A stretch of DNA of 64,000 nucleotides from Streptomyces sp. HD. GTDB lineage: Bacteria; Actinomycetota; Actinomycetes; Streptomycetales; Streptomycetaceae. Within the stretch, counting starts at the first letter, position 1. Each line of letters begins with the position of its first letter. The notes beneath the pieces are model-generated. The model was given only the letters and a program-made list of their open reading frames with translations, was not told where the DNA came from and made no database searches. The position numbers and the translations under genes are program-made. The stretch spans positions 62,001 to 126,000 of the forward strand of contig NZ_JAQMYP010000011.1 of NCBI RefSeq assembly GCF_028369295.1, in the 5' to 3' direction. Below are positions 1 through 64,000 of the stretch, in pieces.

Positions 1-72
1 CGCGCCGCTGCCCAGTCCTGCACCCGCACCACTGGTACCCGGCCTCACTCCCGACGATGATCCGGATCTCGA

Positions 73-78
73 TACCGT
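73..78 (+). promoter_or_regulatory. -10 element of a probable leaderless promoter (P450)
   Basis: TACCGT ends six bases before GTG 85, so transcription would begin at the start codon. No convincing -35 hexamer is seen. The same geometry recurs at five other genes in this window. Confidence 0.5.
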
Positions 79-84
79 TTGGGA

Positions 85-1350
85 GTGACCGACCAGCCCA
101 CCCCCCAGGCCCCCGAACTCTTCACCTGGGAGTTCGCCACGGACCCCTACCCGGCCTACGCCTGGCTCCGAGAGCACGCCCCCGTGCACAGGACGCGTCT
201 TCCCAGCGGCGTGGAGGCCTGGCTGGTCACCCGCTATGCCGACGCCAAGCAGGCCCTCGCCGACAGCCGTCTCTCCAAGAACCCGGCTCACCACGACGAG
301 CCCGCGCACGCCAAGGGCAAGACCGGGATCCCGGGGGAGCGCAAGGCCGAGTTGATGACGCATCTGCTGAACATCGACCCCCCGGACCACACCCGGCTCC
401 GCAGACTCGTCTCCAAGGCCTTCACTCCCCGCCGCGTCGCCGAGTTCGCCCCCCGCGTGCAGGAGCTCACCGACCACCTCATCGACGGGTTCGCGCAGAA
501 GGGGAGCGCCGATCTCATCCACGAGTTCGCCTTCCCGCTCCCCATCTACGCCATCTGCGACCTGCTCGGCGTCCCCCGCGAGGACCAGGACGACTTCCGG
601 GACTGGGCGGGCATGATGATCCGGCACCAGGGCGGCCCGCGGGGCGGCGTGGCACGGTCCGTGAAGAAGATGCGCGGCTATCTGGCCGACCTCATCCACC
701 GCAAGCGCGAGGCACTCCCCGACACCCCCGACCCCGGCGAGGACCTCATCTCAGGTCTGATCCGCGCCTCCGACCACGGGGAGCACCTCACGGAGAACGA
801 GGCCGCAGCCATGGCCTTTATCCTCCTTTTTGCCGGATTTGAGACGACCGTAAATCTCATCGGCAACGGCACCTACGCCCTGCTCACCCACCCCGAGCAG
901 CGCGCCCGCCTCCAGAAGTCCCTCGCCGCCCACGACACCGCCCTTCTCGAAACCGGCATCGAGGAACTCCTCCGCTACGACGGCCCCGTCGAACTCGCCA
1001 CCTGGCGCTTCGCCACCGAACCGTTCACCATCGGCGGGCAGCGCATCGCGGCCGGTGACCCCGTCCTCGTCGTGCTGGCCGCAGCCGACCGGGACCCGGA
1101 GCGGTTCGCCGACCCCGACGTCCTCGACCTCGGCCGGCGCGACAACCAGCACCTCGGCTACGGCCACGGCATCCACTACTGCCTCGGTGCCCCGCTCGCC
1201 CGCCTGGAGGGCCAGAGCGCCCTGGCCACTCTCCTCACCCGTCTCCCGGATCTGGAACTCGCCGTGGACCCGGCCGAGTTGCGATGGCGGGGCGGCCTCA
1301 TCATGCGCGGACTGCGTACCCTTCCGGTGGAGTTCACCCCAGTTGGGTGA
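85..1350 (+). CDS. Cytochrome P450
   Basis: This 421-residue protein is a soluble bacterial class I cytochrome P450 that needs ferredoxin partners; no ferredoxin gene is adjacent. The I-helix carries AGFETT, the K-helix ExxR is EELLR, and the heme thiolate is Cys366 in GYGHGIHYCLG. The length is normal for CYP105/107-type enzymes, but the substrate cannot be told from sequence. The start is taken as GTG at 85 and not the in-frame TTG at 79, because a TACCGT -10 hexamer lies exactly 12 to 7 bases upstream, predicting a leaderless transcript. It is upstream of and co-directional with the two rpf genes, with 168 bases between. Confidence 0.93.
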   Translation: MTDQPTPQAPELFTWEFATDPYPAYAWLREHAPVHRTRLPSGVEAWLVTRYADAKQALADSRLSKNPAHHDEPAHAKGKTGIPGERKAELMTHLLNIDPPDHTRLRRLVSKAFTPRRVAEFAPRVQELTDHLIDGFAQKGSADLIHEFAFPLPIYAICDLLGVPREDQDDFRDWAGMMIRHQGGPRGGVARSVKKMRGYLADLIHRKREALPDTPDPGEDLISGLIRASDHGEHLTENEAAAMAFILLFAGFETTVNLIGNGTYALLTHPEQRARLQKSLAAHDTALLETGIEELLRYDGPVELATWRFATEPFTIGGQRIAAGDPVLVVLAAADRDPERFADPDVLDLGRRDNQHLGYGHGIHYCLGAPLARLEGQSALATLLTRLPDLELAVDPAELRWRGGLIMRGLRTLPVEFTPVG

Positions 1351-1518
1351 GTACGTCCGCCCTGGCAAACATGACACGCACTCACGCCTGTGATCTTCAC
1401 GTGATCTGCGCGGCATTAACTTGTGACAAGTGATCGCCTGCCTATACGTTCACGGATCAACGACGGCGCCCAGGTTTAACGCGCCGCGGGTCCCTGTTGT
1501 CGCGCGAAAGGTCCCTGC

Positions 1519-2589
1519 ATGCTCTCCGGGAACGGTCGTCACCGTCGCCCCCGTCAGGCCCCGGCTCTCCTCGTCGCGGCCGGAGTGACCGGGTCTGCCA
1601 TCGCCATCCCGCTCCTCGGTGCCACCGGCGCGAGCGCCGCCGAGGGCAACGTCTGGGACAAGGTGGCCGACTGCGAGAGTGGCGGCTCCTGGAGCGCCGA
1701 CAAGGGCAACGGGCGTTACGGCGGACTGCAGTTGACCCAGGACGACTGGGACAAGTACGGCGGTCTCGACTACGCCCCGAGCGCCGACCTGGCGAGCCGT
1801 TCGCAGCAGATCGCCGTGGCGCAGAAGATCCTGGAGGATCAGGGCGTCGGTGCCTGGCGCACCTGTGGGCTGCTCAGCGGGCTCACCCAGGAGTCCGGTT
1901 CGGTGGACCTCGACACGGGTGTCGAGGAGGACTCGCCGTCCGAGGTGTCCGGATCCTCCGGATTGCTCGATTCGTCCAAGTCGTCTGGGTCCAAGGGGTC
2001 GTCCGATGGCTCCGGCGACTCCGACGGCTCCGCGATCCCCTCGGACTCTGGCGACGCCTCGGAGTCGCCCAGCGGCTCCTCGGGCACTTCGCCCGAATCC
2101 TCCCCGGATTCCTCCACTTCTTCCTCTTCGCCCTCTTCATCCCCTGAGGTCGACAACTCCTCGAAGTCCGATACGTCCTCCGGTACAGACATCTCACAGT
2201 CGCCCGACAGCTCCCCCACGCTGACGCCCGACAGCGGCAATCAGGGCAACTCCGGGCAGGACGAGGGCTCCTCGGGCCTGGTCGACACCGGGGCGTTCGA
2301 CACCGGAACCTCTGGCGCGGCGGCCGACAGTGCGGCCGACGCCGCGGCCGGCACCGGACGCCACCGCGGCCCCAGCGCCGACGAGGCCGAGGGTGCCGAC
2401 AGCGCCGCCAAGCCCTCCGGTCGCCACGCCTCGTACACCGTCCGCGCCGGCGACACTCTCGCCTCCATCGCCGACTCCCTTGACCTCGACGGCGGGTGGC
2501 GTGCGCTGTACAAGGCGAACAAGAGCGCCATCGGTGCTGACGCGGACCACATCTTCCCCGGTCAGACCCTGGACGTCCCCGCCAAATAG
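1519..2589 (+). CDS. rpfC: Secreted resuscitation-promoting factor with LysM domain
   Basis: This is a secreted muralytic enzyme of the Rpf family, which cleaves peptidoglycan and helps spores germinate. Residues 1-40 form a signal peptide ending near ASAAEG. Residues about 41-120 are the lysozyme-like Rpf domain (WDKVADCESGGSW, with the catalytic Glu in CESGG). A long Ser/Asp/Gly/Pro-rich linker follows, and residues about 304-356 form a LysM peptidoglycan-binding domain (YTVRAGDTLASIAD). It is longer than the neighbouring paralogue at 2999 only because of the linker. The symbol follows the S. coelicolor order (RpfC beside RpfA and enolase). Unlike rpfA, no c-di-AMP riboswitch is visible upstream. 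The start is ATG 1519. Confidence 0.9.
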   Translation: MLSGNGRHRRPRQAPALLVAAGVTGSAIAIPLLGATGASAAEGNVWDKVADCESGGSWSADKGNGRYGGLQLTQDDWDKYGGLDYAPSADLASRSQQIAVAQKILEDQGVGAWRTCGLLSGLTQESGSVDLDTGVEEDSPSEVSGSSGLLDSSKSSGSKGSSDGSGDSDGSAIPSDSGDASESPSGSSGTSPESSPDSSTSSSSPSSSPEVDNSSKSDTSSGTDISQSPDSSPTLTPDSGNQGNSGQDEGSSGLVDTGAFDTGTSGAAADSAADAAAGTGRHRGPSADEAEGADSAAKPSGRHASYTVRAGDTLASIADSLDLDGGWRALYKANKSAIGADADHIFPGQTLDVPAK

Positions 2590-2754
2590 GTGCTGAACAG
2601 GGCGAAAAGCAGCCGGAGTTCGCGTCACGGTTCGCACTTAATGTCCGTTTTGAATGTAGTGAGAGATAGATCTCAGAAGCCCTGATCGTCTTTGTAATTC
2701 CGGGAATCGCTTGTCTACGGTCGTGATCGCTCGTCACCACGAGCCCCGGCTGCC

Positions 2755-2981
2755 GCAACGCCGAATCCTGCCAGCGGTCGTACGGGAACAGTCGTCGCGT
2801 AAAGCGCCGTAGGCAGGAGCGGGGGACCCAAGGTTTGCGCCGGGTCCGGCAGTTGAGGCCCTTCGGGGCCGGACGGCCGGAGTCGGCTTGGGGTGAAGCC
2901 GCGCAACGGGAGCCGAGAGGCGAGCGTGCGCGGCCGGGCAACTCAACCGGCCCGAACCCGACAGCTCACCTCGCAGGCGTC
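2755..2981 (+). ncRNA. ydaO-type c-di-AMP riboswitch
   Basis: The leader of rpfA has the conserved blocks of the ydaO/yuaA aptamer: GCGGGGGACCCAAGG around 2819-2833, CTTGGGGTGAAGCCGCGC at 2887-2904, and CCCGACAGCTCACCTCGCAG within 2951-2975. The stem CCTGCC (2767-2772) pairs with GGCAGG (2812-2817), and ACGCC (2758-2762) can pair with GGCGT (2976-2980) as the closing helix. Cyclic di-AMP control of rpfA by such a leader is established in S. coelicolor. The last conserved block abuts the rpfA ribosome-binding site. Confidence 0.93.
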
Positions 2982-2998
2982 GGTGAGGGGATCTCTCC

Positions 2999-3688
2999 AT
3001 GCTGTTCTCCAGCAAGGGCAAGCACCGTCGTCCGTCCAAGGCCGCTCGCGCCATCGCCGTCGTCGGCGTCACCGGTGCCGCCGCCGTCGCCGCTCCGCTG
3101 ATGGCCGCCGGCAGCGCCTCCGCCGCCACCGCCTCCGAGTGGGACGCCGTCGCCCAGTGCGAGTCCGGCGGCAACTGGTCGATCAACACCGGCAACGGCT
3201 ACTACGGCGGTCTGCAGTTCTCCGCCTCCACCTGGGCCGCGTACGGCGGCACGGCGTACGCCTCCACCGCCAACCAGGCCAGCAAGGCCCAGCAGATCGA
3301 GATAGCCGAGAAGGTCCTCGCGAGCCAGGGCAAGGGTGCCTGGCCGAGCTGCGGTGTCGGCCTGTCCGGCGCCTCCACCGGCGGCTCCTCCTCCAGCGGC
3401 TCCTCGCAGAGCGGCGAGAGCACCACCCGCTCCTCCGAGCAGCAGTCGGCCTCCCGCTCCACGGACCGCCCGGCCGCCAAGAAGAGCACCAAGACCGTCA
3501 CCACCCCGACCGGCAAGAAGGTCAAGAAGGGCGACGGCGAGTACAAGGTCGCCAAGGGTGACACCCTCAGCTCCATCGCCGAGAAGCACGACGTCAAGGG
3601 TGGCTGGGAGAAGCTCTTCCGGCTGAACAAGGACATCGTCGAGGACGCGAACCTGATCTACCCGGGTCAGCAGCTGCACCTGAAGTAA
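2999..3688 (+). CDS. rpfA: Secreted resuscitation-promoting factor RpfA
   Basis: This 229-residue secreted peptidoglycan hydrolase has a signal peptide (residues 1-41, ending SASAA), an Rpf domain (about 42-120, [13 protein letters not shown] with the catalytic Glu), a short Ser/Thr/Lys-rich linker and a C-terminal LysM domain (about 180-229, [16 protein letters not shown]). It is a paralogue of the product of 1519-2589. The start ATG 2999 has GAGGGG eight bases upstream. Expression should be governed by the c-di-AMP riboswitch in the 410-base leader region. In Streptomyces, Rpf proteins remodel the wall during germination and exit from dormancy. Confidence 0.94.
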
Positions 3689-5312
<1,624 letters not shown>

Positions 5313-5413
5313 CCCCACCTGGGTAAGCCTTAGCCAGTCGTACGTACGTCCCTGTACTCGGTCCCGTACCGTGTGCGGGGACGTACGCACGTGAGAGGGG
5401 AGGCGGAGAGCCG

Positions 5414-5890
5414 ATGGCCGTCAAGGACCGGGACCGTTTCTCCACCGCGACCAGGATCCGGTTGCTCGGCGAGCAGACGGCCGCCCGTGTCTACCGCTCG
5501 CAGACCAAGCGGCAGGCCCGGCGCTCCAGGCTCACCGGACGCGCCGCGCTGCTCGCGCTGGTCCTCTGCTCCATGGTGGTGGCGCTCGCGTACCCGATAA
5601 GGCAGTACGTCTCCCAGCGCGCCGAGATCGCCGATCTGCAGCGGCAGAAGGAGGAGGCGGCCGAGCGGGTCGAGCAGCTGCGCGACCGCAAGGCACGCTG
5701 GCAGGACGACGCGTACGCCGAACAGCAGATCCGGGAGCGGCTGCACTATGTGATGCCCGGGGAGACCGGTTACATCGTGGTCGACCCCGACGCCGCCAAG
5801 CAGTCGCGGACCGAGCTGGGGGCGGCCGACCGGCCCTGGTACTCGAACATCTGGGACGGGGTCGACAAGGCCGACGCCGCCGACCAGTGA
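5414..5890 (+). CDS. DivIC/FtsB-like septum formation initiator
   Basis: This 158-residue bitopic membrane protein belongs to the DivIC/FtsB family, which forms part of the septal divisome with FtsL and FtsQ. A basic cytoplasmic segment (residues 1-40) precedes one membrane helix (about 41-60, LLALVLCSMVVALAYPI). A coiled coil follows (about 65-95, AEIADLQRQKEEAAERVEQL) and then the conserved QIRERLHYVMPGETGYIVV. The position next to eno is the usual one in actinobacteria and in many Gram-positive genomes. GAGGGGAGG lies upstream of ATG 5414, and the downstream DUF501 gene is probably co-transcribed. Confidence 0.9.
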   Translation: MAVKDRDRFSTATRIRLLGEQTAARVYRSQTKRQARRSRLTGRAALLALVLCSMVVALAYPIRQYVSQRAEIADLQRQKEEAAERVEQLRDRKARWQDDAYAEQQIRERLHYVMPGETGYIVVDPDAAKQSRTELGAADRPWYSNIWDGVDKADAADQ

Positions 5891-5948
5891 GAACCGACCG
5901 CCGGGATCGAACGACAGATCTCCGGCGAGAACCGATAGAAAGACAGGC

Positions 5949-6506
5949 ATGCAAACGCCCCCGCCGCCCACCCCGCGCACCGAGCCCACCGACGCGGACG
6001 TCGAGGCCTTCAAGCAGCAGCTCGGACGGCCCCCGCGCGGGCTGCGCGCGATCGCGCACCGGTGCCCGTGCGGACAGCCGGACGTCGTGGAGACGGCCCC
6101 GCGCCTGCCCGACGGCACGCCCTTCCCGACGCTGTACTACCTGACATGCCCGAAGGCGTCGTCGGCGATCGGCACGCTGGAGGCGAACGGCGTGATGAAG
6201 GAGATGACGACGCGGCTGGAGACCGACCCGGAGCTGGCCGCCGCGTACCGCGCCGCGCACGAGGACTACATCCGGCGCCGCGACGAGATCGAGGAGCTCA
6301 AGGGCTTCCCCAGTGCGGGCGGCATGCCGGACCGGGTGAAGTGTCTGCACGTCCTCGTCGCGCACTCGCTCGCGGCCGGGCCGGGAGTGAACCCGCTGGG
6401 GGACGAGGCCCTCGCGATGCTGCCGGAGTGGTGGCGCAAGGGAGCCTGCGTGACGCTCCCGGAGGAGTCCGAGCAGTCCGGGAAGCTCCCGGAGGAGGCT
6501 CAGTGA
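5949..6506 (+). CDS. DUF501 family protein
   Basis: This 185-residue soluble protein belongs to the conserved actinobacterial DUF501 family, whose function is unknown. It starts with a Pro/Thr-rich stretch, then carries FKQQLGRPPRGLRAIAHRCPCG and PTLYYLTCPKASSAIGTLEA, with three Cys that could bind metal. Family members are almost always encoded between a divIC-like gene and a ppx/gppA gene, as here. It ends inside the start codon of the exopolyphosphatase gene (GTGA overlap), so the two are translationally coupled. Confidence 0.88.
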   Translation: MQTPPPPTPRTEPTDADVEAFKQQLGRPPRGLRAIAHRCPCGQPDVVETAPRLPDGTPFPTLYYLTCPKASSAIGTLEANGVMKEMTTRLETDPELAAAYRAAHEDYIRRRDEIEELKGFPSAGGMPDRVKCLHVLVAHSLAAGPGVNPLGDEALAMLPEWWRKGACVTLPEESEQSGKLPEEAQ

Positions 6507-7453
6507 CCCGCGTCGCCGCCATCGACTGCGGTACCAACTCCATCCGGCTTCTCGTCGCCGACGTCGACCCGGCCACCGGGGAACTCGTCGACCTGGACCG
6601 CCGTATGACCATCGTGCGCCTCGGTCAGGGCGTCGACCGTACGGGCCGGCTCGCGCCCGAGGCGCTGGAGCGCACCTTCGCCGCCTGCCGTGACTACGCG
6701 GCGATCATCAAGGAGCACGGCGCCGAACGGGTGCGGTTCGTCGCCACCTCCGCGTCCCGGGACGCCGAGAACCGGGACGAGTTCGTGCGCGGGGTCATGG
6801 AGATCCTGGGTGTCGAGCCCGAGGTCATCACCGGGGATCAGGAGGCCGAGTTCTCCTTCACGGGGGCGACCAGGGAGCTGGCGGGGCGCGAGGATCTGCA
6901 CCGGCCCTACCTCGTCGTGGACATCGGCGGCGGGTCGACCGAGTTCGTCGTCGGGGAGCAGCACGTCCGCGCGGCGCGCTCCGTGGACGTCGGGTGTGTG
7001 CGGATGACCGAGCGGCATCTCGTGCGGGACGGCGTGGTCTGCGACCCGCCCTCCGAGGAGCAGATCGCGGCGATACGGGCCGACATCGAGGCGGCCCTCG
7101 ACCTCGCCGAGGAGACGGTGCCGCTGCGCGAGGCCAGGACGCTGGTGGGGCTCGCCGGGTCGGTCACGACCGTGTCGGCGATCGCCCAGGAGCTGCCCGA
7201 GTACGACTCCGCACGGATTCACCACTCCCGGATCAGCCATGACCGGGTGCGGGAGATCAGCGAGTGGCTGCTGCACTCCACCCACGCCGAGCGCGCCGCC
7301 GTACCGTCCATGCATCCGGGGCGGGTTGACGTCATCGCGGCCGGCGCGCTGGTGCTGCTCGCGATCATGGAGCGGATCGGTGCCGAGGAGGTCGTGGTGA
7401 GCGAGCACGACATCCTCGACGGCATCGCTTTCAAGGTGGCCGAGGACGCATAG
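6503..7453 (+). CDS. Ppx/GppA family exopolyphosphatase
   Basis: This 316-residue enzyme belongs to the ASKHA-fold Ppx/GppA family, which hydrolyses inorganic polyphosphate or pppGpp. Visible phosphate-binding motifs are AIDCGTNSIRLLVADV at the N-terminus and VDIGGGSTEFVVG near residue 142, plus the GLAGSVTT loop. It lacks the extra C-terminal HD-like domain of E. coli Ppx, as is normal for actinobacterial short Ppx proteins (Ppx1/Ppx2). GTG 6503 overlaps the DUF501 stop codon and is the only sensible start. Whether polyphosphate or pppGpp is the substrate is not decided by sequence. Confidence 0.92.
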   Translation: MTRVAAIDCGTNSIRLLVADVDPATGELVDLDRRMTIVRLGQGVDRTGRLAPEALERTFAACRDYAAIIKEHGAERVRFVATSASRDAENRDEFVRGVMEILGVEPEVITGDQEAEFSFTGATRELAGREDLHRPYLVVDIGGGSTEFVVGEQHVRAARSVDVGCVRMTERHLVRDGVVCDPPSEEQIAAIRADIEAALDLAEETVPLREARTLVGLAGSVTTVSAIAQELPEYDSARIHHSRISHDRVREISEWLLHSTHAERAAVPSMHPGRVDVIAAGALVLLAIMERIGAEEVVVSEHDILDGIAFKVAEDA

Positions 7454-7455
7454 GG

Positions 7456-7489
7456 CGCCGTAGGGCGTGCGGGACGCCGTAGGGCGTGC
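7456..7489. repeat. 15-bp direct repeat
   Basis: CGCCGTAGGGCGTGC occurs at 7456-7470 and again at 7475-7489, just after the ppx stop. It looks like a local duplication. Confidence 0.6.
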
Positions 7490-7498
7490 AGGACATGG

Positions 7499-7536
7499 AA
7501 GGGCCCCGGTCCCTCGTAAGAGGAGCCGGGGCCCTT
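7499..7536. terminator. Bidirectional hairpin terminator
   Basis: AAGGGCCCCGG and CCGGGGCCCTT arms with an inner CCTC/GAGG stem and a GTAA loop separate the convergent ppx and small secreted-peptide genes. Confidence 0.85.
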
Positions 7537-7563
7537 GCCTTGGCCCAGGTGCTGGGCTGTCGG

Positions 7564-7803
7564 TCAGTTGCAGAGGAGGACGATCAGGCCGTCGCAATCG
7601 CCGCCGTCGCCGTCGTCGTGGTGACCGTGGCCATGGCCATGGCCACCCTTGGCCGGACTCGACTGGACGACCGTGGCCTTGGCGGCTACGGGGGCAGCGG
7701 CCGCGGCCGTGGCCGCCCCTGCTGCGAGAGCGATGCCGAGGGCAGCGCCGACCGAGACTATTCGAGCGGTGGCCCGCACGAGGGCCTTGTGCGTAGTGAT
7801 CAT
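7564..7803 (-). CDS. Small secreted His/Gly-rich peptide
   Basis: I do not recognise the family. The 79-residue product starts MITTHKALVRATARIVSVG, followed by a hydrophobic Ala/Gly stretch (about 15-40) typical of a signal peptide. The mature part is short, with a HGHGHGHH-Asp/Gly run and a C-terminal GDCDGLIVLLCN containing two Cys. The His/Asp cluster suggests metal binding and the two Cys could form a disulfide; both are inferences. It is convergent with ppx across a strong terminator and divergent from the ndh promoter region, and its codon use fits the host. Confidence 0.7.
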   Translation of the reverse strand: MITTHKALVRATARIVSVGAALGIALAAGAATAAAAAPVAAKATVVQSSPAKGGHGHGHGHHDDGDGGDCDGLIVLLCN

Positions 7804-8361
7804 GGCTGCACGCTATGCACACTTTTCTCCGCTCGCGCGCGGAATGTGGCTGACGGGTGAACGGTGATCCAGATCGCCGCCGAAGGGTGGCCCGGGTCTC
7901 GTTTGTTACTGGGTGGTAGCCATCGGTTGAGCAGGTCGGTTAGCGTATGAGCGCTTCCTGTGGGCGCATTCGGGCCCCTTCACGACCCCCGCACGAGCCC
8001 TGTGAACGGCCTGCCGAAGAAAGTTCGTGAAGTTCTTCACAAGGAATTCGGTCCAGTCGAAGCGCGGAAGGGTGCCGGGTGACCCTTCCGAGGGGCGAAC
8101 AGGCCCTTGAACATGTTCAGATGGACGGTGTAAAGAGGGTCCGGGAGGTCGGCTCCGGCGGGTGTTTCGGTCCGCTCACGGAGGGCCCGGCGAGACAGAG
8201 AGGCAGCTCACGCGGCATTGACAACGGGTCGGCCTCGGACCGGGTTCCCGATCGTGACCATGACCTGCGTCACGAGGGCCGGGGAGTGTAGCACGAGGCC
8301 TGCAAGAGCTTGTGAAGGGGCGCACGAGCGACCCCCCTGAGGCGGGTGGATACTCGATGGC
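7804..8361 (+). promoter_or_regulatory. 558-bp regulatory region upstream of ndh
   Basis: No convincing gene lies here. The region contains a Rex-like operator (8026-8041), a partial copy of its half-site (TGTGAACG at 8001), and a symmetric CGTGAC-N10-GTCACG element at 8253-8274. A long untranslated leader for ndh is possible. Confidence 0.5.
8026..8041. promoter_or_regulatory. Rex (NADH/NAD redox sensor) operator
   Basis: CGTGAAGTTCTTCACA matches the Streptomyces Rex consensus TGTGAANNNNTTCACA at every defined position except the first. It lies about 320 bases upstream of the type II NADH dehydrogenase gene, a fitting target for a redox repressor. Confidence 0.7.
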
Positions 8362-9741
8362 ATGAGCACCACGGAGCGTCCCAGGATCCTCGTAGTAGGC
8401 GGTGGGTACGTAGGCCTGTACGCAGCTCGGCGCATCCTCAAGAAGATGCGCTACGGAGAGGCGACCGTCACGGTCGTCGACCCCCGGTCGTACATGACCT
8501 ACCAGCCCTTCCTTCCCGAAGCCGCCGCCGGCAGCATCTCCCCGCGCCACGTCGTCGTCCCGCTGCGACGCGTGCTGCCCAAGGCGGAGGTTCTCACCGG
8601 CCGGGTCACCACCATCGACCAGGACCGCAAGGTCGCCACGATCGCCCCGCTGGTCGGCGAGGCGTACGAGCTGCCCTTCGACTACCTGGTGATCGCGCTC
8701 GGCGCGGTCTCCCGCACCTTCCCGATCCCCGGCCTCGCCGAGCAGGGCATCGGCATGAAGGGCATCGAGGAGGCCATCGGCCTGCGCAACCACGTCCTTG
8801 AGCAGCTGGACAAGGCCGACTCCACGACCGACGAGGAGATCCGCCGCAAGGCGCTCACCTTCGTCTTCGTCGGCGGTGGCTTCGCGGGCGCGGAGACCAT
8901 CGGCGAGGTCGAGGACCTGGCCCGCGACGCGGCGAAGTACTACACCAACGTGTCCCGCGAGGACATGCGGTTCATCCTCGTCGACGCCGCCGACAAGATC
9001 CTTCCCGAGGTCGGCCCGAAGCTCGGCCAGTACGGCAAGGAGCACCTGGAGGGCCGCGGGGTCGAGGTCTACCTCTCCACCTCCATGGACTCCTGCGTCG
9101 ACGGCCACGTCGTGCTGAAGAACGGGCTTGAGGTCGACTCCAACACGATCGTGTGGACGGCCGGCGTCAAGCCGAACCCGGCCCTCGGCCGTTTCGGTCT
9201 GCCGCTCGGCCCCCGCGGTCACGTCGACTGCGAGACGACGCTCCAGGTCAAGGGCACCGACTACATCTGGGCCGCCGGCGACAACGCCCAGGTACCGGAC
9301 CTCGTCGGCCGCAAGGCGGGCAACGAGAACGCCTGGTGCCCGCCGAACGCCCAGCACGCGCTGCGCCAGGCCAGGGCCCTCGGTGACAACGTGATCTCCG
9401 GTATGCGGGGCTTCCCGCAGAAGGACTACGAGCACGCCAACAAGGGTGCGGTGGCCGGTCTCGGCCTCCACAAGGGCGTGGCGATGATCGTCATGGGCAA
9501 GATGAAGATCAAGCTCAAGGGCCGTCTCGCCTGGTACATGCACCGTGGCTACCACGGTCTGGCCATGCCGACCTGGAACCGCAAGGTCCGCGTCTTCGCC
9601 GACTGGACCCTCGGCATGTTCCTCAAGCGCGAGGTCGTCTCCCTCGGCGCGATGGAGCACCCGCGCGAGGAGTTCTACGAGGCCGCCAAGCCCGTTCCCG
9701 CGGTGCCCAAGCCGGAGAAGACCGAGGCAAAGGCCTCCTGA
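8362..9741 (+). CDS. ndh: Type II NADH dehydrogenase
   Basis: This is a non-proton-pumping NADH:menaquinone oxidoreductase, a peripheral membrane flavoprotein of the respiratory chain. The 459 residues hold an N-terminal FAD-binding Rossmann motif (RILVVGGGYVGLYAAR), a second NADH-binding Rossmann motif (TFVFVGGGFAGAETIGEV, about 172-190), the FAD-contacting DYIWAAGDNAQVPD, and an amphipathic C-terminal part (KMKIKLKGRLAWYMHRGYHG) that would attach to the membrane. The start is ATG 8362, with only a weak ribosome-binding site. A Rex-like operator upstream suggests induction when NADH accumulates. Confidence 0.95.
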   Translation: MSTTERPRILVVGGGYVGLYAARRILKKMRYGEATVTVVDPRSYMTYQPFLPEAAAGSISPRHVVVPLRRVLPKAEVLTGRVTTIDQDRKVATIAPLVGEAYELPFDYLVIALGAVSRTFPIPGLAEQGIGMKGIEEAIGLRNHVLEQLDKADSTTDEEIRRKALTFVFVGGGFAGAETIGEVEDLARDAAKYYTNVSREDMRFILVDAADKILPEVGPKLGQYGKEHLEGRGVEVYLSTSMDSCVDGHVVLKNGLEVDSNTIVWTAGVKPNPALGRFGLPLGPRGHVDCETTLQVKGTDYIWAAGDNAQVPDLVGRKAGNENAWCPPNAQHALRQARALGDNVISGMRGFPQKDYEHANKGAVAGLGLHKGVAMIVMGKMKIKLKGRLAWYMHRGYHGLAMPTWNRKVRVFADWTLGMFLKREVVSLGAMEHPREEFYEAAKPVPAVPKPEKTEAKAS

Positions 9742-9764
9742 CCGGCTCCGGTCGCTGAACCAGA

Positions 9765-9806
9765 CCGAAGGACCTCCCGCCATCCGTGGTGCGGGAGGTC
9801 CTTCGG
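9765..9806 (+). terminator. ndh terminator
   Basis: CCGAAGGACCTCCCGC and its exact complement GCGGGAGGTCCTTCGG flank a 10-base loop. Confidence 0.9.
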
Positions 9807-9844
9807 CTTTCCAGCCGGTCCTTCGGCTTTCCCCGGTGCGGGGG

Positions 9845-9859
9845 TCAAACGCCGGACGG
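9845..9859 (-). repeat. Copy of dispersed CCGTCCGGCGTTTGA element
   Basis: TCAAACGCCGGACGG is the reverse complement of the core of the element found twice at 54.9-55.0 kb. This is a common Streptomyces intergenic repeat. Confidence 0.6.
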
Positions 9860-9956
9860 AGTCAAAAGCACGCGCGCGGGGGACTGTATCCGGGCCACGC
9901 TGGTGTTTACGTGGTGCTAGGACATTCCGGGGTCCCTCATCACGGAGGTGTGCGCC

Positions 9957-11270
9957 ATGGCCGACGCCGCGGTGCGGCTGAAGGGTCTTCTCGAACAGGT
10001 GCTGGGAGCGCCGCTCCCGGTGGGCATCCGCGCCTGGGACGGTTCGCAGTCGGGGCCGCCGGGCGCGCCGACTCTCGTCGTACGGAACCGGCGTGCGGTG
10101 CGTCGGCTGCTGTGGAAACCCGGTGAGCTGGGGCTTGCCCGGGCCTGGGTCGCCGGTGACCTCGAAATCGAGGGGGATCTGTACGCCGCCCTCGATGTGC
10201 TCGCGGGGCTCGTGTGGGAGCGGGGCAAGGACGCCCGGAGCCTGGCTCAGGCGCTCCGGGACCCGGAGGTGCGGGCCGCCGTCCGCGGACTGGTCCGGCT
10301 CGGCGGGCCGCCGCTGCCGCCCGCGCCGCCCCCCGAGGAGGTTCGCCGGCACCGCGCCCATGTGCACACCAAGCGCACCGACAAGCGCGCCATCAGCCAT
10401 CACTACGACGTCGGCAACGACTTCTACGAGATCGTCCTCGGGCCGTCCATGGTGTACTCCTGCGCCTACTGGCCGGCCCCGCCCCCACAGGGCACCCTCG
10501 AAGACGCCCAGCGCGACAAGCTCGACCTCGTCTGCCGCAAGCTCCGACTCCGGCCCGGCCTGCGGCTGCTGGACGTCGGCTGCGGCTGGGGCTCCATGGC
10601 CGTGCACGCGGCCCGCGAGTACGGCGTGCACGTCGTCGGCATCACCCTCTCCCAGGAGCAGGCGGCCTATGCCCGCAAGCGCGTCGCCGGCGAGGGGCTG
10701 ACGGACAAGGTGGAGATCCGCGTACGGGACTACCGGGACGTCACCGACGGGCCGTACGACGCCATCTCGTCCGTCGGGATGGCCGAACACGTCGGCGCCG
10801 ACCGGTACCTGGAGTACGCCGATGTGCTGTTCCGGCTGCTGAAGCCCGGTGGCAGGCTGCTCAACCACCAGATCGGGCGGCGGCCGCAGCGCGACGAGTC
10901 CTCCTACGAGGTCGACGAGTTCATCGACGCCTATGTGTTTCCCGACGGGGAGCTCCAGCCCATCGGCGTCACCGTCACCCAGCTCGAACGCGCCGGGTTC
11001 GAGGTGCGCGACGTGGAGTCGATCCGGGAGCACTACGCCCTGACGCTGCGCCACTGGGTCGCCAACCTGGAGGCAGACTGGGCGCGGGCGGTCAAGCTGA
11101 CCAGCCCCGGGCGGGCCCGTGTCTGGCGGCTGTACATGGCCGCCTCCGCGCTGGCCTTCGAGCGCAACCGCATCGGCGTCAACCAGGTGCTGGCCGTCCG
11201 GACATCCGATTCCGGTGACTCGGGGATGCCGCTGCGGGCCCGCAAGTGGATCGAGCCCGAGCGCCGTTGA
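9957..11270 (+). CDS. cfa: Cyclopropane-fatty-acyl-phospholipid synthase family methyltransferase
   Basis: This 437-residue SAM-dependent enzyme methylates or cyclopropanates unsaturated acyl chains in membrane phospholipids. Residues about 1-130 form the N-terminal lipid-binding domain and about 135-437 the methyltransferase. Family marks are AISHHYDVGNDFYEIVLG, MVYSCAYW, the SAM loop LLDVGCGWGSMAVHAARE, and SVGMAEHVG. The ATG at 9957 is preferred to GTG 9948 because GGAGG (9944-9948) lies eight bases before it. The closest functional class could also be an actinobacterial fatty-acid 10-methyl transferase (Bfa/TsmA type); that cannot be separated by eye. Confidence 0.85.
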   Translation: MADAAVRLKGLLEQVLGAPLPVGIRAWDGSQSGPPGAPTLVVRNRRAVRRLLWKPGELGLARAWVAGDLEIEGDLYAALDVLAGLVWERGKDARSLAQALRDPEVRAAVRGLVRLGGPPLPPAPPPEEVRRHRAHVHTKRTDKRAISHHYDVGNDFYEIVLGPSMVYSCAYWPAPPPQGTLEDAQRDKLDLVCRKLRLRPGLRLLDVGCGWGSMAVHAAREYGVHVVGITLSQEQAAYARKRVAGEGLTDKVEIRVRDYRDVTDGPYDAISSVGMAEHVGADRYLEYADVLFRLLKPGGRLLNHQIGRRPQRDESSYEVDEFIDAYVFPDGELQPIGVTVTQLERAGFEVRDVESIREHYALTLRHWVANLEADWARAVKLTSPGRARVWRLYMAASALAFERNRIGVNQVLAVRTSDSGDSGMPLRARKWIEPERR

Positions 11271-11285
11271 TCCGGACGCAAGGGG

Positions 11286-11320
11286 AAGGGCCGGGCCCCC
11301 TCGTGGGGAGCCCGGCCCTT
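11286..11320. terminator. Bidirectional terminator between cfa and ABC permease
   Basis: AAGGGCCGGGC pairs perfectly with GCCCGGCCCTT. The two genes converge here. Confidence 0.85.
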
Positions 11321-11338
11321 CGGCGTGTCAGAACGTGA

Positions 11339-13873
11339 TCACTCGGCCTTGATCGCGTTCAGCATGTTCAGCCGCGCGGCGTTGCGGGCCGGCCACAGCG
11401 CGGCCAGGACGCCCACCAGTCCGGCCAGCACCAGGAAGATGCCGATCCGGTCCCAGGGCAGGACCAGCTGGTAGCCCGGGACCTGGTCCGCGAAGGTCTC
11501 GCCGATCGCCCAGCCGAGGAACGAGCCGAGACCGACACCGACCACCGCGCCGAACACCGAGATGACGACGGCCTCCAGCCGGACCATCCGCTTCACCCGG
11601 CGCCGGTCGAGACCGATCGCCCGCAGCATGCCGATCTCCTGCTGCCGTTCGAAGACCGACATCGCGAGGGTGTTGACGACACCCAGTACCGCGATGATCA
11701 GGGCCATCGCCAGCAGGCCGTACATGATGTTCAGCATGGTGTTGATGACGCCGCCGAACTCGTTGCGGATGTCCTGCTGGTCCATGATCGTGATCGCGGG
11801 GTTGTCGCCCAGCGCGTCGATGAGGACCTTCTCGTTCGCCGCGGACTGACCGCCGTCCACCTTCACGAAGATCTGCCGGATGTACGGCGTCGCCTCGTGC
11901 GGGTTCACCACCTTCTTGTCGATGAGGACGGGGGAGAGGAACTCGCTGTCCTTGTAGACGGCGCCGACCGTCAGCGTGGCCTTCTTCTCGTCGCCGAAGG
12001 TGACGGGGACGCTGTCGCCGGGCTTCCAGCCCTTGCTCTTGGCCGTCTTCTCGGCGACCGCGATCTGGCCCTTGGCGAGCGAGTCGACGCTGCCGCTGAC
12101 GACGTCGACGTTGAGAACCTGCTCGATGTCGCCCGGGGTGACCGCGGAGGCGGACACGTAGTCCTCGTGACCGACCTGGAAGTAGACGTCCTGCTGCGGC
12201 GAGACCGCGGAGACGCCCTTGGCCTTCTCCAGCGCCGTCAGCGCGGACTGGTCGAGGTCGCCGCCGTTCGCCATCGAGACCATGTAGTCGGCCTTGATGT
12301 TGTCCGTGGTCATCTTGTCGATGGCCGTGCCGACCGTGATGCCGAGCACCGACAGGCCGGTCACCAGCGTCAGTCCGATCGCCAGCGCGGAGGCGGTGGC
12401 GCCGGTACGGCGCGGGTTGCGGACCGCGTTCTGGCCGGCGAGCTTGCCGGCCACCCCGAAGGGGCCGACCAGCAGCGGACGGACGAGCGCGATCACGGGC
12501 CGGGACAGCAGTGGGATCAGGATGATCACACCGACCAGCGCGAAGAACGCGCCCGCCGCGATGTACATCCGGCCGTCGTCGCCGCCGGTCGAGGCACCCA
12601 GCACGATCCCGGCCGCGCCGAGGGCGGTGATGGCCGCGCCGATGGAGTTGCGCACCACCAGCGACTTGGTGGTCGCCATCGCGTGGACGCTGCTCATGGC
12701 CGCCACCGGCGGGATCTTCGCGGCCCGGCGGCCGGGCAGCCAGGCGGCGAACATCGTGATCAGCACACCGACCGCGATCGCGGCGAGCACCGGCGTGGCG
12801 GACAGGATCAGCGGGCCGTCCGGGATCTTCATCTCGAACGCGGCCATGCCGGACCGCAGTCCGACCGCGAGGCCGATGCCGAGGACGAAGCCGATCACCG
12901 AGGCGACCAGGCCCACCACCGCGGCCTCGGCGAGCACCGAGCGGGTGATCTGCTTGCGCGACGCACCGACGGCGCGCATCAGGGCGATCTCCTTGGTGCG
13001 CTGGGCGACCAGCATCGTGAAGGTGTTGGAGATCAGGAAGATCCCGACGAACAGCGCGATGCCCGCGAAGCCCAGCAGGACCTGCTTGAGCGAGCCCAGA
13101 CCCTGCTCGATCTGCTCGGCCTGCTTGTCCGCGAGCGCCTGGCCGGTCTCGGCGTCGGCGGTGTCCGGCAGCAGCGGCTTGACCGCGTCCAGGATCCTGG
13201 CGTCGTCGGCGCCGGGAGCGGCCGTGACGGTGACGCTCTCGAAGTAGCCCGGCTTGAGGTACTGCTTCTGGGCTACCGCGGTGTCGAACAGGACGAGGCT
13301 GCCGCCGGCGTTCACGGCGCCGTCCTCGGTGGTGAACACACCGCTGAGGGTGTACTCCTTCACCGGGCCGTTCGTCGCGACGCGCACCCGGTCGCCGACC
13401 CGGTACTCGCCCTTGGTGGCGGACTCCTTGTCCAGGGCGATCTGATCGTCCTTCACCGGGCCCGAGCCGTCGGTGAAGGTGTAGGCGCTGTCCTTGCCGT
13501 CCTTGCCGGGGGCGAAGTTGGAGCCCTTGTTGGACCAGCCGACGCCGATCAGCTTCCCGTCGGGGTCGGCGACCCCGGCGAAGCCTTCGACGCGGCCGTA
13601 CGCGCCGGTGACGCCGTCAACGGCGGAGATCTTGTCGAGGGTCTTCCGGGAGAGGCCGGGCTCCTCCTTGGGGTCGTCCGGGTCGGCGTGCGAGGTGACG
13701 GAGACGGCGACGTCGGCGTAGCTCTTCGCGGACTGGTTGCGGAAGGCGTTGGAGAGGGTGTCGGCGAAGACCAGGGTGCCGGAGACGAACGCGACGCCGA
13801 GCATGACGGCGAGCACGGTCATCAGGAGCCGGGCCTTGTGCGCGAGTACGTTGCGCAGGGCTGTGCGGAACAT
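11339..13873 (-). CDS. ABC transporter permease, MacB/FtsX type
   Basis: This 844-residue integral membrane protein is the permease of a MacB/LolCDE-like exporter. It holds two FtsX-type cores. The first has an N-terminal helix (MTVLAVMLGVAFVSGTLVF), a large extracellular MacB-PCD-like domain (about 50-250) and three helices near 265-390. The second repeats this after about residue 420, with a periplasmic-type domain (about 515-690) and three C-terminal helices (about 710-830). The start ATG overlaps the stop of the ATPase gene (ATGA). Such pairs export lipoproteins, peptides or drugs or act mechanically. The substrate is unknown. Confidence 0.93.
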   Translation of the reverse strand: MFRTALRNVLAHKARLLMTVLAVMLGVAFVSGTLVFADTLSNAFRNQSAKSYADVAVSVTSHADPDDPKEEPGLSRKTLDKISAVDGVTGAYGRVEGFAGVADPDGKLIGVGWSNKGSNFAPGKDGKDSAYTFTDGSGPVKDDQIALDKESATKGEYRVGDRVRVATNGPVKEYTLSGVFTTEDGAVNAGGSLVLFDTAVAQKQYLKPGYFESVTVTAAPGADDARILDAVKPLLPDTADAETGQALADKQAEQIEQGLGSLKQVLLGFAGIALFVGIFLISNTFTMLVAQRTKEIALMRAVGASRKQITRSVLAEAAVVGLVASVIGFVLGIGLAVGLRSGMAAFEMKIPDGPLILSATPVLAAIAVGVLITMFAAWLPGRRAAKIPPVAAMSSVHAMATTKSLVVRNSIGAAITALGAAGIVLGASTGGDDGRMYIAAGAFFALVGVIILIPLLSRPVIALVRPLLVGPFGVAGKLAGQNAVRNPRRTGATASALAIGLTLVTGLSVLGITVGTAIDKMTTDNIKADYMVSMANGGDLDQSALTALEKAKGVSAVSPQQDVYFQVGHEDYVSASAVTPGDIEQVLNVDVVSGSVDSLAKGQIAVAEKTAKSKGWKPGDSVPVTFGDEKKATLTVGAVYKDSEFLSPVLIDKKVVNPHEATPYIRQIFVKVDGGQSAANEKVLIDALGDNPAITIMDQQDIRNEFGGVINTMLNIMYGLLAMALIIAVLGVVNTLAMSVFERQQEIGMLRAIGLDRRRVKRMVRLEAVVISVFGAVVGVGLGSFLGWAIGETFADQVPGYQLVLPWDRIGIFLVLAGLVGVLAALWPARNAARLNMLNAIKAE

Positions 13874-14643
13874 CAGCTGGTGCGGCCCTTCGCGTCGAAC
13901 TGCTTCATGAAGTCGAGGACGTTGTCCGCGGTCGGCCGGTACATCTCGTCGACGATCCGTCCGTCGGCCAGGAACACCACCCGGTCCGCGTAGGCCGCGG
14001 CCACCGGGTCGTGGGTCACCATCACCACCGTCTGCCCCAACTCCCGTACGGAGTTGCGCAGGAAGCCCAGCACCTCGGCGCCGGAGCGCGAGTCGAGGTT
14101 TCCGGTCGGCTCGTCACCGAAGATGATCTCGGGCTTGGAGGCCAGCGCGCGGGCGACGGCGACGCGCTGCTGCTGGCCGCCGGAGAGCTGGGCGGGGCGG
14201 TGGCTCAGCCGGTCGGCGAGGCCGACCATGCGGATCACCGAGTCCAGCCACTGCTTGTCCGGCTTGCGGCCCGCGATGTCCATCGGAAGGGTGATGTTCT
14301 CCAGCGCGGTGAGCGTCGGCAGCAGGTTGAACGCCTGGAAGATGAAGCCGATCTTGTCCCGGCGCAACTTGGTGAGCTGCTTGTCCTTCAGGGAGCCCAG
14401 CTCGGTGTCGCCGATGCGCACGGAGCCGGAGGAGAAGGTGTCCAGGCCGGCCACGCAGTGCATCAGCGTGGACTTGCCGGAGCCGGAGGGGCCCATGATC
14501 GCGGTGAACTCGGCCTGCCGGAACTCGACGGTGACGCGGTCCAGGGCGACTACCTGGGTCTCGCCTTGTCCGTAGATCTTCGACAGATCCGTGGCACGCG
14601 CGGCCACGGTGGTGGTCCGGCCGGCGATGGATGCGGTGGTCAC
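13873..14643 (-). CDS. ABC transporter ATPase, MacB/LolD type
   Basis: This 256-residue ATPase pairs with the overlapping FtsX-type permease. It has Walker A GPSGSGKST, the Q-loop in FQAFNLLPTLTALENI, the signature LSGGQQQRVAVARAL, Walker B EIIFGDEPTGNLD and the H-loop VMVTHDP. GTG 14643 is the likely start, with AGGAG 11 bases upstream. The upstream region contains an inverted repeat GTCAT-N8-ATGAC (14773-14790) that could be an operator. No dedicated two-component system adjoins it, unlike many actinobacterial exporters of this type. Confidence 0.93.
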   Translation of the reverse strand: MTTASIAGRTTTVAARATDLSKIYGQGETQVVALDRVTVEFRQAEFTAIMGPSGSGKSTLMHCVAGLDTFSSGSVRIGDTELGSLKDKQLTKLRRDKIGFIFQAFNLLPTLTALENITLPMDIAGRKPDKQWLDSVIRMVGLADRLSHRPAQLSGGQQQRVAVARALASKPEIIFGDEPTGNLDSRSGAEVLGFLRNSVRELGQTVVMVTHDPVAAAYADRVVFLADGRIVDEMYRPTADNVLDFMKQFDAKGRTS

Positions 14644-15036
14644 GAGAGGAACGCTCCTGAAGGACGACGGTGTGTTCGAAGGACTCGTCCATCGTCCCGG
14701 CCGGGAACCGCCGTGTAGTCCATCCCTGTTCTGGTTCCGAAGGCAGACTGCGGACGGACCACGGGCGCCTGTGTCATACCTGAGGATGACGAGCGACCCT
14801 GACGGGCGTTCGCGTCGGGAACAGGTGGAGCGTCCTCGTTTGGACGGTGAAATTCCGTCATTCCGTATGCGCCGCCGACCGCCGCGCGCAAGGCTATTGG
14901 CAAGTGCGGATGGCGCGTACCGCGGGCTGATGCACCCTCAGACATCAATAAAATAAGACAACATCGGTCCGCCCGTCCGCTGTTCGGGGGACGTATCCCG
15001 ATAGGCTCGGAACCTCGATGCGGAAGCCCATGGCCT
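14644..15036. promoter_or_regulatory. Divergent upstream region of ABC exporter and bldA
   Basis: This 393-base gap has no convincing gene. It holds GTCAT-N8-ATGAC (14773-14790), a 7-bp direct repeat ATTCCGT (about 14850-14870), an AT-rich patch near 14943-14960, and TAGGCT at 15002-15007, a plausible -10 for the tRNA, placing its transcription start about 25 bases before the mature 5' end. Confidence 0.4.
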
Positions 15037-15120
15037 GCCCAGATGGTGGAATGCAGACACGGCGAGCTTAAACCTCGCTGCCCCTTCGCGGGCGTGCCGG
15101 TTCAAGTCCGGCTCTGGGCA
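15037..15120 (+). tRNA. bldA: tRNA-Leu (anticodon UAA), bldA
   Basis: The 84-base sequence folds as a class II tRNA: acceptor GCCCAGA/TCTGGGC, D-arm, anticodon stem GCGAG/CTCGC with loop CTTAAAC (anticodon TAA), a long variable arm CTGCCCCTTCGCGGGCGTG region, T-arm with GGTTCAAGTCC, and discriminator A. No CCA is encoded. It reads the rare UUA codon and is the Streptomyces developmental regulator bldA, needed for aerial growth and antibiotic production. By eye I find no in-frame TTA codon in any gene called in this window, so its targets lie elsewhere. Confidence 0.96.
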
Positions 15121-15172
15121 CTTCCGACTCTTCTTTCTGTGTTCAACCTCCCTTCAAGAGTTGACCCCGATT

Positions 15173-15195
15173 CAACGGTTGGCGCACAACCGTTG
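15173..15195. promoter_or_regulatory. Inverted repeat operator candidate for pobA
   Basis: CAACGGTT and AACCGTTG flank seven bases, 85 bases before the pobA start. TTGACA at 15193-15198 overlaps its right arm, with GAGACT 17 bases further as a weak -10. Confidence 0.55.
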
Positions 15196-15279
15196 ACAGT
15201 GGGCGCGCGCCGTCGGAGACTCGCGTCAGGCAATGGTGAATAAAACTTCACTACACGAACACGCGAAGGGAAGCGACCG

Positions 15280-16455
15280 ATGCGCACCACCGTCGGCATC
15301 ATCGGAGCGGGCCCCGCCGGCCTCCTCCTCGCCCGGCTGCTCCACAACGCCGGCATCGACTCGGTCGTCCTGGAGAGCCGCGACCGCGCCTACGTCGAGC
15401 ACCGCCAGCGCGCCGGGATCCTGGAGCAGGGCACGGTCGACGTGCTGCGCGCGGGCGGCGCCGGGGAGCGGATGGACCGCGAGGGCCTGCGGCACGACGG
15501 CATAGAACTGCGCTACGACCGCAAGCGCCACCGCGTCGACTTCCCCGCCCTCACCGGCGGCCGGTCCGTGATGGTCTACGCCCAGACCGAGGTCTGCAAG
15601 GACCTCATCGCCCTCCAACTCAAGGAGGGCGGCCCGCTGTTGTTCGAGGCGGAGGCGCTCGCGGTGGAGGGCGCCGACACCGACAGCCCGCGCGTGCGCT
15701 TCCGCCACGAGGGCGTGGAGGACGTCCTCGAATGCGACTACGTCGTCGGCTGCGACGGCTTCTGGGGCGTGTCCCGCAAGGCGATCCCCGCCGAACTGAC
15801 CCGGGTCTTCGAGCGGACGTACCCCTTCGGCTGGCTCGGCATCCTGGCCGACGTCGCCCCCTCCCACGACGAGTTGGTCTACGCCCGCCACGACCGCGGC
15901 TTCGCCCTGCTGTCCATGCGCTCCCCGTCCGTCTCCCGCCTCTACCTTCAAGTGCCCGAGGGCACCGACGCCGAGGAATGGAGCGACGACCAGATCTGGA
16001 CGGAGCTGGAGCGCCGCTTCGAGACCGCCGACGGCTGGCGCCTGGAGCGCGGCCCCATCACCCAGAAGTCCGTCACGCCCATGCGCTCCTACGTCCACGA
16101 GCCCATGCGCCACGGCCGTCTGTTCCTGGCCGGGGACGCGGCGCACATCGTGCCGCCGACGGGTGCGAAGGGCCTGAATCTGGCCGTCGGCGACGTCGTC
16201 ACCTTCGCGCGGGCACTGACGTACGAGAGGGAGACGGGCTCGTCGGAGCTGCTCGACGGCTACTCCGCCACCTGTCTGCGCCGCGTCTGGCAGGCCGAGC
16301 GGTTCTCCTACGACATGACGACGCTGCTGCACCGCGCCCCCGACGCCACGCCCTTCGAGGACCGGCTCCAGCTGGCGCGGCTGGAGCGGATCGCGGGGTC
16401 GAGGGCCGCCGAGACGGACCTCGCCGAGGCGTACACCGGGTTCCCGTTCGGGTGA
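15280..16455 (+). CDS. pobA: 4-hydroxybenzoate 3-monooxygenase
   Basis: This FAD/NADPH enzyme hydroxylates 4-hydroxybenzoate to protocatechuate, which enters the beta-ketoadipate pathway. The 391 residues match the family length. Visible motifs are the FAD dinucleotide fold VGIIGAGPAGLLLARLL, the DG-type motif CDYVVGCDGFWGVSRK, and the second FAD motif GRLFLAGDAAHIVPPTGAKG. The start ATG 15280 follows GAAGGGAAGC. No PobR regulator or protocatechuate (pca) genes are adjacent, but an inverted repeat overlaps a promoter-like TTGACA upstream. Confidence 0.94.
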   Translation: MRTTVGIIGAGPAGLLLARLLHNAGIDSVVLESRDRAYVEHRQRAGILEQGTVDVLRAGGAGERMDREGLRHDGIELRYDRKRHRVDFPALTGGRSVMVYAQTEVCKDLIALQLKEGGPLLFEAEALAVEGADTDSPRVRFRHEGVEDVLECDYVVGCDGFWGVSRKAIPAELTRVFERTYPFGWLGILADVAPSHDELVYARHDRGFALLSMRSPSVSRLYLQVPEGTDAEEWSDDQIWTELERRFETADGWRLERGPITQKSVTPMRSYVHEPMRHGRLFLAGDAAHIVPPTGAKGLNLAVGDVVTFARALTYERETGSSELLDGYSATCLRRVWQAERFSYDMTTLLHRAPDATPFEDRLQLARLERIAGSRAAETDLAEAYTGFPFG

Positions 16456-16669
16456 GCGCGTGCCGGGGCCGGGCGAGTGATCTCCGATCGATTCCGGCCA
16501 CGTACCAGGTTCGTCATGAATGAGCCCCTCCGTGGCTGGGAATCACCCGGCCGCGTAGCGTGTTGCGCACCACGACGAGGGAAAGATCCTCCCCAAGCAC
16601 TAGGGTCAATCCTTTGCCTACCTATTACTCTTGAGCCAAGGCCGCGCACGGCGGCCATGGAGGAGTGAA

Positions 16670-17563
16670 ATGAGGAGCAGCAACCCGGTCTTCTCGCGAC
16701 GGGGGTTCAGCCGCGACAACGGCTACGCGGGCTTCAACACCGCGCCGCAGGCCGGGGGCGCCGCTGTCGGCACGCAGGGCAACCCGTACGCCCAGCCGCA
16801 GGCCGGCAACCCGTACGCCCAGAACCCGTATGCCCAGCAGGGCGTGCAGTACGGCGCGCCGCCGCAGGCCCCGGCCGCCACCGGCCGGATGACGATCGAC
16901 GACGTCATCCTGCGCACCGGCACCACGCTCGGCACGCTGATCGTCACGGCCGCGCTGGCCTGGGCCCTGCTGCCGGTCGACGACGCGCACATCAGCCGGT
17001 CCTACGGCATTGCCATCGGCGCCGGTCTGATCGGCATGGTGCTGGCGCTCGTGCAGTCCTTCAAGCGCAAGGCCTCGCCCGCGCTGATCCTGTCGTACGC
17101 CGCGCTGGAGGGTGTCTTCCTCGGCGTCGTCTCCAGCGTCGTCGACAACCGCATCGCCAGCGGTGCGGCCATGCAGGCGGTGATCGGCACGATGGCGGTC
17201 TTCGCCGCGGTGCTGGTCGCCTACAAGGCCGGCTGGATCCGCGTCAACCGCCGGTTCTACGGCTTCGTGATGGCGGCCGCACTCGGCTTCATCCTGCTCA
17301 TGGCGGTCAACCTGCTGTTCGCCGTCTTCGGCGGCGGTGACGGCCTCGGCTTCCGCAGCGGCCCGCTCGGCATCGTCTTCGGTGTCATCGGCATCCTGCT
17401 CGGCGCCGCGTTCCTCGCCCTGGACTTCAAGCAGGTCGAGGACGGCATCGCCTACGGCGCGCCGCGCGAGGAGGCCTGGCTCGCCGCCTTCGGCCTCACC
17501 ATGACGCTGGTGTGGATCTACATGGAGTTCCTGAGGCTCATCTCGATCCTCAACAACGACTGA
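16670..17563 (+). CDS. Bax inhibitor-1/YccA family membrane protein
   Basis: This 297-residue protein belongs to the actinobacterial branch of the Bax-inhibitor-1 (YccA/TMBIM) family, pH-sensitive calcium-leak or stress membrane proteins. A Gly/Asn/Pro/Tyr/Gln-rich cytoplasmic N-terminus (repeats of NPYAQ, residues about 30-65) is followed by seven predicted helices from about residue 85 to 290. The conserved C-terminal segment is LDFKQVEDGIAYGAPREEAW. GGAGG (16659-16664 region) precedes ATG 16670. Its biological role in Streptomyces is not known to me. Confidence 0.88.
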   Translation: MRSSNPVFSRRGFSRDNGYAGFNTAPQAGGAAVGTQGNPYAQPQAGNPYAQNPYAQQGVQYGAPPQAPAATGRMTIDDVILRTGTTLGTLIVTAALAWALLPVDDAHISRSYGIAIGAGLIGMVLALVQSFKRKASPALILSYAALEGVFLGVVSSVVDNRIASGAAMQAVIGTMAVFAAVLVAYKAGWIRVNRRFYGFVMAAALGFILLMAVNLLFAVFGGGDGLGFRSGPLGIVFGVIGILLGAAFLALDFKQVEDGIAYGAPREEAWLAAFGLTMTLVWIYMEFLRLISILNND

Positions 17564-17583
17564 TCTGCGACGGTTGTGCAGCA

Positions 17584-17610
17584 AAGGGCCCCGGGTCTCC
17601 CGGGGCCCTT
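17584..17610. terminator. Hairpin terminator between convergent genes
   Basis: AAGGGCCCCGGG and CCCGGGGCCCTT-type arms form a near-perfect stem with a three-base loop. Confidence 0.85.
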
Positions 17611-17626
17611 CGTCGTCTGCGCGCGC

Positions 17627-17857
17627 CTAGAGGAATTTGCGCGCCGCCCTCCTCAGGTCGTACTCATGGACGATCGCCTTCGCGTGGCCGTACGCGAGGT
17701 CGTATTCGTGGCGGAGCCAGCTGACCTTCTCCTCGAAGCGGATGAGAGCCGGTCCTTCTTCTACGGTGCGGAGCCAGTCGGAGACTTCACGACCGGTGCA
17801 GTGGGGGATGCGGGCGAGCATGTTGCGGTGGGTCTCCTCGGAGAGGACGTGGGACAT
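17627..17857 (-). CDS. DUF4287 domain protein
   Basis: This 76-residue protein matches the small DUF4287 family: SEETHRNMLARIPHCTGREV near the N-terminus, then VSWLRHEYDLAYGHAKAIVHEY. The function is unknown; members are soluble all-alpha proteins common in actinobacteria. ATG 17857 is chosen over longer in-frame starts because CGGAGG sits eight bases upstream. It converges with the YccA-family gene across a terminator and is divergent from the small gene at 17952. Confidence 0.85.
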   Translation of the reverse strand: MSHVLSEETHRNMLARIPHCTGREVSDWLRTVEEGPALIRFEEKVSWLRHEYDLAYGHAKAIVHEYDLRRAARKFL

Positions 17858-17939
17858 CGGCGCCTCCGGACGCAAAGGGGATGTAAGCCGGTCCTTCAGG
17901 TCACCGTGCCTGAGCGTTCGCCCGTTGGCAACAGTCGCG

Positions 17940-17945
17940 TACGCT
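17940..17945 (+). promoter_or_regulatory. -10 element of a probable leaderless promoter
   Basis: TACGCT lies exactly at -12 to -7 relative to GTG 17952. Confidence 0.5.
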
Positions 17946-17951
17946 CACGGC

Positions 17952-18263
17952 GTGGTTGATACGACGCGTTTGACCCGGGCCGTGGATCACTTCGCCGACC
18001 GTTTGAGGGCGGCGCCGCAGAGTCGGCTGCAGAGAGGTGCGGCGACGGAGGCTCTGCGGCTGGCCCGGGAGTTGGCTCGGTGGGCGCAGGTTCTGGAGGC
18101 GCCGGGGGGTGAGCCTCGGGAGATGCCGGATGCGGGGATGTTTGCCGCGGCGGATCAGATCACCGTCGCCGTGCATGATCTGGCGGTGGTCCTTGAGACC
18201 GAAGCCGACGTTTCCGAAGCGGTGCGGTTGGTGGAGGAAGCGCAGAAGCGGGCGGGGGTCTGA
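17952..18263 (+). CDS. Conserved small helical protein
   Basis: I do not recognise a named family. The 103-residue product is acidic and all-helical by composition (VDHFADRLRAAPQSRLQRGA, EALRLARELARWAQVLEA, ITVAVHDLAVVLETEADVSE), with no signal or membrane segment. GTG 17952 has no ribosome site but a TACGCT hexamer at -12 to -7, which fits a leaderless mRNA and argues against the longer open frame extending upstream through the DUF4287 promoter. It is likely a Streptomyces-conserved protein of unknown function. Confidence 0.72.
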   Translation: MVDTTRLTRAVDHFADRLRAAPQSRLQRGAATEALRLARELARWAQVLEAPGGEPREMPDAGMFAAADQITVAVHDLAVVLETEADVSEAVRLVEEAQKRAGV

Positions 18264-18273
18264 GGCTCGCGGG

Positions 18274-18354
18274 CGGCTGCGGGCTTGTGGGGGGGCTTGT
18301 CGCGCCCACGCGGCGGAGCCGCAAATCGATACAGCCCCGCGCCCCTGAAGGGCG
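18274..18354. repeat. Dispersed Streptomyces intergenic repeat, copy 1
   Basis: An approximately 80-base element with the core GCGCCCACGCGGCGGAGCCG, then ATCGATACAGCC and a CGCGCCCCT-AGGGGCG-like end. A second copy lies at 53471-53549. It can form hairpins. Confidence 0.75.
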
Positions 18355-18377
18355 CTGCGTTCACCGGCGCTGCAGAG

Positions 18378-19169
18378 CTACAGGCTCGCTATGACCCTGT
18401 CCGCCAGGATGTAGACGTTCTCCTCGCCGCACGCGAAGGTCAGGGTGTACGCGCCCGAGACTCCCGAGCCGCCCAGCAGGACCGGGGTGTCGCCCGCTCG
18501 CAGGGCCGTGGCGAGGCGTTCGGCCGTTTCCCGGTGGCCCGGGGTCATGCAGAGGGTGGTGCCGTCGGCGAAGACGTAGACGTCGAGGGTGCCCAGCGGG
18601 CCGGGGCGGACGTCGGTCAGTTCGGTGGCGGAGGCGGCCAGGTCCTCAAGGGTGGCGACCGTGCGCTCGTGATCGTTCACGGCCGGTGACTGCACCGGGA
18701 CGAAGTCCGGGTGGGAGGGGTGGCGGCGGCGGGCCGCGGCCAGTTCGGGGGACTCCCCGGCGAACTCGTCCGTGTCCGCGGTCGGCTCGGTGACCGGCTC
18801 CAGGTGCTCCAGGCCCGCGAAGTCGGCCTGGCGGGGCAGGAAGAGCTCGCTGTCGGACAGGCCCAGCAGCGTGGGCGAGTCGGAGGCGTCACGGGACTCC
18901 TGGGCGGCCCAGAAGGCGCGCGCCTCGGCAAGCTCCCGCTCACGCTCCTCGGCGAGCGCCTCTGCCACCGCGGCGCGTATCTCATCGGCGTCGGCGGAGA
19001 GGCGGGCCTGCGGGACGAGACCGCGGGCCGCTGCGGCGTTGTTCTGTGCCAGCTCGGTGTGCAGGGCCGCGACCTGTCGGCGCAGCACCATGAGGGTGCG
19101 CAGGACGGCGACGCCCACGGCGCCGGTGGCGGCCGTGGTGAGCAGCAAGGCGATCGGCATGGCGCTCAC
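18378..19169 (-). CDS. Membrane-anchored coiled-coil protein of unknown function
   Basis: This 263-residue protein has one N-terminal membrane helix (residues about 4-26, PIALLLTTAATGAVGVAVLR) and then a coiled-coil stretch (about 30-90, rich in Glu/Ala). A variable acidic middle follows, and a conserved C-terminal globular part (about 165-263, GPLGTLDVYVFADGTTLCM and LLGGSGVSGAYTLTFACGEE). I do not recognise the family. GTG 19169 is chosen because GGGAG lies seven bases upstream; the next ATG would leave a poor spacing. Topology suggests a cytoplasmic C-terminal domain held at the membrane. Confidence 0.78.
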   Translation of the reverse strand: MSAMPIALLLTTAATGAVGVAVLRTLMVLRRQVAALHTELAQNNAAAARGLVPQARLSADADEIRAAVAEALAEERERELAEARAFWAAQESRDASDSPTLLGLSDSELFLPRQADFAGLEHLEPVTEPTADTDEFAGESPELAAARRRHPSHPDFVPVQSPAVNDHERTVATLEDLAASATELTDVRPGPLGTLDVYVFADGTTLCMTPGHRETAERLATALRAGDTPVLLGGSGVSGAYTLTFACGEENVYILADRVIASL

Positions 19170-19314
19170 TGACGTACTCCCGGTTCAAAGTCGACCCCCG
19201 ACTTCCTACATCAGCTTGAAGGGCGGACTATCCAGCTGTCAGTGCGTAACGTCACGAAACGGACAGGACTTTGGGCCTGGGGTTTGGTGGTGCAACGGCT
19301 CTGAGCTGCGTAAA

Positions 19315-19330
19315 TCCCTCCGCGGAGGGA
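19315..19330. repeat. Perfect 16-bp palindrome
   Basis: TCCCTCCGCGGAGGGA lies in the 286-base gap between two minus-strand genes, about 150 bases upstream of the membrane-anchored coiled-coil gene. It could be an operator or a short hairpin. Confidence 0.5.
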
Positions 19331-19367
19331 GATAGGTCACATCCTGGGGGAGATTGGATCACAAAAC

Positions 19368-19402
19368 GGCCCAGAACCATGGAGTTTTCCGGGTTCTGGG
19401 CC
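19368..19402 (-). terminator. Terminator of the thiolase gene
   Basis: GGCCCAGAACC and GGTTCTGGGCC flank a 13-base loop. On the minus strand the stem is followed by GTTTTG. Confidence 0.88.
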
Positions 19403-19455
19403 ATTGGCTCACGGTGGGTCGTGAGTTGACTACTGAGAGGTCTGCGTCGAGGGGC

Positions 19456-20676
19456 TCAGCTGAGGCGCTCGATGACCATCGCCATGCCCTGGCCGCCGCC
19501 GACGCACATCGTCTCCAGGCCGAACTGCTTGTCGTGGTGCTGGAGGGAGTTGATGAGCGTGGTGGTGATGCGGGCGCCGGTCATGCCGAAGGGGTGGCCG
19601 ACGGCGATGGCGCCGCCGTTGACGTTCAGCTTGTCGATGTCGATGCCCAGGTCGCGGTAGGAGGGGATCACCTGGGCGGCGAACGCCTCGTTGATCTCGA
19701 CCAGGTCGATGTCGTCGATGGTGAGGCCGGCGCGGCGCAGGGCCTGCTGGGACGCCTCCACCGGGCCGAGGCCCATGATCTCGGGGGACAGGCCCGAGAC
19801 GCCGGTCGACACGATGCGGGCGAGCGGGGTGAGGCCGAGCTCGCGGGCCTTGGTGTCGGACATGATGACGAGCGCGGCGGCGCCGTCGTTGAGCGGGCAG
19901 CAGTTGCCGGCGGTGACGAGTCCGTCGGGCCGGAAGACCGGCTTCAGGCCGCCGACGGCCTCCATGGTGACGCCGGCGCGCGGGCCGTCGTCCTTGCTGA
20001 CCACCGTGCCGTCGGGGAGGGTGACCGGCGTGATCTCGCGCTCCCAGAAGCCGTTCTTGATGGCTTCCTCGGCGAGGTTCTGGGAGCGGACGCCGAACTC
20101 GTCCAGTTCCTGGCGGGTGATGCCCTTCATCCGGGCGAGGTTCTCGGCGGTCTGGCCCATGGCGATGTAGGCGTCCGGGACCAGGCCGTCCTCACGCGGG
20201 TCGTGCCAGGTCGTGCCCTCCTGCTCGGCGACCGCGGCGGTACGGGCCTCGGCCTCGGCGAAGAGCGGGTTGTGGGTGTCCGGGATGCTGTCGGAGTTGC
20301 CCTTGGTGAAGCGGGAGACCGTCTCGACGCCGGCCGAGATGAAGACGTCGCCCTCGCCGGCCTTGATGGCGTGCAGGGCCATGCGGGAGGTCTGCAGGGA
20401 AGAGCTGCAGTACCGGGTGATGGTGCAGCCCGGGAGGTGGTCCATGCCCATCTGTACGGCGACGATCCGGCCGAGGTTGTTGCCCTGCTCGCCGCCCGGG
20501 AGGCCACAGCCGAGCATCAGGTCGTCGATGTCGCGGGGGTCCAGCTCGGGGACCTTGGCGAGGGCGGCCTGGATGATGGTGGCGGTCAGGTCGTCCGGGC
20601 GCAGGTCTTTCAGGGAGCCCTTGAAGGCGCGGCCGATGGGGGAGCGGGCGGTCGAGACGATCACGGCTTCGGGCAT
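19456..20676 (-). CDS. Acetyl-CoA acetyltransferase (thiolase)
   Basis: This 406-residue thiolase makes or cleaves acetoacetyl/3-ketoacyl-CoA, acting in fatty-acid beta-oxidation or acetoacetyl-CoA synthesis. The nucleophile is Cys90 in [12 protein letters not shown]. The C-terminal catalytic His is in [11 protein letters not shown] and the second Cys is in [15 protein letters not shown] 20676 is preferred to the preceding GTG because of the CTGGAG spacing. A TAAGCGCTTG palindromic site about 100 bases upstream suggests control by a TetR-type fatty-acid regulator. It stands alone as a transcription unit. Confidence 0.93.
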
Positions 20677-20776
20677 CACGGCTCCAGTGGCTTACCGGGG
20701 GCAGGGCTGTGTGGGAAGTTACCCGTACGTACGAGTCAGGTCACGGGCATGGCGATGTGACCCTCACCGCAATTTT

Positions 20777-20788
20777 CTAAGCGCTTGC
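20777..20788. promoter_or_regulatory. TAAGCGCTTG-type operator candidate
   Basis: CTAAGCGCTTGC contains the palindrome AAGCGCTT about 100 bases upstream of the thiolase start, resembling operators of TetR-type beta-oxidation regulators. Confidence 0.45.
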
Positions 20789-20796
20789 TTTCCTCG

Positions 20797-20856
20797 CCCC
20801 GGACTCTCCCCCGAGCTCTCTCCCGAGCTCTCTCCCGGACTCCCTCCCGAGCGCTC
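20797..20856. repeat. 12-bp tandem repeats
   Basis: Four to five imperfect copies of a unit like CTCTCCCGAGCT lie directly after the stop codon of the SGNH hydrolase gene. Confidence 0.65.
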
Positions 20857-21882
20857 TCAGGAAGACGGTGTCGCCGGGGTCCGGTCCGGCTCCGGTACGC
20901 GCCGACGGCGCCTGCGCTTGAGCAGTGCCCATGGCCCCTTCGGCCCCGTCGGCATCGCTGCCGTGACCTCCGTACCCGCCTCCGAGGCGGCCTCGGCCGC
21001 GGCGCGGGCGACCGGGAGGAAGCCCTCGCGGCGGGTGACGTCGGGGCGCTCCTCCTCGGCCGGCCAGAGACCGAGGGCCGCGCAGACCGTGGGGAGCACC
21101 GCCATCGCCGCCGTGGCGTAGCCCTCCGCCGAGGGGTGGTAGTTGTCGGGGCCGAAGAGTTCACGTGGGTTGGCCGCGAACTCCGGGCCGAGCAGGTCGC
21201 CCAGCGACACCGTGCGGCCGCCCTGTTCGACCACGCCGATCGTCTGGGCGGCCGCCAGCTGGCGTGAGGCGCGCCGGGCCAGCCAGCGCAGCGGTTGCTG
21301 GACCGGTTCGATCGTGCCGAGGTCGGGACAGGTGCCGACCACCACTTCCGCACCGGCCGTGCGCAGCCGCCGTACCGCCGCGGAGAGGTGACGGACCGAA
21401 CGCGTCGGCGGCATCCGGTTCGTGACGTCGTTCGCGCCGATCATGATCACGCAGATCTCGGGCACCAACGCGGGATCGGCGAGCACCAGGGCCACCTGGC
21501 GGTCCAGGTCGTCCGAACGGGCCCCCGGCAGCGCCACGTTGCGGAAGTCGACCGGCCGTTCCGCCACCGCCGCCAGCCCCGACGCCAGCAGCGCGCCCGG
21601 CGTCTCCTGCGCCCGGTGCACACCCTGGCCCGCGGCCGTCGAGTCACCCAGCATCGTCAGCCGCAGCGGCGGCTCACCGGGGGTGTCGTACGTGCGGCCG
21701 TACCGTCCGTCGGCGCTCGGTACGTGGTTGCTCGTGCCGTTGCCCACATGGCGCCTGGCCAGCCGGACCTCGGCGAGGACGACACCGACGGCCGCCGCGC
21801 CGACCAGGCCGATCCCGCCTCCGCCGTACGCGGCGCCCGCCGCGATCCGCCGGGCCACCCGCGCCCTCGACATGCTCGTCAT
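20857..21882 (-). CDS. SGNH/GDSL hydrolase with N-terminal membrane anchor
   Basis: This 341-residue esterase/lipase-like protein has an uncleaved or cleaved hydrophobic N-terminus (about 12-38), so it is probably anchored or exported. The SGNH blocks are clear: Ser81 in MLGDSTAAGQG, the Gly of block II after ARSDDL, Asn in IMIGANDVTN, and the C-terminal Asp/His in PDNYHPSAEGYA. The tail (about 300-341) is Lys/Arg/Pro-rich. ATG 21882 is chosen because GAGGAGGT lies 11 bases upstream. The substrate is unknown. The gene is divergent from cbs. Confidence 0.87.
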   Translation of the reverse strand: MTSMSRARVARRIAAGAAYGGGGIGLVGAAAVGVVLAEVRLARRHVGNGTSNHVPSADGRYGRTYDTPGEPPLRLTMLGDSTAAGQGVHRAQETPGALLASGLAAVAERPVDFRNVALPGARSDDLDRQVALVLADPALVPEICVIMIGANDVTNRMPPTRSVRHLSAAVRRLRTAGAEVVVGTCPDLGTIEPVQQPLRWLARRASRQLAAAQTIGVVEQGGRTVSLGDLLGPEFAANPRELFGPDNYHPSAEGYATAAMAVLPTVCAALGLWPAEEERPDVTRREGFLPVARAAAEAASEAGTEVTAAMPTGPKGPWALLKRRRRRRVPEPDRTPATPSS

Positions 21883-22049
21883 GCGTCGCAGCCACCTCCT
21901 CGAAGCCGTACATCCACTGCTTGCCCCGCACGGACCGTGGCCCAATCCCAACGGCGCGTGAACGACCTTCACGGGCCCGTGCGGGCCACCGGGCCTTAGG
22001 CTGGCGGAACCACTACGACCACATCTTTTTGCAGCTACCGGAGACAACG

Positions 22050-23438
22050 GTGCATTTCCACGATTCGATGATCAGTCTCGTCGGCAACACCCCGCTGGTG
22101 AGGCTCAACAACGTGACCAAGGGCATCCGGGCGACCGTCCTGGCCAAGGTCGAGTACTTCAACCCGGGCGGCTCCGTGAAGGACCGCATCGCCCTGCGCA
22201 TGATCGAGGCCGCGGAGGAGAGCGGCGCGCTCAAGCCCGGCGGCACGATCGTCGAGCCGACCAGTGGCAACACCGGTGTCGGGCTCGCCATCGTGGCCCA
22301 GCAGAAGGGCTACAAGTGCATCTTCGTGTGCCCCGACAAGGTGAGCACCGACAAGATCAACGTCCTGCGGGCGTACGGGGCCGAGGTGGTCGTGTGCCCC
22401 ACCGCGGTGGATCCCGAGCACCCGGACTCCTACTACAACGTCTCCGACCGGCTCGTGCGCGAGACGCCCGGCGCGTGGAAGCCGGACCAGTACTCCAACC
22501 CCAACAACCCCCTCTCCCACTACCACTCCACCGGCCCCGAGCTGTGGGAGCAGACGGCGGGGAAGATCACCCACTTCGTGGCGGGCGTGGGCACCGGCGG
22601 CACCATCTCCGGCACCGGCCGCTATCTGAAGGACGCCAGCGACGGCAAGGTGCAGGTCGTGGGCGCCGACCCCGAGGGCTCCGTGTACTCCGGCGGATCC
22701 GGACGGCCGTATCTCGTCGAGGGCGTCGGTGAGGACTTCTGGCCCACCGCCTACGACCGGACCGTCGCCGACGAGATCGTCGCCGTGTCCGACAAGGACT
22801 CCTTCCAGATGACCCGGCGCCTGGCCCGCGAGGAGGGCCTGCTGGTGGGCGGCTCCTGCGGCATGGCCGTCGTCGCCGCGCTGAAGGTCGCCGAGCGGCT
22901 CGGGCCCGACGACGTGGTGGTCGTCCTCCTCCCCGACAGCGGCCGCGGCTACCTCAGCAAGATCTTCAACGACGAGTGGATGGCCGACTACGGCTTCCTG
23001 GAGGACGAGGGCCCGAACGCGCGCGTCGGTGACGTCCTCAACGACAAGGAGCACGGCGCCATCCCGTCCCTCGTCCACATGCACCCGGACGAGACGGTCG
23101 GTCAGGCCATCGAGGTGCTGCGCGAGTACGGCGTCTCGCAGATGCCGATCGTGAAGCCGGGCGCCGGTCACCCGGACGTGATGGCCGCCGAGGTCGTCGG
23201 GTCCGTCGTCGAGCGGGAGCTGCTCGACGCCCTGTTCACCAAGCGGGCCTCGCTCGACGACCCGCTGGAGAAGCACATGTCGGCCCCGCTGCCGCAGGTC
23301 GGCTCCGGTGAGCCGGTCGGCGACCTGATGTCCGTACTGGGCGCGGCCGACGCGGCGATCGTCCTCGTCGAGGGCAAGCCGACCGGTGTGGTCAGCCGGC
23401 AGGACCTGCTGGCGTTCCTCGCCAAGGGCGGGAAGTAG
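22050..23438 (+). CDS. cbs: Cystathionine beta-synthase
   Basis: This PLP enzyme condenses serine and homocysteine to cystathionine for reverse transsulfuration to cysteine. The 462 residues comprise a cysteine-synthase-like catalytic domain (about 1-320) with the PLP lysine Lys44 in NPGGSVKDR, SGNTGVGLAI and the phosphate loop GVGTGGTISG. A C-terminal pair of CBS domains (about 340-460) may bind an adenosyl ligand. There is no heme-binding N-terminal extension, as expected for bacteria. GTG 22050 has GGAG six bases upstream; longer in-frame starts extend into the divergent SGNH gene's promoter. Confidence 0.93.
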   Translation: MHFHDSMISLVGNTPLVRLNNVTKGIRATVLAKVEYFNPGGSVKDRIALRMIEAAEESGALKPGGTIVEPTSGNTGVGLAIVAQQKGYKCIFVCPDKVSTDKINVLRAYGAEVVVCPTAVDPEHPDSYYNVSDRLVRETPGAWKPDQYSNPNNPLSHYHSTGPELWEQTAGKITHFVAGVGTGGTISGTGRYLKDASDGKVQVVGADPEGSVYSGGSGRPYLVEGVGEDFWPTAYDRTVADEIVAVSDKDSFQMTRRLAREEGLLVGGSCGMAVVAALKVAERLGPDDVVVVLLPDSGRGYLSKIFNDEWMADYGFLEDEGPNARVGDVLNDKEHGAIPSLVHMHPDETVGQAIEVLREYGVSQMPIVKPGAGHPDVMAAEVVGSVVERELLDALFTKRASLDDPLEKHMSAPLPQVGSGEPVGDLMSVLGAADAAIVLVEGKPTGVVSRQDLLAFLAKGGK

Positions 23439-23766
23439 CGGCAAACCTGCGGTGAACGGGCCGTGTCCGCGGCGAACTTGCGGTGACCGGGGCCGCCCGG
23501 GCTGTCGCGGAACTGGTACGAGCGCGACACGTTCACGCAGCACCCGCTTAACACGGGTCCGGCACATTAGTGGGTGTCGGCAGGGCGGGAGCGGCTCCCC
23601 GCCCCAGCCGGCGCCGAACGTCCAAGGACCTCCGGAGCGGCTCCCGGACCTCCATGGACGCCACGGACGCGCAGCCCGGTCCTGACCCGGCACGCGTCCC
23701 TCGCGGGGACCGCCGTCGTCCCGCCCCCCGGCAACGGGGGTGCGGCGGTCCCCGCGCAAATCTCTT
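23439..23766. other. cbs-XRE regulator intergenic region
   Basis: The 328-base gap between convergent genes has no convincing coding sequence. Its only clear structure is the terminator hairpin at 23703-23755. Confidence 0.6.
23703..23755. terminator. Bidirectional terminator
   Basis: GCGGGGACCGCCG pairs with CGGCGGTCCCCGC, and an inner C-run/G-run stem extends the hairpin. Confidence 0.8.
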
Positions 23767-24624
23767 TCAGCGGCCGGGACTGGACGCCCAGCTTCCCAGC
23801 AGCGCCAGCCTCTCGACTGTCTCCGAACCCGGCTCCGGCGTATAGACGACGAGCGTCTGTTCCGGTGTCTCCGGGAGCGTCAGTGACTCGTACGGCAGGG
23901 TCAGCAGGCCCGCGACCGGGTGCTGGAGGCGTTTCACCCCGTACATACAGGCCTTGACCTGGTGGTCGGCCCACAGGCGGCGGAACTCCTCGCTCTTGAG
24001 GGAGAGTTCGCCGACGAGCTCGCGCACGCCGCGGTCGTCGGGGTGGGCGCCCGCGCTCAGCCGCAGGTTGGCGACGGTCTGGGCGGCGACCGCGGCCCAG
24101 TCGGGGTAGAGGTCGCGGCCCTCGGGTTCGAGGAAGAGCTGGCGGACGACGTTGCGCCGGTCGGGGGCCATGCGGCCGAAGCCGTTCAGGGCGTCGGCGA
24201 GGGAGTTCCAGGCCAGTACGTCCATGGCGGGGCCGAGGACGAAGGCCGGGGTGCGCTCGATGCTGTCCAGCAGCAGCTGGATGCCGGGGCGGACACGTGG
24301 CGCGCTGCGGCGGCGCTCGCCCTTCTTCGACGGCCGGGCCACCGCGTGCAGATAGGCGTGCTCGGTCTCGTCCAGCCGCAGGACACGGGCGATCGAGTCC
24401 AGCACGGCGTCCGAGACTCCCCCAGACTTCGTCCGGGAGGTGCCCCCAGGCCCGCGGCCCTGCTCCAACCGGATGTAGTAGTCGACGCTCACCCCGGCCA
24501 GCTGCGCCACCTCCTCGCGGCGCAGCCCGGGCACCCGGCGCCGGCCGTAGGAGGCCAGCCCCACCTCCTCGGGCTGGATGCGGGCGCGGCGCGAGCGCAG
24601 GAAATCTCCGAGGTCCCCGTTCAT
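23767..24624 (-). CDS. XRE-family regulator with MmyB-like ligand-binding domain
   Basis: This 285-residue regulator has an N-terminal Cro/C1-type helix-turn-helix (about 7-65, LRREEVAQLAGVSVDYYIRL) and a C-terminal MmyB-like (MLTR) ligand-binding domain (about 110-280) that is thought to bind fatty-acid-like ligands. It is divergent from the short-chain dehydrogenase gene at 24776, its likely target. An insertion of about ten residues (GGTSRTKSGG) interrupts the usual RLEQGRGP-VSDAVL junction of the family and is encoded by a palindromic dispersed repeat. TACGAT lies seven bases before the ATG at 24624, consistent with a leaderless or near-leaderless mRNA. Confidence 0.9.
   Translation of the reverse strand: MNGDLGDFLRSRRARIQPEEVGLASYGRRRVPGLRREEVAQLAGVSVDYYIRLEQGRGPGGTSRTKSGGVSDAVLDSIARVLRLDETEHAYLHAVARPSKKGERRRSAPRVRPGIQLLLDSIERTPAFVLGPAMDVLAWNSLADALNGFGRMAPDRRNVVRQLFLEPEGRDLYPDWAAVAAQTVANLRLSAGAHPDDRGVRELVGELSLKSEEFRRLWADHQVKACMYGVKRLQHPVAGLLTLPYESLTLPETPEQTLVVYTPEPGSETVERLALLGSWASSPGR
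24417..24448. repeat. Palindromic Streptomyces repeat inside the XRE gene
   Basis: CTCCCCCAGACTTCG followed by TCCGGGAGGTGCCCCCA is the familiar GGGGGCACCTCCC...GGGGGAG mobile-type repeat. It is in frame inside the helix-turn-helix gene and adds about ten residues. Confidence 0.75.
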
Positions 24625-24775
24625 GGGTTCGATCGTAGGGGAGCCGTCGACGCGGAACCTGGTACTGGCAGACCCAGGAAAAGCTCATCCCTGGGTAAGG
24701 CGGCCCGGGCGGCCGAGGGTGGTGGACGAGGCCGGGGGGACGCCCCGGCGGACCACCCATCCGAGGAGCACCTCC

Positions 24776-25540
24776 ATGTCGTACGAGAACCTGGCCGGAC
24801 GTACCGCCGTCGTCACCGGGGCCGCCAGCGGGATCGGCGAGGCCGTCGCCGTGCTGCTGGCCGCGCAGGGGGCGAAGGTCGCGCTGCTCGCGCGGCGCGG
24901 TGAGCGGCTGGAGTCGATCGCCGAGAAGATCCGGGCCGAGGGCGGAGAGGCGCTGGCCGTGGTCGCGGACGTCACCGACGACGCGTCCGTGGCCGCCGCG
25001 GTGGACCGGATCCACGACGCCTACGGGACCGTCGATCTGATCGTCAACAACGCCGGCGTCATGCTGCCGAACCCGATCGCGGACGCACGCGTCGACGAGT
25101 GGCAGCGGATGCTCGACACCAATGTCATGGGTGTCCTGCGCGTCATCGGTGCCCTCGCCGACGACCTGACCGGCGCCGCCGCCGAGGGCCGCAGCGCGGA
25201 CCTGGTGAACGTCTCGTCCATCGGCGCGCATGTCACCGGCTTCACCAACTACGCCGTGTACGGGGCGACGAAGGCCGCCGTCACCCATCTCTCGGCACTG
25301 CTGCGAGGCGAGTTCGGGCCGCGGGACGTGCGGGTCACCAACATCGAGCCGGGGTTGACCCAGAGCGAGCTCGCCTCGCACATCGACAACGACGGTCTGC
25401 GGGAGCAGGTCGGCGGGATGGTCGAGGCGATGGGTGCGCTGGCGGCCGGGGAGATCGCCGATCTCGTCGCCTACGTCACCAGCCGCCCCCGGCACATGAA
25501 CCTGCGCCAGGTCGTGGTGCTGCCGACCCGGCAGGCGTGA
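24776..25540 (+). CDS. Short-chain dehydrogenase/reductase
   Basis: This 254-residue NAD(P)-dependent classical SDR has the cofactor motif TGAASGIGEAVAVLL near the N-terminus, NNAGVMLPNP, the catalytic Ser in NVSSIGAH and the YxxxK pair in YAVYGATKAAV. The substrate is unknown. ATG 24776 is fixed by AGGAG seven bases upstream; the open frame continues upstream through the intergenic region but is not expected to be translated. It is divergent from the MmyB-type XRE regulator, the common arrangement in which the regulator controls the dehydrogenase. Confidence 0.9.
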   Translation: MSYENLAGRTAVVTGAASGIGEAVAVLLAAQGAKVALLARRGERLESIAEKIRAEGGEALAVVADVTDDASVAAAVDRIHDAYGTVDLIVNNAGVMLPNPIADARVDEWQRMLDTNVMGVLRVIGALADDLTGAAAEGRSADLVNVSSIGAHVTGFTNYAVYGATKAAVTHLSALLRGEFGPRDVRVTNIEPGLTQSELASHIDNDGLREQVGGMVEAMGALAAGEIADLVAYVTSRPRHMNLRQVVVLPTRQA

Positions 25541-25562
25541 GCGCCCCGGCCGGTCGGGAGGC

Positions 25563-26003
25563 TCAGTCCTCCCAGCGGTCCTCGTCCTTGGCCGACCTGC
25601 GGCGCCAGCCCCGGAACAGACCGGGGTTGGTGCGGGCCGCCTGGACGACGTTGACGCCGACGATGCCGATCCAGGTGACCAGCAGGCCGGGCAGATGGGC
25701 GGTGCCGGCGCCGATCGCGGACAGCGGGACCGCCAGGACCAGCGAGACGATGCCGAAGCCGAACCGCTCGCCGAAGGAGTCCGTCGGCCTGGGCGACCGC
25801 GCGCCCCTGGCCACCGTCATCTGCTGCTCGGCCAGCTGCCGCCGCATCCGGCGCTCGACCGCCCCGTCGATGCGCTGGTCGACCTTCTCCATGAACGAGT
25901 CGACCAGCGCGGACTCGTACTCCTCACCCAGCTCCCTGCGGGCCTGCAGAGAGGCATTGAGTTCCTTCTTGAGCTCGGTGTCCCGCGCGTCCATTCCCGT
26001 CAT
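25563..26003 (-). CDS. Two-helix membrane protein of unknown function
   Basis: This 146-residue protein has a charged helical N-terminal half (about 1-75; DTELKKELNASLQARRELGE, likely coiled coil). Two membrane helices follow (about 83-103 FGIVSLVLAVPLSAIGAG and about 106-125 GLLVTWIGIVGVNVVQ), and then a basic tail. I do not recognise the family. ATG 26003 is chosen because TACCGT lies exactly at -12 to -7, predicting a leaderless mRNA; the open frame extends 25 codons further with no ribosome site. Confidence 0.75.
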   Translation of the reverse strand: MTGMDARDTELKKELNASLQARRELGEEYESALVDSFMEKVDQRIDGAVERRMRRQLAEQQMTVARGARSPRPTDSFGERFGFGIVSLVLAVPLSAIGAGTAHLPGLLVTWIGIVGVNVVQAARTNPGLFRGWRRRSAKDEDRWED

Positions 26004-26009
26004 GAGCCC

Positions 26010-26015
26010 ACGGTA
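26010..26015 (-). promoter_or_regulatory. -10 element of a probable leaderless promoter
   Basis: On the minus strand TACCGT lies six bases before ATG 26003. Confidence 0.5.
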
Positions 26016-26074
26016 GGCAGCGGGGCCGACGGCTGCACTGGGGATAGCCCCCCTGTTCGTAAGGGGGTGCGCCG

Positions 26075-27022
26075 TCACTTCACCAGTCCGTGCTCCTTCG
26101 CGTAGGCGTTCGCCACGTCCTCGGGGTCCTTCTTGTCCTTGTCGACCTGCCGGTTCAGTTCGGTGAGCTGGGCGGTGGTCAGGGTGTTGCCGAGGCGGGC
26201 GAGGGCCTTGCGGACGGTGGAGTCGGCCTTGCGGTCGGCGATCAGGGGGACGACGTGCTGGCCGGGGATGAGGTTCTTGGGGTCGGTCAGCACCACCCAG
26301 CCGTTGGCCTGGATGTCCGTGTCCGTGGTGAAGAGGTTCGCCACGTCCACGTCGCCCTTCTTCAGGGCGCCCTTCACGAGTGGTCCGGAGGAGTCCAGTG
26401 ACTTGAACTCCTTGAACTCGACCCCGTAGACGTCCTTGAGGCCGACCGCGCCGACCTCTCGCTTCTTGACCTCGGGCGCCGCCCCGATCACCAGCTTGCC
26501 GTTCTGCTTCGTCAGGTCGGCGAGGGAGGTCAGGCCGTACTTCTCGGCCGTCTCGCGGGTGACGACGAAGGCGTCCGAGTCCTCGGCCATGCCGTACGGC
26601 AGCACCTGGAGGCCGCTCGGGAGCGCGATGGTGAGGGCGTTCTGCATCTCGCCCTCCTCCGTCGCCGTCGCCTTGGGGGCGACGTAGTGCAGCAGGGCGC
26701 CCTGGTACTCGGGGAGCAGGTCGATGTCGCCGCCCTTGAGCGCGGGGATGAGGATCTCGCGGGTGCCGAGGTTGGGGCGGACGGTGACCTTCACTCCGGC
26801 CGCGTCGAGTACGGCGGCGTAGAGGTAGCCGAGCACCTGGTTTTCGGTGAAGTTGGCGGTGCCGATGGTGAGGCCGCCCTTGCTGGAGCCGCCGCCGGAC
26901 CCGGCGGAGCCCCCGCCTTCGAGGGAGGTGATGCCGCTGGAGCAGGCGGCGAGGGCGGGGACGGAGGCGGCTGCGAGGAGGCCGCCGAGGAGCGTGCGTC
27001 GGTTCATCGAGTGACGGTTCAT
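26075..27022 (-). CDS. Osmoprotectant ABC transporter substrate-binding lipoprotein
   Basis: This 315-residue lipoprotein is the OpuAC/ProX-type receptor of a glycine betaine/choline/carnitine importer. The N-terminus carries RRTLLGGLLAAASVPALAAC, with a lipobox LAAC and twin arginines that may direct Tat export. The mature part begins with a Gly/Ser linker, then GLTIGTANFTENQVLGYLYA and LLPEYQGALLHYV, typical of the OpuC/OsmX group. It is the last gene of a four-gene operon running from 29369 down. The ligand cannot be told beyond quaternary-amine osmolytes. Confidence 0.9.
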   Translation of the reverse strand: MNRHSMNRRTLLGGLLAAASVPALAACSSGITSLEGGGSAGSGGGSSKGGLTIGTANFTENQVLGYLYAAVLDAAGVKVTVRPNLGTREILIPALKGGDIDLLPEYQGALLHYVAPKATATEEGEMQNALTIALPSGLQVLPYGMAEDSDAFVVTRETAEKYGLTSLADLTKQNGKLVIGAAPEVKKREVGAVGLKDVYGVEFKEFKSLDSSGPLVKGALKKGDVDVANLFTTDTDIQANGWVVLTDPKNLIPGQHVVPLIADRKADSTVRKALARLGNTLTTAQLTELNRQVDKDKKDPEDVANAYAKEHGLVK

Positions 27023-27032
27023 CGAATGGTCC

Positions 27033-27695
27033 CTAGGCAGTGCGGTGGCGGAAGAGGAAGCGCTGGAGGCCGGACAGGGCCAGGTCGAGGAGCACGGCGA
27101 CCACGGCGACGAGCACCGCCCCGCCGAGCACCTGCACCAGGTCGCGTTGGGCCAGGCCGTCGAAGACGTAGCGGCCCAGGCCGCCGAAGGAGACGTACGC
27201 GGCGATGGTGGCCGTGGCCACGACCTGGATCAGTGCCAGGCGCAGGCCCGTCATGATCAGCGGGAGGGCCAGGGGCAGCTCCACCTGGAGGAGGACCTGG
27301 TGACCGCGCATGCCCTGGCCGCGCGCCGCGTCCTTCACGTCCGGGTCGACGGCCGTCATCCCCGCGTAGGTGTTGGTGACGATCGCCGGGACCGCGAGGG
27401 CGACCAGCGCGACGTAGACCGGGAGCATGGACAGTCCGCCGGCCAGGAAGACCAGCACGACCAGGCCTACGGTCGGCAGGGCGCGGCCGAAGGACGCGAG
27501 GTTGATCGCGAGGAAGGCGCCCTTGCCGGTGTGGCCGATCAGCAGGCCGAGGGGGAGGCCGATCGCCGCCGCGATGAGCGTGGCGAGCAGGGAGTACTGG
27601 AGGTGTTCGGCGAGGCGGTGCGCGATGCCGTCCGGGCCGGTCCACTGCTCGCTGCCGACCAGCCAGGCGCCGAGGTTCTTGAAGAGTTCGTACAT
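27033..27695 (-). CDS. Osmoprotectant ABC transporter permease
   Basis: This 220-residue inner-membrane permease is one of two half-permeases of the osmolyte importer. Five to six helices are visible between residues about 30 and 210, with the EAA-type cytoplasmic loop DVKDAARGQGMRGHQVLLQV-like segment that contacts the ATPase. It begins two bases after the other permease gene ends and is followed within 11 bases by the binding-protein gene. The arrangement ATPase-permease-permease-receptor matches the OpuB/OpuC type rather than ProU. Confidence 0.9.
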   Translation of the reverse strand: MYELFKNLGAWLVGSEQWTGPDGIAHRLAEHLQYSLLATLIAAAIGLPLGLLIGHTGKGAFLAINLASFGRALPTVGLVVLVFLAGGLSMLPVYVALVALAVPAIVTNTYAGMTAVDPDVKDAARGQGMRGHQVLLQVELPLALPLIMTGLRLALIQVVATATIAAYVSFGGLGRYVFDGLAQRDLVQVLGGAVLVAVVAVLLDLALSGLQRFLFRHRTA

Positions 27696-27696
27696 G

Positions 27697-28338
27697 TCAG
27701 GCTCGCCGCCTCCGCCAGGGGGTCAGGACGTACTGGAGGGCGACCAGAGCTGCGTCCGCGACCACGGCCAGGAGCAGCGTGAGGACCACTCCGACGATCA
27801 CCGGGGTCGGGAAGTTGCGCTGGAAGCCGTCGGTGAAGAGCTGGCCCAGGCCGCCGTCGCCGATGTAGGTCGCGACCGAGACCAGGGAGATGGACATGAC
27901 GGTTGCGATCCGCACGCCGGCCATGATCACGGGGAGCGCGAGCGGGAACTCCACGGTGAGGAGGGTGCGCAGCGGGCGCGTGCCCATCGCCTTCGCCGCC
28001 TCCTTCGCCTTCACCGGGACCGAGTCCAGGCCCTCGACCGTGTTCCGGAGCAGGACCACCAGCGTGTAGACCGTCAGGCCGATGACGGTGGTGGTGCGGG
28101 TGAGGCCGGAGACCGGGAGCAGGAGTACGAAGATCGCGATCGACGGGATCGTGAACAGGACGTTCGACAGGCCCAGCAGGAAACCGCGCAGGGGGCGGAT
28201 CCGGTGGGCGATCACCGCGAGGGGCAGGGAGATCAGGACGCCCAGGAAGACGGCGGTGAGCGCGGCCTGGAGGTGGGAGATCGTCAGGGTGGTGAGGTCG
28301 TCGGTGTGGTCGCCTATCCACGACCAGTCGACGGTCAT
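27697..28338 (-). CDS. Osmoprotectant ABC transporter permease
   Basis: This 213-residue permease is homologous to its neighbour. It has about five membrane helices (ALTAVFLGVLISLPLAVIA, LLGLSNVLFTIPSIAIFVLL, TVIGLTVYTLVVLLRN and two C-terminal) and the loop VKAKEAAKAMGTRPLRTLL. Its ATG overlaps the stop codon of the ATPase gene (ATGA), so the two are translationally coupled. The two permeases presumably form a heterodimer. Confidence 0.92.
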   Translation of the reverse strand: MTVDWSWIGDHTDDLTTLTISHLQAALTAVFLGVLISLPLAVIAHRIRPLRGFLLGLSNVLFTIPSIAIFVLLLPVSGLTRTTTVIGLTVYTLVVLLRNTVEGLDSVPVKAKEAAKAMGTRPLRTLLTVEFPLALPVIMAGVRIATVMSISLVSVATYIGDGGLGQLFTDGFQRNFPTPVIVGVVLTLLLAVVADAALVALQYVLTPWRRRRA

Positions 28339-29369
28339 GCCGCCACCCGGGCTTCCGAGTGCGCCTGGCCCGCGTGCTCGTGGATGGCGTCGCGGGAGGT
28401 GACACCGGTGAGGACGCCGTCCGCGTCGACCCGGGCGATCAGGCCGGTGGGGGAGGCGATGGACTCGTTGAGCGCCGCGAGCAGGGAGTCGCCGTCCTTG
28501 AGCGGTCGTACGGGGATCTCGGTGTCCTGCGACGCCCAGTGGACGGGCCTGTTCGCCTCGTCCAGGACCAGGCTCCAGGTGTCCCCCTCCGGTGCCGGGC
28601 TCTGTGGGACGTCGGCGAGGGTCCGCAGGGACAGCAGCTTCAGGCCGCGCTCGGCGCCGAGGAAGTCGGCCACGAAGTCGTCGGCGGGGCGGGCGAGCAG
28701 TTCGGCGGGGGAGGCGCACTGGACGAGATGGCCGCCGGTGCGGAAGATCGCGATCTGGTCTCCGAGCCGTACGGCCTCGTCGACGTCGTGCGTGACGAAG
28801 ACGATGGTCTTGCTCAACTCCTTCTGCAGACGCAGGAGTTCGTCCTGGAGCTGGGTGCGCACGACCGGGTCGACCGCGCCGAACGGCTCGTCCATCAGCA
28901 GTACAGGCGGGTCGGCGGCGAGCGCGCGGGCGACGCCGACGCGCTGCTGCTGGCCGCCCGAGAGCTGGTGCGGGTAGCGGCGGCCGGTCTCGGCGGGGAG
29001 GCCAACGGTCTCCAGGAGCTCGGCGGCCTTCGCGCGTGCCTTGCGGCGGCTCCAGCCGAGCAGCAGCGGCACCGTGGCGATGTTGTCCAGCACCGTGCGG
29101 TGCGGGAACAGGCCCGCCTGCTGGATGACGTACCCGATGGAGCGGCGCAGCTCGGCGGCGTCCTGGCGGGTGACGTCCTGGCCGCCGACCTTGATGGTGC
29201 CGGAGGTCGGTTCCACCATCCGGTTGATCATCCGCAGGGTGGTCGTCTTGCCACAACCGGAGGATCCGACGAGGACGGTCACGCCGCCCTCCGGCATCTC
29301 CAGGGAGAGATCATGGACTGCTGTCGTGCCGTTGGGGAAGCGCTTGTGGACCGCGTCGAACTGGATCAT
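28335..29369 (-). CDS. Osmoprotectant ABC transporter ATPase with CBS domain
   Basis: This 344-residue ATPase drives import of glycine-betaine-like solutes. It has Walker A VGSSGCGKTTT, signature LSGGQQQRVGVARAL, Walker B LLMDEPFGAVDP and the H-loop FVTHDVDEA. The C-terminal part (about 275-335) is a CBS-type regulatory domain, which in OpuA-like transporters senses ionic strength. It is the first gene of the operon, with AAGGGA upstream of ATG 29369, and is divergent from the ammonia-lyase-like gene. Confidence 0.93.
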   Translation of the reverse strand: MIQFDAVHKRFPNGTTAVHDLSLEMPEGGVTVLVGSSGCGKTTTLRMINRMVEPTSGTIKVGGQDVTRQDAAELRRSIGYVIQQAGLFPHRTVLDNIATVPLLLGWSRRKARAKAAELLETVGLPAETGRRYPHQLSGGQQQRVGVARALAADPPVLLMDEPFGAVDPVVRTQLQDELLRLQKELSKTIVFVTHDVDEAVRLGDQIAIFRTGGHLVQCASPAELLARPADDFVADFLGAERGLKLLSLRTLADVPQSPAPEGDTWSLVLDEANRPVHWASQDTEIPVRPLKDGDSLLAALNESIASPTGLIARVDADGVLTGVTSRDAIHEHAGQAHSEARVAA

Positions 29370-29510
29370 GAGATGTCCCTTGCCCGGCTGTATAACGTCA
29401 TGCAGAGTTCTTGGTAGCTGAATAGGTTGTCAACGGGTTGGTGTAAATCCGAAGTAACGGATGACCGAAGGGCAAGACGTGATGTCCGGGTTGAGGGGAG
29501 TTTGGGCTTG

Positions 29511-31028
29511 ATGTCGTCTCGAATCGTGGACGCGCCGGAGGCCGTGCCCTCCGGCTACACCGGACTGGTCGTCCTCGACGGAATCGGGCTCGGCGTCGAG
29601 GGCGTCGCGCGCCTCGCCGACGGGACCGCGCGGCCGGTCCCGGCGACCGACGCGATGAAGCGGGCCGAGGAGTCCTGGGACGCCGCCCGCCTCATCGCCG
29701 CTACGGGCCGTGTCTACGGCCGTTCCACCGGAGTGGGCGCCAACCGGAACGAGGACGTGCCCACCGACGCCGCCGCCGAACACGGCCTGCGTCTGCTGCG
29801 CAGCCACGCCGGTGCCATCGGCGAGGAGCTGCCCGCCCGACAGGTCCGGGCCATGCTCGCCGTCCGCGCCAACCAGCTGCTGGCCGGCGGCGCGGGCCTG
29901 CGCCCCACCGTCATCACCGCCCTGTGCGAGGCATTGGGGAGCGGCGCCCACCCGGTCGTGAACGAGTTCGGCTCGGTCGGCACCGGCGACCTCGCGGCCC
30001 TGGCGCAGACCGGCCTCGCGCTGGCCGGCGAGCACCCCTGGCGCGGCTCCGGTGCGCCGCAGCCGCAGCCCCTCGACAACAACGACGCCCTCGCGTTCAT
30101 CAGCAGCAACGCCCTCACCCTCGGCCAGGCGGCCCTCGCCCTGCACGAACTGCGCGGCCTCGTCGCCGCCACCCAGGTCGTCGCCGCCCTGTCACTGCTC
30201 GCGGTCGACGGCTCCCACGAGGCGTACGCCGCCCCCGTGCACACCGCCCGGCCGCACCGGGGGAGCACCGAGGTCGCCCGCCGGATGCGGGAGCTGATCG
30301 GCGCCGAGGACCGCCCGACCCCTCCGCTGGGCCGGATCCAGGACCCGTACGGCTTCCGCTGTCTGCCCCAGATCCACGGCCCGGCGCACGATGCCGCCGA
30401 CGCCCTGGAGGAGGTGCTCGCGGTGGAGATCAACGCCGCCGCCGAGAACCCTCTTATCTCCCCCGAGGACATGGCGGCCTACCATCACGGCGGCTTCTAC
30501 CAGGCCCAACTCGCCCTCTCCCTGGACCACTTCAGGCTGGCCCTGACCCAGGTGGCGCGGCTGTCGACGTCCCGTCTGTCCACCCTGAACGAGCCCGCCT
30601 ACACCCGCCTCAAGCCCTTCCTCGCCGACCACGAGCCCGCCTCGTCCGGCGTGATGATCCTGGAGTACGCCGCCGCGGCCGCCCTCGGTGATCTGCGCGC
30701 CTTCTCCGCCCCCGCCTCGCTCGGCCACGCTGTACTCTCCCGGGGCGTGGAGGAGCAGGCCAGCTTCGCCTCGCTCGCCGCGCGGCAGACACTGCGTGCG
30801 TGCGGCGCGTACCGTCTCGTCGTCGGCTGTGAACTCGTCGCCGCCGTACGGGCGTTGCGCCAGCGCGGCCTCAGGCCCGACCCTGAGCTTCCGATCGGCC
30901 GGGCGATGGAGCTGGCCGAGTCGGTGCTCGACGACGACCCGGCCGACCGTCCGCTCACCGACGACGTGACGGCGGCGGCCGCACTGCTGGACCGGTTCAC
31001 GGAGATCTGGAGGGGGAGCGCGGCATGA
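29511..31028 (+). CDS. Histidine/aromatic ammonia-lyase-like protein lacking the MIO triad
   Basis: This 505-residue protein has the fold of the HAL/PAL family: Tyr69 in VYGRSTGVG, LDNNDALAFISSNALTLGQ, QDPYGFRCLPQIHGPA near residue 280 and NAAAENPLIS. However, the segment that normally reads GSVGASGDLAP reads GSVGTGDLAA (residues 154-162). The Ala-Ser-Gly triad that cyclises to the electrophilic MIO cofactor is absent and one residue is missing. It therefore should not act as a classical ammonia lyase. It overlaps the RpiR regulator gene by ATGA. The start is ATG 29511, after GAGGGGAG. The real role is unknown. Confidence 0.85.
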   Translation: MSSRIVDAPEAVPSGYTGLVVLDGIGLGVEGVARLADGTARPVPATDAMKRAEESWDAARLIAATGRVYGRSTGVGANRNEDVPTDAAAEHGLRLLRSHAGAIGEELPARQVRAMLAVRANQLLAGGAGLRPTVITALCEALGSGAHPVVNEFGSVGTGDLAALAQTGLALAGEHPWRGSGAPQPQPLDNNDALAFISSNALTLGQAALALHELRGLVAATQVVAALSLLAVDGSHEAYAAPVHTARPHRGSTEVARRMRELIGAEDRPTPPLGRIQDPYGFRCLPQIHGPAHDAADALEEVLAVEINAAAENPLISPEDMAAYHHGGFYQAQLALSLDHFRLALTQVARLSTSRLSTLNEPAYTRLKPFLADHEPASSGVMILEYAAAAALGDLRAFSAPASLGHAVLSRGVEEQASFASLAARQTLRACGAYRLVVGCELVAAVRALRQRGLRPDPELPIGRAMELAESVLDDDPADRPLTDDVTAAAALLDRFTEIWRGSAA

Positions 31029-31885
31029 GCGCGGACAGGAACACGGGCGGGACGGACAGCCCCGCCGCGCGGTTGCAGGCGCTCTTCGAGGGGCACCGGC
31101 TCACGCCGACCCAGCGGCGCATCGCCCACAGCATGGTGCGGCGGGCCGGCGACGTGCCCTTCCTGTCCAGCGTCGAACTGGCCGAGCTCGCCGGGGTCAG
31201 CCAGCCGTCCGTGACCCGCTTCGCCGTCGCCCTCGGCTTCGACGGCTACCCGGCGCTGCGCAAGCACCTGCGCGAGGTCGCACCCGTCGAGCAGGCGGCG
31301 GACACCGGCTCGTACAACGAGTACCAGCAGGCCGTCGAGGCCGAGATCGAGAACCTGCGGCATCTGGCGGAGGTGCTGGCCGACCCGCGCCCGGTGCAGA
31401 AGGCCGGACGGCTGCTCGCCGCCTCGCGTCCCCTGCCGGTGCTCGGTCTGCGCGCCGCCGCCTCCCAGGCGTACGGCTTCTCGTACTTCGCCGCCAAGGT
31501 CCATCCGGACGTACGGCTGCTGGACGAGGGCGGCACGATGATCCAGGACCGTATCGACGCCGCCGTACGGGCCGGCGCGAGCGCCCTGCTCTGCTTCGCA
31601 CTGCCCCGGCATCCGCGCGAGGTCGTGGACACCCTGGCGTATGCCAAGGAGGCCGGGCTGACGGTCGTCACCGTCGCCGACTCCGCGTTCGCGCCGGTCG
31701 CCAAGGTCTCCGACCTGCTGCTGCCCGCCGCCGTCGGCACCGGCCTTGCCTTCGACACGGCCTGCGCGCCGATGCTGCTGGGCCGGGTCCTGCTGGAGGC
31801 CATGTGCGACGACCTGCCGGACGCCCAGGCGCGGCTGGAGGAGTTCGACGCGCGGGCGGCGGCCCGGGGACTGTTCGTCGAGTGA
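31025..31885 (+). CDS. MurR/RpiR-family transcriptional regulator
   Basis: This 286-residue regulator has an N-terminal RpiR helix-turn-helix (about 20-95, LAELAGVSQPSVTRFAVALG) and a C-terminal SIS sugar-isomerase-like domain (about 125-265, ALLCFALPRHPREVVDTLAY) that usually binds phosphosugars. Its ATG overlaps the stop of the ammonia-lyase-like gene, so the two are coupled. This pairing is unusual and suggests that the regulator senses a compound linked to the partner protein's activity. Which genes it controls is not visible. Confidence 0.9.
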   Translation: MSADRNTGGTDSPAARLQALFEGHRLTPTQRRIAHSMVRRAGDVPFLSSVELAELAGVSQPSVTRFAVALGFDGYPALRKHLREVAPVEQAADTGSYNEYQQAVEAEIENLRHLAEVLADPRPVQKAGRLLAASRPLPVLGLRAAASQAYGFSYFAAKVHPDVRLLDEGGTMIQDRIDAAVRAGASALLCFALPRHPREVVDTLAYAKEAGLTVVTVADSAFAPVAKVSDLLLPAAVGTGLAFDTACAPMLLGRVLLEAMCDDLPDAQARLEEFDARAAARGLFVE

Positions 31886-31973
31886 GTTCCTGAGCCGTCT
31901 TAAGGCTCGTCTCACGTTCGCTGGCTAGCGTGCGCGCACAGCAAGTGGACAGACGCGATACGGGAGGCGGGAC

Positions 31974-32561
31974 GTGGCACGCGCAGGTGGGCAGGGGCTG
32001 GCTCGGGTGGCCGTCGTCGTACGGGCAGGGGCGGCGCCGTTGTGGTGGCTCGGAGTGTTCGCGGCCGGCATCGGGGCGCTGGTGCCGGGGATGACGGGAC
32101 GCCGGATCGGGGTGCTGGCGGGAGCGGCGCTGTTCATCGTCGCCGTGCCGGTCGTGGCGTACGCCCGTCGCAAGCGGTACGTCGCCCTGAGCCGCTCGGC
32201 CGCCCGCGCCGGCAAGCACGATGTGCTCCAGGACCGTGCCGTGGCCGTTCGCAACTGGCGCCGTGGCCACCGCTGGTGGCTGCTGCTCGCGTTCCTCGCC
32301 GCGCTGGGCAGCGCGTTCGTGGTGCCGGCGACGGGCGGGATGCTGCTCGCCGGGTGCGGGGCGGGGCTGCGGCTCAAGGCGTCCTGGCTGGGCCGGCGGG
32401 AGCGGGCCGAGAACGCCCTGCTGTGGGTGCGGGTCGACTGGCTCGACGGCCGGGGCGGCCGGCCGGCGGGCAAGGCCGTCAAGGCCTACCGCAGTACCGG
32501 CATCGCCGCGGGCGACGCGGCCCCGGGCGGGGCCCGCCGCCGCACCGCGGCGCTCGTGTAG
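31974..32561 (+). CDS. Membrane protein of unknown function
   Basis: This 195-residue basic membrane protein has helices at about 20-42, 45-63 and a pair at about 98-125 (WWLLLAFLAALGSAFVV), with a hydrophilic C-terminal tail rich in Arg, Gly and Ala. I do not recognise the family. GTG 31974 has GGGAGG well placed upstream. It converges with the Roadblock cluster, only 20 bases apart at the stop codons. Confidence 0.78.
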   Translation: MARAGGQGLARVAVVVRAGAAPLWWLGVFAAGIGALVPGMTGRRIGVLAGAALFIVAVPVVAYARRKRYVALSRSAARAGKHDVLQDRAVAVRNWRRGHRWWLLLAFLAALGSAFVVPATGGMLLAGCGAGLRLKASWLGRRERAENALLWVRVDWLDGRGGRPAGKAVKAYRSTGIAAGDAAPGGARRRTAALV

Positions 32562-32581
32562 GTCGGTGGGCCGGACCTCCG

Positions 32582-32956
32582 TCAGACCTCCAGGTCCTCC
32601 TCGATCTTCTTCAGCTGGTGCCTGGCCATGGCGAGGTTGGCCCGCTTGGCGTCGAGGACCAGGTAGAGGAAGAGTCCGTTGCCCCCGCGCCCGGTGATCA
32701 GCCGGATCAGGTGGTACTGGTCGCTGAGGGTGATCAGGATGTCCTCGATGCCGCCCTTGAGGCCGAGGTGTTCCATCGTGCGCATCTTGGAGCGGACCAC
32801 GTCGGTGTTGCCCGCGGCGGCGACATTGAGGTCGAAGCTCTTGCTGCCGCCGAGCGTGCCGAGGGCCATGCCGCTGGTGTAGTCGACGAGCGCGACGCCG
32901 GTCGCACCCTCGATGGAGGCGAGGCATTCCTTCAGGGTGGTCTCGGTGTTGGCCAT
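32582..32956 (-). CDS. Roadblock/LC7 domain protein
   Basis: This 124-residue protein is a single Roadblock/LC7 domain of the MglB/CvnB kind, small dimeric proteins that usually bind or regulate Ras-like GTPases. The N-terminal helix LKECLASIEGATGVALVDYT and strands around GMALGTLGG and LFLYLVLD are typical. It closely resembles the product of 34348-34740. It is the last gene of a four-gene minus-strand cluster. ATG 32956 follows GAGAGG at the stop of the previous gene. No MglA/CvnD-type GTPase gene is nearby. Confidence 0.9.
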   Translation of the reverse strand: MANTETTLKECLASIEGATGVALVDYTSGMALGTLGGSKSFDLNVAAAGNTDVVRSKMRTMEHLGLKGGIEDILITLSDQYHLIRLITGRGGNGLFLYLVLDAKRANLAMARHQLKKIEEDLEV

Positions 32957-32970
32957 GATGGGGGTTCCTC

Positions 32971-33483
32971 TCAACTGTCCGTAGTGGTGCGCGCGTTGGC
33001 GGTGGTGCGGGTCGTGCGCGCGTTTCTCGTGCGGGTGGGCATGGGTTTGGTCTCCTTGGACTCCTTCGGCTCCTTGGCAGAGCTCTTTGCGGGGCTCCTG
33101 CGGGGCGGCGCCGCCTCCGCGTCGATGAGCTCGCCGATGCGGGCACCGGCGCGGCGGCCCTCCAGATGCAGTCGGCCGACGTTGACGCCGTCCTTGGCGA
33201 GCAGCGTCAGCACGGCGGTGTCGCCCGCGGCGTACGTCGCCACATAGCCGTCGGCCCCGCGCACCAGCAGTTCGCGGAAGTCGCCCCGGCCGGTCGCGTC
33301 CGTCATCCGCTGTGCGACACCGAGTGCGGCGGCGGTCAGCGCGGCGAGGCCGTCCGGTTCGACGCCAGGCGTGTCGTGGGCGAGGACGAGGCCGTCCACG
33401 CCGGCCGCGAGCGCCCCGGTCAGCTGGGGCACACGGGCTCTGAGCCGGCGGAACTCGTCGAGTAGCGGGGCCTCGGCCGCCAT
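32971..33483 (-). CDS. Roadblock/LC7 domain protein with basic tail
   Basis: This 170-residue protein has a Roadblock/LC7 domain (about 5-125; LLDEFRRLRARVPQLTGALA, GVDGLVLAHDTPGVEPDGLA, LLVRGADGYVATYAAGD) followed by a Lys/Arg/Thr-rich disordered tail (about 130-170) that could bind nucleic acid or acidic partners. GAGGAG precedes ATG 33483. It is the third gene of the cluster and ends 14 bases before the next Roadblock gene starts. Confidence 0.85.
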   Translation of the reverse strand: MAAEAPLLDEFRRLRARVPQLTGALAAGVDGLVLAHDTPGVEPDGLAALTAAALGVAQRMTDATGRGDFRELLVRGADGYVATYAAGDTAVLTLLAKDGVNVGRLHLEGRRAGARIGELIDAEAAPPRRSPAKSSAKEPKESKETKPMPTRTRNARTTRTTANARTTTDS

Positions 33484-33562
33484 CAGGTTTCTCCTCTCGG
33501 CGCGGGACCGCTGCGGCGGGCGCGGCACCCCGACCGGCTCGCGGTCCTCGAAGGGTTTGCGG

Positions 33563-34351
33563 TCAAAGGGCCTCCAGCGCATCCCTGACCCTCTTCAGCA
33601 GCGCGATGTAGGGATCGGCGGCGTCGGGTGGGTGGTCGTCCATGGGCGGCGGCTGCGAGGACACGAGCCCCGCCGCGGCCAGCCGCCGTATGTGCACCAG
33701 CGTGTGGAACGCCGGTCTGCCGAGCTCCCGCGCGATGTCCGTGGCCCGCCGCACGCCGTCCACCCTCGCGAGTACGGCGGCCTGCCGGGACGGGACCGCG
33801 GGGGCCGCCACCGGGTCGGCCCGGATCAGCGGCGCGGCGTCCGTCGCCGGGTCGGGCCAGATGCGGCGCAGCAGGGCGCGGCGGCGCAGCGTCTCGCGCT
33901 CCAGGTCGTCGACCGCCACGGGATGAACGCCGGCGAGCCAGTGCGCGGTGCCGTAGCGGAAGCGGCCGGGCGCGCTGCTGGGGGCGAGGGCGAAGTACGC
34001 GGCGTCGTACAGCGCGCTCACCTGGGCCAGCTCCAGCGCCCCCGGCGGTAGGCCGCGCCGCAGGAGCCGCCCCTCGTCGGCGTTGTCCTCGGCGTCCTGC
34101 CAGGTCTCGGCGTCGAGCGCGCCGTGGGTCGTCAGGAGCAGGCCGAGGCTGGGTGCGAGCGGGCTCTCGGCGTGCACCACCTGGCCCTCGACGAGGTGGA
34201 GCGCGCCGTGCTCACGGGCCAGCACGCCGGTGGCCCGCTCCTCCGCGAGCCGGGTCAGCATCGGCGAGACCACGCCCCGCGCCCGCTCCCGGGCCGCCGA
34301 CGCGTCCCGGACGGGCAGGCGCGGCGGCGGGGTGGTTCCGACCACGGTCAT
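33563..34351 (-). CDS. DUF4388-like (PATAN) regulatory protein
   Basis: This 262-residue soluble protein carries an N-terminal DUF4388-like domain (about 25-130; RATGVLAREHGALHLVEGQV then VHAESPLAPSLGLLL), a family found in bacterial signalling and gliding proteins. Its C-terminal part (about 180-245; VLARVDGVRRATDIARELGR, TLVHIRRLAAAGLV) looks like a winged-helix. Its ATG overlaps the stop of the upstream Roadblock gene (ATGA), so they are translated together. I infer it is a response or adaptor protein of the Roadblock system. Confidence 0.75.
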   Translation of the reverse strand: MTVVGTTPPPRLPVRDASAARERARGVVSPMLTRLAEERATGVLAREHGALHLVEGQVVHAESPLAPSLGLLLTTHGALDAETWQDAEDNADEGRLLRRGLPPGALELAQVSALYDAAYFALAPSSAPGRFRYGTAHWLAGVHPVAVDDLERETLRRRALLRRIWPDPATDAAPLIRADPVAAPAVPSRQAAVLARVDGVRRATDIARELGRPAFHTLVHIRRLAAAGLVSSQPPPMDDHPPDAADPYIALLKRVRDALEAL

Positions 34352-34740
34352 GCCAGCACCAGCCGTTCGGCCATCTCGCCCAGCCGGATGCGGGCCAGCG
34401 CGAGGTTGCCGTCCGCGCGGGCCAGCCACAGGTACAGCACCACGCTGCTGTCGAACGTCGTCGGCACGAACCGCAGCACGTGGTAGCTGTCCCGGTTGCT
34501 GAGGATCACGTCCTCGACCGGCGGATCCATGTCGTCGGAGCCGTCGGCCGGCCCGAACGCGTGCTGCTCGGCGGCCAGCCGTGCCAGCTCCGCGGCCTCG
34601 GCGGCCGCCGTCTCGTGGTCACCGCCCGGAGGGTCGCCCACGGTGCCCAGGGCCAGCCCGCTCGTCCAGTCGACCAGCGCCGCCCCCCGTGCACCGGGCA
34701 GCCTCATCGTCTCCAGCAAGCACTCGTCGATTCCGGGCAC
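34348..34740 (-). CDS. Roadblock/LC7 domain protein
   Basis: This 130-residue protein is a paralogue of the last gene of the cluster: GARGAALVDWTSGLALGTVG aligns with the GATGVALVDYTSGMALGTLG region there. It has an inserted acidic loop (about 40-75) and the same SYHVLRF/LYLWLARADGNLAL strands. The start is GTG 34740 with GGGAGGGGAG seven bases upstream. It is the first gene of the cluster and overlaps the DUF4388-like gene. Confidence 0.88.
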   Translation of the reverse strand: MPGIDECLLETMRLPGARGAALVDWTSGLALGTVGDPPGGDHETAAAEAAELARLAAEQHAFGPADGSDDMDPPVEDVILSNRDSYHVLRFVPTTFDSSVVLYLWLARADGNLALARIRLGEMAERLVLA

Positions 34741-34921
34741 CGTCGCTCCCCTCCCGCCTGGGGTTCGCCTGAGTGACGTTGAAACTACGCAACGTGTGTG
34801 CGGCGAGTGAGCGTTCGGGCATTTTCCAGTGGAACATGCGCGGAGTGACTAGGGTGGGTCAACTGAGCCCGTTTTCGAGCCAGTTGATCGCGTATGGCCT
34901 ACTGCCCGGCGTCGGTCTTCG

Positions 34922-36316
34922 TCAACGGCGCTTCGGCGCGGGCAGGGTGGTGAGTGAAGTGGCGTGCGCCCCTCCTGATTCGGCCACGATCTCGTCGAGC
35001 GACTGCGGCTCACGCACGGTCGCGAAGGTCATGCCCCCGGCGTCGTCGGACGCGAAGCCGTAGATGCCCGGCCGGGCGAGGGAGTTGTAGGCGTAGTGGT
35101 GCGCGAAGTAGTACGCCCCCGTGTCCGCCGCCGCCGCGAAGTCCCCCTGCTCCAGCAGCGGCAGCGCGCACCCCTCGGCCAGCAGGTCGCCCGAGAAGCA
35201 GGCCGGCCCCGCCACGTCCTGCACCACGGCCGGCCCCTCCTTCGGGCGCCCCTTGCCGTCGTACGCCGCGATCCGCAGCGGCCAGCTCCCCGGCGCGTAC
35301 ACCGTCCGCGTCGCCACCTGCACCCCCGCGTGCGTGATCGCCACCGGCCGCCCGCCCGCGCTCTTGGCGTACTCGACCCGCGCCACGACCGTGCCGTGCT
35401 TGGCCAGCAGCGACCGGCCGAACTCCGTGACCAGCCCGTAGCGGCCGTCGAACAGCCCCGGCACCGCCTCGCTCAGCAGCCGCGCGTACTGCGCGTACGT
35501 CGGCGCGGTGGCGTCCGAGGCGAAATTGACCGGCAGCCCGCCGCCGATGTCGAGCGTGTCGATCTGCCGCCGCCCGATCCGCCGGTTGATCTCCTCGGCG
35601 AGGGCGTACGTCTCCGCGACCCCCTGCGTCATCAGTGACAGCGGGATGCCCTGCGAGCCGGTGTGCGCATGCAGCCGGGTCAGCCACGGCCGGTCCTGAT
35701 ACGCCCGCACGACCCATTCCCGCGCCCCCTCGTCCCGCAGCGCCACCCCGAACTTCGACGTCGCCGTCGCCGTGGACGTCGCCTCGATGGAACCCCCGCC
35801 GACCTGCGGGTTCACCCGGATCCCGAGCGGCGAGCGACTCGTGGCCGACCTCACCAGAGCGTCGATACGGTCCAGCTCCTGCGGGTTGTCCGCGTTGACG
35901 GCGATGCCCAGCGCCAGCGCCTCCCGCAGCTCGGCCGGGGTCTTGGCCGGCGAGTCCAGCACCGTCATCTCCGGACGCAGCCCCGCCGCCCGTGCCAGCG
36001 CCAGCTCGCCCGGGCTCGCCACCTCCGCCCCGATGCCCTCCTCGCGCAGTAGTCGCAGCACCGGCACCAGCGGGGTCGCCTTCACCGCGAAGGCGTGCAG
36101 CACGGGCGTCCCCGGCGCCGCCACCGCCTCGAACGCCGCCCGCAGCGCCGCCGCCGACTCCCGGATGCCGGTGACGTCCAGCAGGCCGACGATGGGGGAG
36201 TCGGGCCCGAGCAGCCCCTGCTCCACGGCCGCCCGCACCGCTTCGTCCCGCCGCGCCGCCCGGTCGGCGTCATGCGCCGGGATCGCCAATTCGTTGCCCA
36301 CAACATCCCCCGTCAT
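34922..36316 (-). CDS. Diaminopimelate-decarboxylase-like PLP protein
   Basis: This protein of about 464 residues belongs to fold-type III PLP decarboxylases (LysA/SpeC2 group). Visible are the PLP lysine in HAFAVKATPLV, HTGSQGIP, the Gly loop TLDIGGGLPVNF, TEFGRSLLAK in place of the usual EPGR, CFSGDLLAEG and the C-terminal DTGAYYFAHHYAYNSL. It is probably not the housekeeping LysA, because the motifs diverge and no lysine genes adjoin; a decarboxylase of another amino acid is likely. The start is uncertain: ATG 36316 is taken, but ATG 36334 is possible and neither has a good ribosome site. It is divergent from hutU. Confidence 0.82.
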   Translation of the reverse strand: MTGDVVGNELAIPAHDADRAARRDEAVRAAVEQGLLGPDSPIVGLLDVTGIRESAAALRAAFEAVAAPGTPVLHAFAVKATPLVPVLRLLREEGIGAEVASPGELALARAAGLRPEMTVLDSPAKTPAELREALALGIAVNADNPQELDRIDALVRSATSRSPLGIRVNPQVGGGSIEATSTATATSKFGVALRDEGAREWVVRAYQDRPWLTRLHAHTGSQGIPLSLMTQGVAETYALAEEINRRIGRRQIDTLDIGGGLPVNFASDATAPTYAQYARLLSEAVPGLFDGRYGLVTEFGRSLLAKHGTVVARVEYAKSAGGRPVAITHAGVQVATRTVYAPGSWPLRIAAYDGKGRPKEGPAVVQDVAGPACFSGDLLAEGCALPLLEQGDFAAAADTGAYYFAHHYAYNSLARPGIYGFASDDAGGMTFATVREPQSLDEIVAESGGAHATSLTTLPAPKRR

Positions 36317-36382
36317 GCCGTTGTACGAGCCCATGCATCCAGCCAAACACCCGTGACGCGCCCGCGCTGCCTCACCGATGTA

Positions 36383-36411
36383 TTGACTAGTTCTATTCAG
36401 ACAGTCAGGAT
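36383..36411 (+). promoter_or_regulatory. hut operon promoter with overlapping inverted repeat
   Basis: TTGACT (36383-36388), a 17-base spacer and CAGGAT (36406-36411) form a good Streptomyces promoter. TGACT (36384-36388) and AGTCA (36403-36407) form an inverted repeat across it, a likely repressor site. Confidence 0.65.
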
Positions 36412-36477
36412 GTGAATATCCGTCTCAACAGTTCCATCCCCGACAGTTCGCAGTCACAGTCCGCTGGGAGGCAGACC

Positions 36478-38138
<1,661 letters not shown>

Positions 38139-38142
<4 letters not shown>

Positions 38143-39464
38143 CTCAGTACTCGGGCGGGCACGGCAACTCTCCGGTGAGGACCGGGGATTCGTCGCCGGG
38201 CGCGGGTTCGGCTGTGCCCACCTTCGCCCGATCCCAGCCCGGCGGCGCCTCCTTCCACGAGATGTGGCGCGAGCTGCTTCCCATCGGCAGGCACCCCGCC
38301 TCCCACGGCTACCGGCGCTTCGCCTGGACCGGTGTCGACCTCGACTGCCGGGCCTGGTTCAAGGACCAGGCCGAGGCACGCGGGCTCACCTACGAGGTCG
38401 ACCGCAACGGCAACCAGTGGGCCTGGCTCGGCGACCCCGCAGCCGGGGACGCCGTCGTCACCGGGTCGCATCTCGACTCCGTTCCGGACGGGGGCGCCTT
38501 CGACGGGCCCCTGGGCGTCGTCTCCTCCTTCGCCGCGCTCGACGAACTGCGCGGCAGGGGCGTGGAGCTCGCCAAGCCCCTCGCCATCGTCAACTTCGGC
38601 GACGAGGAGGGCGCCCGGTTCGGGCTCGCCTGTGTCGGGTCGCGGCTCACCGCCGGGCAGCTCACCGTGGAGAACGCCCACCGGCTGACCGACGGGGACG
38701 GGGTCAGCCTGCCCCGGGCCATGGAGGCCGCCGGGTACGACCCCGAGACCATCGGCGCCGACCCGGAACGGCTCGCCCGCATCGGTGCCTTCGTAGAACT
38801 GCACGTCGAGCAGGGCCGGGCCCTCGACCTGTCCGGCGACCGGGTCGGCATCGCCAGCGCCATCTGGCCGCACGGCCGGTGGCGGTTCGACTTCCGGGGC
38901 GAGGCCAACCATGCGGGGACCACCCGGCTCGTGGACCGGCGCGACCCCATGCTGTCGTACGCCGAGACGGTGCTCGCCGCCCGCCGGGAGGCCGAACTCG
39001 CCGGTGCCGTGGCCACCTTCGGCAAGATCGCCGTCGAGCCCAACGGTGTCAACGCCATCCCCTCCCTGGTGCGCGGCTGGCTCGACTCCCGGGCCGAGGA
39101 CCAGGCGAGCCTCGACCGTGTGGTCGGCGGCATCGAGAAGGCCGCCCGGGAGTACGCGGCGGCCCACGGCATCGACCTCGACGTCGTCCGGGAGTCCTTC
39201 ACGCCCGTCGTCGAGTTCGACCACGCCCTGCGCGACGAACTGGGCCGCATCCTGGGCAAGGACACCGACATCACCGTCCCCGTCCTGGGTACCGGTGCCG
39301 GACACGACGCCGGAATCCTGTCCGGGACCATCCCGACGGCCATGCTGTTCGTACGCAACCCCACGGGCGTCTCGCACTCCCCGGCCGAGTTCGCCGCCGA
39401 GGACGACTGCGTGGCCGGGGTCCTCGCACTCGCCGACGTACTGGAAGGGCTGGCCCGCAGGTGA
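38139..39464 (+). CDS. M20-family amidohydrolase of the hut operon (annotated type: allantoate amidohydrolase)
   Basis: This 441-residue metallopeptidase-like hydrolase resembles allantoate amidohydrolase/N-carbamoyl-L-amino-acid hydrolase. Di-metal ligands are visible: His/Asp in [20 protein letters not shown], Glu pair in [11 protein letters not shown], His in [10 protein letters not shown] and His near the C-terminus in GAGHDAG. It sits between hutU and hutF with overlaps at both ends. From this context I infer that it acts as N-formylglutamate deformylase in place of HutG, releasing glutamate and formate. The overlap GTG 38139 is the start. Confidence 0.88.
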
Positions 39465-40822
39465 CATCGAAGACCTACTGGCTGGAGCACGCCTGGCTCG
39501 ACACCCACGTCGAGCCGGGTGTGGCCCTGACCGTGTCCACCAGCGGCTCCGCCGCGGAGGCGGACGGCCGCATCACCGCCGTCCGCACGGACGTCCCCGC
39601 CCCGCCGCCCGGCGCCGAGGTCCTGCGCGGACTGACGCTCCCCGGCCTGGCCAACGCCCACTCGCACGCCTTCCACCGCGCCCTGCGCGGCACCGTCCAG
39701 GTCGGCTCCGGCACCTTCTGGACCTGGCGCGAGACCATGTACGCCACGGCCGCCCGGCTCACCCCGGAGACCTACCACGCCCTCGCCCGCGCCGTGTACG
39801 CCGAGATGGCGCTGGCCGGGATCACCGCGGTCGGCGAGTTCCACTACGTCCACCACGCCCCGGGCGGTACCCCGTACGCCGACCCCAACGCGATGGGCGA
39901 GGCCCTCATCGCGGCCGCCGCGGACGCCGGCATCCGCATCACCCTCCTCGACACCGCCTACCTGTCCTCCGGCTTCGGACAGCCGCCCAACACCCACCAG
40001 CTCCGCTTCTCCGACGGCGACGCCGACACCTGGGCCGAACGCTGTTCAGTTCTCAAGGAACGGGATCACGCACGGATCGGAGCGGCGATCCACTCCGTAC
40101 GGGCCGTGCCCGCCGACCAGTTGGAGACCGTGGCGCGGTGGGCCGAGGAGCGGCGGGCCCCGCTCCATGTGCACCTGTCCGAGCAGACCGCCGAGAACGA
40201 GGCGTGCCTGGAGGTCCACGGCTGCACCCCGACCCAGCTCCTCGCCCTGCACGGTGTCCTCGGACCGCGCACCACCGGCGTCCACAACACCCACCTCACC
40301 GCCGAGGACGTCTCCCTCATCGGCGGCAGCGGCACCGGCACCTGTATGTGCCCGACCACCGAGCGGGACCTCGCGGACGGCATCGGACCCGCCGTCGCCC
40401 TGCAGAACGAGGGCTCCCCGCTGTCCCTCGGTTCCGACAGCCACGCCGTCATCGACTTGCTCGAAGAGGCGCGCGCGATGGAGCTCAACGAGCGGCTGCG
40501 CACCCGCACCCGGGGCCACTGGACCGCCGCCGCTCTGCTGCGGGCCGCCTCGGCCGACGGACACGCCGCCCTCGGCTGGGACGACGCCGGCACCCTGGAG
40601 CCAGGCGCCCGCGCCGACTTCACGACGATCGCGCTCGACTCGGTCAGGACGGCAGGGCCGCTTCCGCGGCTCGGGGCCGAGACGGCCGTATTCGCCGCGT
40701 CGGCAGCAGACGTGTCGCATACGGTCGTGGCAGGTCGGCACGTCGTACGGGACGGGGTCCACACCCTCGTACCGAATGTGCCGAGGGCCCTCGCGGACGC
40801 CGTCGAAGCCCTGCGCGGATGA
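39461..40822 (+). CDS. hutF: Formimidoylglutamate deiminase
   Basis: This 453-residue amidohydrolase-superfamily enzyme removes the imino nitrogen of N-formimino-L-glutamate to give N-formyl-L-glutamate. Metal ligands are the HxH in [12 protein letters not shown], His in [10 protein letters not shown] and the Asp in [20 protein letters not shown] and [12 protein letters not shown] are family marks. GTG 39461 overlaps the upstream stop codon by GTGA. With hutI downstream, it indicates the five-step histidine pathway through formylglutamate. Confidence 0.93.
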
Positions 40823-40911
40823 CTCCGGGCCGCCCACCCGCGCGGCCCGCCTCCGTCCCTGTCTCCGTCCCCGAACCCGACCCCACCGCCGACCAGGCAA
40901 CCAAGGACGCC

Positions 40912-42126
40912 ATGAGCAACGCGACGACCGTCAGCCCCGCCCACTCCGCGAGCACCGCAAGCACGCTCATCACCAACATCGCCGCCCTGGTCACCAACGA
41001 CCCCTCCCTCGGTGACAATTCCCCCCTCGGACTGATCCAGGACGCGGCCGTCGTCATCGAAGGCGACCGCGTCGCGTGGACCGGTGATCAAAGCAAAGCA
41101 CCCGCCACTGACAATCGGGTCGACGCAGGCGGCCGGGCGGTCGTCCCCGGCTTCGTGGACTCCCACTCCCACCTCGTCTTCGCGGGCGACCGGACGCAGG
41201 AGTTCAACGCCCGGATGTCGGGGCGGCCGTACAGCGCGGGCGGCATCCGCACCACGGTCGCGGCCACGCGGGCGGCGAGCGACGAGGAACTGGAAGCCAA
41301 CCTCACCCACTACCTCGCCGAGGCCCTCCGCCAGGGCACCACCACCTTCGAGACCAAGTCCGGCTACGGCCTGACCGTCGAGGACGAGGCCCGCGCCCTG
41401 CGCATCGCCACCGCCCACACCGCCGAGGTCACCTACCTCGGCGCCCACATCGTCCCGCCGGACTTCGCCGACGACCCGGCCGGCTACGTCGCCCTCGTCA
41501 CCGGCGAGATGCTCGACGCCTGTGCGCCGTACGCCCGTTGGGTCGACGTCTTCTGCGAGAAGGGCGCCTTCGACGGCGACCAGGCCCGCGCGATCCTCAC
41601 CGCCGGCAAGGCCAAGGGCCTGCACCCCCGCGTCCACGCCAACCAGCTCACCTACGGCCCCGGCGTCCAGCTGGCCGTCGAACTCGACGCGGCCAGCGCC
41701 GACCACTGCACCCACCTCACCGACGCGGACGTCGACGCCCTCGCAGGCGGCCGTACGGTCGCCACCCTGCTCCCCGGCGCCGAGTTCTCCACCCGCGCCC
41801 AGTGGCCGAACGCCCGCCGCCTGCTCGACGCGGGCGTCACCGTGGCCCTCTCCACCGACTGCAACCCGGGCTCGTCCTTCACCTCCTCCGTCCCGTTCTG
41901 CATCGCGCTGGCGGTGCGGGACATGGGGATGACCCCGGACGAGGCGCTCTGGTCCGCCACGGCGGGCGGCGCCGCGGCCCTCCGTCGCGACGACATCGGC
42001 CGCCTCACCCCGGGCGCCCGCGCGGACCTGATCCTCCTCGACGCCCCGAGCCATGTGCACCTGGCGTACCGGCCGGGCGTGCCGCTGGTCAGCGAGGTCT
42101 GGCGGCGGGGCGTGCGCGAGGCCTGA
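40912..42126 (+). CDS. hutI: Imidazolonepropionase
   Basis: This 404-residue amidohydrolase opens imidazolone-propionate to formiminoglutamate. The metal site is in [13 protein letters not shown], with [19 protein letters not shown] and the conserved STDCNPGSS loop. Two starts are possible: ATG 40819, which overlaps the hutF stop (ATGA) and would add 31 Pro/Ala/Asp-rich residues, or ATG 40912, which has AAGGA five bases upstream. The latter gives the usual length and is taken here. This is the last gene of the hut operon. Confidence 0.93.
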
Positions 42127-42159
42127 GCGGGAGGGGCCTCGGGCAGCGGCCCACCGGCC

Positions 42160-42182
42160 GGGGGCCCGATCAGGAGGCCCCC
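42160..42182. terminator. Short hairpin at the hutI / sigma-ricin convergence
   Basis: GGGGGCC pairs with GGCCCCC around a 9-base loop; it overlaps the last codons of the convergent gene. Confidence 0.5.
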
Positions 42183-43747
42183 GCCTGCCACAGCTGAAGC
42201 GCGTCCCCGTACAGCGGCTCCAGCGAAAGCCCGTCCCCGGCGCCCCCGTCCGGCGTCACCGCCCGCTCCAGCGCGATCGAGGGCCGGATCGCCCCGTCGC
42301 CGTCCACCACGAACCTCAGGTTCCGCCCGTTGGACCCGTAGACCGAGTCACAGGTCCAGATCCCGACGCCCCGGTCCGTCGAACCCCGGCTGTCCAGGCA
42401 GAAGTCGGGATCGGCGGCCGACTGCAGCACCCCGCGATCGGAGTCGACCCGCCAGCGCTGCGTCCGGGACGAGTTGCAGGGAGCCGTGACCACGTCGGTG
42501 CCGTTGAAGAAGGCGCCGCCCACGTCCAGGCACAGTCGCGTCTCGACGTTCACGACCTGGGCGTACGAGCCGTTCGGCGGGTGTGTCGCGGACGGCTTGG
42601 GGGAGGGCGGTGGCTTCGGGCGGGCCGTCTTCGACGGAGCCGGACGCTTGGTGGAAGGTTTGGCGGAAGGCTTGGGTGAGGGCGACTTGGTGGCGGTCGG
42701 CGAAGCCGACGGGCTCGCCGACACCGTGGTCGTCACCGTCACCTGCGGCACACTCACCGGACTGCCGGCCGAGCCCACCGGATCCTGCGACGGCGACGAC
42801 GAACCGCCCTGCGCCACCAGGAAGAGCACCAGCGGCAGCATCGCCACTCCGAGCGCCGCCGACACCAGCACGACCCGCCGGCGGTCCGGGGGCCAGCCCT
42901 GCTGCTGCCAACCCCGCTCCGCGGCCCGGCCGGCGCCCTCCCGCTCGCCCGCGCCACCCGCCGCGTACGACGTTCCGCCCCACGGCAGCAGCCCCTCCGC
43001 CAGCGCCGTGCGCGGGGAGTCCCGCAGGGCCGACAGCTCCTCGTACGCCGTCGTGCAGTGCGGGCAGTGCACCATGTGAGCGTGCAGGTCGGCGCTGCCG
43101 CGGGGACTGTCCGGCCGTACCGACTCCTCGATGAGGCGGCCGAAGTCGGGGCAGTCGGGGCCGTCGGATGCGGCGAGGCGGGCGCGCAGACAGGCGCGGG
43201 CCAGCTGCTGGAGCGCCGGGGTGATGCCGTACGTGACGTCCGCGCGTGTGAGGCCGAGGAGACCGGCGGTGCGTTCCACCGGCTCCCGCTCCACGACTCC
43301 GTACCAGATCAGGCCCTGGGTGCGGGACGGCAGCGTCTGGAACGCCGTGAGCATGGGCGGGACCGGACCGGCGGGGCCGGCCGTGTTCAGGACGAGCAGT
43401 AGCCCCGCGTCCAGGCCCGCCGCCCGCTCGTCCATGGCCCAGGTCCCCGCCAGACGGGCGGTCAGCAGCAGGAGTTGGTGCCGCCAGGGCAGACCGTGAT
43501 CGATGCCGCGCGCGGCCTGGCGGGCCGCGAGCGTGAACGCCTGGGCCGCCAGCTGCCGTGCCATCGAGTCGTTCGGGGTGCACACGCGCGCGTAGGTGAG
43601 CACGGGCGCATGATGGCGGGCGCGCAGTTCCTGGAGCGCCGTGTACGCGGTGGCCGTGTCGGCGCGCAACAACTCGGTGAGCCGTGCGTCGGACGCGCCC
43701 GCGTGGATCCCATGACCAAGGTCCCCACCGTCACCGGCCCGAGCCAT
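42170..43747 (-). CDS. Sigma-like/zinc anti-sigma/ricin lectin membrane fusion
   Basis: The 525-residue protein combines four parts. Residues about 20-85 and 130-190 resemble sigma-70 regions 2 and 4 (LPSRTQGLIWYGVVEREPVE, then GLLGLTRADVTYGITPALQQ). Residues 218-240 hold a zinc anti-sigma motif, His224-x3-Cys228-x2-Cys231. A membrane helix spans about 291-313. After a Ser/Pro/Lys-rich wall-spanning linker (about 314-390) comes a ricin B-type lectin domain (about 393-525; CLDVGGAFFNGTD, QRWRV). ATG 43747 has GAGGAGG upstream. I infer a sugar-sensing transmembrane regulator. It lies next to sigI, in the same direction. Confidence 0.85.
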   Translation of the reverse strand: MARAGDGGDLGHGIHAGASDARLTELLRADTATAYTALQELRARHHAPVLTYARVCTPNDSMARQLAAQAFTLAARQAARGIDHGLPWRHQLLLLTARLAGTWAMDERAAGLDAGLLLVLNTAGPAGPVPPMLTAFQTLPSRTQGLIWYGVVEREPVERTAGLLGLTRADVTYGITPALQQLARACLRARLAASDGPDCPDFGRLIEESVRPDSPRGSADLHAHMVHCPHCTTAYEELSALRDSPRTALAEGLLPWGGTSYAAGGAGEREGAGRAAERGWQQQGWPPDRRRVVLVSAALGVAMLPLVLFLVAQGGSSSPSQDPVGSAGSPVSVPQVTVTTTVSASPSASPTATKSPSPKPSAKPSTKRPAPSKTARPKPPPSPKPSATHPPNGSYAQVVNVETRLCLDVGGAFFNGTDVVTAPCNSSRTQRWRVDSDRGVLQSAADPDFCLDSRGSTDRGVGIWTCDSVYGSNGRNLRFVVDGDGAIRPSIALERAVTPDGGAGDGLSLEPLYGDALQLWQAGAS

Positions 43748-43867
43748 CCGCCTGCCTCCTCGCAGCCTTGCGACCCGTCCGGAGTTCTGGCTTACCGGCG
43801 GGTATGACGGCTCATAGTGAAGGAACGGGAGCTTTGGGGAAAGGGTTTCTGTGGGTAACCCGTGAAC

Positions 43868-43920
43868 GCACTGTGCCCGGTGCCCTGCCGACAGGTTCGG
43901 CGGGGCACCGGGCACAGTGC
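43868..43920 (-). terminator. sigI terminator
   Basis: An 18-bp perfect stem, GCACTGTGCCCGGTGCCC with its complement, closes a 17-base loop downstream of sigI. It isolates sigI from the sigma-ricin gene. Confidence 0.9.
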
Positions 43921-43985
43921 ACGTCAGCGCGAGGGAGCGGCTGCTCCTCGGCCGGCTGTTTCTGGGCCGGCCATTGTTCGGCCGG

Positions 43986-44927
43986 TCATTCCTCGACCGT
44001 CAGCCCCTTCCGGAGCCGGACCAGTGTCCGGGACAACAGCCGCGACACATGCATCTGCGAGATGCCGAGTTCGTCGCCGATCTCCGACTGGGTCATGCCC
44101 GCGACGAACCTCAGGGAGAGGATCTTCCGGTCCCGGGGCGGCAGTTCGGCGATGAGCGGCTTCAACGACTCGACGTACTCGATGCCTTCGATGCCGTGGT
44201 CCTCGTAGCCGATCCGGTCGGCCAGCGCGCCCTCGGCGTCGTCCTCCTCGGGCTGGGCGTCCAGCGACGAGGCGGTGTACGCGTTCGACGCGGCCATGCC
44301 CTCGACGACCTCGTCGTTGGTCAGCCCGAGCCGCTCGGCCAGTTCCGCCACCGTCGGGGCGCGGTCCAGCTTCTGGGCCAGCTCGTCACCGGCCTTGGCC
44401 AGGTCGAGCCGGAGCTCCTGGAGCCGGCGCGGTACCCGCACCGACCACGAGGTGTCGCGGAAGAAGCGCTTGATCTCGCCGACGATGGTCGGCATCGCGA
44501 AGGTGGGGAACTCCACGCCACGGCTGAGCTCGAAGCGGTCGATCGCCTTGATCAGGCCGATGGTGCCGACCTGGATGATGTCCTCCATCGGCTCGCTGCG
44601 CGAGCGGAAGCGGGAGGCGGCGAACTTGACCAGGGCGAGGTTGAGTTCGACGAGGGTGTTGCGGACGTACGAGTATTCGTGGGTCCCTTCCTCCAGCGAC
44701 TCCAGCCGCTCGAAGAGGGTCTTGGACAGGGCCCGCGCGTCCACCGGCCCCACCTCGTCGTACGGCGGGATGTCCGGAAGCCCGGCGAGTACGTCGTCCT
44801 GTCCGAACTCCTGACCGAGGTCCGGTTCGGGGTGTACGTCGCTGCTCTGCGCGATGGGATCCAGATGTTCCGGTCGGGGTGCCGACGTCGCGTTCTGGGT
44901 ATGCGAGGCGTCGAGCCGGGGTGACAT
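43986..44927 (-). CDS. sigI: SigB/SigF-family RNA polymerase sigma factor
   Basis: This 313-residue stress-type group 3 sigma factor has region 2 (DIIQVGTIGLIKAIDRFELS, VEFPTFAMPTIVGEIKRFFR), region 3 (VPRRLQELRLDLAKAGDEL, APTVAELAERLGLTNDEV) and region 4 (LPPRDRKILSLRFVAGMTQS, DELGISQMHVSRLLSRTLVR). ATG 44927 is chosen because GGAGG lies five bases upstream. Two longer starts exist at 44939 and 44951. It is divergent from STAS and kinase-type genes, matching the S. coelicolor sigI-arsI-prsI partner-switch locus from which the symbol is taken. Confidence 0.9.
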   Translation of the reverse strand: MSPRLDASHTQNATSAPRPEHLDPIAQSSDVHPEPDLGQEFGQDDVLAGLPDIPPYDEVGPVDARALSKTLFERLESLEEGTHEYSYVRNTLVELNLALVKFAASRFRSRSEPMEDIIQVGTIGLIKAIDRFELSRGVEFPTFAMPTIVGEIKRFFRDTSWSVRVPRRLQELRLDLAKAGDELAQKLDRAPTVAELAERLGLTNDEVVEGMAASNAYTASSLDAQPEEDDAEGALADRIGYEDHGIEGIEYVESLKPLIAELPPRDRKILSLRFVAGMTQSEIGDELGISQMHVSRLLSRTLVRLRKGLTVEE

Positions 44928-45178
44928 GATGTCCTCCATCGTTCTCGGCATATGGCTGCCGAAGCCTGTGCGTGCACTGCGGTGTGCGGCGCCTCCAAAG
45001 CCGGCCGAGTCGGTTACGTGTCTCTACTAGCCCTACCCGGTTTCCCGAGTCCACCGCAAGTGCTCTCTGTTCCGAAATGTCCGTTTCTGGGTGGATGTTC
45101 GGGTGTTGGAGGGCGTAGGGAGGGCGTAGTGTTCGAGAGCGTGAGTCAGCAGCCACGACGTCGGGAGTGAGACACGGC

Positions 45179-45556
45179 ATGGACCGCGGGACGGTCGGCA
45201 GCGCACAGTCTGGCCGACTTCTGGTCGAGGTGCGGGAAGAGGGCTCCAGTGCCGTCGTGACCCCGGCGGGTGAGTTGGATCACCACACCGCCGATTTGTT
45301 GCGTGAGCCACTCGACGACTGCCTGGACAAGGGCTTCAGCCGACTGGTCGTCGACTGCTCGCGGCTTGAGTTCTGTGACTCCACGGGGCTGAACGTGCTG
45401 CTCGGGGCGCGCCTGAAGGCGGAGGCCGCCGGTGGCGGGGTGCATCTCGCGGGCATGCTGCCCGCCGTTGCGCGTGTGTTCGAGATCACGGGGGCTTCCG
45501 CGGTCTTCACGGTCCACGACTCGCTCGACGATGCCCTGGCCGACGGCTCCGGTTGA
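45179..45556 (+). CDS. arsI: Anti-anti-sigma factor (STAS domain)
   Basis: This 125-residue STAS protein is the antagonist of an anti-sigma kinase. The phosphorylatable Ser is in LEFCDSTGLNVLLGARL. In partner switching it binds the anti-sigma factor when unphosphorylated and frees the sigma factor. ATG 45179 is preferred to GTG 45167 because GGGAG is 11 bases before the former while the latter has none. It is divergent from sigI and about 250 bases upstream of the kinase gene. Confidence 0.9.
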   Translation: MDRGTVGSAQSGRLLVEVREEGSSAVVTPAGELDHHTADLLREPLDDCLDKGFSRLVVDCSRLEFCDSTGLNVLLGARLKAEAAGGGVHLAGMLPAVARVFEITGASAVFTVHDSLDDALADGSG

Positions 45557-45689
45557 CCCCTCGCGTCCGGCACTGCATCGGACGTCACATCATTTGTGCC
45601 GAATACGGGGGTGTTCCCTCGGTCCGGTCGGGCAGGAGACACCCTGAACCTGTCGGCTGTGAGGTCCGCCACCGAGGGGGTGGGGGACT

Positions 45690-45752
45690 GTGACCGACGT
45701 ATCAGGCAAGGACTTGTGTGCGGGCGTACTGACTCTGCGTACTTACTTCTGA
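45690..45752 (+). CDS. Possible 20-residue leader peptide
   Basis: GTG 45690 preceded by a purine-rich GGGGGTGGGGG opens a short frame, MTDVSGKDLCAGVLTLRTYF, ending in TGA 54 bases before prsI. It could be a leader or a tiny protein, or chance. Third-position GC is only moderate. Confidence 0.3.
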   Translation: MTDVSGKDLCAGVLTLRTYF

Positions 45753-45764
45753 ATCGTGTTGAAC

Positions 45765-45795
45765 GTTGAACTGGTGAATCGGTGAATCGGTGAGG
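45765..45795. repeat. Short tandem GGTGAATC repeats before prsI
   Basis: CTGGTGAATCGGTGAATCGG and a following GGTGAGGTGA form an 8-bp tandem array just upstream of the prsI ribosome-binding site. Confidence 0.6.
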
Positions 45796-45805
45796 TGAAG
45801 CGCTG

Positions 45806-46318
45806 ATGAGCACCACCCGGCCCTTCTCGCCGGGCGACCGCGGCCCTGAGCCCAGCGGCGCTTCCGGGGCGTCCGAGGGGACCGAGTCGTCCGTCGAGCC
45901 GTCGGCGGGGCCTCGGGTCCGTCGGCTCGACTTCGCTGGCCAGAGCGGGGTCGTCCCGCTCGCCCGCGACTTCGCCCGGCAGGCGCTGTACGCGTGGGGC
46001 TGGCTGCCCGCGGCCACCGCCGACCAGCGGGCCGCGGCCGAGGATGTGCTGCTCGTCGTCTCCGAGCTGGTCACCAACGCCTGTCTGCATGCCGAGGGGC
46101 CGGACGAGATGCTGATCGCCTGGGACAACAAGGTGATCCGGATCGAGGTCTCCGACAAGGGCACCGGCCAGCCCGCACCCCGCACCCCGCATCGCGCGGG
46201 CCGCCCCGGCGGTCACGGCATGTTCATCGTGCAGCGGCTGTGTCTGGACTGGGGTGTCGTCAGGGCGCCGGGTATCGCGGGCAAGACCGTGTGGGCTGAG
46301 CTGGGCGCCCCGGCGTAG
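45806..46318 (+). CDS. prsI: Anti-sigma factor serine kinase (RsbW-like)
   Basis: This 170-residue GHKL ATPase holds a sigma factor inactive and phosphorylates its STAS partner. The N box is VVSELVTNACLHA, the G1 box is EVSDKGTGQP, and the G2 box is GHGMFIVQRL. An N-terminal 35-residue Ser/Pro/Glu-rich tail precedes the domain. ATG 45806 has AGGTGAAG upstream. With arsI and the divergent sigI it forms a complete partner-switching module. Confidence 0.9.
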   Translation: MSTTRPFSPGDRGPEPSGASGASEGTESSVEPSAGPRVRRLDFAGQSGVVPLARDFARQALYAWGWLPAATADQRAAAEDVLLVVSELVTNACLHAEGPDEMLIAWDNKVIRIEVSDKGTGQPAPRTPHRAGRPGGHGMFIVQRLCLDWGVVRAPGIAGKTVWAELGAPA

Positions 46319-46547
46319 GGGCGCGCACGCCGGTACGGAAGATTCGTTTCCGCTTCCGCCGGGGATCCCCGGTGTAGGCGCCGCCTCGGGTTACCCGGGG
46401 TCACCCCCCGGGGGTCGCTCTCCACTCGAACCCCCTCTCTTGCGCGCCGGATCGACACAACTCCGGCGTGCACCGTGTCTTCCTTCCTCAAGTCCCCGGG
46501 CGTACCTTGACGGCCCGATCTGATGTGCCGTCAGGAATGAGGGGACC

Positions 46548-47234
46548 GTGTCGAAGCAGAAGCGAACCGCCGCGCTCGCGACCGCCGCGGCCCTGGCCGG
46601 CTCGGCGGTGTTGATGGCCGCCCCCGCGGCCCGGGCCGAAGTCGTCGACGTCAACTACGCCTGCAAGACGCCCATCGGCGACAAGAGCGCCGTCTCGCCG
46701 ATCGACATCAAGGGCGTCAAGAGCGGCAGCGGCTACAAGGTCACCATGTCGTGGCAGAAGGGCGTCTCCTCCAGCCCGGTCGAGCTGGGCAAGGGCGCGA
46801 TGAACCCGAGCGCCACCATCAAGCTGGGCGGTGCCGACAGCGGCATCGTGAACGTGACCGGCCCGGCCAACCAGGAGGCGATTCCCGCCAACACCCCCAT
46901 CAAGATCAGTGACTTGACGGGCACCTACACCCCGAAGAAGACCGGCAAGGTCACCTTCACGGCGGGCACCCTCACCATCAAGGCCCTCGGTACGACCACC
47001 ACCTGCACACCGACCAACAACCCCGGACCGTCACTGAGCCTCGACGTGACGGCGGCGGGCGGCGGCGGGGCCGACAGCGGACCCCAGAGCGGTTCCGGCT
47101 CCGGCTCCGAACTCCCGCAGACCGGCCCCGAGGACTCGGCGATCGCCCTGGGCACGCTTGGCGGCACGGTCCTGCTGGCGGGCGCGGCGGGCACGCTGTG
47201 GCTGACCCGGAGGAGGCGGACGGTACGCCGCTGA
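46548..47234 (+). CDS. Secreted surface protein with LPQTG sorting signal
   Basis: This 228-residue protein has a signal peptide (1-30, ending AARAE) and one globular domain of about 125 residues bounded by two Cys (YACKTPIGDKSAVSP to TTTTCTP). A Gly/Ser linker follows, and then a C-terminal sortase signal: LPQTG at 189, a hydrophobic helix and RRRRTVRR. It should be attached to peptidoglycan by a sortase encoded elsewhere. Its domain is homologous to the C-terminal domain of the protein at 49272-50687. GTG 46548 has GAGGGG upstream. I do not recognise the domain family. Confidence 0.85.
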   Translation: MSKQKRTAALATAAALAGSAVLMAAPAARAEVVDVNYACKTPIGDKSAVSPIDIKGVKSGSGYKVTMSWQKGVSSSPVELGKGAMNPSATIKLGGADSGIVNVTGPANQEAIPANTPIKISDLTGTYTPKKTGKVTFTAGTLTIKALGTTTTCTPTNNPGPSLSLDVTAAGGGGADSGPQSGSGSGSELPQTGPEDSAIALGTLGGTVLLAGAAGTLWLTRRRRTVRR

Positions 47235-47317
47235 ACTCCTCTGTATGCCCGCCCGTCGCCCGACCACCGCCCCTCAGCGAGGCGCTTCGCGCCGCACCTC
47301 CTTGACGGGAGCCGCCG

Positions 47318-48181
47318 ATGTCGTCAGCCGCCCGTGTCCTGTGTCTGCCTCTGCTGCTTCCGCTCCTGCTGGCGGCCGCCCCCACTGCGGCCGCCACCGA
47401 GACCTGGTCCGTCACGCCCTCCGGCGGCGGGCGCCCGTCCTTCTACACCGAGGGCGAGCCCGGCACGGTCCAGCGGGACACGGTGTCCGTGACGAACCGC
47501 GGCGCCGGGCCGGTCACCGTGCGGCTGACCGGCACCGGCGTGCCGATCGCCTTCGCCGCGAGCCGGGTGCGGATCCCGGCCCGCACCCGTGCCGAGGTGC
47601 CCTTCACGGTGACCGTCCCGACGGGCACGTCCCCCGGCGACCGTTCCGCCGAGATCGTCGCCCGCGACACCGGGGGCCGCGCCAGGACCGTCCCCCTCCG
47701 GCTTCGCGTCACCGGCCCGCAGCTGTCCGCGCTGACCGTCGAGCACGTCGCGATACGCGCCGACGGCATCACGTACGAGCTGGTCAACAGGGGTACGACC
47801 CCCCTCACCCCGAGCCTTGCGGTCCGCGCCGACGGCGTCCTCGGCCGTCTCCTCGACCGCACCCCACGCACCCTCCCCGTCGGCCTGCCCCCGGGCAGCC
47901 GCACCAGGCTCACCGAGCCGTGGCCCGACCGCCCCGCGCTCGACGTGGTCGACGTCCGGCTGACGGTGACGGCGGCGGGCGGCGCGAGCGACACGGCGGA
48001 GGCGTCGGCACGGTTCGTGCCGTGGGGCGCGGTGGCCGGGGTCGCGGGGTGCGTGGCGGCGGTGGGGGCCTTCTTCGCCGTACGACATCGAAGGCGCCGT
48101 AGGCCGTACGACGGCGGTGGTGAAGCGGTCGAAGAGCAACAGCTCCACACGGAAGCCGAGTTGACGGGAGCGGGGACGTGA
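47318..48181 (+). CDS. Secreted Ig-like membrane-anchored protein
   Basis: This 287-residue protein has a signal peptide (1-25), two beta-rich Ig-like segments (about 26-125, DTVSVTNRGAGPVTVRLTG; about 130-225, ITYELVNRGTTPLTP), a membrane helix (about 232-252) and an Arg-rich cytoplasmic tail. The layout resembles DUF916-type proteins of WxL surface loci in Firmicutes, but I cannot claim homology. The following gene starts inside its stop codon (GTGA), so they are coupled. Confidence 0.78.
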   Translation: MSSAARVLCLPLLLPLLLAAAPTAAATETWSVTPSGGGRPSFYTEGEPGTVQRDTVSVTNRGAGPVTVRLTGTGVPIAFAASRVRIPARTRAEVPFTVTVPTGTSPGDRSAEIVARDTGGRARTVPLRLRVTGPQLSALTVEHVAIRADGITYELVNRGTTPLTPSLAVRADGVLGRLLDRTPRTLPVGLPPGSRTRLTEPWPDRPALDVVDVRLTVTAAGGASDTAEASARFVPWGAVAGVAGCVAAVGAFFAVRHRRRRRPYDGGGEAVEEQQLHTEAELTGAGT

Positions 48182-49275
48182 GCGGCAGGGTACGGATCCC
48201 GGCGTGGCCGGCGCTGGTGGCGGTACTGGCGCTGCTGTTGCTGCCGATGGCGGCCGTGGGAGCGTCGGCGGCCGACGGTCAGCCGGCCGTGAAGCTGTCC
48301 AAGTCGCAGGCGGGGACGGGCGGGTCGATCACCGTGACCGGCAGCGGCTGGCGGGCGCGCGCACTGCTGATGATCCTGATCTGCGGCCAGTCGGTGCCGT
48401 CCTCCGGCGTGACCGGTGGCACCAACTCCTGTGCCAACGCCGACGGCAGGGCCGTGACGACGGACGCCGAGGGGCGGTTCAGCCGGAAGCTGCCGGTGGC
48501 CGAGCCGCCGGTGCCGTGCCCGTGCGTGGTGCATGTCGCGACGGTGACCGGGGCGAAGGGCGAGGCCGACGCGATCTTCCAGGTGGCCGGACACGCCGTC
48601 GAGCCGCTGCCCGCCGAGCCGGCCGGCGGGCGGCTGTCGGTCCTCACGGACACCCGGCTGGACGGCGCCGGCGGCCTGCTGACCTGGTTCGGCGCACCGC
48701 CGTCCCGGACGCTGGTGTTCACGGTCGGCAACGTCGGTACGTCACCCGTCAGGAACCCGGTCTTCCAAGTCGGCACCTCCCACGGCGTGTTCGCCCCGCA
48801 GTGGGAGGAACAGCAGTGGCGCGGCACCATCCAGCCCGGTAAGAAGGCGCGGATCGAACTGCCGGTGGAACTCGCCGCCGGGGCGCACGGCGGCTACACC
48901 GTCTCCCTGAAGTACGGCGGCAAGGTGATGGCCGAACAGCCCTGGGGCGTGGGCCGGCCCTGGGGCGTGACGCTGTTCTGGGTCCTGGTCTGCCTGGTCG
49001 TACCGGCGGCGCTGTTCCGCGTCGGGATGGCGGTGGTGGACCGGGTACGGCCCCGCAAGGCCGCCCGGCGCCGCGGCCTCCGGCTGCCCGAACTGGCCCT
49101 GCGCATCCCGGGGTTGAAGCCCCGGGAGGAGGCGAGGCACGCCCTCCCCTCCCCTCCCTCGACCCTGCCGTGGTTCACCCCGGACAACGACCCGGGCACG
49201 GCCGGTCGGCTCTCCGCACCGCACGACGACAGCCCGACGAGTCCCACGACTCCGACCAGGAAGGGATCCACGTGA
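48178..49275 (+). CDS. Secreted protein with neocarzinostatin-like domain and membrane anchor
   Basis: This 365-residue protein has a signal peptide (about 1-32). A domain resembling the neocarzinostatin/macromomycin apoprotein fold follows (about 35-140; AVKLSKSQAGTGGSITVTGSG, then NSCANADGRAVTTDAEGRFS, with paired Cys). A second Ig-like domain (about 155-255), a membrane helix (about 262-285) and a Pro-rich tail complete it. The chromophore-binding antibiotic role is unlikely; in Streptomyces this fold is common in surface proteins. GTG 48178 and the next gene's GTG 49272 overlap stop codons on both sides. Confidence 0.8.
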   Translation: MSGRVRIPAWPALVAVLALLLLPMAAVGASAADGQPAVKLSKSQAGTGGSITVTGSGWRARALLMILICGQSVPSSGVTGGTNSCANADGRAVTTDAEGRFSRKLPVAEPPVPCPCVVHVATVTGAKGEADAIFQVAGHAVEPLPAEPAGGRLSVLTDTRLDGAGGLLTWFGAPPSRTLVFTVGNVGTSPVRNPVFQVGTSHGVFAPQWEEQQWRGTIQPGKKARIELPVELAAGAHGGYTVSLKYGGKVMAEQPWGVGRPWGVTLFWVLVCLVVPAALFRVGMAVVDRVRPRKAARRRGLRLPELALRIPGLKPREEARHALPSPPSTLPWFTPDNDPGTAGRLSAPHDDSPTSPTTPTRKGST

Positions 49276-50687
49276 GCATGCGAAGGAGAGTCACACCGGC
49301 CGGGCCCCGGAGCCCCGGCGGCCCCCGCAGAGCGAGCGCCGCGGGGGCCGCCCTGATGCTCGGCGGCGCGGCCGTCCTGCTCGGCGTGGCGGCCGCGCCC
49401 GCGCAGGCGGCCGAGGTGGCGTACGCGACCGAGTGCGTCCCGCCCGCGATCTCCGGGCTGCCGCCGGTCCAGGGCACGACGAAGGTGGAGATCACCGCGC
49501 CCGCGGAGGCGAAGGTCGGCGACGAGGTGGAGATCGTCTGGAAGTTCGTCCAGGCGGCGTCCAAGAACCCCAATATCCTCGACCTCGGCCAGGACACGGT
49601 CCAGCCGACGGGGACGTTGAAGGCGGCCGGCGCGCAGACGGCCGACATCGCCATGGAGGGGCCGCGGCAGAACCCGCCGATCCCCAAGAACAGCGAGATG
49701 AAGCTGTCCGACATGAAGGGCAAGCTGAAGCTGACGGCACCGGGCGAGGTGTCCCTGACGCCCGGCGCGTACAACATCAACGTCAACAAGCCGATCTCCA
49801 CGGACACCAAGTGCACGCCGAAGGAGGCCGTGCAGAAGGCGGCCACGATCAAGGTGACGGACGGGGGCGGTGGCCCGGGCGGGACGACGGGCGGGCTGCC
49901 CACGGTGGTCCCGACGCTGCCGACGGGTGTGCCGACCGATCTGCCCACGGGACTGCCGACGGGAACGTCGAGCCCTTCGAGCCCGGCGCCGAGTGAGAGC
50001 GAGCCGGGCGGCGGGGACACCGGCGGTACGGGCACCGGCGGCGGGGACGGCGGCCAGACCGACTTCACGGGCAAGGAGGTCCAGGTCCCGTACAAGTGCA
50101 AGACGCCCATCGGGGACAAGGAGGCGACCTCGCCGGTCCAGATCAACGCCAAGAAGGACGGTGGGAGCTTCGACCTGACGGTCCAGTTCAAGAAGTCGGT
50201 GATGGACAGCCCCGCCGACATCCCCAAGGACTCCGTCAAGCCGTCGATGGAGGTCGCCCTGGGCGGCGCCGACAAGGGCACGGTCCATGTCGAGGGCCCG
50301 ACCAACTCCGAGGCCATCAAGGCGGGTGACCCGATCGAGATCCCCGACCTCACGGGCACGTACAAGCCGGGCGCGAGCGGTGAGTCGACCCTCTCCCCGG
50401 GTGTCCTGACCATCGAGGCGCTGGGTACGACGACGACCTGCACACCGGCGAAGACGGAGGTCTCGTTGACGCTGGACACGTCCGAGCAGGCGAGCGGGGC
50501 GTCCGGCGGCGGGTCGGCCGGCGGTTCTGCGGGAGGTTCCGCCGGCGGCTCGGCCACGGACGGGGGCCTGGCGGCGACGGGTGCGGAGGACCACGGCACC
50601 TTGAAGGCGCTGGGGCTGGTGGCCGGCACGGCCCTGCTGCTGGGCGGCGCGGTGTTCACGTTCATGCCCGGACGCAGGGTGCGCTAG
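49272..50687 (+). CDS. Secreted two-domain surface protein with LAATG sorting signal
   Basis: This 471-residue protein has a signal peptide (about 1-47), a first Cys-bounded domain (about 50-185; ATECVPPAISG to TKCTPKE), a Pro/Thr/Ser/Gly linker (about 195-270) and a second domain (about 275-405; YKCKTPIGDKEATSP to TTTTCTP). The second domain is homologous to the domain of the 46548 product. The C-terminus holds GGSAGGS repeats and LAATG at 433 with a helix and RR, the LAxTG signal used by Streptomyces class E sortases. GTG 49272 overlaps the previous stop and has AAGGGA five bases upstream. Confidence 0.85.
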   Translation: MSMRRRVTPAGPRSPGGPRRASAAGAALMLGGAAVLLGVAAAPAQAAEVAYATECVPPAISGLPPVQGTTKVEITAPAEAKVGDEVEIVWKFVQAASKNPNILDLGQDTVQPTGTLKAAGAQTADIAMEGPRQNPPIPKNSEMKLSDMKGKLKLTAPGEVSLTPGAYNINVNKPISTDTKCTPKEAVQKAATIKVTDGGGGPGGTTGGLPTVVPTLPTGVPTDLPTGLPTGTSSPSSPAPSESEPGGGDTGGTGTGGGDGGQTDFTGKEVQVPYKCKTPIGDKEATSPVQINAKKDGGSFDLTVQFKKSVMDSPADIPKDSVKPSMEVALGGADKGTVHVEGPTNSEAIKAGDPIEIPDLTGTYKPGASGESTLSPGVLTIEALGTTTTCTPAKTEVSLTLDTSEQASGASGGGSAGGSAGGSAGGSATDGGLAATGAEDHGTLKALGLVAGTALLLGGAVFTFMPGRRVR

Positions 50688-50710
50688 CGGACTCCGGGGC
50701 GCCGGGAAAC

Positions 50711-50750
50711 ACGGAGGCCGTCACACCCACCCGGGTGCGACGGCCTCCGT
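50711..50750. terminator. Bidirectional terminator
   Basis: ACGGAGGCCGTC pairs with GACGGCCTCCGT, with an inner ACCC/GGGT stem, between the convergent surface-protein and POT genes. Confidence 0.85.
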
Positions 50751-50767
50751 CGGCTCAGGACGGACGT

Positions 50768-52273
50768 CTAGTGGACGTCACCCATGAGGGACTTGACCTT
50801 CTTGCGGTACATCCACACCGCGAGACCGGCGATGACGGCCAGGACGGCCTCGACGGCGACGAAGTTCTTCTGGTCGAGGTTGACGCCGCCGACGGCCGGG
50901 TTGGACAGCAGCGCCGTGATGGAGTCACCCGCGGTGACCGCGAGGAACCAGACACCCATCATCTGGGAGGCGTACTTCGTCGGCGCCATCTTCGAGGTGA
51001 CCGACAGGCCCACCGGAGACAGCGTCAGCTCACCCAGCGTCTGGACGAAGTAGATCGCCACGATCCACATCGCCGCGGCCTTCTCGCCGCCCTCGGCGAT
51101 CGACAGCGGGATGAGGAACACGAAGAAGGACGCACCGATCAGAAGGAGACCGGAGGCGAACTTCACGACCGTGCTCGGCTCCTTGCCGCGCCGGTTCAGC
51201 CACACCCACAGCCAGGCGAAGACCGGCGCGATGGCCATGATCAGGACCGGGTTGACCGACTGGTACCAGGAGACCGGGAACTCCCAGCCGAAGACCGAGT
51301 TGTTCGCCGAGGCGTCGGCGAAGATCGACAGGGTCGTGGCGCCCTGGTCGTAGATCATCCAGAAGACGGCCGCCGCGATGAAGAAGTAGATGTACGCCGA
51401 CATCCGCGACTGCTCGACGGAGCTCAGCTCCTTGTCCCGCTTGATACGGCCGATGACCCAGATCGGCACGATCAGACCGATGACCGTGAGCGGGATCATG
51501 GCCCAGTTCTGCGTGAAGTGGCCGGAGAGGCCGACGACGGAGTAGAAGACCACGGGGGCGGCCAGCCACAGCAGGCCCTTGCGCAGGGTGCTGCGCTTCT
51601 CGTCGGCGTCCATCGGGGTCGGGACGATGTCGCTGCGCTCGCTCAGGTGGCGGGTGCCGAGCAGGAACTGGGCCAGACCCAGCGCCATGCCGAGCGCGGC
51701 CAGCGCGAAGCCGAGGTGCCAGTTGACCTTCTCGCCGACGGTGCCGATGATCAGCGGCGCGGCGAAGGCACCGGTGTTGATACCGATGTAGAAGACGGTG
51801 AAGGCACCGTCGCGGCGCGCGTCGTTCGGGCCGTCGTAGAGGTGGCCGACCATCGTGGAGATGTTGGCCTTCAGCAGACCCGAGCCGATCGCCACGAGGG
51901 CGAGGCCCACGTAGAACACGCCTGCCGACGGCAGGGCCAGGGTCAGATGGCCGAGCATGATGACCAGGCCGGCCACGGCCACCGTCTTGCGGGGGCCGAG
52001 GAAGCGGTCCGCGACCCAGCCGCCGGGCAGTGCCAGCAGGTAGACGAGCGACACGTACACCGAGGCGATGGTGATCGCCGTCGGACCGCTGAGGTTCAGG
52101 CCGTTGTCGGCCACCAGATACAGCGGGAGCAGGGCCTTCATGCCGTAGTAGGAGAAACGCTCCCACATCTCGGTCATGAAGAGAGTGGCCAGGCCGCGGG
52201 GGTGGCCGAAGAAGGTCTTCTCGGAGCCGGGGGTGCCCGGGCGGGCCGAGTCCTTCGTCAGGCTGGACGCCAT
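50768..52273 (-). CDS. Proton-dependent oligopeptide transporter (POT/PTR family)
   Basis: This 501-residue major-facilitator-type symporter imports di- and tripeptides with protons. About 14 helices are predicted. The POT signatures are EMWERFSYYGMKALLPLYLV near residue 35 and a GTGGLK-like GSGLLKANISTMVG segment near 135. The ExxER motif is present in MTEMWERFSYYG. ATG 52273 has AAGGA six bases upstream; the frame stays open much further upstream but without other evidence. Confidence 0.93.
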   Translation of the reverse strand: MASSLTKDSARPGTPGSEKTFFGHPRGLATLFMTEMWERFSYYGMKALLPLYLVADNGLNLSGPTAITIASVYVSLVYLLALPGGWVADRFLGPRKTVAVAGLVIMLGHLTLALPSAGVFYVGLALVAIGSGLLKANISTMVGHLYDGPNDARRDGAFTVFYIGINTGAFAAPLIIGTVGEKVNWHLGFALAALGMALGLAQFLLGTRHLSERSDIVPTPMDADEKRSTLRKGLLWLAAPVVFYSVVGLSGHFTQNWAMIPLTVIGLIVPIWVIGRIKRDKELSSVEQSRMSAYIYFFIAAAVFWMIYDQGATTLSIFADASANNSVFGWEFPVSWYQSVNPVLIMAIAPVFAWLWVWLNRRGKEPSTVVKFASGLLLIGASFFVFLIPLSIAEGGEKAAAMWIVAIYFVQTLGELTLSPVGLSVTSKMAPTKYASQMMGVWFLAVTAGDSITALLSNPAVGGVNLDQKNFVAVEAVLAVIAGLAVWMYRKKVKSLMGDVH

Positions 52274-52753
52274 GGTGATCCTTGTTGGTCGGGACGCGTA
52301 TGCGTGAGCGGTGACGCGCCCGGTGGGGGGCTGGCCGATACCGGCGGGACCCGCCCGCCCTACCACCCCACGCCCACGGGGAGTTCCGCTCCGGGTCACG
52401 AAGCGGCGGACGGCGGTCACCGGGATCCACGCCCCCGTCCTTGAGGGCCCGGCCACAGGTCATTCCAGGCACAAAAGAGACCTTCAGCGTCAAATGCTGC
52501 CGAAGGTCCCGCAGTGCTACAGGCGTAGATTCACCATACGTCAGGAAAGGGCCGGATATGGAAGGACTTGAGACCGGGATCACAGGTGTCCAGGGAACCG
52601 CGGCTGACCTTTCCAAGGTCCTTTCCAGGATCGCACCTTCTACGCATAGGTCTGCACCACGCGGTCGAAAGTAAGGCACGGGTCGGCGGCGAGTAAGAAT
52701 CAAGGAGTCCGATCACACTCCAGCTCTTGTCATGGGCGGACTACCATCAGCTC
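52274..52753. promoter_or_regulatory. Divergent region of POT transporter and response regulator
   Basis: This 480-base gap has no convincing gene. It contains a direct repeat of CTTTCCA (about 52608-52625) and an AT-richer block around 52495-52560 that probably carries the POT promoter. A 38-codon frame at 52558 was rejected for atypical codon use. Confidence 0.45.
52742..52747 (+). promoter_or_regulatory. -10 element of a probable leaderless promoter (response regulator)
   Basis: TACCAT lies at -12 to -7 of ATG 52754. No ribosome-binding site is visible. Confidence 0.55.
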
Positions 52754-53431
52754 ATGACCCGTGTACTGCTCGCCGAGGACGACGCGTCCATTTCGGAGCC
52801 GCTGGCCCGCGCACTGCGCCGGGAAGGGTACGAGGTCGAGGTGCGGGAGGACGGACCCACCGCACTCGACGCCGGACTGCAGGGCGGGATCGACCTGGTC
52901 GTGCTGGACCTCGGTCTCCCCGGCATGGACGGCCTGGAGGTGGCCCGCCGACTGCGTGCCGACGGCCACACCGTGCCGGTCCTCATCCTGACCGCGCGCG
53001 CCGACGAGGTGGACACCGTCGTCGGTCTGGACGCGGGCGCGGACGACTACGTCACCAAGCCGTTCCGGCTCGCCGAGCTGCTCGCCCGGGTGCGGGCGCT
53101 GCTCCGGCGCGGGGCGGCGGAGCCGCAGCAGCCGCCCGCCACGCACGGGGTGCGGATCGACGTCGAGTCGCACCGGGCGTGGATGGGGGACGAGGAACTC
53201 CAGCTCACCGCAAAGGAGTTCGACCTGCTGCGGGTGCTGGTGCGGGACGCCGGGCGGGTGGTCACCCGGGATCAGCTGATGCGGGAGGTCTGGGACACGA
53301 CGTGGTGGTCGTCGACCAAGACGCTCGACATGCATATCTCGTGGCTGCGGAAGAAGCTGGGCGATGACGCGGCGAACCCTCGGTACATCGCCACGGTGCG
53401 GGGTGTGGGTTTCCGGTTCGAGAAGAGCTGA
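52754..53431 (+). CDS. OmpR-family response regulator
   Basis: This 225-residue regulator has a receiver domain (about 1-115) with the acidic pair EDD at 8-10, phospho-accepting Asp52 in VVLDLGLPGMDG and Lys101 in DDYVTKPF. A C-terminal winged helix follows (about 130-224; LTAKEFDLLRVLVRDAGRVV, YIATVRGVGFRFE). ATG 52754 lacks a ribosome site but has TACCAT at -12 to -7. The cognate kinase follows after 163 bases that include a dispersed repeat. Confidence 0.93.
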   Translation: MTRVLLAEDDASISEPLARALRREGYEVEVREDGPTALDAGLQGGIDLVVLDLGLPGMDGLEVARRLRADGHTVPVLILTARADEVDTVVGLDAGADDYVTKPFRLAELLARVRALLRRGAAEPQQPPATHGVRIDVESHRAWMGDEELQLTAKEFDLLRVLVRDAGRVVTRDQLMREVWDTTWWSSTKTLDMHISWLRKKLGDDAANPRYIATVRGVGFRFEKS

Positions 53432-53470
53432 GCAGCGCCTCATCGCCGTTCGGGCCGTGCCGCTCCGCGC

Positions 53471-53549
53471 GACTGCGGGCCGTCGTGGGCTGGTCGCGCC
53501 CACGCGGCGGAGCCGCGGATCGATACAGCCTCGCGCCCCTTTTGGGGCG
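53471..53549. repeat. Dispersed Streptomyces intergenic repeat, copy 2
   Basis: The core TCGCGCCCACGCGGCGGAGC and the following GGATCGATACAGCC match the copy at 18274-18354. The 3' end forms a GCGCCCC-TTTT-GGGGCG hairpin. It sits between the response regulator and kinase genes. Confidence 0.75.
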
Positions 53550-53594
53550 TTGCCCTGCTGGGCGTCGTGAAGTTCTCGCTCGAAGGATCACACC

Positions 53595-54869
53595 GTGCGT
53601 CGCCGCCTCATCCAATCGACCCTCGCTGTCGTGCTCGTCGTGATCGCCGTGTTCGGTGTGTCGCTCGTCATCGTCGAGACGCGGACGATCACCAACACCG
53701 CGCAGGAGCGGGTGGACACCGAGGCGGTCCGGCTGGTCAGCATCGTGGACAGCCGGCTGCTCGGGGAGGAGACCGTCGACGCGTCCGTGCTGCGGGACCA
53801 GATCCAGGGGGACCGGTACGCCGAGATCCGGATCCCGGGCAAGTCGGTGATCGAGGTGGGCACCAAGCCCACCGGTGAGGTCATCAGCGCCCGTGAGACG
53901 GGCGAGGAGGGCGAGACGGTCACCGTGCAGGAGCCGCGGTCGTCGGTGACGCGGGAGGTCGGCCGTACGTTGCTGATCATCGGGGCGGTGGCGCTGCTCG
54001 CGGTGATCGCGGCGGTCCTGCTCGCGGTCCGTCAGGCGAACCGGCTGGCCTCGCCGCTGACCGACCTCGCGGAGACCGCGGAACGACTGGGCTCGGGCGA
54101 CCCGCGTCCCCGGCACAAGCGCTACGGCGTCCCGGAGCTGGACCGGGTGGCGGACGTACTGGACTCCTCGGCCGACCGCATCGGCCGCATGCTGACGGCG
54201 GAACGCCGCCTTGCCGCGGACGCCTCGCACCAGCTCCGCACTCCCCTCACGGCGCTCTCGATGCGCCTGGAGGAGATCACCCTCACCGACGATCCCGACA
54301 CGGTGAAGGAGGAGGCGACCATCGCCCTGACGCAGGTGGAGCGCCTGACGGACGTGGTGGAACGCCTGCTGACCAACTCCCGCGACCCCCGCAACGGCTC
54401 CGCCGTCACCTTCGACCTCGACGAGGTCATCCAGCAGCAGCTGGCGGAGTGGCGCCCGGCGTACCGCAGCGCGGGCAGGGCGATCGTCAGCTCGGGCAAG
54501 CGGCACCTGCAGGCGGTGGGAACGCCGGGCGCGGTGGCCCAGGTGCTGGCGGCCCTGATCGAGAACTCCCTCATGCACGGCGGCGGCACCGTGGCGCTGC
54601 GTACCCGCGTCACCGGCAACCAGGCGGTCATCGAGGTCACCGACGAGGGCCCCGGCATCCCGGCCGACCTCGGCGCCCGTATCTTCGAGCGCGCCATCAG
54701 CGGCCGCAACTCCACGGGCATCGGCCTCGCGGTGGCCCGGGACCTGGCCGAGGCCGACGGCGGCCGCCTGGAAATGCTCCAGACGAACCCCCCGGTCATC
54801 GCCCTGTTCCTGTCCCGCACACCCCCGGCGAAGAAGCCGACGGAGGATTCGGGGCCGACGGTCAGGTAA
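53595..54869 (+). CDS. Sensor histidine kinase
   Basis: This 424-residue membrane kinase has two helices (about 6-28 and 122-146) flanking a short extracellular sensor of about 90 residues, then a HAMP segment (about 147-198). The HisKA box holds phospho-accepting His at about 212 in ADASHQLRTPLTAL. The ATPase domain shows the N box LIENSLMHGG, G1 EVTDEGPGIP and G2 STGIGLAVARDL. GTG 53595 has GAAGGA eight bases upstream. It pairs with the preceding response regulator. The signal is unknown. Confidence 0.92.
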   Translation: MRRRLIQSTLAVVLVVIAVFGVSLVIVETRTITNTAQERVDTEAVRLVSIVDSRLLGEETVDASVLRDQIQGDRYAEIRIPGKSVIEVGTKPTGEVISARETGEEGETVTVQEPRSSVTREVGRTLLIIGAVALLAVIAAVLLAVRQANRLASPLTDLAETAERLGSGDPRPRHKRYGVPELDRVADVLDSSADRIGRMLTAERRLAADASHQLRTPLTALSMRLEEITLTDDPDTVKEEATIALTQVERLTDVVERLLTNSRDPRNGSAVTFDLDEVIQQQLAEWRPAYRSAGRAIVSSGKRHLQAVGTPGAVAQVLAALIENSLMHGGGTVALRTRVTGNQAVIEVTDEGPGIPADLGARIFERAISGRNSTGIGLAVARDLAEADGGRLEMLQTNPPVIALFLSRTPPAKKPTEDSGPTVR

Positions 54870-54904
54870 GAGGCAGCATGCAGCACCGGGCTCCGCTTCT
54901 TTTC

Positions 54905-54935
54905 TTTCAGCCCGTCCGGCGTTCGAGAACAGGAC
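54905..54935 (+). repeat. CAGCCCGTCCGGCGTT element, copy A
   Basis: TTTCAGCCCGTCCGGCGTTC begins the element. A second copy follows 56 bases later, and a reverse copy lies near 9.85 kb. Confidence 0.65.
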
Positions 54936-54960
54936 GGCCGTCTCTCGACGCCTGTCCATT

Positions 54961-55100
54961 CCTTCAGCCCGTCCGGCGTTTGAGGACAAGGCCCTTCAGG
55001 GGCCGGAGCGGGGGTCTGGGGGCGGCAGCCCTCAGAAGGGCCGGGGTCGAAGGGGCAGCGCCCCTGGAGGATGGGACGGGTAGGGGCGGTGGGGGCGAGG
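54961..55100 (+). repeat. CAGCCCGTCCGGCGTT element, copy B with extended tail
   Basis: CCTTCAGCCCGTCCGGCGTT starts the copy. It continues with GGGGTCTGGGGGCGGCAGCC and GGGCAGCGCCCCTGGAGGAT, the long form of a common Streptomyces intergenic repeat. It ends just before the convergent GtrA gene's stop. Confidence 0.65.
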
Positions 55101-55110
55101 AAAGCCCCGG

Positions 55111-55683
55111 TCAGCCCACCCGCTGCCGAACCCGAGGCTTGGCAGGCGCGGCCGTTCGCACGTCCAGGAACGATTCCGCACCGTCCGCAACACCGGCAAC
55201 CGCCGGCTCTTCGGAAGGCAGCGCGCGGAACACCCACGTCCGGTACGACCAGAACCGGAACAGCGTCGCGATCCCGATGCCGAGGAACTTGAAGACGTTG
55301 CTCTGGAGTGGGCTGTCCCACCCGAAGCCGTACGTCGCCGCGTACAGCACGCCGTTCTCGATCACCAGGCCGACCACGCTGAACAGCAGGAACAGGCCCA
55401 GTTCCTTCGTACGGCGGCTCTTGTCACGATCGCGGTACGTGAAGTAGCGGTACCCGATGTAGTTGGTCAGGGTCGCGACCGCCGTCGCGATCACGCTCGA
55501 CCGCACGACCTGGAGGTCGGTCACATGCCGCACCAGGTTGAACACGAGGAAGTTGACCAGAACCCCGGCCCCGCCCACCGCCCCGAACTTGGCGACCTCC
55601 CGTACCAGCCGGTCGAGTCGCTGTCGAAGAGCGCTGCGAGACACCGGAGGCGCCGCATGAAGCCCCGAGGAACCACGTCCCAT
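55111..55683 (-). CDS. GtrA-family membrane protein
   Basis: This 190-residue protein has four membrane helices (about 32-52, 60-80, 97-117, 125-145) and the GtrA segments REVAKFGAVGGAGVLVNFLV, TLTNYIGYRYFTY and FRFWSYRTWVF. GtrA proteins flip or position undecaprenyl-phosphate-linked sugars for cell-surface glycosylation. Here no glycosyltransferase is adjacent. ATG 55683 has AGGAG upstream. A 12-bp tandem repeat (TGTGTCGGTCGA) lies just upstream, around 55700-55730. Confidence 0.9.
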   Translation of the reverse strand: MGRGSSGLHAAPPVSRSALRQRLDRLVREVAKFGAVGGAGVLVNFLVFNLVRHVTDLQVVRSSVIATAVATLTNYIGYRYFTYRDRDKSRRTKELGLFLLFSVVGLVIENGVLYAATYGFGWDSPLQSNVFKFLGIGIATLFRFWSYRTWVFRALPSEEPAVAGVADGAESFLDVRTAAPAKPRVRQRVG

Positions 55684-55847
55684 GGTCGTGAAGGCTCCTG
55701 TCGGTCGATGTGTCGGTCGATGTGTCGTTCTGTTTCGTCAACCCAGCCATGCTAACCACCCCCCTCGGCGATTGCCTGTGCGCGAGCTCATAGGTCGGGG
55801 AAGAGGCCGGGAAAAGTCCGGTAAGAGGGTCGCGTCGGCCCGGCCGA

Positions 55848-55853
55848 TACCCT
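55848..55853 (+). promoter_or_regulatory. -10 element of a probable leaderless promoter (purK)
   Basis: TACCCT lies at -12 to -7 of GTG 55860; there is no leader for a ribosome site. Confidence 0.55.
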
Positions 55854-55859
55854 AGGGGC

Positions 55860-56999
55860 GTGACGTTCCCGGTAGTCGGCATGGTCGGCGGGGGCCAGCT
55901 CGCGCGTATGACGCACGAGTCAGGCATCCCGCTGGGCATCAGGTTCAAGCTCCTCAGTGACACCCCTCAGGATTCCGCGGCGCAGGTCGTCAGCGATGTC
56001 GTCATCGGCGACTATCGCGACCTCGACACGCTGCGCGACTTCGCGAGGGGCTGCGATGTGATCACCTTCGATCACGAACATGTACCCACAGAGCACCTCA
56101 GGGCCCTGGAGGCGGACGGCATCCCCGTGCGCCCGGGCCCGGACGCGCTGGTGCACGCCCAGGACAAGGGCGTGATGCGCGCGAAGCTCGACGCGATCGG
56201 CGTGCCCTGCCCACGGCACCGCATCGTGACCGACCCGGAGGACGTGGTCGCCTTCGCGGAGGAGGGCGACGGCTTCCCGGTCGTCCTCAAGACGGTCCGC
56301 GGCGGCTACGACGGCAAGGGCGTCTGGGTCGTGGACTCCGCGGAGGAGGCCGCCGACCCGTTCCGCGCCGGCGTCCCGGTCCTCGCCGAGGAGAAGGTCG
56401 ACTACGTACGGGAACTCGCGGCGAACGTCGTCCGCTCCCCGCACGGTCAGGCAGTGGCGTACCCGGTCGTGGAGTCGCAGCAGGTCAACGGCGTCTGCGA
56501 CACGGTCGTCGCGCCCGCCCCCGACCTGGACGGAGCCCTCGCCCTCAAGGCCGAGGAGATGGCCCTGACCATCGCCAAGGAACTCGGCGTCGTGGGCCAC
56601 CTCGCCGTGGAGCTGTTCGAGACCCGCGACGGGCGCATCCTCGTCAACGAGCTCGCGATGCGCCCCCACAACTCGGGCCACTGGACCCAGGACGGCGCCA
56701 TCACCTCGCAGTTCGCCAACCACGTCCGGGCCGTCCTGGACCTCCCCCTCGGCGACCCGCGCCCGCGCGCCAGGTGGACGGTCATGGTCAACGTCCTCGG
56801 CGGCGACTACCCGGACATGTACTCCGCGTACCTGCACTGCATGGCCCGCGACCCCCAGCTCAAGATCCACATGTACGGCAAGGACGTGAAGCCCGGCCGC
56901 AAGGTCGGTCACGTCAACACCTACGGCGACGACCTGGACGACGTGCTGGAGCGCGCCCGTCACGCTGCCGGCTACCTGAGAGGCACGATCACCGAATGA
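55860..56999 (+). CDS. purK: 5-(carboxyamino)imidazole ribonucleotide synthase
   Basis: This 379-residue ATP-grasp enzyme carboxylates AIR to N5-CAIR in purine synthesis. Motifs are the N-terminal [20 protein letters not shown], the ATP-grasp lysine region [16 protein letters not shown], and the metal-binding [17 protein letters not shown] 55860 has TACCCT at -12 to -7, predicting a leaderless mRNA. The gene overlaps purE (ATGA), the usual pairing. Confidence 0.95.
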
Positions 57000-57535
57000 G
57001 TACGTCTGCCGGCCCCGTCGTGGGCATCGTGATGGGCTCGGACTCCGACTGGCCCGTCATGGAGGCCGCCGCCCAGGCCCTCGACGAGTTCGAGATCGAC
57101 TACGAGGTCGACGTCGTCTCCGCGCACCGTATGCCGCGCGAGATGGTCACGTACGGCGAGCAGGCGGCCGAGCGCGGACTGAAGGTGATCATCGCGGGGG
57201 CGGGCGGTGCCGCCCACCTCCCGGGCATGCTCGCCTCCGTCACCCCCCTCCCGGTCATCGGCGTGCCCGTCCCGCTGAAGTACCTCGACGGCATGGACTC
57301 CCTGCTGTCGATCGTCCAGATGCCGGCCGGCGTCCCGGTCGCCACGGTCTCGGTCGCCGGTGCGCGCAACGCGGGCCTGCTCGCCGCCCGCATCCTGGCC
57401 ACCCAGGACGACGAACTCCTCGGCCGTATGCGCGAGTTCCAGCAGGACCTGAACGACCAGGCCACCGAGAAGGGCAAGCGGCTGCGGGCCAAGGTCGAGG
57501 GCGCGGGCGGCTTCGGCTTCGGCGCGGGGAAGTGA
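56996..57535 (+). CDS. purE: N5-CAIR mutase
   Basis: This 179-residue class I PurE converts N5-CAIR to CAIR. Active-site motifs are [25 protein letters not shown] and [17 protein letters not shown] 56996 overlaps the purK stop, and the product acts on the purK product. The downstream dipeptidase gene overlaps or nearly overlaps its stop and is probably co-transcribed. Confidence 0.96.
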
Positions 57536-57540
57536 CGGCG

Positions 57541-58731
57541 ATGACCTCCGCCGCGTTGGCGGCGGCCCGGGAACTCCTGCGCGAGTTCCCGGTCGTCGAC
57601 GGCCACAACGACCTCCCGTGGGCCCTGCGCGAACAGGTCCGCTACGACCTCGACGCCCGTGACATCGCCGGTCACCAGGGCGCCCATCTGCACACCGACA
57701 TCCCCCGCCTGCGCGAGGGCGGCGTGGGCGCGCAGTTCTGGTCGGTGTACGTCCGCTCCGACTACGCCGGCGACAGGGCGGTCAGCGCGACCCTCGAACA
57801 GATCGACTGCGTACGGCAGTTGCTGGCGCGCTATCCGCAGGACCTGCGCCCGGCGCTGACGGCGGCGGACATGGAGGCCGCCCGCGCCGAGGGCCGTATC
57901 GCATCGCTGATGGGCGCGGAGGGCGGCCACTCGATCGCCGACTCACTGGCCACCCTGCGCGCGCTGTACGCGCTCGGCGTCCGCTACATGACCCTCACCC
58001 ACAACGACAACATCGCGTGGGCGGACTCGGCGACGGACGACCCCGGGGTGGGCGGCCTGTCGGCCTTCGGCCGCGAGGTCGTGCGGGAGATGAACCGCGA
58101 GGGCATGCTGGTCGACCTCTCGCACGTGGCGCCGTCGACGATGCGCGACGCGCTCGACACCTCCACCGCGCCGGTGATCTTCTCCCACTCGTCCTCCCGC
58201 GCGGTCTGCGACCACCCGCGCAACATCCCGGACGACGTCCTGGAACGCCTCCCCGGCAACGGCGGCATCGCGATGGTGACCTTCGTGCCGAAGTTCGTCC
58301 TCCAGGCGGCGGTCGACTGGACGGTCGCGGCCGACGACAACATGCGCGCCCACGGCTTCCACCACCTCGACACCACCGCCGAGGCGATGAAGGTGCACCG
58401 CGCCTTCGAGGAGACCAACCCGCGCCCGATCGCCACGGTCTCCACGGTCGCCGACCACCTGGACCACATGCGCGAGGTCGTCGGCGTCGACCACCTCGGC
58501 ATCGGCGGCGACTACGACGGCACCGCCTTCACCCCCGAAGGCCTGAACGACGTCTCCGGCTACCCCAACCTCATCGCCGAACTCCTGGACCGCGGCTGGT
58601 CCAAGCCCGACCTGGCCAAGCTGACCTGGCAGAACGCGGTACGAGTGCTCGGCGCGGCAGAGGACGTCGCCCGCGACCTCCGGACGACGCGGGGCCCGTC
58701 CAACGCGACCATCGAGGCACTGGACGGCTGA
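57541..58731 (+). CDS. Membrane dipeptidase family (M19) enzyme
   Basis: This 396-residue zinc dipeptidase resembles renal dipeptidase. The metal ligands are HxD in [15 protein letters not shown], Glu in MGAEGGHSI, and His residues in [12 protein letters not shown]. It hydrolyses dipeptides, perhaps including D-amino-acid ones from peptidoglycan. ATG 57541 is preferred to GTG 57532 (GTGA overlap with purE) because GGGGA is 11 bases before it and only two before GTG. Its place after purE is conserved in Streptomyces as far as I recall. Confidence 0.9.
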
Positions 58732-58742
58732 TCACCGAGGGC

Positions 58743-58776
58743 GGGGGCGACCGGTGCGGCCGGTCCCTCCGCCCCC
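58743..58776. terminator. Imperfect hairpin between convergent genes
   Basis: GGGGGCG-ACCGGT and GCCGGTCCCTCCGCCCCC form a bulged stem between the dipeptidase and VOC genes. Confidence 0.5.
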
Positions 58777-58799
58777 AGCCCGCACGGGCAGCCGCATCA

Positions 58800-59159
58800 T
58801 CAGCAGGCGCACAGGCAGAACGGATGCCCCGCAGGATCCGCGTAGACCCGGAAACTCCGCGAGCGGTCCTCGGCGTCCAGCGGCTTCGCCCCCAGCGCCA
58901 GCACCCCCGCCTCGGCCGCGTCCAGGTCCGTCACGGTCAGGTCCAGATGGAACTGCTGCGAGTGATCGGGCGCGGGCCATTTCGGCGGTACGAAGCCGGT
59001 GGCGGCCTGGAACGCCAGCGACCGCCCGCCCGGCAGCTTCAGGTCCACCCAGTCCCCCTCGCCCTCGACGCTGCCGCCGAGCACACCGGCGTAGAAGTCG
59101 GCGAGTGCGCGGGGCTCGGGACAGTCCAGGACGACGACGCCCAGTTCGGCGATGGCCAT
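58800..59159 (-). CDS. VOC-superfamily (glyoxalase-like) protein
   Basis: This 119-residue protein is a single VOC domain: ELGVVVLDCPEPRALADFYA at the start, a central FHLDLTVTDLDAAEAGVLAL with the second-repeat metal His, and FRVYADPAGHPFCL at the end. Such proteins are dioxygenases, glyoxalases or resistance proteins; the function is not told. The gene is divergent from a CGNR-type regulator, with four operator-like half-sites between, suggesting repression by that protein. Confidence 0.88.
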   Translation of the reverse strand: MAIAELGVVVLDCPEPRALADFYAGVLGGSVEGEGDWVDLKLPGGRSLAFQAATGFVPPKWPAPDHSQQFHLDLTVTDLDAAEAGVLALGAKPLDAEDRSRSFRVYADPAGHPFCLCAC

Positions 59160-59179
59160 GACTTCCTCCTTGAAGGATT

Positions 59180-59241
59180 GTTACCTGTGTCTTGCCTTTA
59201 CAGGTAACGCAGTTACCTCATGCTCCCGCATAGGAGGTAAC
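59180..59241. promoter_or_regulatory. Four GTTACCT/AGGTAAC half-sites in the VOC/CGNR divergent promoter
   Basis: GTTACCT at 59180-59186, AGGTAAC at 59202-59208, GTTACCT at 59212-59218 and AGGTAAC at 59235-59241. The central pair makes a palindrome with a 3-bp spacer; the outer ones are spaced 15 to 16 bases away. This is a strong operator candidate for the divergent regulator. Confidence 0.75.
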
Positions 59242-59275
59242 GTCGCAAGGGAGTAAACGCCGGCCGAGGGAGAGA

Positions 59276-59281
59276 TAGCGT
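59276..59281 (+). promoter_or_regulatory. -10 element of a probable leaderless promoter (CGNR regulator)
   Basis: TAGCGT lies at -12 to -7 of ATG 59288. Confidence 0.5.
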
Positions 59282-59287
59282 GCAGCC

Positions 59288-59803
59288 ATGAGTGAGAGAT
59301 CGCCCGCGCCCGGAGGACTGGAGCTGATCCAGTCCCTGGTCAACACGCTGGACATCGAGTCGGGCGCCGACTCGCTGGACACGGCGGAGGGGCGGGCGCA
59401 CTTCGGGCTGGCCGAGGAGGATCTGCCGCGGGCGCGGGAGCTGCGGGAGTCCCTGAGGGTGGCCCTGCTCGCCCACGCCGGGCATCCGCCGCACCGCGCG
59501 GTGACGCCGCTGGGGGAGCTGCTGACGGCGAGCCCGCTGGTGGTCGCGGTCGACCCCGCCGACGGCTCGGCGACCCTGGCCCCGGCCGCCCTCGCGTCGG
59601 CGGGGGAGGGACCGCTGCTCTCCCGGGTGGCGGCGGCCATCGCCCACGCCCTGGTCGAGGGCACCTGGCATCGGCTCAAGGCCTGCGAGGCGGCCGACTG
59701 CCACTGGGCGTACTACGACCGCAGCCCGGCGGGGCGCGGTCGCTGGTGCTCGATGCAGGTGTGCGGGGCGCGGGCGAAGATGCGGCGCTACCGCGCGAAG
59801 TGA
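59288..59803 (+). CDS. CGNR zinc-finger regulator (ABATE family)
   Basis: This 171-residue protein has the N-terminal ABATE domain (about 5-110; LIQSLVNTLDIESGADSL, LPRARELRESLRVALL) and a C-terminal CGNR zinc finger (about 130-171; CEAADCHWAYYDRSPAGRGR, then WCSMQVCGARAKMRRYR) with four Cys. The last motif is CGAR in place of CGNR. These are DNA-binding stress-type regulators in actinobacteria. It lies divergent to the VOC gene with an operator between. The mRNA looks leaderless. Confidence 0.88.
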   Translation: MSERSPAPGGLELIQSLVNTLDIESGADSLDTAEGRAHFGLAEEDLPRARELRESLRVALLAHAGHPPHRAVTPLGELLTASPLVVAVDPADGSATLAPAALASAGEGPLLSRVAAAIAHALVEGTWHRLKACEAADCHWAYYDRSPAGRGRWCSMQVCGARAKMRRYRAK

Positions 59804-59881
59804 GCCACAGCGAAGCCCGGCAAGGCGACGTGAGCGAAGCCGGGCGGCGCGACGTGAGCGAAGCCGGGCAGCACCAAGTGA
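59804..59881 (+). repeat. 24-bp tandem repeat with recurring in-frame TGA
   Basis: About three copies of a unit AGCGAAGCCGGGC-GGCGCGACGTG follow the CGNR stop codon. In the CGNR frame, TGA recurs at 59831, 59855 and 59879, each after a copy. Confidence 0.65.
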
Positions 59882-59948
59882 GCCATTCCGAAAGGTTGTT
59901 GAAGATTCATTCGGCGTGTTGCGGCGGTGTGCGGCAGAATGCGAAGGG

Positions 59949-59985
59949 CGCCGTTTCGGCCGACTGAGCCTCGGCCGAAACGGCG
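59949..59985. terminator. Bidirectional terminator
   Basis: CGCCGTTTCGGCCGA pairs perfectly with TCGGCCGAAACGGCG around a 7-base loop between the CGNR and UDP-glucose dehydrogenase genes. Confidence 0.9.
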
Positions 59986-59996
59986 TCGCCTGTCTC

Positions 59997-61340
59997 TCAG
60001 GCCGTCGGCCGCCCCATCGCCCGATAGCTCCACCCGGCCTTGCGCCACACCTCCGGGTCGAGGGCGTTGCGCCCGTCCAGGATCACCCGGGCCGCCGTGA
60101 CCTCGCCGAGCGCCGCCGCGTCCAGCTCGCGGAACTCCCGCCACTCGGTCAGATGCAGGACGACGTCGGCGCCCCGCACCGCGTCCAGCGCGCTGTCGGC
60201 GTAGCCGAGGGTCGGGAACAGCCGGCGGGCGTTGTCCATGCCCTTGGGGTCGTACACCGTGACCTGGCCGCCCTGGAGATGGATCTGCCCGGCGACGTTC
60301 AGCGCGGGCGAGTCCCGTACGTCGTCCGAGTCGGGCTTGAAGGTGGCGCCGAGCACCGCGACCCGCTTGCCCAGGAAGGGCCCGCCGCCCAGCGCCTCCC
60401 GGGCGAGCTCGACCATCTGACCGCGCTGGCGCATGTTGATCGAGTCGATCTCGCGCAGGAAGGTCAGCGCCTGGTCGGCGCCCAGCTCGCCGGCGCGGGC
60501 CATGAAGGCGCGGATGTCCTTGGGCAGACAGCCGCCGCCGAAGCCGATGCCGGCCCGCAGGAACTTCTTGCCGATCCGGTCGTCGTGCCCGATGGCCTCC
60601 GCGAGCTTGGCGACATCGCCGCCGGCGGCCTCGCAGACCTCGGCCATCGCGTTGATGAAGGAGATCTTGGTGGCGAGGAAGGAGTTGGCGGACGTCTTCA
60701 CCAGCTCGGCGGTGGGGAAGTCGGTGACGACGAAGGGGGAGCCCCCGGCGACCGGCGTCGCGTACACCTCGCGCAGCAGCTTCTCGGCCCGCTCGCTGCC
60801 CACGCCGACCACGATCCGGTCCGGGTGCAGCGTGTCGTCCACGGCGAAGCCCTCGCGCAGGAACTCCGGGTTCCAGGCCAGCTCGGCGCCCTCGCCGGCC
60901 GGCGCGTGCTCGGCGAGGTAGGCGGCGAGGCGGTCGGCGGAGCCGACGGGGACGGTGGACTTGCCGACGACGAGGGCGGCGTCCTTCAGATGCGGGGCCA
61001 GCGAGGCGAAGGCGGCGTCGACGTACGACATGTCGCAGGCGTACTCGCCGTGCCGCTGCGGGGTGTTCACGCACACGAAGTGCACATCGCCGAACTCTCC
61101 GACCTCGGCGTAGTCGGTGGTGAACCGGAGCCGCCCGCTGGAACCCTCGATCCCCGCCACGTGCTTGCGGAGCAGATCCTCCAGCCCCGGCTCGTACATG
61201 GGGACCTCGCCCCGCCGCAGCATCTCGATCTTCTCTTCGACGACATCGAGCCCGAGCACCTCGAACCCGAGCTCGGCCATGGCCGCGGCGTGTGTGGCGC
61301 CGAGATAGCCGGTGCCGATCACGGTGATCTTGAGGGCCAT
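59997..61340 (-). CDS. ugd: UDP-glucose 6-dehydrogenase
   Basis: This 447-residue NAD-dependent enzyme oxidises UDP-glucose to UDP-glucuronate (or, less likely, GDP-mannose), supplying uronic acids for surface glycans. Motifs are the N-terminal TVIGTGYLGATHAAAMAE, the catalytic Cys in GIGFGGGCLPKDIRAF with LFLATKISFINAMAE-like sequence before it, and the C-terminal UDP-binding domain with VLGATFKPDSDDVRDSPAL. ATG 61340 has GGAG six bases upstream. It is divergent from the acyl-CoA dehydrogenase gene. Confidence 0.93.
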   Translation of the reverse strand: MALKITVIGTGYLGATHAAAMAELGFEVLGLDVVEEKIEMLRRGEVPMYEPGLEDLLRKHVAGIEGSSGRLRFTTDYAEVGEFGDVHFVCVNTPQRHGEYACDMSYVDAAFASLAPHLKDAALVVGKSTVPVGSADRLAAYLAEHAPAGEGAELAWNPEFLREGFAVDDTLHPDRIVVGVGSERAEKLLREVYATPVAGGSPFVVTDFPTAELVKTSANSFLATKISFINAMAEVCEAAGGDVAKLAEAIGHDDRIGKKFLRAGIGFGGGCLPKDIRAFMARAGELGADQALTFLREIDSINMRQRGQMVELAREALGGGPFLGKRVAVLGATFKPDSDDVRDSPALNVAGQIHLQGGQVTVYDPKGMDNARRLFPTLGYADSALDAVRGADVVLHLTEWREFRELDAAALGEVTAARVILDGRNALDPEVWRKAGWSYRAMGRPTA

Positions 61341-61455
61341 GGGTACTCCAGAAAGCGGGACGGTGGCATGCGGGCCCGAGCATAGTCGGAGGGTCTGACG
61401 GGCAACTTCCCCGCTGTCGCCAAGCTCACGTATCACTCCCGTGGGCCGACCTCTA

Positions 61456-61490
61456 AAATTTGAGTTACTTAACGGTAATTAGCGCCAGCA
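61456..61490. promoter_or_regulatory. AT-rich promoter block upstream of acyl-CoA dehydrogenase
   Basis: AAAATTTGAGTTACTTAACG and the following GTAATTAGC form the most AT-rich patch in this part of the window. TTAC-N6-GTAA gives partial symmetry. Confidence 0.4.
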
Positions 61491-61528
61491 GCACCCTTGC
61501 TATCAGCGTCCTTGGAGCGTGAGAGACC

Positions 61529-62686
61529 TTGGCCGGATCGGCTGACTTCGACCTGTACCGCCCGTCCGAGGAGCACGACATGCTCCGTGACGCCATCCGC
61601 TCCCTGGCCGAGGCGAAGATCGCGCCGCACGCCGCCGCGGTGGACGAGGAAGCCCGTTTCCCGCAGGAGGCGCTGGAAGCGCTGGTCGCCAATGACCTGC
61701 ACGCCGTGCACGTACCGGAGTCCTACGGCGGTGCGGGCGCGGACGCGCTGGCGACGGTGATCGTGATCGAGGAGGTCGCGCGGGTCTGCGCGTCGTCCTC
61801 CCTCATCCCCGCGGTGAACAAGCTGGGCTCGCTGCCGGTGATCCTCTCCGGCTCCGAGGACCTGAAGAAGAAGTACATGACCCCGCTCGCCAAGGGCGAG
61901 GGCATGTTCTCGTACTGCCTCTCCGAGCCCGACGCCGGCTCCGACGCGGCCGGTATGAAGACGAAGGCGGTCCGCGACGGCGACCACTACGTGCTGAACG
62001 GCGTGAAGCGCTGGATCACCAATGCCGGCGTCTCCGACTACTACACGGTGATGGCCGTCACCGACCCCGCCAAGCGCTCCAAGGGCATCTCGGCCTTCGT
62101 GGTCGAGAAGTCCGACGAGGGCGTCTCCTTCGGCGCCCCGGAGAAGAAGCTCGGCATCAAGGGCTCGCCGACCCGCGAGGTCTACCTCGACAACGTCCGT
62201 ATCCCGGCCGACCGCATGATCGGCGAGGAGGGCACGGGCTTCGCGACGGCGATGCAGACGCTGGACCACACCCGCATCACCATCGCCGCGCAGGCGCTGG
62301 GCATCGCGCAGGGCGCCCTCGACTACGCCAAGGGCTATGTCCAGGAGCGCAAGCAGTTCGGCAAGCCGATCGCCGACTTCCAGGGCATCCAGTTCATGCT
62401 CGCCGACATGGCCATGAAGATCTCGGCCGCCCGCGCCCTGACCTACCAGGCCGCCGCCGCCTCCGAGCGCGGCGACGCCGACCTCACCTACCTGGGCGCC
62501 GCCGCCAAGTGCTTCGCCTCGGACGTGGCGATGGAGGTCACCACGGACGCGGTCCAGCTGCTCGGCGGTTACGGCTACACCCGCGACTACCCGGTCGAGC
62601 GCATGATGCGCGACGCCAAGATCACGCAGATCTACGAGGGCACCAACCAGGTCCAGCGGATCGTGATGGCGCGGAACCTGCCGTAG
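61529..62686 (+). CDS. Acyl-CoA dehydrogenase
   Basis: This 385-residue FAD enzyme catalyses the first step of beta-oxidation or branched-chain acyl-CoA oxidation. Family signatures are FSYCLSEPDAGSDAAGMKT, KRWITNAGVSDYY, the QLLGGYGYTRDYPVERMMRD block and the C-terminal IYEGTNQVQRIVMARNL, with catalytic Glu in YEGT. The start is taken as TTG 61529 (MAGSADFDLYRP). A GGAG is 11 bases upstream, and no better start exists before the conserved part. The chain-length specificity is not told. Confidence 0.93.
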   Translation: MAGSADFDLYRPSEEHDMLRDAIRSLAEAKIAPHAAAVDEEARFPQEALEALVANDLHAVHVPESYGGAGADALATVIVIEEVARVCASSSLIPAVNKLGSLPVILSGSEDLKKKYMTPLAKGEGMFSYCLSEPDAGSDAAGMKTKAVRDGDHYVLNGVKRWITNAGVSDYYTVMAVTDPAKRSKGISAFVVEKSDEGVSFGAPEKKLGIKGSPTREVYLDNVRIPADRMIGEEGTGFATAMQTLDHTRITIAAQALGIAQGALDYAKGYVQERKQFGKPIADFQGIQFMLADMAMKISAARALTYQAAAASERGDADLTYLGAAAKCFASDVAMEVTTDAVQLLGGYGYTRDYPVERMMRDAKITQIYEGTNQVQRIVMARNLP

Positions 62687-62714
62687 CGGGACAGGCAGCC
62701 CGCCGCAGACGCAC

Positions 62715-62743
62715 ACAGCCCCCGGCGCCATGCCGGGGGCTGT
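62715..62743 (+). terminator. Acyl-CoA dehydrogenase terminator
   Basis: ACAGCCCCCGGC pairs with GCCGGGGGCTGT around a 5-base loop, followed by T. Confidence 0.88.
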
Positions 62744-62848
62744 TGCCGTTCCGGGAGCAGAACTCCTGCGGCCCCTGCGCCAGTTGCCCGAAGCCGTCTC
62801 CGGTTCAGTGGGGTCGGGTGTTCGTGTAACAGAGCCACGGCGGCGCCG

Positions 62849-63406
62849 TCAGTCCTCGTACCCCTCGGCCGCCCGCTTCTCCCGCAGTTCCTTGATGGCG
62901 CGTCGCCGGGCCAGCCGGTGTGTCCGGCGGATCTGGGCCTCCTGGTTGCGCCGCCTGTCCCGCTCGGTCTCCGGCATCACCTGCGGCACCCGGCGCGGCT
63001 TGCCGTCCGCGTCCACCGCCGCGAACACCAGGTACGCCGAGCCGACCTGGGTCGCCGGCGCCGATTCGTTCCAGCGCTCGGCCAGGACGCGTACGCCGAC
63101 CTCCATCGAGGTCCGGCCGGTCCAGTTGACCTGGGCTTTCACATGGACGAGGTCGCCGACGCGGACCGGTTCCAGGAAAACCATCTCGTCCATGGACGCG
63201 GTGACGGCGGGGCCACCGCTGTGCCGGCCGGCCACCGCGCCCGCGGCATCGTCGACGAGTTTCATGATCACGCCGCCGTGCACCGTGCCCAGAAGGTTGG
63301 TGTCGTTGTGGGTCATGATGTGGCTGAGGGTGGTGCGGGACGCGGACGTCGGCTTGCCCGGGATCTCCGGAGTGCCTGATTCCGCTGCGGTGACCTGGTC
63401 TGTCAT
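62849..63406 (-). CDS. Acyl-CoA thioesterase (hotdog fold)
   Basis: This 185-residue protein belongs to the YciA/ACOT hotdog acyl-CoA thioesterases: LSHIMTHNDTNLLGTVHGGV with the active-site Asp/His region, VDDAAGAVAGRHSGG, DEMVFLEPVRVGDLVHVKAQ. An Arg/Glu-rich helical tail (about 140-185) follows. ATG 63406 is chosen over upstream in-frame starts. TAAGGT lies seven bases before it, near the spacing of leaderless promoters, though GGTGG could also serve as a weak ribosome site. Confidence 0.9.
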   Translation of the reverse strand: MTDQVTAAESGTPEIPGKPTSASRTTLSHIMTHNDTNLLGTVHGGVIMKLVDDAAGAVAGRHSGGPAVTASMDEMVFLEPVRVGDLVHVKAQVNWTGRTSMEVGVRVLAERWNESAPATQVGSAYLVFAAVDADGKPRRVPQVMPETERDRRRNQEAQIRRTHRLARRRAIKELREKRAAEGYED

Positions 63407-63525
63407 GGCGTCCACCTTATGCCGACCCGACAACCGCGGACTTTGTGTTGGCTTCGCAACAGCCGTGACCCTATTTTCCCCCGAACCTTGTAAGACCCCT
63501 GGGCGCGCCCTGCACACTGGGGCGC

Positions 63526-64000
63526 ATGAATGACTGGCCCCAGGCATGGTCCGACGACAACCGCGGCAACCGTTACGGACGCGGCAGCGCGAGTGCACAG
63601 CCCGAAGGCGCGCGCGTGATGCGGCAGGTCCGCCGTGGTCCGACGGCGCCGCCCGGCCAGGGCTACGGCGGGGTACCGCCGCAGCCGTCGTATGTGAACG
63701 GTCAGGGCCACGGTGGCTACGACGACGACGCCTACGACGACGGCTACAACACCGGCCAGGTCTACGGCGGCGGCTCGGGCGGCTCCGGCGGCCGGGGGAT
63801 GCGTGAGCCGCGGCCCGCGCCGAACTGGCGGCGCCGGATAAAGGTGACCTCGATCACCGTGGTGACGCTGCTGCTCGTGACGACCGTCGCCACCTACTTC
63901 TGGGCCGACTCCAAGCTCAACCGCGAGGTCGACCTGTCCAAGGTCATCGAGCGGCCGGAGGCGGGCGAGGGCACGAACTACCTGATCGTCGGCTCCGACA
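63526..64000 (+). CDS. LytR-CpsA-Psr (LCP) family protein, N-terminal part
   Basis: The frame runs off the end of the window with 158 codons seen. A disordered cytoplasmic Gly/Tyr/Asp/Arg-rich N-terminus (about 1-100; includes DDDAYDDGYNTGQVYGGG) precedes a membrane helix (about 110-130). The extracellular part then begins with ADSKLNREVDLSKVIERP and NYLIVGSD, which matches the opening strand of LCP domains (usually NILLLGxDSR). LCP enzymes attach teichoic acids or other glycopolymers to peptidoglycan. CACACT lies upstream at about -13 to -8. Confidence 0.82.
   Translation, partial: MNDWPQAWSDDNRGNRYGRGSASAQPEGARVMRQVRRGPTAPPGQGYGGVPPQPSYVNGQGHGGYDDDAYDDGYNTGQVYGGGSGGSGGRGMREPRPAPNWRRRIKVTSITVVTLLLVTTVATYFWADSKLNREVDLSKVIERPEAGEGTNYLIVGSD

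Follow-up and report, generated by a model that had tools for sequence, protein, structure and literature searches.

The window, a 64-kb stretch of the genome of Streptomyces sp. HD, carries the gene for a protein of the aromatic-amino-acid-lyase family, P0001, together with a divergent ABC importer, an RpiR-type regulator and a set of hut genes (Table 1). The importer is complete and of the betaine type; it occupies 26075-29369, directly upstream of the lyase, and had been missed in the first-pass annotation. The overlap with the RpiR gene, in contrast, had been noted there and amounts to 4 bp (ATGA, 31025-31028) in the window; the spacing varies in relatives. Between the regulator and the hut genes lies a conservon-like gene run (32582-34740, minus strand), which includes Roadblock/LC7-looking small proteins, and a PLP decarboxylase with the DAP/arginine decarboxylase fold (34922-36346, minus strand), which scores below the lysA cut-off, is divergent from hutU and has a position next to hutU that is conserved in most Streptomyces loci.

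Table 1. Features of the lyase locus and the hut genes in the window.
Feature	Coordinates	Strand	Remarks
Substrate-binding lipoprotein, quaternary-amine family (OpuAC)	26075..27022	-	PF04069, 182 bits
ABC importer permease 2, choline/glycine-betaine type	27033..27695	-	PF00528; best NCBIfam match is choline permease TIGR03416
ABC importer permease 1	27697..28338	-	ORF; conserved with the lyase
ABC importer ATPase, ProV/OpuC type	28335..29369	-	TIGR01186 (proV), 310.7 bits, just below cut-off 326.6; linked to the lyase
Divergent control region, importer/lyase	29370..29510	.	141 bp; conserved block and imperfect inverted repeat CTGYAT-N6-ATGCAG (about 29388-29405)
P0001, MIO-free aromatic-amino-acid-lyase family protein	29511..31028	+	505 aa; predicted hercynine (N-alpha-trimethyl-L-histidine) trimethylamine-lyase
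MIO loop coding region	29970..29999	+	G154-S-V-G157-T158-G159-D160-L-A-A; Ala-Ser-Gly missing; one residue shorter than in HAL
RpiR-type regulator	31025..31885	+	PF01418, 41.9 bits; begins inside the lyase stop codon
HutU, canonical urocanate hydratase	36412..38142	+	TIGR01228, 900 bits; thiourocanate hydratase model, 642 of 930
M20-family amidohydrolase, probable N-formylglutamate amidohydrolase	38139..39464	+	NF006770, 660 bits; role suggested by position between hutU and hutF
HutF, formimidoylglutamate deiminase	39461..40822	+	NF006681, 704 bits; TIGR02022, 564 bits
HutI, imidazolonepropionase	40912..42126	+	TIGR01224, 370 bits, above cut-off 298

P0001 is an intact, full-length product (the translation of 29511-31028) that matches PF00221 (Lyase_aromatic) with 374.8 bits (E 7e-112), placing it within the family and its fold, and it carries the landmarks VYGRSTGVG (residues 68-76), RCLPQIHG and NAAAENPL. 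On the hutH equivalog models it scores 286 bits, against cut-offs of 539 (TIGR01225) and 524 (NF006871). The Ala/Cys-Ser-Gly triad, which MIO-dependent ammonia-lyases (HAL, PAL and TAL) require, is absent: the loop, FGSVGTGDLAAL (GSVGTGDLA), is one residue shorter than GSVGASGDLAPL, and in an alignment with 16 MIO-bearing HALs and tyrosine aminomutase, Thr158-Gly159 stands where these have Ala-Ser-Gly. Translation and alignment thus agree with the first-pass annotation, which had described retained HAL/PAL landmarks, a missing triad and one lost residue, and had correctly read the DNA at 29979-29987 as ggc acc ggc. A structure prediction of P0001 with 22 close orthologues reached a pLDDT of 44, too poor to use.

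The residues G154, S155, V156, G157, T158, G159 and D160 are invariant in 22 Streptomyces orthologues, and the triad is missing from all divergent family members read. The dN/dS of the lyase is 0.11-0.17, similar to that of HutU. An absence of decay had been claimed for the gene from its lack of frameshifts and stops; the intact reading frame, the dN/dS and the invariant loop uphold this and rule out a pseudogene, and on the sequence record the family is real and under selection. In a scan of GTDB genomes, the best 80 of 138 Streptomyces loci were kept. Members clearly above the level of HutH occur in about 78 of 198 genomes (sample of the order, counted by hand); other actinobacterial orders also carry members, as seen in a phylum-wide sample. 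The search proposed earlier, for relatives that share the deletion and adjoin rpiR genes, found such relatives: where close relatives had at least 17 kb, 63 of 66 were accompanied by RpiR, 59 by HutU and 52 by the importer.

The control region between the importer and the lyase contains a long invariant block, TTGCCCGG..ATGCAGAGTTCT, in an alignment of 20 loci; a promoter and terminator scan of this region found none. Its inverted repeat, CTGYAT-N6-ATGCAG, is a plausible candidate for the RpiR operator of both importer and lyase.

The importer is a recurrent companion of the MIO-free enzymes: binding protein and permease were found in the stretch read around 23 of 32 diverse members, against none of 20 actinobacterial HutH loci (Fisher p 8e-8, to be taken only as a guide, since the rows are related). 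Neither importer nor hutU was nearby in the stretch read for four members (L118, L121, L123 and L133). The importer has the same subunit families as EgtUV, OpuC and ProX, and the nearest solved structures of its binding protein are EgtUC and ProX; unlike these, it keeps the aromatic cage only in part. At the EgtU positions F293, Y337, Y341, Y419 and Y443 (binding-site residues described in PMC9732360), the window protein has Tyr, Ala, Asp, Phe and Gln, and is thus aromatic at two of the five (Tyr at F293, Phe at Y419). Opposite the invariant Gly244 of EgtU, phmmer places Phe58, whereas MAFFT aligns that end otherwise. The Asp is fixed throughout the derived actinobacterial clade, with an Arg beside it, while most of the cage is kept in the early-branching L176 and in the ergothionase-side L180, L184 and L148. 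Because the cage has changed in the branch of the window, the Streptomyces ligand may not be fully quaternary; the altered cage would leave several degrees of methylation possible, and a quaternary ligand does not appear assured for the window's cluster.

As previously remarked, the hut genes within the 64-kb window do not include hutH. A canonical HutH (GSLGCSGDLAPL) is encoded on another contig of the same genome, its MIO triad being the variant but functional-looking Cys-Ser-Gly, not Ala-Ser-Gly. The loop and the hutH score of P0001, and the presence of this genuine HutH, rule out that P0001 is the ordinary HutH of the hut operon. The two proteins share PF00221 and the equivalents of HAL Tyr53, His83, Gln277, Tyr280, Arg283, Phe329 and Glu414, and P0001 probably supplies the same Hut pathway; it differs from HutH in the lost triad, the shorter loop, the replacement of Asn195 by Ser, its score far below the curated hutH cut-off and its linkage to a betaine-type importer.

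The type of hydratase encoded nearby bears on the product. NCBIfam holds separate models for urocanate hydratase and thiourocanate hydratase (cut-off 930); the HutU proteins near family members score 875-942 bits on the former and 626-690 on the latter, and the HutU of every actinobacterial cluster tested is canonical. As a control, the HutU homologue beside an ergothionase-clade enzyme of Burkholderia (L137) is recognized as thiourocanate hydratase with 1044 bits. A canonical HutU argues for urocanate as the product and hence for a sulfur-free substrate, of which hercynine is the obvious trimethylated candidate. EgtD is present in the genome, so that hercynine also arises natively, as an intermediate. 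In an Arthrobacter plasmid (L134), importer, HutU and lyase follow in a row, adjoined by HutF and the amidohydrolase. A single strand of L176 carries the genes for RpiR, a sodium symporter, HutH, the importer, the MIO-free lyase, the amidohydrolase and HutU, and L178 and L182 hold HutH and the MIO-free lyase within one hut cluster. The arrangements in L134 and L176 make the MIO-free enzyme look like a second entry to urocanate, and the simplest reading is that there are two routes, one from histidine via HutH and the other from an imported histidine derivative via the MIO-free enzyme. Enzymes using trimethylamine were not seen among the ten scanned neighbors of divergent members.

Ergothionase (PDB 6s7j and 6s7q) is the third-best PDB match of P0001, aligning end to end (6s7j, E 1.6e-43) and with the identical one-residue deletion in the loop. 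PMC13405746, citing Maurer et al. (2019), describes it as a HAL homologue devoid of MIO, with ergothioneine as the source of the trimethylamine it releases. The first-pass annotation had left P0001 a choice between a non-enzymatic role and new chemistry; this dichotomy does not hold, as ergothionase, whose chemistry is known, has the same deletion. A maximum-likelihood tree of 54 proteins, computed from an alignment stripped of the loop columns, has a single branch (support 83/94, rising to 100/99 without one odd Rhizobium sequence, L144) that sets all 37 MIO-free rows apart. P0001 and 23 further actinobacterial rows form a clade of their own (24 rows, 100/100), and ergothionase and its proteobacterial relatives form another (100/100), with P0001 outside it.

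The MIO-free enzymes mostly share a Phe to Val replacement (Val75, in TGVG) and Ser in place of HAL Asn195 (Ser198). HAL Tyr53, Gln277, Arg283, Phe329 and Glu414 are kept across them with few exceptions, and the equivalent of His83 is kept in both the actinobacterial and the ergothionase clades; P0001 itself retains Tyr69 (HAL Tyr53), His99, Gln277, Arg283, Phe329 and Glu414. From what is established for HAL, the retained equivalents of Glu414 and His83 argue for an imidazole substrate. P0001 is thus like the ergothionases (Treponema denticola, 6s7j/6s7q; Burkholderia sp. HME13) in having a HAL fold without MIO, the same loop deletion, Ser for HAL Asn195, TGVG and the imidazole-side Glu and His; it is unlike them in belonging to a separate clade, in having at the basic position 79 an Arg where the ergothionase clade has Lys (Lys63), in the clade-specific Glu385 and Glu312, and in adjoining canonical HutU, where L137 adjoins thiourocanate hydratase. 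Lyases of the window's own branch have His residues preceding Phe329.

Some sequences from this part of the tree deserve separate mention. L144 (Rhizobium anhuiense plasmid, NZ_CP098801.1, around 269334) has the loop GSVG-YLIATS, lacking the triad and the next Asp; its HAL Phe329 is replaced, its gene directly follows a betaine-type ABC importer, and it branches outside the other MIO-free enzymes. On Sinorhizobium meliloti pSymA (L136) and other rhizobial plasmids, triad-less proteins of the ergothionase clade are labelled hutH in several public records. On a Paracoccus saliphilus plasmid (L138, NZ_CP067141.1), an ergothionase-clade MIO-free enzyme, possibly another hercynine lyase, lies directly 3' of a hut operon that is complete and includes both a HutH and a canonical HutU.

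MIO is needed to expel ammonia, whereas trimethylamine, a far better leaving group, is eliminated without it. We consider it probable, with some reserve, that P0001 is a lyase of the HAL fold that, without MIO, removes a methylated amine, likeliest trimethylamine, from an N-alpha-methylated histidine, likeliest hercynine, to yield urocanate. The substrate would be taken up by the divergent OpuC/EgtU-type importer; P0001 would cleave hercynine (N,N,N-trimethyl-L-histidine) to urocanate and trimethylamine, the trimethylammonium group leaving without an electrophilic MIO, aided by Tyr69 (HAL Tyr53), Arg283 and the imidazole-side Glu414 and His99; and urocanate would proceed to glutamate via HutU, HutI, HutF and the amidohydrolase. 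Both divergent units are probably regulated by the RpiR protein of the overlapping gene, which would act at the conserved inverted repeat. In releasing trimethylamine from a quaternary amine, such an enzyme would resemble choline TMA-lyase CutC and carnitine oxygenase CntA; the proteins and the chemistry, a glycyl radical in CutC and a Rieske oxygenase in CntA, are unrelated.

The changed importer raises the question whether P0001 acts instead on a histidine with fewer methyl groups or another N-substituent (monomethyl- or dimethyl-histidine, or histidine itself), again yielding urocanate, with the importer Asp recognizing a protonated amine. In the derived clade, an invariant Asp replaces one of the aromatic cage residues of the binding protein and adjoins an Arg, and the lyase has His residues ahead of Phe329; these features, like the canonical HutU, are in keeping with this. 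Cage and His residues are, however, a single evolutionary change seen many times, and not independent evidence. As ammonia and simple amines are far more difficult to expel without MIO, as a canonical HutH already exists in the genome (and, in L176, within the same operon), and as the early-branching L176 retains most of the aromatic cage, we hold this to be unlikely. Acidic residues occur in some choline-binding pockets, so that hercynine remains the likeliest substrate.

It is likewise improbable that P0001 is itself an ergothionase, converting ergothioneine to thiourocanate and trimethylamine. Homology and the common MIO deletion speak for it, as does the ergothioneine transporter EgtUC as nearest solved relative of the binding protein, but P0001 stands outside the ergothionase clade with 100/100 on each side, its linked hydratases are canonical HutU and not thiourocanate hydratase, the EgtU cage residues are not kept, and the Lys63 of the ergothionase clade is replaced by Arg. 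A narrower version of the less-methylated substrate, confined to the derived Streptomyces clade, appears quite improbable: here an MIO-independent lyase would expel ammonia or a simple methylamine from histidine or partly methylated histidine, a joint change in the binding protein (its Asp) and in the lyase (the His-His motif preceding Phe329) having led there from an ancestral system for trimethylhistidine. A regulatory pseudo-enzyme partnering RpiR, which the missing MIO and the overlap with the regulator gene might suggest, is very unlikely indeed, given that the active-site residues are kept across the clade, that the linked genes include not just RpiR but also the importer and the hut catabolic genes, and that a catalytically active MIO-free homologue is known (PMC13405746). 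A sequencing or assembly error concealing Ala-Ser-Gly, offered earlier as a possible refutation, is excluded, the loop being fixed in every family member read, across independently sequenced genomes, and nothing having been found in its favor.

If hercynine lyase activity is the correct reading, the locus represents an undescribed actinobacterial route for the uptake and breakdown of a methylated histidine such as hercynine, which is a fungal and bacterial metabolite. A large branch now labelled histidine ammonia-lyase would be set apart from that function, and a second MIO-free lineage would become available for studying how the HAL fold can function when its cofactor is missing. Hercynine cleavage would further yield trimethylamine, a volatile signal in Streptomyces, where it is an airborne trigger of exploration (PMC5207766) and the genes for its production are not known (PMC12211087). 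The open-access literature searched contained no description of a hercynine lyase, and nothing beyond ergothionase; branch, substrate and pathway appear to be undescribed there.

A second type of MIO-free lyase occurs in Streptomyces as divergent paralogues of 52-60% identity (L115-L120, L127-L129), which mostly adjoin a binding protein; some genomes carry both types. In the loci read, hutU is absent beside the conservon-type paralogues, and in L119 a conservon-like set (histidine-kinase-like, Roadblock/LC7 and ATP-binding proteins) separates the binding protein from the permeases.
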